Virus record (IMG/VR): IMGVR_UViG_3300027852_000193
Location: 1 to 20,845 of that record
From: a virus
Direction: 5' to 3' (one strand)
Length of the DNA: 20,845 nucleotides
Part shown: positions 1-20,845 of the stretch, one piece after another
Position numbering within the stretch: position 1 is the stretch's first letter
Layout: every line of letters begins with the position of its first letter
The notes under the pieces: generated by a model
Seen by the model: the letters and a program-made list of their open reading frames with translations, nothing else
Databases searched by the model: none
What the model was told of the DNA's origin: nothing
Position numbers and translations under genes: made by a program

Positions 1-1435
1 TGAGGTTATTAGTAACCGCCTTAGCAATACCGCGAATCTCGACTGAGGCATCAGCACCATTCAGGGTGATGGTTCCTAATTCATTACCGCCAATCGTTAA
101 GGTATCACCGGATTCAAGCCCGTTAATGGTCAAGCCGCCTTTCCAGTCCCTAAAACTACAAGTTAGCGTAGCGCCCGAAGTCTTAGTAAATACCGGAGAA
201 GAAGAACCAGCAATGCCCGATTTGCAGTGGTTGATATTGACCACCGGGGAAACAATACCGCTTGTTCCAAAGGTATAAGTACCGATGAAGATGCAGTTTG
301 TCATGTGCGTATCATCAGAGGTCATTGTGTCGATAATTGAATCAAGAATATCGAAATGATCTGACGACCCCGCCGTGGTTGCTATCCCATTAACAGGGCT
401 TGCGTGGTAAACATGGGTTCCTGCGTAGTCATAGCCGCCAAGGTTTAGCGTGTAACCAATACCGAACACGTTAGAATCGTTTACATCGGCAGATGGCGCA
501 AGCGTAGAATCGGAGCTTATCTGGTAATTAGGTGAGCCACCAATAGCCGCGGCCAGCGTCACCGCATCAGGAAAGTTATCTACAGGCCGCGTGTCTATAC
601 CGTTAAAATTAATACTGGTTCCTGCTGTCCCCGTGACTGTGTTGATGTGAACTCTGCCGTTATACCCGCCGCCTGTCGTTTCAGAGTGTGAGATTGATGA
701 CACAATCTCGTAATCGGTCGTATTATCGCAAGCTACTGGTAGCGCGGGAGAAACAGTGCATGCCTTAGCTGCTCCATCGTAATCAATAATCAGTGCATCA
801 AAACCGATATTCGTTCCTGCCGTGAACACAATCCGCTTGGTGTTATACACATTATCAGTCGCATTCTCAGCCGCTTTAAGAACCACATTGGTTGTGGTGT
901 GAGAGCCAGAGGTAGGGCAGTCTCCAGAACTTAACACTAACGCGCCGGTTGCCTCACGAATCTGCTTACCGAGAGAATTTGTTACATTGTGCGCCCCGGC
1001 TGTATTAACTTCATCAAGGATAAGATCAACACCAGCGGCACCTAAAATAACACCATCAGTATCGGTAATAATGTCGAGATCATCTTGAGCCGTATCTATC
1101 TTGCCAGAAGCAGAACTAAGGTCTAGCGAGAAGCCACCAACAATCTCACCCACAACCGAAACACCGCCCACCGTGCCTGTCGTAACAACAAGATTGTAAT
1201 CTTTACCAGCCTCATACCCGTTACCAGTCGTGGCTACAATAGTGAGAAGGTTCAAACCCACAACGCTATCGTGATCTACCCCCAAGGTAATGCCAGCCGT
1301 AATCTGAGTTGTGGAACCATCCTCGTAAGCACTAACCACAGGGGTTCCAGACAATACCGTGGGGATACCAGAAGCGAAAGCCCTGGTAGTAAACATCATA
1401 TAAAAAGTCGAACCTGCCGCTCTATCTAAATTCAT
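1..1435 (-). CDS. Putative tail fibre/appendage protein, 3' end outside the window (partial)
   Basis: The frame is open from an ATG at 1435 to the left edge (about 478 codons, no stop seen), so this is the N-terminal part of a longer protein. The first ~95 residues (MNLDRAAGSTFYMMFTTRA, then SGIPTVLSGTPVVSAYEDGS, a VDHDSV stretch, and GTVGGVSVVGEIVGGFSL) look like an N-terminal domain common on phage tail-associated proteins. The rest is rich in T, G, S, N and D with alternating hydrophobics, as in beta-helical or beta-sandwich fibres. A GGAGG ribosome binding site lies about 9 nt before the ATG. The start overlaps the previous stop as ATGA. Role as a virion appendage is inferred from composition and position at the end of the structural cassette; the receptor-binding tip, if any, is not in view. 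Confidence 0.8.
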   Translation of the reverse strand, partial: MNLDRAAGSTFYMMFTTRAFASGIPTVLSGTPVVSAYEDGSTTQITAGITLGVDHDSVVGLNLLTIVATTGNGYEAGKDYNLVVTTGTVGGVSVVGEIVGGFSLDLSSASGKIDTAQDDLDIITDTDGVILGAAGVDLILDEVNTAGAHNVTNSLGKQIREATGALVLSSGDCPTSGSHTTTNVVLKAAENATDNVYNTKRIVFTAGTNIGFDALIIDYDGAAKACTVSPALPVACDNTTDYEIVSSISHSETTGGGYNGRVHINTVTGTAGTSINFNGIDTRPVDNFPDAVTLAAAIGGSPNYQISSDSTLAPSADVNDSNVFGIGYTLNLGGYDYAGTHVYHASPVNGIATTAGSSDHFDILDSIIDTMTSDDTHMTNCIFIGTYTFGTSGIVSPVVNINHCKSGIAGSSSPVFTKTSGATLTCSFRDWKGGLTINGLESGDTLTIGGNELGTITLNGADASVEIRGIAKAVTNNL

Positions 1436-2049
1436 CCTACCAATCCTCCGCCTTCCCCGGCGATCCCACTAATTCCAGCCAACCCACCAGTTCCAGCTAG
1501 GCCGCCCATAATCCCACTACCGCCACTAGCCGTATAAGTCCCGTCTATGTCGCAGCCGTAAAACCTTAGTGTGCCGTTGTCAGGGCTGCCTGACTTGCTG
1601 TATGTCCAAGTGAATCGGATATAAGCCGCGTCCCACTGAGCTTTTGTTCCTGCAAGCGCCGAAAAAGATACGTTTCTTTGTGTTCTACTGGTGTCTGCAT
1701 CGCTCCCTAATGTTGCTGTTTCAGCAGTTAAAGGGTTGGTTGTGTCATTATCCGCATCATAAATTCTGGCTGTTATATCGCAACTATCATCAGAGAAACC
1801 GGCCCCAACCTGAACGTCCACATCAATATCCAGCGTATCCATTGAACTAAAATCTGCGTCCACATTAGTTAGACTAAACCAAGCCTCGCCGGTAGTCTCG
1901 CTGGCATCATTTCTTATAAAGTCAGAACTCAAACCATCAGGGGCATCATTACAGTGTGCGTAATAAGGAGCAGAGCCGCCCCCCCCAATTGTAATAATAG
2001 AACCAATAGTCCCATCAGCATCTAATGTGAGCTGCGTCAGCGTTGCCAC
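1432..2049 (-). CDS. Putative virion appendage protein with glycine-rich C-terminus
   Basis: A 205-residue protein starting with GTG directly after the TAA of the upstream gene, with an AAGG element 10 nt upstream. Residues 1-173 are Asp/Thr-rich with alternating hydrophobics (for example DTLDIDVDVQVGAG and AAYIRFTWTYSKSG), consistent with a beta-sandwich. Residues 175-205 are nearly half glycine, with GGL/GGLAG-type repeats. Glycine-rich tails of this kind occur in receptor-contacting phage adhesins such as T-even gp38, but I see no sequence proof of homology. Flanking genes are also putative appendage proteins, so a tail-tip or fibre-accessory role is inferred. Exact function unknown. Confidence 0.7.
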   Translation of the reverse strand: MATLTQLTLDADGTIGSIITIGGGGSAPYYAHCNDAPDGLSSDFIRNDASETTGEAWFSLTNVDADFSSMDTLDIDVDVQVGAGFSDDSCDITARIYDADNDTTNPLTAETATLGSDADTSRTQRNVSFSALAGTKAQWDAAYIRFTWTYSKSGSPDNGTLRFYGCDIDGTYTASGGSGIMGGLAGTGGLAGISGIAGEGGGLVG

Positions 2050-2316
2050 TTATAAACGACCTTTAAAGTAAGGCACGATAGATACGGCAACGGCTGTCCC
2101 GCCTGTTATCGTTAGCCGATAGGTCGAGTCAGGTTCAAGTGATACAATCTGAGAAGTTTCAGTTGTCCACGTTAAATCCTCAGTGGGGCCAACGTAGCCA
2201 GAGCCATCGTGCTCATCAATAGAAACTGTTCCGGGCGTGGTGGCGGTAATCCTGACTCGAATCTCGCCGCTGGAAGGCGCGACTAAGCCGGACTCTGTTG
2301 CGTTGTAAATGGTCAT
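2050..2316 (-). CDS. Small beta-rich hypothetical protein in the tail appendage block
   Basis: An 88-residue protein beginning MTIYNATESGLVAPSSGEIR. A GGAG ribosome binding site lies 8 nt upstream of the ATG. The sequence alternates polar and hydrophobic residues (IRVRITATTPGTVSIDEHDG, then TYRLTITGGTAVAVSIVPYF) with no cysteines, as in small beta-barrel or immunoglobulin-like modules. It is 3 nt downstream of the lipoprotein gene, and its stop touches the start of the next putative appendage gene. A role as a small fibre accessory or connector is suggested only by position. I do not recognise a family. Confidence 0.65.
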   Translation of the reverse strand: MTIYNATESGLVAPSSGEIRVRITATTPGTVSIDEHDGSGYVGPTEDLTWTTETSQIVSLEPDSTYRLTITGGTAVAVSIVPYFKGRL

Positions 2317-2319
2317 GCG

Positions 2320-2901
2320 TTATCTCCGTAAATGGCTGAAATCTTTCTTAACGTATTCTTTTTTATCCTCAAACCCTGGATAAACCCCGTGGTCTAGCTC
2401 ATGCCCTAGCGTATGCAGCCTGAGCCAATCATTACCATTGACCGGCCTTGGTGCTGTGATAGCCCACCGTAGACCTTCTGGTTCTGAGAATCCGTAAGCC
2501 TCCCGGTAGCCGCTTGGTGCTATTTCATCCCACGCCATATCAGCGGTTATGTCCTGCTTCAATACAGGGTTATCTTTAGTGTAATGAATCCGAATAGGGA
2601 TAGCCTTAGCTTCCCATTTCTCAGCAAGAGTAAATTCTTTGCCGGTGCTAACGCCTTGCGTACAATTCCAGAGGCTTTCGCCCCTTGCTTGAACTGTGTC
2701 GTAATCCGTGGACTTAACAGCACGAATATGGCATTCACCATCTGAGGTGTAAACGCTGTTCTCGTCACCCCATAGGACGTAAAGCTGGAACTTGGTTTGA
2801 TGGCTCGGCTCGTCGAATACGGGTGTGAATCGACCCGCCTCGTACTCGTAGCCAGCGCAAGCGGTTAGCAATAGTAGCGATAAGATTACAGGTAGCTTCA
2901 T
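2320..2901 (-). CDS. Putative lipoprotein with an HExxH metallopeptidase-like motif
   Basis: A 193-residue protein with a short lipoprotein signal: MK followed by a hydrophobic run and the lipobox L12-T-A-C15. Processing at Cys15 would anchor it in a Gram-negative host membrane. Near the C-terminus the sequence LHTLGHELDHGVYPGFED contains HELDH (H167-E168-x-x-H171), the zinc-binding signature of many metallopeptidases; E178 and H190 are possible third ligands. Three further cysteines (57, 80 and the lipid Cys) are present. It has one of the strongest ribosome binding sites here (AAGGAGG, 7 nt spacing) and overlaps the previous stop as ATGA. Possible roles are late host-envelope modification, lysis assistance or superinfection exclusion. 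The motif is visible; activity and role are inference. Confidence 0.75.
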   Translation of the reverse strand: MKLPVILSLLLLTACAGYEYEAGRFTPVFDEPSHQTKFQLYVLWGDENSVYTSDGECHIRAVKSTDYDTVQARGESLWNCTQGVSTGKEFTLAEKWEAKAIPIRIHYTKDNPVLKQDITADMAWDEIAPSGYREAYGFSEPEGLRWAITAPRPVNGNDWLRLHTLGHELDHGVYPGFEDKKEYVKKDFSHLRR

Positions 2902-3086
2902 GGTTTTCCTCCTTGTGCTTGGTCAGGCAGTTCAGGATATTTACGCTGTAGTGCAGCAGTATCGCTGAACTTTTCTTCGGTATAAATATCAGGGTACGAG
3001 CAAACTTGCCCCTCTGCTAATTCAACAAAGTGCCGCCTATCAATGACGTAAAGCCCCGGAACAGTAATATCTTTTGGGCTAGCCAT
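2898..3086 (-). CDS. Small hypothetical protein
   Basis: A 62-residue protein starting MASPKDITVPGLYVIDRRHF. The start codon shares its A with the stop of the upstream nuclease gene (TAATG), and its own stop overlaps the lipoprotein start (ATGA), so it sits in a coupled run. It is mixed charged/polar with no membrane segment or cysteine-pair motif; a single Cys lies near residue 29. I do not recognise a family. The coupling on both sides supports it being a real gene. Confidence 0.6.
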   Translation of the reverse strand: MASPKDITVPGLYVIDRRHFVELAEGQVCSYPDIYTEEKFSDTAALQRKYPELPDQAQGGKP

Positions 3087-3703
3087 TACGCAGTACCTTC
3101 TTTTGCTTTAGCCAGCCCTGCTCGGCGGTTGACAGGTAGGATTAAGGGGGCGCTAACAGCATCCTGAAAGGTCGCGCCTCGCCTCATCCGTTCGTGTAAC
3201 GTGTTTCGCCCAAAACCCAATCGCTTACTCCACCCGAAGATGTTATCGGTGATCCCGTTATGGGTGTATGTTGCTCGCTTGCTTGCTACAACCTTCGTTT
3301 CCAATGCTTGCTCCACAGTCATGCCATGAGCGTCAATTCTAGCCCTTAGCGTTGCCGGTTTAATCCCTTTATCGGCAGCCCACTCGGAAACGGTTTTTCT
3401 TTCTCCGCAATACTCTAAATAACGGTTAGATCGCCGGTTGTTCGCTTGCTGTTTTGGAGTCGCCCATACGCAATTTTCAGGCGTATAGTCGCCATCATTA
3501 TCCAGCCGCTCTATAGACATTCCCGGAGATGGCTTATCTCCCATATCTGTATAAAACTGAGAAAAACTGGCTAGCCACTCATCACACACTTTAATACCAC
3601 GGCCTCCGTATGATGGGTATTTTTTATTCGTCTTACAGTAACACCTCCCCTTCATGTGTGACCATGACTTGTACTCACGCTTATGAAATCTCGGCTCAAA
3701 CAT
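3086..3703 (-). CDS. HNH-type (homing-like) endonuclease with two HTH-like repeats
   Basis: I prefer the ATG at 3703 (205 residues) because AAGGG lies 7 nt upstream and the protein then begins about 15 residues before the conserved block, as in relatives. An upstream ATG at 3766 would add 21 residues. Residues 13-40 (SWSHMKGRC, then YPSYGGRGIKVCDEW) and 63-90 (SIERLDNDGDYTPENCVWAT, then QQANNRRSN) match the phage HNH/AP2-like nuclease family, where the D-N-D...NC.WAT segment forms the metal-finger core. Two HTH-like repeats follow: TVSEWAADKGIKPATLRARI (about 104-123) and a second at 154-175 (FGWSKRLGFGRNTLHERM). Such genes are often free-standing mobile nucleases inserted between phage genes, which fits its place inside the tail cassette. 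Target unknown. Confidence 0.8.
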   Translation of the reverse strand: MFEPRFHKREYKSWSHMKGRCYCKTNKKYPSYGGRGIKVCDEWLASFSQFYTDMGDKPSPGMSIERLDNDGDYTPENCVWATPKQQANNRRSNRYLEYCGERKTVSEWAADKGIKPATLRARIDAHGMTVEQALETKVVASKRATYTHNGITDNIFGWSKRLGFGRNTLHERMRRGATFQDAVSAPLILPVNRRAGLAKAKEGTA

Positions 3704-3769
3704 AACCCAACCCTTATTTAAAAGAGGCTTTATTATACCGCCTCCGTGGACTATTACGCCAGTCATAAT

Positions 3770-4891
3770 TTAAGCAATCCCATTGTCCACAATAACCCAT
3801 AGGTCAGTGCTAATCAGGTTAGCTCTAGCCGTAGCCGCAGCACCTCCGCCTGTGTATGTGCTGCTTCCAAAGTTTACGCTTAGGCTATCTACAGGGTTTT
3901 GTGCGTCCCATGCAATAAGCGTGGCATCGTAACGTGCTGTTGTTATTGACGAACTGGATAGGAAGCTGGTGAAATCCATCACGGCTTCAATATCCCATCC
4001 ATCTATTGCTACATCTGTCAGGGCAGTGTTCTCAAATGTCCTACTCATACTTGTAACGAGCGGTGTATCAAAGCTGGACACATCAAGGGTTGTTAGCGAA
4101 ATACAGCCACGGAAGGTCTGATAAAGACTGGTTAGTGATGTAGTTACAAAGTGTGATAAATCCAGTGTTACTAGGGCATAGCAGTTAGTGAACGTCTGAT
4201 AAAAACTGGTAGAAAGCGTGGTGTCGAAACTAGAAATATCTAGGGCAGCTAACGCATGGCAGTCCGTGAACATATTAGCAAAGCCAGTACCAGTCACCGA
4301 TGACGTATCAAACCCTGATAAGTCCAGCGCGGTTAAGTTAGACATGCCTTTAAACATGCTCGTCATACTTGTGACTAGCGGAGTCGTCATGCCGACCAAA
4401 TCAAGGGTTGATGCGCCGACAGCGCCGAGCATCCAGGACATATCAGTGACTTGAGATGTATCGCAATTGCCTGCCGTGAGTACAGTCAGGTTAGAGCATC
4501 CACGGAAGGCTCCATTAAAACTGAGCCATCCAACCTTGCCTAGATTTAGAACCTTCTTAACTTTGAGCTTATCCCCGGCATTATTAAAACGTAGGTTAGG
4601 GAAGGTGCCGGTGATCGTGATCGTATGGTCGCCAGCAAGTGCGTACTCATGCGCTAGGTCGGCATCGTTGTACGCGGTGATTGTGCTGGTTTCACCATCA
4701 CCCCAAGCTATCGTTGCGTTAAATGTGCCTACGTTCTGACAAGGGATTGTGACTGTCTCAGCCGCTGCTGTAGTAGCCATGACCATGACAAAGGCTTCTG
4801 TTACAGCCGCCACTCCGCCAAACAGTCCATCACTAGCGCCCCTTGAGGCACTACGGCTTGCGCTTCTACTGGCTGATCTGGATGACGACAT
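3770..4891 (-). CDS. BspA-type leucine-rich-repeat protein, putative tail fibre/receptor-binding protein
   Basis: 373 residues in four parts. Residues 4-20 are a tetrapeptide repeat (RSAS/RGAS). Residues ~44-95 resemble a PKD-like fold, with WGDGE at 63-67 and HEYALAGDHTITITG at 81-95. Residues ~110-310 hold about seven 20-25-residue repeats with the pattern L..LDLS.FDTS.VTSM..MF..C, the signature of BspA/DUF285 surface leucine-rich repeats. A C-terminal cap (YDATLIAWDAQ at 321-331, then ARANLISTDLWVIVDNG) is typical of BspA proteins. BspA-like repeats are known as adhesive domains of bacterial and protist surface proteins. Here the gene lies between the internal virion proteins and other beta-rich appendage genes, so a host-binding tail protein is the best reading. 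The ATG has only a weak ribosome binding site. Confidence 0.8.
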   Translation of the reverse strand: MSSSRSASRSASRSASRGASDGLFGGVAAVTEAFVMVMATTAAAETVTIPCQNVGTFNATIAWGDGETSTITAYNDADLAHEYALAGDHTITITGTFPNLRFNNAGDKLKVKKVLNLGKVGWLSFNGAFRGCSNLTVLTAGNCDTSQVTDMSWMLGAVGASTLDLVGMTTPLVTSMTSMFKGMSNLTALDLSGFDTSSVTGTGFANMFTDCHALAALDISSFDTTLSTSFYQTFTNCYALVTLDLSHFVTTSLTSLYQTFRGCISLTTLDVSSFDTPLVTSMSRTFENTALTDVAIDGWDIEAVMDFTSFLSSSSITTARYDATLIAWDAQNPVDSLSVNFGSSTYTGGGAAATARANLISTDLWVIVDNGIA

Positions 4892-4912
4892 TATGTTATT
4901 TTACCTTGTTGG

Positions 4913-7201
4913 TTATTCGTTTATTGATAAGCCTGAGCCTGGTTCGCGCCAGTATTTTTGCCCATAGTCACGCTCACGGTTTTTCATAATCCTATGGAAC
5001 CTACGCGGGGCATCTGGATTCGCAAAAATATCAACTTGGTCTAGTATCGAGTCTGAAATCATCCGCGTATAAAATACGTCAGGAGCCCACCTTTTACCAA
5101 ACCTTGCAGCCTCTTTAACAAATTCCATTTCCTCGCCTTTAAACAAGTTCTGCACATTGCCCAAGGTTAAGCCGCCTACATCATCAATTAAACCGGCATA
5201 AGGCCCGACCATCGTGTCAGTAATCCCGCCACCGTAGCGGTTCACATCAGAGAATAAAAGGTCTCCAAAAAGACTCAGACCGCCTCCCTTAGCCATTGCA
5301 GCGCCCCAAAACTTAGCATTATCCATTGGTCTAGGCTCCAAACCCCTAGACATATCGCTGGCCTGTAATGCAACACCTCCGAGCAGCGTGGTATAAAAAG
5401 CCATCTGCGCCGCATAAGATAGACGATCAACGCCGCCCGTCTGATAAGCAATACGCTGAAAATGGGTGTTATACAAAGCCAAAGGGAAGCTCTTTAACTT
5501 AGTCAACGCTCTAACGCCCTGGCCTGGAATGCTCGCCCTTTCAAGCCCACCCGTGGTCATAGACTGAACCATTGTCCCGGCTTCCGGTACGGCAAAAGCT
5601 GTTTCAGACATTATCATCCTATGGAATAAATCGCCGCCATCTTCCAAGACATTAGCGAACTTCACCCCCTCATACTCTAAAGCAGTTTGCTTCCTGAATA
5701 CGTCCCAATGATTCTCTTTGATTCCGTAAGATGCAAACACCTTTTTTCGCGCTGATGATAACTGGCTAAAACTTTTATCAAAATCATCTGCCAAGCTCCA
5801 AGAATAGGACATTCCAAAGCCTTTCTTGCCGCTATCAGTTATAGCCGCCAGCCCTGAGCCTCTAATAACCACTTCGGCAGTTTTCGCACTCTTGCCTTGC
5901 CCGAAACTTTCAGCAAACCTATTACCTGCATGAGCGTGGTCGATCATATTTTCAGCAGTCAAGCCAAGTCTTACTGAGAATTTTCTAAGTTCTTCCCCGC
6001 TTTCTGTAGCCGCCATTGCTTTAAGCTGATACTTATACGCTTTCATCGCTGGAATATCATTGAACGCAGAGGTCAGCTTAATAAACGCGGTATCAGCAAT
6101 TGCCGCTAATGAGGCACCACCGAGAATACCGGCAGTTACTAGATTGCTAGTTTTTTGGCTAAAATCAGCAAGCCCGGTTAAATCGCCCTTGTTAATCTTC
6201 CCTGACTGCGTGTTGTAAACCGCTCTAAGCCTCGATTTTTGGAGAGGGGTGATCTCTCCAAGCTCTTGCGCCTGTTTCACCAGCCCGTTAAATACGGACT
6301 CTGAGCGTGGGCCTAACACCTCAACCATCGCACTATTACCGGCCATACGATGAATGTGGTCAGTCAAGGTAGTAAAGGCATTACCATCGCCAAACGTATT
6401 GCTGTAATTCACCCATGAATCACCATCTTTAAAGTACAGAACTCGATGCTGACTATTAAGCGGGATATTCGTGCTGGTCGCTAACGTATGGCCGCGAGAG
6501 ATAGTGTTTTCATAGTTAAAGTCCAGCAATTCCACCATCTGAGCATCAGTTAATGGCTTGCCGGCATCGTTAAGCATCGACTTCCGATCAAGCAAAGGCA
6601 TAGTTTGTTCAATATATTGAGCCTTGCTAAATTCGCCCATCGCAACATGATTATTGCCAGGTGAGGGCATATTCCATAATTTATTGTGTTGGATCGAGCC
6701 GCCGAGATCATTAAACTTTACGCGCATTCCTTCGGCCATATCCGTATAGTCTTTAGCCATCCGAGACAAAACAGGGTCGCTAGTGTCGCCATAAAACGCA
6801 CGAACCAAGGCGTTCAGCCCTTCTTTATCCTGAGACAGCCCGACCATTCGCGTTCTGAATCGAGAGAGCAGATCAACCACCTGGGAATGCGCCTTTGCCT
6901 CGTAATACTTTGCCCTAGTTTCAACATCATAAAAACCCGCTTTTAGCCTACGGTCAGGGGCCAGTGTCGCCAATATCCCGTTATATTTACTACCATCATA
7001 ATCAACAAGATCAGCCCATCGTTCTGCGTTCTTTACCGCAGATAAGGCAATATCTTTTTTGTTCTGGCTCAGGCTTTTGATGGTTTCATCAATAAGCCCC
7101 TGCTTGAACATATCATCAGCATCATCTAGCTTTTTCGCTAGGGCTTTGGATATTTGACCAGCATCAACCGCAGCCGCTAAACACTTACCAAAATCACCCA
7201 T
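4913..7201 (-). CDS. Large internal virion (ejection) protein, C-terminal partner of a gp16-like pair
   Basis: I place the start at the ATG at 7201 (762 residues, MGDFGKCLAAAVDAG); a TTG at 7246 would give 777 residues but has no ribosome binding site. The protein is long, mostly helical and charged, with a hydrophobic segment around residues 360-390 (LVTAGILGGASLAAIADTAF) and another near 620-640 (MAFYTTLLGGVALQASDM). These features fit the large proteins that podoviruses store in the head and eject into the host envelope, such as T7 gp16. The start overlaps the upstream stop within ATGGGTGA. The upstream ORF (532) plus this one (762) total about 1294 residues, near the 1318 of T7 gp16. No catalytic motif is obvious. 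The family assignment is inferred from size, composition and order. Confidence 0.75.
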   Translation of the reverse strand: MGDFGKCLAAAVDAGQISKALAKKLDDADDMFKQGLIDETIKSLSQNKKDIALSAVKNAERWADLVDYDGSKYNGILATLAPDRRLKAGFYDVETRAKYYEAKAHSQVVDLLSRFRTRMVGLSQDKEGLNALVRAFYGDTSDPVLSRMAKDYTDMAEGMRVKFNDLGGSIQHNKLWNMPSPGNNHVAMGEFSKAQYIEQTMPLLDRKSMLNDAGKPLTDAQMVELLDFNYENTISRGHTLATSTNIPLNSQHRVLYFKDGDSWVNYSNTFGDGNAFTTLTDHIHRMAGNSAMVEVLGPRSESVFNGLVKQAQELGEITPLQKSRLRAVYNTQSGKINKGDLTGLADFSQKTSNLVTAGILGGASLAAIADTAFIKLTSAFNDIPAMKAYKYQLKAMAATESGEELRKFSVRLGLTAENMIDHAHAGNRFAESFGQGKSAKTAEVVIRGSGLAAITDSGKKGFGMSYSWSLADDFDKSFSQLSSARKKVFASYGIKENHWDVFRKQTALEYEGVKFANVLEDGGDLFHRMIMSETAFAVPEAGTMVQSMTTGGLERASIPGQGVRALTKLKSFPLALYNTHFQRIAYQTGGVDRLSYAAQMAFYTTLLGGVALQASDMSRGLEPRPMDNAKFWGAAMAKGGGLSLFGDLLFSDVNRYGGGITDTMVGPYAGLIDDVGGLTLGNVQNLFKGEEMEFVKEAARFGKRWAPDVFYTRMISDSILDQVDIFANPDAPRRFHRIMKNRERDYGQKYWREPGSGLSINE

Positions 7202-8792
7202 AAGCACACACCAAAACGCTCTCAAGCCCGGCAAGCTCGTCGTCAATATCTTTAAGCATCACGCTAGGATCAATCATTTCTTCATCAATAAAGGCTTTAG
7301 GGCTATCAATAGAGTCAAAGGCTTTCATTGCATCGTCATATTCATCAGCAAGCCCTTGGTCGGCTAAGATCGCCCGTTGCCTGTTTCCGGTTTCAGCTTT
7401 AGGCGCTTTTTCCCTTGGAAAATCAGGCTCATCAACAAAGGATTTACCCCCATTAATCTCCCGCCGCGCTTCCTCTACTGATTCAATATACCGAGACTCA
7501 AATTCAAGATCATTCATTGATGCTTCTTTATAAAAAACACCAGCATCCTCGACGGTATAAAGGCTTTCAAGCCGTTCTAGTTGGGATTTATATGCCCTTA
7601 GTTCTGCCCTTGCATCTGCATTGACCAGCCTGTCCCGGCCACTGGTAATATCATCAACAAGATCAACCATATCATTAGCTGTTCGTGTCCCTCCGTCTAG
7701 CTCGTTTAACTGCTCCGACAATGCGTCAGGGGTCAACCCACCATCACGTGGGAATAATCGCTGCGATGCTGGTCTGTGCTTACCCTTAAAGACTTCGGGA
7801 TCAATCCCCTCTGCCTTAAAAGCAGCCCTGTTTAAGCCGCCGCGCTTAGAGATAAACTTGGCGTAGGTCTCCCCTGTTTGCTCAATTTCTTTTATAGACT
7901 TGCCAAGATCAACGGCAGCTATCTTGTTTTCCTTGAGAATATCAGCCGCTTCATCAGCAAGCATTCGCTCCTGTGCCGCTGGAATGCTAGGGTGCAGTTT
8001 TTCACGTTCTGGCAATGAATCTGCAAACCGCTCAAGCATTACTAGAGCCGCCTTCCCATCTTTATCAAGCTGCGCTTGCTTTCCTAAGTCTATGGCTTTC
8101 CTTAAATACCCCGATATGCCTTGAGAAGCACCGCCTATGACAGCACCGCCGCCAGCCGCCATAGAGATATTAACCAGCGCATCTTTAAAGTTATACGGGG
8201 AGCTTATATCGTTTTTATGGTTATAAACGAACGCCTGTATGCCAATCTCTGTTGCGCCCTCAATCAACGCCGCATTCCTCGCAACCAGCAAAGACCTTCC
8301 TAGAATGCTGAGACCTCTAGCCGCCGTGCTAATAGTGGCAATTGGCATAGTCCCTATGGATATGGGGTCGGTCATATACCCCGCGCCTTTACCCAAAAAC
8401 CCAGCGGCACCGTTACCGCGCTCTAATATATCGGTAGAGTAAAGCCTACGCTTCCGCAATTCCTCGTTGCGCTGCTCTTTTAACTCGGCATCTGTTTTTA
8501 TATTAGGGTCTTGAAGGTCAGCCGCTAATTTATCGTAGTTATAGGCGCTACCTATCGTCCAGTTCTGGTATTTATCAGGGTCAATCTCGCCAGCATCAAT
8601 CTTAGCTTCGACATAATCACGCCGCCTGAGCCAGGCCTCCCGGTTTAATTTGTGAGAGATCGAACTTTCTTCATCAAAAACAGAGCCAACACCCGCCGCA
8701 AAGGTTTCGCCAAACGTAGGATCAGGCAGATTTTCATCAGGCGTGTAAAACTCTGTAAGCTCACGGCCAGCATTAAGACTAATAAACGGCAT
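7194..8792 (-). CDS. Internal virion protein, N-terminal partner of a gp16-like pair
   Basis: 532 residues, starting MPFISLNAGRELTEFYTPDE. The start shares its A with the stop of the preceding gene (TAATG). A charged N-terminal third is followed by Gly/Ala-rich hydrophobic stretches at about 128-190 (GAAGFLGKGAGYMTDPISIG and an isoleucine/alanine-rich run) and 207-230 (VNISMAAGGGAVIGGASQGI). Together these could insert into a membrane during ejection. The C-terminal half is helical and acidic. I see no lysozyme or transglycosylase motif, unlike the N-terminus of T7 gp16. It probably works with the neighbouring 659- and 762-residue proteins as part of the ejected core. Assignment rests on position, size and composition. 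Confidence 0.72.
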   Translation of the reverse strand: MPFISLNAGRELTEFYTPDENLPDPTFGETFAAGVGSVFDEESSISHKLNREAWLRRRDYVEAKIDAGEIDPDKYQNWTIGSAYNYDKLAADLQDPNIKTDAELKEQRNEELRKRRLYSTDILERGNGAAGFLGKGAGYMTDPISIGTMPIATISTAARGLSILGRSLLVARNAALIEGATEIGIQAFVYNHKNDISSPYNFKDALVNISMAAGGGAVIGGASQGISGYLRKAIDLGKQAQLDKDGKAALVMLERFADSLPEREKLHPSIPAAQERMLADEAADILKENKIAAVDLGKSIKEIEQTGETYAKFISKRGGLNRAAFKAEGIDPEVFKGKHRPASQRLFPRDGGLTPDALSEQLNELDGGTRTANDMVDLVDDITSGRDRLVNADARAELRAYKSQLERLESLYTVEDAGVFYKEASMNDLEFESRYIESVEEARREINGGKSFVDEPDFPREKAPKAETGNRQRAILADQGLADEYDDAMKAFDSIDSPKAFIDEEMIDPSVMLKDIDDELAGLESVLVCAYG

Positions 8793-10771
8793 TACAATCC
8801 ATACTCAAAAGCGGCATCCACGGAAATACCGGGCGCATTGATTGAGCCGTCATACTGGAATATAAACTCACCCCCTGCTTTATTCATCTGAATAAAACTA
8901 CCGTTTGTGACTTTGTAACCCTCTGGTGAAGACAGTATTCTCGACCTTGAAACAACATTAGCTGCCGCTTCATCATCAAGCCCTTTAATGCCGCCGTTTG
9001 CCCTTATCAATTCGGCAGGGAAGTTATCAATAAAACGATCAAACTGGCTGTGCGGAACGCCGCGAGGAAGCTCTAACTTATATCCATTAATCTCAGCAAT
9101 ACCACCGCTTACCGCATGGATTGAATTTTCAAACATCTCAGGATCAAAATTTTCCGTTGAGGTAGCCATATAATGATTAAGCGAGGCTTGAAGCATCGCC
9201 TCTGAATCCTTAACAGGATAAATATCTTCAACTAGCTCAGTGTAGGTTGTCAGGTAATCTTGTTGTGATGGCTTCTTGACTAATCCTGCCTCAACCCTTG
9301 CTTGACCATTAAAAATTGTAAGCATTACGTTCTGGTCGCCGGTCGCACCAGCCATAGCAAAAACAGGGCTGTTCTTCTCGGCTATCTCGCCCCAGGTGTT
9401 CAATGCCGTGTTATTAGGCAATGTACCAATAATGGCCGCTCTAGCCACCTTGTCGGCAGGAGTCATAACCTCTAGATCAGCCGTTAATTGTGCAGATTCG
9501 GCCTCGCTAAACATTTGCCGATTTACGCCATAATGCTTCGCTAATTCACTGGATGCCGCCGACCTTGCCGCCAACCCTTCCGGCGTGAACTCTAAAGCGC
9601 CCTGATACAGACCTTGGCTTGTCGCGGTTCCTATCAAGTCCTTATTAGCCGCCTTATTGATAGTCGCCCTTGTTTTGGTCAGGTTTGCGTACAGATCAAC
9701 ATTCTCAACACCGGACGTTGAATTAATAATCTCGTTTTGCTCAGAGATGGAAAGAATACTGAACGCCGCCACTTGCTCGGCATCATTAAGCGCCTTTGTC
9801 GCTCTACCGTCCTTGTTCTTGGCATCAATAGCGCCAGCAGCACGGTAAGCCGCCGCCATTTCCTGAGCATCTACAGGATAAGCAAGCGCGATAGCTTTTG
9901 CGGTATCGTTTACAGTGTTAGCCATGCCACGATAATTCGCGCCATCACTAACATTACGGATGGTCTTGTTCCTTGTTACGAGGCTTCTCGCCTTTCCTAT
10001 GGTTAAATCCCACTCAGCCGGAGAGTGACTACTAGGAACCTTTTTCGCGCTTTCTTCTAAGGATTTAAATGCTTGCTCAGGCGTCAAGTCCTCTATGTCG
10101 TCATACAGGGTTTGGTCAATAACACCGCGCTGAACCTCGCCTAATATCTCTCGCTGTTCTAACTCAGTCTTGCCCATCATAGGCAACTGAACTGTAAACG
10201 CAGCTAAGGCTTCAGCCCCCGCTTGATCCTGATTATTCCTGAATAAGCGGAGAATATCCTCTTTAGCTCGATCAATAGAAGCGGCATCCTGAGCCGCCAT
10301 GCGGTCGGTTTCAATCTTCTTATTATTGCCGTGAATCCTGTTTAAGTAGCTGCCAGCCAGGTTGTCATAGTCAAGCTCTAAAGCCTGTCTAACTTCTGGC
10401 AAAGCGCCAGATAATGAGTCCTCACGCACCTTGTCAGCCTTATCTTTAAACGCCGTAGGATTATCAGGATGCTCTATTGCGAACCGTTCCAGCTTGAGCG
10501 AATAATCACTCTTGAGCGCGGCCTGATGCGAAGCAATCAAATGCTTGTTGAACTCTTGCCCGTAAACCGTTTTTTTATTCCTTAATTCAGTATCGCGGGG
10601 GTCAGACTGTGCCGCATCCTCTTGAGCGTCAACAATGCGAGCTTGCTTGTATCGCTCCATTTCAGCATCAGCAAAGCGCCCGAAACTCTCAGCCAATTTG
10701 CCGTAAACATGGGTCGCCCCTGTATCGCCAGAGGTAGGGCGGAATGCTCTGTCTTCTCGATACCTAGCCAA
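8792..10771 (-). CDS. Internal virion protein, gp15-like by position
   Basis: 659 residues beginning LARYREDRAFRPTSGDTGAT with an apparent TTG start; a weak GGTGA lies about 7 nt upstream, and no better start precedes the first in-frame ATG at residue 38. The sequence is Ala/Glu/Lys-rich and predicted helical over nearly its whole length (for example residues 20-100 and 150-280), with no transmembrane segment. This resembles the helical middle-sized core proteins of podoviruses (T7 gp15 is 747 residues). It overlaps the preceding Ala-rich gene by 8 nt and is joined to the next by TAATG. Position between gp14-like and gp16-like genes supports the call; homology is not proven from sequence. Confidence 0.7.
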   Translation of the reverse strand: MARYREDRAFRPTSGDTGATHVYGKLAESFGRFADAEMERYKQARIVDAQEDAAQSDPRDTELRNKKTVYGQEFNKHLIASHQAALKSDYSLKLERFAIEHPDNPTAFKDKADKVREDSLSGALPEVRQALELDYDNLAGSYLNRIHGNNKKIETDRMAAQDAASIDRAKEDILRLFRNNQDQAGAEALAAFTVQLPMMGKTELEQREILGEVQRGVIDQTLYDDIEDLTPEQAFKSLEESAKKVPSSHSPAEWDLTIGKARSLVTRNKTIRNVSDGANYRGMANTVNDTAKAIALAYPVDAQEMAAAYRAAGAIDAKNKDGRATKALNDAEQVAAFSILSISEQNEIINSTSGVENVDLYANLTKTRATINKAANKDLIGTATSQGLYQGALEFTPEGLAARSAASSELAKHYGVNRQMFSEAESAQLTADLEVMTPADKVARAAIIGTLPNNTALNTWGEIAEKNSPVFAMAGATGDQNVMLTIFNGQARVEAGLVKKPSQQDYLTTYTELVEDIYPVKDSEAMLQASLNHYMATSTENFDPEMFENSIHAVSGGIAEINGYKLELPRGVPHSQFDRFIDNFPAELIRANGGIKGLDDEAAANVVSRSRILSSPEGYKVTNGSFIQMNKAGGEFIFQYDGSINAPGISVDAAFEYGL

Positions 10772-11315
10772 TGTTTTTCACCGTTGAGATTGTATCAAGC
10801 AGGGATAGTCCAGCCCCGATCTTGCCTGACTGTTTGGCATTAGAGCCTTGACCTTTAAGAATCCCGCGCTGGTTCCTACTAGAAACACCCGCCGCTAAAT
10901 CCTCGTACTCAAATTTAGCCACATCTGTTTCAAAGATGTTTTGAGGTGTGCCGATCTCAGTAATGCCAGCAGCACCAACACGCGCATTCTGCTGCGCCAT
11001 CGCATCCAGGAGCTTCTCACGCCGACCGATTGACTCGTCACGCGCCCTGATTTTCTCCTGCTCTATCTGGAAATCCGCTACGTTAGACTGCGCCTCTCCT
11101 CCCGACATCATAGAGCCAGCACTAGCAAGCGAAGATACAACGCCAGCCGTCTTGAGCAAGCTCAGAGAGCCGCCAGCGCCCAAAAGCCCAGCCGTAGCCG
11201 CAGTCCCGGCAGTAGCCGCCGCTCCCGCTGTCGCAGCCGTGCCAGCCGTGGCCGCCGTTCCTACTGCCGCAGTTTGCATTGAAGACATTAAAGCCGGTAT
11301 TATTGCCGCACCCAT
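10764..11315 (-). CDS. Ala/Gly-rich internal virion protein, gp14-like by position
   Basis: 183 residues. The N-terminal ~75 residues are strongly hydrophobic (MGAAIIPALMSSMQ, then four TAATAG-type hexapeptide repeats at 20-43, then LLGAGGSLSLLKTAGVVSSL), and could form a membrane-inserting segment. The remainder is charged and helical (EQEKIRARDESIGRREKLLD). T7 gp14 (196 residues) is a similar small core protein that goes to the outer membrane during DNA ejection, and it also precedes the two larger core proteins. The start overlaps the nozzle gene stop as TAATG. Family membership is inferred from order, size and the hydrophobic-then-helical layout. Confidence 0.7.
   Translation of the reverse strand: MGAAIIPALMSSMQTAAVGTAATAGTAATAGAAATAGTAATAGLLGAGGSLSLLKTAGVVSSLASAGSMMSGGEAQSNVADFQIEQEKIRARDESIGRREKLLDAMAQQNARVGAAGITEIGTPQNIFETDVAKFEYEDLAAGVSSRNQRGILKGQGSNAKQSGKIGAGLSLLDTISTVKNIG
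11187..11258. repeat. Four tandem 18-bp repeats inside the gp14-like gene
   Basis: Four consecutive 18-bp units encode TAATAG, TAATAG, AAATAG and TAATAG (residues 20-43 of the Ala-rich protein). The units differ mostly at third codon positions, so the peptide is conserved better than the DNA. This suggests an old in-frame expansion kept for its hydrophobic small-residue helix. Confidence 0.75.
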
Positions 11316-13339
11316 TAGCCGTTTACCTCTAAATTAATCCCCAAAATTGTCATAGGTAAGGGGTCAGTTTGTGTGATTGATACCGTAGGACGTAATTTCC
11401 AGCCCATCAGAGGCGCACTCTTTTGCCCCGTATAGGCGCTCAGAGAGCCGTCAGCGGCACGAACGTCCGGCAAGGTGTTGCCATTCACTTTCACGCCTAA
11501 CGACTCGTACAGGTCGAGCGTAGCCCGTGACACCCGTATCTTGTTGTTAAAGTCAAAACCATTGCCGGGGTCTTGCGATATTGGCATCGTGGTAATAGCT
11601 GTATTGAAGTTTAGCCCCACCTCTGCCGTTTCAGCCGAGTAAGGCAAGGTAATCGTCCAAGGCGAAGAGGATGGCACGGTTTCATTAGGTAGAACCACAT
11701 AATCATCTATGACAACCCTAACTTCCTCACCGTCAAGGTGATTAAGGCTGGTCAATGAAGCACCAGCCGTGGCCGCGTAATGTTTGGCTGAATCCGTATA
11801 AGAGTCATTATCCTGCTTTTCGATGTAATGCCGAGTCACACCATCAATGGTGCGCTCAACCAGAACATACAATTCATCCAGCACCACCGCGCATGATTTA
11901 AAGCTCCCATCTGTTTCCCACTTTGACCATGCCGCTACGTTCTCGCTTCTCGCACTACAGAAAGCCGCCAGTGTCCCATCATCATTGGTTAAATAGGCAT
12001 AGGTCGCATCATCAGCCGTAGTACCCCTCTGAACCTGTATATCAACCGGGTCGCTTATAATATCTGGCGATAAGAGAGTTAAGGAAGACGAGTCATAGGC
12101 TTCTTCGTCGAAGTTAAACACGAACTCACGGATAGCCTTGCCCGTTCGCTGTATGAATATCTGCACGCCACCTAAACTAACGGGGGTGATGCGCTTCGAT
12201 CCTGAGAAAGTCTGAGGGATTATGCTTACATTTTCAGGGGTAATACCCTCTGTGGCCGAACTCTTAAAAACATGCTCACCGCCAATGGTGAACACCGAGA
12301 GACTACGACCTCCTACAAGGGCTTGAATGCGGTTAATCTGGTCAGTATCAAGTGTGATATTTATAGCTTGGTCAGCTCTTGATTTACCTGGATCAAAGTT
12401 ATAAAAGTTATTTACCCGTGAACCCCATATTGTGTGCGGCCTTGAGCCTGAGCCACCAAACCACAAGCGCCCCTGAAAGAACGTCACCGTTCTGGGCCAG
12501 CCCCTTGTCGCGCTCCAAACGTCTTCCGTTCTAGCGGTTCCGTCCTGCGTTGTCGATGTGTTGCTTTTGAAGCCTGAATTGTTGGTGCTAGTGCCAGTTG
12601 CCCCTACCTCTGTCCAGTCTTTTGCAGATGCCCCGGCAAAGGTTATATCCCAAACCCCCGCCGACACATAAGCTACTGAAATTCCCGTGTTTCCAGTATT
12701 CGGAAGCTCTTGCAGCTCCATCGCCATTTCTTCGTGGGCTGTCCCGCTCCCCCAGACAAGCTCGTCCGACAATATGCCCTCTAGGTGGAACTTGTACCTG
12801 TCCCCAGCGGTATAGTTTGAAAATGTTATTCTCTGTATCTCACTGACAGGGGTAGGACTCGAGCTATCATCAAAGTCATGTTGTGGAATTTCATCAAAAG
12901 AGATCGTAGACAGAGTAAAGGCTGAATCCGTAGCGCCTCGCTCCAATATGCGGGGCGCGTAATCCTCATGTACGAGGATCATGGTGTCGGCAGTCTGAGC
13001 AAAATCTATATCAAATATGTCGGCAGTCGCATAGGTGGACGTAACCGTATCAACTAGCAAGTCGGTATCAGTCCGGTAAATCTCGATCTTGTTATTAGTG
13101 AATAGCAGCAGATACTTTTGATCTGTGTTGAACTCAAACGCAATTAAGCGCCCATCACCGCCTACAGGCTCATCAATATATTTGAAGCCCGGTCTACGCC
13201 TCACACCGCCTTGCGGCAAAAACTGGACGTTAGTGCCTACAGATACCGCTTGATAATACTGCTTAATATCAAGACGCGAACCCATACGGTCATCTATCAC
13301 CCCGTTGGTGAATGCGCTCTGTAGAGAGAAGGTTTTCAA
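11315..13339 (-). CDS. Tail tube nozzle protein (T7 gp12-like tail tubular protein B)
   Basis: 674 residues, close to the 700-800 of podovirus nozzle proteins. The N-terminus carries the family hallmarks: a short F.NGVIDDRM segment, then GTNVQFLPQGGVRRRPGFKYI at about 35-56 and an LIAFEFNTDQKYLLLFT strand pair. Relatives form the hexameric nozzle closing the short tail and contact DNA during ejection. The start is TTG at 13339: AAGGGG lies 5 nt upstream, and the first in-frame ATG (residue 19) would cut into the conserved N-terminus. It follows the adaptor gene with a 1-nt gap and ends in a TAATG overlap with the first internal protein gene. Confidence 0.85.
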   Translation of the reverse strand: MKTFSLQSAFTNGVIDDRMGSRLDIKQYYQAVSVGTNVQFLPQGGVRRRPGFKYIDEPVGGDGRLIAFEFNTDQKYLLLFTNNKIEIYRTDTDLLVDTVTSTYATADIFDIDFAQTADTMILVHEDYAPRILERGATDSAFTLSTISFDEIPQHDFDDSSSPTPVSEIQRITFSNYTAGDRYKFHLEGILSDELVWGSGTAHEEMAMELQELPNTGNTGISVAYVSAGVWDITFAGASAKDWTEVGATGTSTNNSGFKSNTSTTQDGTARTEDVWSATRGWPRTVTFFQGRLWFGGSGSRPHTIWGSRVNNFYNFDPGKSRADQAINITLDTDQINRIQALVGGRSLSVFTIGGEHVFKSSATEGITPENVSIIPQTFSGSKRITPVSLGGVQIFIQRTGKAIREFVFNFDEEAYDSSSLTLLSPDIISDPVDIQVQRGTTADDATYAYLTNDDGTLAAFCSARSENVAAWSKWETDGSFKSCAVVLDELYVLVERTIDGVTRHYIEKQDNDSYTDSAKHYAATAGASLTSLNHLDGEEVRVVIDDYVVLPNETVPSSSPWTITLPYSAETAEVGLNFNTAITTMPISQDPGNGFDFNNKIRVSRATLDLYESLGVKVNGNTLPDVRAADGSLSAYTGQKSAPLMGWKLRPTVSITQTDPLPMTILGINLEVNG

Positions 13340-13340
13340 T

Positions 13341-13886
13341 TTAACCCCTTACAGCAACATAAGGGCGATGCTGGATAAACGGCGTTCTGCGGCCTTGCGA
13401 GTCCCGGTTCTTAGCGAACCCAAGGGATCGAGTCGCCTTGCTGTCCATCATTTCAGCGAGTTTCTTATCGTTAGCAATGGACATAGCCATGTCAGCCGCC
13501 AATACATGCGATAAGGCACGAGTGTAATAAACCGGGTAAGTCTTCTCACCTGGATCAAACACATACTCAATAGAAATAGTCGTGCTATCTGTCAGTATCT
13601 TGTCCTCGAATATCTCAAAGCGAGCTTCGGGATAAACGCGGTTCAAAAGGATAAAGTCAGTAGGCAAGGAAAAATGCCTATCCCACTCGTTAACAGGTGA
13701 GCCAGCATACTCAGATAAAGCAACCTTCTTAGTGGCAAAGCGCCAGCGATAAGAAGATAAGAGGTTATGATTTACAGTTTTATACAGAGTATCGGCAACT
13801 TCACCGGCACCAGCAGACAAGTCAGCAACTAAATCCTCGCCTAGAAGAATAAGCGCCTGATTGATTATCTCTATTTTAGAAGGCAT
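13341..13886 (-). CDS. Tail tube adaptor protein (T7 gp11-like tail tubular protein A)
   Basis: 181 residues, the usual length for podovirus gp11-type adaptors (T7 gp11 is 196). Recognisable features are the opening IEIINQALILLGEDLVADLS, the central RWRFATKKVALS followed by FSLPTDFILLNRVYPEA, and the helical end (SHVLAADMAMSIANDKKLAE). In T7-like virions twelve copies bind beneath the portal and join it to the nozzle, which fits the nozzle gene directly downstream. The ATG has GGAG 5 nt upstream. The start lies only about 13 nt beyond the U-tract of an intrinsic terminator, so transcripts reaching this gene must read through it. Confidence 0.88.
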   Translation of the reverse strand: MPSKIEIINQALILLGEDLVADLSAGAGEVADTLYKTVNHNLLSSYRWRFATKKVALSEYAGSPVNEWDRHFSLPTDFILLNRVYPEARFEIFEDKILTDSTTISIEYVFDPGEKTYPVYYTRALSHVLAADMAMSIANDKKLAEMMDSKATRSLGFAKNRDSQGRRTPFIQHRPYVAVRG

Positions 13887-13899
13887 TTATACTCCATAT

Positions 13900-13922
13900 A
13901 AAAACCACCCCCGAAGGGGTGG
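13900..13922 (-). terminator. Intrinsic terminator behind the capsid/head-protein pair
   Basis: Read on the minus strand: a perfect 7-bp stem CCACCCC / GGGGTGG closes a TTCG loop (C(UUCG)G, an exceptionally stable tetraloop) and is followed by five T residues. It lies 16 nt after the stop of the small head protein gene and just upstream of the gp11-like ribosome binding site. It should stop or attenuate transcription between head and tail genes. Confidence 0.9.
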
Positions 13923-13938
13923 GGTCGAACGGGGACTG

Positions 13939-14205
13939 TTAGTCAGAGTCGGTTTCTGCGATTGCAGTACCATCTGAAATATCCACAACGCCGTCAGCAT
14001 TAGATAGAACGCTACAGATATTAGTGGTCGGTGTGGAGGTATCCAGAACAAAGATAACATCACGGACAGATAACAGATCAGAGGCATTGTTAAAATATGC
14101 CGCTGTGTTTACGTCTGCGATAGCATCAGTGGTTGAATAAATCCACATTCGAGGCGATGAGCCAGAAGGCCCAATTTGGGACAAGCCCGATAATGCGTAA
14201 GCCAT
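13939..14205 (-). CDS. Small head protein, candidate capsid decoration/cement protein
   Basis: 88 residues, starting MAYALSGLSQIGPSGSSPRM. The pattern WIYSTTDAIADVNTAAYFNN followed by LLSVRDVIFVLDT is typical of small phage proteins encoded right after the capsid gene. It is acidic and predicted beta-rich. It has a strong AAGGAG site 8 nt before the ATG, the same motif as the capsid gene, and lies 12 nt behind that gene and ahead of a strong terminator; this fits a product needed in high copy. In BPP-1 the gene after the capsid gene (bbp16) encodes a cement protein; equivalence is suggested by position only. Confidence 0.7.
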   Translation of the reverse strand: MAYALSGLSQIGPSGSSPRMWIYSTTDAIADVNTAAYFNNASDLLSVRDVIFVLDTSTPTTNICSVLSNADGVVDISDGTAIAETDSD

Positions 14206-14217
14206 GATTAATACTCC

Positions 14218-15060
14218 TTATGTTTCGTCAGATTGAACTTTGACGATACCAGTTTCATCAATCGCAGTAGCGCCAGCTTTATACAAGCCGTTACAGAGCC
14301 ATGATGTACGAGAAAAGTCATAGTTAATTTCGGTGCGGAAGTCGATACCAACAGCAAGGCCAACTGCATCGCGGTGGAAGGCATACCCATCGTATACATC
14401 GCCAGCGCCCTCAGTAATGCCACCCTCGGCATTGTCAGCAATCCAGAGGAACTCAAAACCAGCAAAGGAATTGATACTTCCCTGAGCTAGAGCCTGAATC
14501 GTGTTGTAATCCGAGCTTGTGGTTTCGGTTTCGCCTAGCAGCGTCCACTTAGAGCGGGTATTAGCTACCATGAAGCGGCCTTCACCCGGTACGCCGTTAT
14601 TGTCCAGAGCTTCACCAGCAGCGCGCAACTTAGCCACGTTCAGACCAGTATCAGCACCACCAATAGCAGAGGTAACGGTAGCAGTAGGTGTTGAGGCATC
14701 CAAGGCATCAATAATGAGCTGATCTTCACGGCGACGAATAGCAAGCGCGATAGCTCGCGCTAACTGTTCCTTCTCCTGAAAATTAACTTCGGCTTGATCG
14801 AAGATGTCGGTATATTCCGGGGCGTTCCAGTTCTCCAGCGTACAATTGACCAGAGTGTGTGCGACGTCCATAGGTGTAACAACGGCTTGACTGGCTTTCT
14901 GATTAGCCAAACCCTTACCCATAGTGCGGAACTTATAAATGTCGGCATTAACGCCGGTACGAATTGTGACTGCTTTACGCAGCTTCCCATCCGATTGATA
15001 CACTTGATGCACCATCGAATCGAACTCTTGCTGCGCTACTGCGCTTAAATTGATTGACAT
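14218..15060 (-). CDS. Major capsid protein (HK97-fold type)
   Basis: 280 residues from the ATG at 15060, with AAGGAG 8 nt upstream. A GTG at 15069 overlaps the ribosome binding site and is unlikely to be used. Features include an early helix (EFDSMVHQVYQSDGKLRKAV), the central QAEVNFQEKEQLARAIALAI spine-helix-like region, the TSAIGGADTGLNVAKLRAAG segment, and the C-terminal EINYDFSRTSWLCNGLYKAG strand common to podovirus capsid proteins. It directly follows the scaffold gene but is preceded by a 144-nt leader with its own -10 box. Gene order matches bbp17 of BPP-1. The shell-protein role is strongly supported by context. Confidence 0.88.
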   Translation of the reverse strand: MSINLSAVAQQEFDSMVHQVYQSDGKLRKAVTIRTGVNADIYKFRTMGKGLANQKASQAVVTPMDVAHTLVNCTLENWNAPEYTDIFDQAEVNFQEKEQLARAIALAIRRREDQLIIDALDASTPTATVTSAIGGADTGLNVAKLRAAGEALDNNGVPGEGRFMVANTRSKWTLLGETETTSSDYNTIQALAQGSINSFAGFEFLWIADNAEGGITEGAGDVYDGYAFHRDAVGLAVGIDFRTEINYDFSRTSWLCNGLYKAGATAIDETGIVKVQSDET

Positions 15061-15204
15061 GATTGTCACTCCTTACAAATAAAAACAAATAAAGTCTGCT
15101 TTTACCGGGTATCCATTAGGGGCCGACTAATACAGTTATGGCCCTGTAAGGCTCCAAAGGAGGTATCTTTCAGGTAGTCACATTATAGGTGCTGCGTATT
15201 TCGT
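15061..15204 (-). promoter_or_regulatory. Leader region of the capsid gene
   Basis: The largest gap in the window (144 nt). It holds a perfect TATAAT box, two short hairpins (GGGCC/GGCCC pairing at 15120-15124 with 15140-15144; CTCC/GGAG at 15152-15162), and the strand-specific sequence ACCTCCTTT at 15156-15164. That sequence is complementary to the capsid ribosome binding site AAGGAG at 15069-15074. The arrangement suggests separate, possibly self-regulated expression of the capsid gene. Confidence 0.5.
15182..15187 (-). promoter_or_regulatory. Candidate -10 box for capsid transcription
   Basis: A perfect TATAAT on the minus strand just after the scaffold stop. The best -35 placement with a 17-nt spacer (GGATAA, 15205-15210) is a poor match to TTGACA, so recognition by host sigma-70 alone is uncertain. 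Location directly ahead of the most highly expressed gene makes it plausible. Confidence 0.4.
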
Positions 15205-15993
15205 TTATCCCGCCACACGCCGATAGTCACCGGGGCCAGCTACTTCTAGCTGTAAAGCCTCGATACGTGCGCGATGAACCGGGTCAGTAAACCACTTAAG
15301 CTGTCCGCTTTCGTCCTTAGCACCCTGCATCTCCTCTAGCTCAAGCTTCTTATTTGCCGCAAGGTTAGGATTGATATTAGTGGGGTCAGGCATTTGAGCG
15401 TTTCGAGTCTTGCCAATGATGTACTCAATGACCTCGACACTTGCCGCCGTGGTCAGCGTGTCCTTAAACTTCTCATTCATCTCGGCATCGAGATTAGCCG
15501 CGCCCCACTTAGCCGCCTCGGATAACCGAGCATCAGCATTAGGGCCGAGCAACTCCTTCTCAGCCGCCATGCTTGATTCTGATCTTTCCTGCCCTGCCTG
15601 TAGGTCGCTGATCTGACCTTTGACATACATACCGACAATATCTTGAAAGGCACCTTGGCTTACATTGTTTTCCTTAGCCCAAGCAGTAAAGCCGGTAAGC
15701 AGCTCGCTTTCTTTATCCAGCTCAAAATCAACGCCTTCCGGTAGCTCAAGGTCTTCCGATAGCTTAACCTCATATTCATCAGGCGCACCAGTAAACGCAC
15801 CTAACCGCTTCTCAGCATCGCCATACGCTTTGGCTTGGTCATAGACAGACTTGTACTTATCAGTCTTTAGCCACTCAGGGGCTTCCCCCTCGCCTTGGTT
15901 GTCTTCCGATACGAACCATGCCTGACCTTCTTCCGCGCCCGGTACCGGCTCTGCTACAGGCTCTACGCTTCCCAATAGTGTTTCTTCGCTCAT
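15205..15993 (-). CDS. Capsid scaffolding protein
   Basis: 262 residues, very acidic and predicted helical. The segment APEWLKTDKYKSVYDQAKAY (about 38-57), followed by LGAFTGAPDEYEV (about 64-76), is characteristic of podovirus scaffold proteins; a second typical element is the FTAWAKENNVSQGAFQDIVG stretch near 100-125. Scaffolds fill the procapsid and guide shell assembly, and are usually encoded immediately before the capsid gene, as here. The start overlaps the previous stop as ATGA, with GGGGTGA just upstream. No protease motif was seen, so it appears to be a scaffold rather than a maturation protease fusion. Confidence 0.85.
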   Translation of the reverse strand: MSEETLLGSVEPVAEPVPGAEEGQAWFVSEDNQGEGEAPEWLKTDKYKSVYDQAKAYGDAEKRLGAFTGAPDEYEVKLSEDLELPEGVDFELDKESELLTGFTAWAKENNVSQGAFQDIVGMYVKGQISDLQAGQERSESSMAAEKELLGPNADARLSEAAKWGAANLDAEMNEKFKDTLTTAASVEVIEYIIGKTRNAQMPDPTNINPNLAANKKLELEEMQGAKDESGQLKWFTDPVHRARIEALQLEVAGPGDYRRVAG

Positions 15994-16271
15994 TGTTCAC
16001 CCCGTTTCGATAAGTTGATATTGCTAACGATCATTGATACAAACTCTCGCCTTGCTTCTGCCTTTGCAAGCTCGGTAGTGCTGGCATCATTCGCCGTAAA
16101 GCCACCGAACATATACAAACCAATCCATTCCTCTAATAGTTTTGCCCCTGCATCATTCTGCACAAAGGTCTGGTGATACTTAGAAGCCCTAACTAATGCT
16201 TGCTCTTTTAGCTTTGCCTCAGTCTTGGCGCGTTCCTCTATCCCAGGTGGACGTAAATCATGTATAGCCAC
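15990..16271 (-). CDS. Bbp19-like structural protein
   Basis: 93 residues with a GTG start and a good AAGGGGG site about 7 nt upstream. The central part (YHQTFVQNDAGAKLLEEWIG, then FGGFTANDASTTELAKAEAR and EFVSMIVSNI) follows the pattern of the small Bbp19 family found between the portal and scaffold genes of many podoviruses: F...D.G..LL.......F, then a helix with A..EG/ARR.FV..I. The precise role in the virion is unclear; a head or portal accessory function is usually assumed. It lies 3 nt after the portal gene and is coupled by ATGA to the scaffold gene. Confidence 0.7.
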   Translation of the reverse strand: MAIHDLRPPGIEERAKTEAKLKEQALVRASKYHQTFVQNDAGAKLLEEWIGLYMFGGFTANDASTTELAKAEARREFVSMIVSNINLSKRGEQ

Positions 16272-16274
16272 TAT

Positions 16275-17822
16275 TCAACCCCCTTCCTGTTCCGCCATAG
16301 CTTGCGCAGCTTGTGCCATCTGCTCCTTCATCTGCGCCCGTTCCGCATCGGTATAGAGCAATTCAGGGTCAATACCTTGCTTCTTGGCAATATAAGGCCC
16401 GACCTTCTCAATGTTATAAGTCGCCATCACCGCTTCTTCGCCCAGCATAGAAGTCGCTTGAATAGCAGTTTGAAGGTTCTGTATATCCTCAGTGTCCATT
16501 ACCCGCGCAATGGGTGAAGTGTGCTTGATCTTTACGTCCTTGCCATCAAGAACCAGAGGCGGGATAACGCCCTCTTTTTGCAGGACATACACGACACGCT
16601 TCATCACACGTTCGACTAGCTCAGTCTGTAATCGAGCAAAGAACGCCCCGGCATCCTCTAAATGCATTTGGTAACGAATCTGAATCTCGCCCAATGTCTT
16701 GGTGGGATCATCAATGCTGCCCAATGGTTCAGCAAATAAAGCACGGTTGATATTCTTTTCCAGCTTCTCAGCCAGCACTTGATCTGCCCTATGGTCAAAG
16801 TTCATAGGCAAAGCGGCGATAGTCGGGTTCCCTGTTTCGTTCGTACTGACAGGAATTATCATGCCCGGTATTACTTGTATGTTGTAAGGGTCAAATATCC
16901 CATCGTCCCTACCAGTCCAAGCACCAGAAGCAGCAAGCGCGGCACTGGTCAGCTCAAACTCATTAATGACGTTCAAGGTCTTAATACTGGTCAATACCTG
17001 CATGATAGGGCCGCGACCATAAACCTCGCCCGGCACAACCATGCCACGGAATGATATGAATGGACCTACTTCGCCCTCGTCCTGAGAGAAGATGATCTTT
17101 TTAGACTTAGCCAGTATCACCACATAGTAATACTCACCTTCATGGTAAATAGCGCCCTCAATCACCCCCACTTTAGAGCCGGGCTTCTTGGCAATGTCCT
17201 GTTTTGTCTTGTCGTCCAGTTGAGCATCAGGCCACATACGCAGCAATAACCCCAACTCCACATCATGCTCGCGCCAATGGTCGGAAACCTCACCATTAGG
17301 GCCAGAAGATAAGAACAACTGAGGCAAAGGAACCGCATTAAATAGCAGTTCATCACGATCCTTGTTGTACTCACAAGTTAATGTGCCGGTCGATATACCG
17401 AGATCAATGAAGGATTCATAAGCCCTGGACGAGAAATTAGAGCGGTGAATATAGTCAAAAACTAAATCATTTACTTCCTTCAAAGCCTCAGAGAGAGGCA
17501 TCTGCTTGCCCCTGTATTTGACCTCGGCATCCTCGTTTTCAACCTCAGCGCCGGGAACCATCAGGCTCCATTGTTGCCAAGGTGGAACGATTGCTTTCTG
17601 CATACGGTTAGCAAAGGTTTGAAGCCCGTTGATAGCGGTATCATCAAACAGGTCTGTATTCTTCTCCTGACCCGGCACATACTCAAAGAAGGTTTCACGT
17701 TGAGGCGCAGCATACTCATACGCCTCCTGCATGTGCGACCACCAAGAAGAATTGCGCCGATCCTTAGCACGTTTGAATCTATCAACTAGCTCTTTTACAT
17801 TGTTTAGCTCTGAGGGAAGCAT
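16275..17822 (-). CDS. Portal (head-to-tail connector) protein
   Basis: 515 residues, in the range of T7-type portals (T7 gp8 is 536). Diagnostic segments are RRNSSWWSHMQEAYEYAAPQ near residue 22-41, the DLFDDTAINGLQTFANRMQK element near 57-77 followed by PPWQQWS, and the C-terminal half with the LGEIQIRYQMHLEDAGAFFA helix. Portals form a twelve-subunit ring at one head vertex through which terminase packages DNA and to which the gp11-like adaptor binds. The ATG has GGGGTAAG 7 nt or less upstream and sits 3 nt after the preceding small gene. The tail end is Gln/Ala-rich (QMAQAAQAMAEQEGG). Confidence 0.92.
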   Translation of the reverse strand: MLPSELNNVKELVDRFKRAKDRRNSSWWSHMQEAYEYAAPQRETFFEYVPGQEKNTDLFDDTAINGLQTFANRMQKAIVPPWQQWSLMVPGAEVENEDAEVKYRGKQMPLSEALKEVNDLVFDYIHRSNFSSRAYESFIDLGISTGTLTCEYNKDRDELLFNAVPLPQLFLSSGPNGEVSDHWREHDVELGLLLRMWPDAQLDDKTKQDIAKKPGSKVGVIEGAIYHEGEYYYVVILAKSKKIIFSQDEGEVGPFISFRGMVVPGEVYGRGPIMQVLTSIKTLNVINEFELTSAALAASGAWTGRDDGIFDPYNIQVIPGMIIPVSTNETGNPTIAALPMNFDHRADQVLAEKLEKNINRALFAEPLGSIDDPTKTLGEIQIRYQMHLEDAGAFFARLQTELVERVMKRVVYVLQKEGVIPPLVLDGKDVKIKHTSPIARVMDTEDIQNLQTAIQATSMLGEEAVMATYNIEKVGPYIAKKQGIDPELLYTDAERAQMKEQMAQAAQAMAEQEGG

Positions 17823-17825
17823 GAC

Positions 17826-18038
17826 TTACCCCGTAGTGGTTCGCGTAGGTGTGCCAGTGTGACCAGTCTCAGCGCCGGTAATCAAAGAGCCGCGCCCTTT
17901 ATCGCCTCGCCGCTTGGCCGCTTTGCGTTCTGCCAGTTCGCTTTCCTGCTCATTAATGCGTTCTTTTTGCTTACGCACTAACTCTTTCTGTTCTTGGTCA
18001 GCTTTGGGCTTCTTTGGTTTCTTGAAAAAACTACCCAT
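17826..18038 (-). CDS. Small basic protein preceding the portal gene
   Basis: 70 residues, MGSFFKKPKKPKADQEQKEL followed by a charged coiled-coil-like helix to about residue 45, then a Gly/Thr-rich tail containing GRGSLITGAETG. Small proteins with a charged helix and a GR.S.ITG-type tail are common just upstream of portal genes in many tailed phages; their function is unknown to me. AGGAG lies 9 nt before the ATG. The start overlaps the previous gene by 8 nt, and the stop is 3 nt from the portal start. A role in head or connector assembly is inferred from position. Confidence 0.7.
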   Translation of the reverse strand: MGSFFKKPKKPKADQEQKELVRKQKERINEQESELAERKAAKRRGDKGRGSLITGAETGHTGTPTRTTTG

Positions 18039-18387
18039 GATCTATACTCCTGCATAATTGCTTTGGTGTGAGAATGAAGGGATTGGTAGTGCCTAGAAAG
18101 GCTTTGATCTGCTCGACACAAGTAAAGGGCTGGACAAGGTGAGAGCATCGAACGGCTTTAGGTTCTCGCCATACGCTAAACTTTTGAATCCTTGTTGCTT
18201 CGGGAAAGAAATCTACCCACTTTAGGCCAACGGGCCACACTTGAACCTCACTGAAGCCAGAGGAAGGCTCAAACCATACCCAATCCTTACCTTTACGCAT
18301 CACAAGTGAGCAATGACTGTAGTCACCGAACAGGTGCCGCCACCATTGCTTTGTGCTTGTGTAAACAATATAGCCTTCAAGGTACAT
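18031..18387 (-). CDS. Putative permuted papain-like (NlpC/P60-type) cysteine hydrolase
   Basis: I prefer the ATG at 18387 (118 residues); an upstream TTG at 18435 would give 134 residues but lacks a ribosome binding site. Counting from the ATG, a His in the DYSHCSLVMRKG segment (residue 25) is followed by WFEPSSG, then CVEQIKAFLGTTNPFILTPKQL with a Cys at about residue 90. A His early and a Cys later followed by ..K..LG....TP.QL is the layout of circularly permuted papain-like enzymes, which cut amide bonds in peptidoglycan or ubiquitin-like substrates. A possible role is cell-wall cleavage during entry or exit. Catalytic residues are inferred from spacing only. Confidence 0.6.
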   Translation of the reverse strand: MYLEGYIVYTSTKQWWRHLFGDYSHCSLVMRKGKDWVWFEPSSGFSEVQVWPVGLKWVDFFPEATRIQKFSVWREPKAVRCSHLVQPFTCVEQIKAFLGTTNPFILTPKQLCRSIDHG

Positions 18388-18691
18388 CTTCCCCGCTGTT
18401 GGTAGCAGACTTTCGGGCTTTCTTCGGTTTATCAATGAGAGTTACCATTAATTTGCGGTTTTTGTGGTCTGCAATGGCATTGTACCCACTCATTTTTTCG
18501 TTTATTGCCTTCACAATTAGCCGATCTAGCTGGACGCTGTTCAAATTAGCCCTGAAATCCAGGGTGAAGCCGGTCTTGTCTATGTCAATGATGTTGACTG
18601 GTTGAGCTTGTCGATCAAATAAGCGCCCCACATACCATAAACCGTAAGAATGAGAATTAAGTATTGCTAAGTCATGCTGTGGTTTCTTCAT
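18377..18691 (-). CDS. Hypothetical protein following the terminase gene
   Basis: 104 residues. The middle (PVNIIDIDKTGFTLDFRANL, then LDRLIVKAINEKMSGYNAIA) suggests a small mixed alpha/beta fold. The C-terminus is basic (KPKKARKSATNSGED). Its ATG overlaps the large terminase stop as ATGA, and AGGGG lies 6 nt upstream. I do not recognise a family. Coupling to terL and the good ribosome binding site support it as a real gene. Confidence 0.65.
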   Translation of the reverse strand: MKKPQHDLAILNSHSYGLWYVGRLFDRQAQPVNIIDIDKTGFTLDFRANLNSVQLDRLIVKAINEKMSGYNAIADHKNRKLMVTLIDKPKKARKSATNSGEDVP

Positions 18692-20166
18692 CTTCTGCCC
18701 CTGCTCAGTGGATTAAATGCCTTTGGTTGTGTTGGTTTGCGTGTCGGTCTTGCCCCCACGATAGCCTCGCGGCCTTCGCCCTCGCCCTGTAGTCCGTACT
18801 CTAAAGCCTCAACAGGGTGTGAGTACTCATTCTTGTCTGGCTCATCTGTGTAGCGCTCAGCGGTTGTCTGCACTCGCCGATAACAGAACCCACCTTGAAG
18901 CCCTTTACGAACCATCTTGCATTTAGGGAGAATGATTAGTCTGGGCTTCCCATCCATACACATTTCTTTAAGCGGAACCTCCACAGCAGCCCTACGGATT
19001 GAAGGCTTGTTGCTAGATGTTGGGAAACAGGGAATACCGGCAGCACGAATGATCTTGAATGGCGTATCGTCTGAACCCTGGCCCTTGTTATCACCGGAAG
19101 GATCACCCCACCCCTGATAATTATAGTCAGGATAATTACCATCGAGGTATCGCTTAAGGTTAGGCGCAAAGTCTACGGCGCTTAAATCATCAGCCAGAAA
19201 TTCATCAAAGGCTATCCACCGGCCTAATGCGCCTTGTTGCATCATTATACAAGCAGGAGTGCGCCCGAAATCAAAGCCAAGCACGATCTTTTTGGACTTA
19301 TCGGGGGCAAATTCCATATCGACACAATGAACTGAGTCAACATAGCGCGGGTGAACAGGCTTACCATCACTAACAAAGCCGTATTCATTAGCCAGATTAA
19401 CTTTGATCCAGTCGTCAGACTTACCCTGCATGCCCCGCGAGTAGTAACCTTTAGGGAGGTTCTTGAGGTTTTCAGCGTCAGGATTAACTAGCCACCTCTC
19501 ACCACTCTCGACCACACCCCCCGCTTGTCGATGAAACGCCCACCCTTCCGGCTTATCTTCCTCGGCTAACTTGTAGTACCAGTGATCCTCGTCAGGGGCA
19601 TTCGTATCGCCCAACATGCCATGCCATGAACACTGGACACCATCCTTGTTTGATGGATAGCGGCCATGCCTGAGATCAAGCATATCAACGACTGATTTAG
19701 GTATCTCTTTAACCTCATTCAGCCAGACACCAGAGACTTGAAGCCCTCGCGCTTTCTTAACGTGGTCAGGACGGTCAAAGGCTATAAACAATATCTCCGA
19801 TCTAACCTTAGTCCCATCACTAAGCGCAAATTCTATCTTTTGCGTTGGCGGTTCCTTGCTGCCTTGCTTGAATGGCCCCAGGTCTTCATGGACTTCCAGC
19901 CAGTCCTTAATCGTCGTAGAAAATAGCTCAGAGTAGGTATTGCGCACCGCAACCCATCGAGAGAGGCGCACATTATGGTTTTTATTCTGCTTATCCTTGA
20001 CTGGCTCCTGCTCACATATCAGGTCGAGGATTTTAAGAATAGTCTGGATTGTCTTGCCGGAGCCGAGCGGCCCCATGATTAGCGATACCGGCGCTCTACA
20101 GTCGGCATATTTTTGAAGTACCTGACCAGGTGGCTGGACGTTGTACTCAATAACTTCAGCTTCCAT
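18688..20166 (-). CDS. terL: Terminase large subunit (packaging ATPase and nuclease)
   Basis: 492 residues, the motor that pumps DNA through the portal and cuts concatemers. The Walker A motif GPLGSGKT is at 32-39. A VRNTY..L..TTIK.W segment follows at about 73-90. The Walker B-like strand GVWLNEVKEIP is at 146-156, with E151 as candidate catalytic Glu. The C-terminal RNase H-like nuclease has GFDFGRTPA (D299), WGDPSGDNKG (D355) and a closing NEYSHPVEALEYGL at 446-459. The pattern resembles podovirus terminases of the BPP-1/BcepC6B kind. The start overlaps terS by 11 nt and has no clear ribosome binding site, so translation is probably coupled to terS. Confidence 0.95.
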   Translation of the reverse strand: MEAEVIEYNVQPPGQVLQKYADCRAPVSLIMGPLGSGKTIQTILKILDLICEQEPVKDKQNKNHNVRLSRWVAVRNTYSELFSTTIKDWLEVHEDLGPFKQGSKEPPTQKIEFALSDGTKVRSEILFIAFDRPDHVKKARGLQVSGVWLNEVKEIPKSVVDMLDLRHGRYPSNKDGVQCSWHGMLGDTNAPDEDHWYYKLAEEDKPEGWAFHRQAGGVVESGERWLVNPDAENLKNLPKGYYSRGMQGKSDDWIKVNLANEYGFVSDGKPVHPRYVDSVHCVDMEFAPDKSKKIVLGFDFGRTPACIMMQQGALGRWIAFDEFLADDLSAVDFAPNLKRYLDGNYPDYNYQGWGDPSGDNKGQGSDDTPFKIIRAAGIPCFPTSSNKPSIRRAAVEVPLKEMCMDGKPRLIILPKCKMVRKGLQGGFCYRRVQTTAERYTDEPDKNEYSHPVEALEYGLQGEGEGREAIVGARPTRKPTQPKAFNPLSRGRR

Positions 20167-20473
20167 CGAAGTTTTTACGATTTACTTGTACGGTTTTTTC
20201 TTCGACTGATAGATGGCCTGTAACCTCTGTAGCCTTGAGCTTAGGGGTAACGTATTGGCCGATCTTATCCCATGCTTCAACACACGCTTTATGGGTCATT
20301 AATCTAACGGCGTTGGTTTCTTCCTCGTCTTCATCAATAACCTCAGCAATGCTGGACATTTTTACCGCATGAGCAGCACTTCTCATAATAGGATCGAAAT
20401 CATCGCCGTACATCTTCTTGAGTCGATTCTGTAGATACTGCTTGTTCTTATTAGCTACCCCTGCTCTTGACAT
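20156..20473 (-). CDS. terS: Terminase small subunit
   Basis: 105 residues, on the short side for this family. The opening GVANKNKQYLQNRLKKMYGD followed by DFDPIMRSAAHAV and the helical HKACVEAWDKIGQYVTPKLKA stretch resemble small terminase subunits encoded just before this class of terL. These proteins form a ring, recognise the packaging site and regulate the large subunit. The gene overlaps terL by 11 nt. Upstream is a 121-nt non-coding gap with a -10/-35 pair and a row of 20-bp-spaced dyads; such a place is where cos/pac recognition sites sit in several phages. No separate DNA-binding helix-turn-helix is obvious in the sequence. Confidence 0.75.
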   Translation of the reverse strand: MSRAGVANKNKQYLQNRLKKMYGDDFDPIMRSAAHAVKMSSIAEVIDEDEEETNAVRLMTHKACVEAWDKIGQYVTPKLKATEVTGHLSVEEKTVQVNRKNFDGS

Positions 20474-20499
20474 TACTTTGACCCTATCAATTTGATTGC

Positions 20500-20529
20500 A
20501 TTATACTAAACTGGTTACTCTTTAACCAA
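20500..20529 (-). promoter_or_regulatory. Candidate promoter for the packaging/structural operon
   Basis: On the minus strand, TTGGTT (20529-20524) and a perfect TATAAT (20505-20500) are separated by 18 nt. A dyad TGGTTA/TAACCA overlaps the -35 box and spacer. It faces terS, whose ATG is 27 nt beyond the -10 box. This is the only sizeable non-coding region ahead of the terminase genes. Confidence 0.55.
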
Positions 20530-20587
20530 TTGTGACGTTTTGTGTCAGTTCTGGTTGATTTTTGACCGCTTGTGACAATTTTTGTCA
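20513..20587. repeat. Four 15-bp dyad elements at exact 20-bp spacing upstream of terS
   Basis: On the plus strand the elements occupy 20513-20527 (GGTTA-5-TAACC, extendable to 6-bp arms), 20533-20547 (TGAC-7-GTCA), 20553-20567 (GGTT-7-GACC, imperfect) and 20573-20587 (TGACAA-3-TTGTCA, perfect). They alternate between a GGTT...ACC type and a TGAC...GTCA type. The second and fourth also share the 19-nt pattern TTGTGAC...TGTCAG, 40 bp apart. Centres fall on one helix face. A weaker match (GCTTA...TAACC, 20593-20608) may be a fifth. Confidence 0.75.
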
Positions 20588-20594
20588 GCGTAGC

Positions 20595-20837
20595 TTATAC
20601 CCATAACCTGTTTAGCTTTGCATGTAGGTCATGGTCGATTGTTTTACGTTGCCTTGGCTTGTATTGATACCTGGGTTTCATCATAGCGAAGTATACCGCC
20701 ATGTCAGGAGGTAGGTCAGCTCTAGCCCTTATGCGGCTTTGGAGTGTTGGAACAGGAATATCTTTAATCTCTGCCAGTTGCTTAACCGTCAAAAGATCGC
20801 ATTCCCACGGCCATAATGTGCTGATATGTCTAGCCAT
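20595..20837 (-). CDS. Small helix-turn-helix-like protein upstream of terS
   Basis: 80 residues. After MARHISTLWPWECD, residues 16-38 (LTVKQLAEIKDIPVPTLQSR and following) have the helix-turn-helix pattern: a T/S cap, Q-L-A, a turn at the DIP, then a recognition-helix-like VPTLQSRIRA. A basic tail follows (KPRYQYKPRQRKT). The helix-turn-helix closely parallels the repeats in the HNH-type protein at 3086-3703 (TVSEWAADKGIKPATLRARI). The gene ends 6 nt from the outermost of the phased dyads, so a DNA-binding partner of those sites is possible. It could be a regulator or a terminase accessory factor. Little upstream sequence is left before the window edge. Confidence 0.65.
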   Translation of the reverse strand: MARHISTLWPWECDLLTVKQLAEIKDIPVPTLQSRIRARADLPPDMAVYFAMMKPRYQYKPRQRKTIDHDLHAKLNRLWV

Positions 20838-20845
20838 GATGCGGA

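Follow-up and report, generated by a model that had tools for sequence, protein, structure and literature searches.

A phased array of dyads upstream of the terminase genes

Does the series of inverted repeats located directly upstream of the terminase genes of this virus represent a site where DNA packaging starts, or an operator of the late promoter? We analyzed this question in the window, i.e., the entire 20,845-bp viral contig (IMG/VR record IMGVR_UViG_3300027852_000193, positions 1 to 20,845), and in its relatives. The structural genes of the window are encoded on the minus strand and include terL, an overlapping gene of 105 aa, a gap of 121 bp and an ORF of 80 aa. The gap (20474-20594), which lies 5' of the terS-like gene, contains four 15-bp dyads and a TATAAT sequence. 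The dyads are centered on positions 20520, 20540, 20560 and 20580, a spacing of exactly 20 bp. Dyad 1 (20511-20529, with a core at 20513-20527) reads TTGGTTA-AAGAG-TAACCAG on the minus strand; it is followed by dyads 2 (20533-20547; TGACGTTTTGTGTCA), 3 (20553-20567; GGTTGATTTTTGACC) and 4 (20573-20587; TGACAATTTTTGTCA). Dyads 1 and 3 present GGTT/(A/G)ACC arms (GGTT at 20513 and 20553, AACC at 20524 and GACC at 20564 in the window sequence), and dyads 2 and 4 constitute a second type with TGAC/GTCA arms. The positions given for these last tetramers in the preliminary description (TGAC at 20533, 20563 and 20573; GTCA at 20544 and 20584) are accurate, and we agree that dyad 3 is an imperfect member of the first type and only a partial palindrome.

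The regularity of the array was quantified by scoring the core arms, defined as positions 4-7 from each dyad center. Pairing reaches 4/4, 4/4, 3/4 and 4/4 at the four successive centers, and the sum of 15/16 is the highest period-20 score found anywhere in the 20.8-kb window. The preliminary description had proposed to compare the periodic dyads to shuffled sequences: not one of 20,000 dinucleotide-preserving shuffles of the gap scored 15 at period 20, and when any period from 15 to 30 was allowed, the best of 3,000 shuffles scored 13. These results confirm the presence of four dyads with an exact 20-bp phasing. A fifth dyad, suspected near 20600, presents just two core pairs and is not supported. 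The dyads were also thought to occupy one face of the DNA; their spacing is indeed regular, but they share a face only approximately, since 20 bp corresponds to 1.9 turns at 10.5 bp per turn.

The two 40-bp units of the array form a 38-nt direct repeat (spacing of 40, 76% identity) and the self-identity of the array peaks at lags of 10, 20, 30 and 40. The dyad cores are evenly separated by 5 bp and the dyad middles are A/T-rich. Based on a crude measure of A-tracts, the array is among the most A-tract-phased stretches of the window; a further strongly phased stretch was observed at 18434-18549, in the small genes that follow terL.

Genes and promoter around the array

The gene terL (18688-20166, minus strand) encodes a terminase large subunit of 492 aa (phrog_2, E = 2.6e-15; Pfam Terminase_6N) that shares 51% identity with the TerL of BcepC6B. 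It is overlapped by the 105-aa gene (20156-20473, minus strand; start codon at 20473), whose product presents a basic N-terminus and helices and belongs to a family of 36 aligned sequences that all occupy the same genomic place. No convincing match to the 105-aa protein itself was found in Pfam and PHROG, and a sequence search of the PDB returned no significant match. Its predicted fold is a helical bundle (pLDDT 78) with weak structural matches, none of them informative; the TerS fold was not among the matches found, which we do not count against a TerS identity. In relatives of TerL, the slot directly before terL is filled by small-terminase proteins of the Terminase_2 or GP3_package families, and the 105-aa protein is therefore considered a candidate small terminase, based on its position and on this displacement. 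The ORF of 80 aa (20595-20837, minus strand) ends at the array and contains an HTH-like stretch (HTH_17, E = 0.035, below the Pfam cut-off); a search for relatives of its product found none. Both proteins had been put forward as candidates for binding the array. The 105-aa protein keeps this place as the terS candidate, and the 80-aa ORF is a separate gene upstream of the array.

The TATAAT sequence (20502-20507, minus strand) is a candidate -10 of a terS/late promoter without a good -35, and it is omitted by a consensus promoter scan because of this weak -35. As for all promoters mentioned here, this call is based on sequence alone. On the coding strand, the array is followed about 5 bp further by TATAAT and then by the start of terS at 20473. 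Two other proteins of the late cluster were noted on the minus strand: a protein of 373 aa (3770-4891) with a SRSASRSASRSASRGAS start and LDLSxFDTSxVT-type repeats, which is BspA/DUF285-like by eye, and a protein of 226 aa (3086-3766) with a GDYTPENCVWATPKQQANNRR stretch, which is HNH/homing-endonuclease-like by eye and has no Pfam match.

This arrangement is also what could be expected if the dyads formed an operator with several sites for a protein that regulates the late promoter. The simplest candidate in the window would be the 80-aa HTH-like protein, acting as an activator of the Alt/Ltr kind: its ORF lies directly upstream, the four repeats end just before a TATAAT with a poor -35, and the dyad centers would be located at about -25, -45, -65 and -85 from the inferred start. 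The preliminary description had named an operator as the main alternative, and this explanation is still live, as four repeats combined with a small regulator gene reproduce the Alt/Ltr layout. Considering the window alone, the operator is as good as the packaging reading.

Dyads in related phages

Many relatives of TerL and of the 105-aa protein were found in IMG/VR. One large group of these relatives presents 19-bp dyads (TTGRTYA-N5-TRAYCAA) before terS. Across 17 distinct sequences, most contain two dyads and the remainder one clear dyad, and the spacing is exactly 20 bp wherever two dyads occur. The 20-bp period, whose conservation in relatives the preliminary description had asked to verify, is therefore conserved. 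Variants in length were also observed: three relatives (L202, L059 and L062) are exactly 20 bp shorter, and in another (L206), exactly 10 bp are missing from the stretch that separates TATAAT from the remaining dyad. Across the scanned records, tandem pairs of dyads were found only before terS, with few single matches elsewhere. When searched in the window with at most one mismatch, the consensus of the relatives yielded a single match at 20511-20529, which is dyad 1 (one mismatch). This suggests that the dyads of the window, or at least those of the GGTT type, are the same kind of site as those of its relatives. The TGAC/GTCA type has so far been seen in the window only, and a scan for arrays of four dyads with strict complementarity found none in the relatives, which makes the four dyads unique to the window.

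The sites of the relatives belong to the top few percent of their own records for A-tract phasing, as determined with a crude measure. The A/T-rich dyad centers and the strong phasing of the window's array raise the question of whether the periodicity simply reflects phased A-tracts, or arose by chance, without a site-specific binder. We give this explanation hardly any credence: the shuffled sequences did not reproduce the regularity, the arms of dyad 1 match a consensus derived independently from relatives, and length variants of exactly 20 and 10 bp exist.

The position of the dyads relative to TATAAT differs between the window and its relatives. In the relatives, TATAAT is followed on its 3' side by the dyad, which covers the expected start site, and in the window TATAAT is on the opposite side of the dyads. 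The distance from the start of TATAAT to the start of the dyad is 5 nt in the relatives, with two exceptions (once 6 and once 15). In addition, dyads in relatives are confined to loci whose terS is preceded by a promoter-like TATAAT of its own, and the clades without a terS promoter are dyad-less. This near-fixed association with TATAAT is consistent with an operator. However, the dyads of the relatives are on the wrong side for an activator, although a repressor could bind there, and no gene comparable to the 80-aa ORF is adjacent in the relatives.

Other matches were considered. A second 19-bp dyad, TTGGTCAAATATTGATCAA, located 4.6 kb into the late operon, was judged coding-driven because it lies within the coding sequence of MSWSNIDQ and is also present in phages without terS dyads. 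It is perfect over codons 2-8 of the gene after portal in three genomes (L083, L084 and L085, corresponding to G003, G001 and G004), and in TTGGTCAGAAATTAACCAA, a variant from another lineage, the dyad is kept though the amino acids differ. The TTGGTCAAATATTGATCAA/TTGGTCAGAAATTAACCAA dyad is thus probably coding-driven and possibly a second binding site. No such dyad array was seen by eye before terS in BcepC6B, Ss1, VA-RY-3 and MEP301, whose TerS genes differ. Finally, a scan of genome contigs identified one relative of TerS in a Porticoccaceae single-cell assembly (L239), where dyads are absent and the element described below is recognizable by eye.

A conserved element next to terS

We searched for motifs in the 80 nt preceding terS in 37 non-redundant relatives, leaving the window out. 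A gapless 24-nt motif,.ATCAA....TTAG...TAAA.TA (ATCAA-N4-TTAG-N3-TAAA), was identified in most of the TerS family, with an LLR of 227 compared to 66-83 in shuffled sets. Because relatedness among loci inflates conservation, the motif was also compared to other stretches of the same loci, which yielded an LLR of 208 for the element and 91-116 for these stretches. On either strand of the window, the motif matches best at AATCAAATTGATAGGGTCAAAGTA (20474-20497, minus strand), directly before terS, with 13.6 bits compared to 9.7 for the runner-up. No convincing copy of the element was found in one sub-clade (L053, L022, L035, L148, L160 and L166) and in L168. In two phages without TTGRTYA dyads (L097 and L155), the conserved element is immediately preceded by another kind of dyad, around GTTATAAC, and this dyad is perhaps an alternative type of site.

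The element starts 21-60 nt before the ATG and also occurs at loci where terS is located within an operon and has no promoter. It is therefore unlikely to be a promoter or a ribosome-binding signal, and constitutes a candidate for the core of a packaging site. The distance between the start of the proximal dyad and the start of the element is 22 in most relatives (L019, L096, L098, L192 and L193), 32-33 in three others (L105, L106 and L109) and 32 in the window. These steps are of about one helical turn, with few independent lineages behind the comparison. The distance from dyad to ATG varies freely (-48 to -64 in relatives, -56 in the window).

Association of the sites with the small-terminase type

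The dyads and the element accompany the 105-aa type of TerS. Among relatives of TerL with other small terminases, the 1.5 kb around terL contained no dyads. The element was absent too, save for a single match in L003, located 1 kb upstream and unexplained. Since both are absent under related TerL proteins paired with another TerS, the site follows the type of small terminase and not TerL. One phage (G006) is informative in this regard: it has its replication genes and an XRE regulator (92% identity) in common with dyad-bearing phages, and its TerS is divergent. G006 has no dyads; TATAAT is kept and the element has diverged. The XRE regulator of the relatives was rejected as the binder of the dyads, as it is also present in this dyad-less phage, and no regulator-like gene family confined to the dyad genomes was found in a set of records of which several are fragments. 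The preliminary description had proposed that the small terminase recognizes the array. The spacing is conserved and the sites are associated with the type of TerS, not with TerL or XRE, as would be expected if a small terminase recognized them; both observations agree with this proposal.

The same comparison bears on the operator, which becomes weaker once the relatives are considered: we saw no regulator gene whose distribution follows that of the dyads, and an operator would account neither for the second element nor for the helical steps that separate it from the dyads. We consider the operator a credible, if somewhat improbable, explanation of the array. The operator and packaging readings could also both be true, should TerS control its own promoter.

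Repeats of about 20 bp in AT-rich DNA generally resemble iterons, and the array could in principle be a set of replication-origin iterons that happen to precede terS. The length of the repeats and the AT-rich DNA agree with this explanation. However, the replication genes of the relatives are located far from the site, and it is the type of TerS, not the DnaD-like gene, that the dyads accompany, which leaves iterons very improbable.

Genome ends

Four relatives of about 30-33 kb represent one circular map opened at different places. Such a circularly permuted map of contigs fits headful packaging, and it could also result from assembly. The number of contigs starting 13-46 bp before terS is 4 of 48 and no contig end is common. 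A genome end near terS is only suggested by these starts; contig ends were not decisive as genome termini, as they mark no terminus. The contigs of two different strains (L207 and L212) begin at an identical position, 13 bp before terS, which is possibly a physical end or an assembly break.

A candidate packaging-initiation region

We estimate that there is about an even chance that the gap constitutes a packaging-initiation region recognized by TerS and overlapping the late promoter, with a layout similar to the pac site of SPP1, in what is probably a headful phage. Under this scenario, the 105-aa protein would act as an oligomeric small terminase and bind the dyads, 20 bp apart and roughly on one face of A-tract-bent DNA, the oligomer contacting one dyad about every two turns. 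The element 5' of terS would anchor TerS in a fixed helical register, TerS would recruit TerL to the site and packaging would then start. Bound TerS may also block or tune its own promoter. We infer all three of these activities: TerS as the binder, cleavage at the site and autoregulation. Several observations count against a packaging region: the near-fixed spacing of TATAAT and dyads and the dyad-less promoterless clades, which both fit an operator, as well as the absence of the TGAC/GTCA type from relatives and the different side of TATAAT in the window.

Tentatively, these sites may even represent a new architecture of packaging site in a large and mostly uncultured group of marine phages, although we would not yet favor this broader claim. 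It would combine phased dyads and a terS-proximal core with a family of short TerS proteins without a known fold match, and the length of the array would change in steps of one or two turns. How TerS selects viral DNA is an unsettled question: in pac phages, TerS binds DNA weakly and for the most part non-specifically in vitro, and there are several competing models that are incompatible with each other (PMC9611059). If confirmed, the region would offer a direct view of how a ring-forming small terminase recognizes specific DNA. Sites with one, two and four dyads would form a natural series, at exact helical steps and in association with TerS variants, on which the wrapping ("nucleosome") model could be tested, and the site would mark the start of packaging, and thus the start of the genome, across widespread uncultured phages.

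Comparison with known systems

The regulators of TP901-1 and phi13 provide the closest precedent for an operator. At the late promoter, Alt of TP901-1 recognizes four imperfect direct repeats between -76 and -32; regulators of the Ltr type are small and basic, and their genes lie just upstream of that promoter (PMC13123087). The window resembles this organization, with four repeats just upstream of a putative late promoter and a candidate regulator gene directly upstream of them. In contrast, the dyads of the relatives lie downstream of the -10, without an adjacent regulator, and follow the TerS type instead.

The preliminary description had likened the position of the array to the cosB site of lambda. 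The two resemble each other in the presence of repeated sites by terS, bound by TerS in lambda, where site spacing and DNA bends matter (PMC4856287). However, cosB (R3-I1-R2-R1) contains three R sites with an IHF-induced bend between R3 and R2 (PMC4856287), whereas the window presents four even dyads without an IHF gap: the 5 bp between cores and the 20-bp period leave no room for IHF. Nor was evidence of cohesive ends found here. With its uniform spacing and a circularly permuted map, the locus is a poor fit to cosB and is closer to the pac site of SPP1.

The pac site of SPP1 covers direct repeats as well as late promoters and the beginning of terS (gene 1) (PMC4737164, PMC6316719), and the TerS of SF6/SPP1 has been proposed to select bent DNA (PMC4737164). 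The likeness is one of layout: repeats precede and extend into terS, the late promoters present a canonical -10 and an atypical -35 (PMC4737164, PMC6316719), and the A-tract phasing of the array is what the bent-DNA model expects (PMC4737164). The dyads, TATAAT and the start of terS all lie within 121 bp in the window and are similarly arranged in relatives, where the promoter is likewise predicted from sequence. The boxA/B/C direct repeats published for SPP1/SF6 are not described as a uniform 20-bp dyad array, and the present sites differ from them by their uniform dyads at exactly 20 bp, their helical-step length variants, a separate conserved element by terS and a shorter TerS, for which no relation to gp1 of SPP1/SF6 was detected. 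The region would thus work like pac or cosB, and we file it as neither: not as cosB because its layout has no IHF gap, and not as SPP1 pac because the correspondence is one of layout only.
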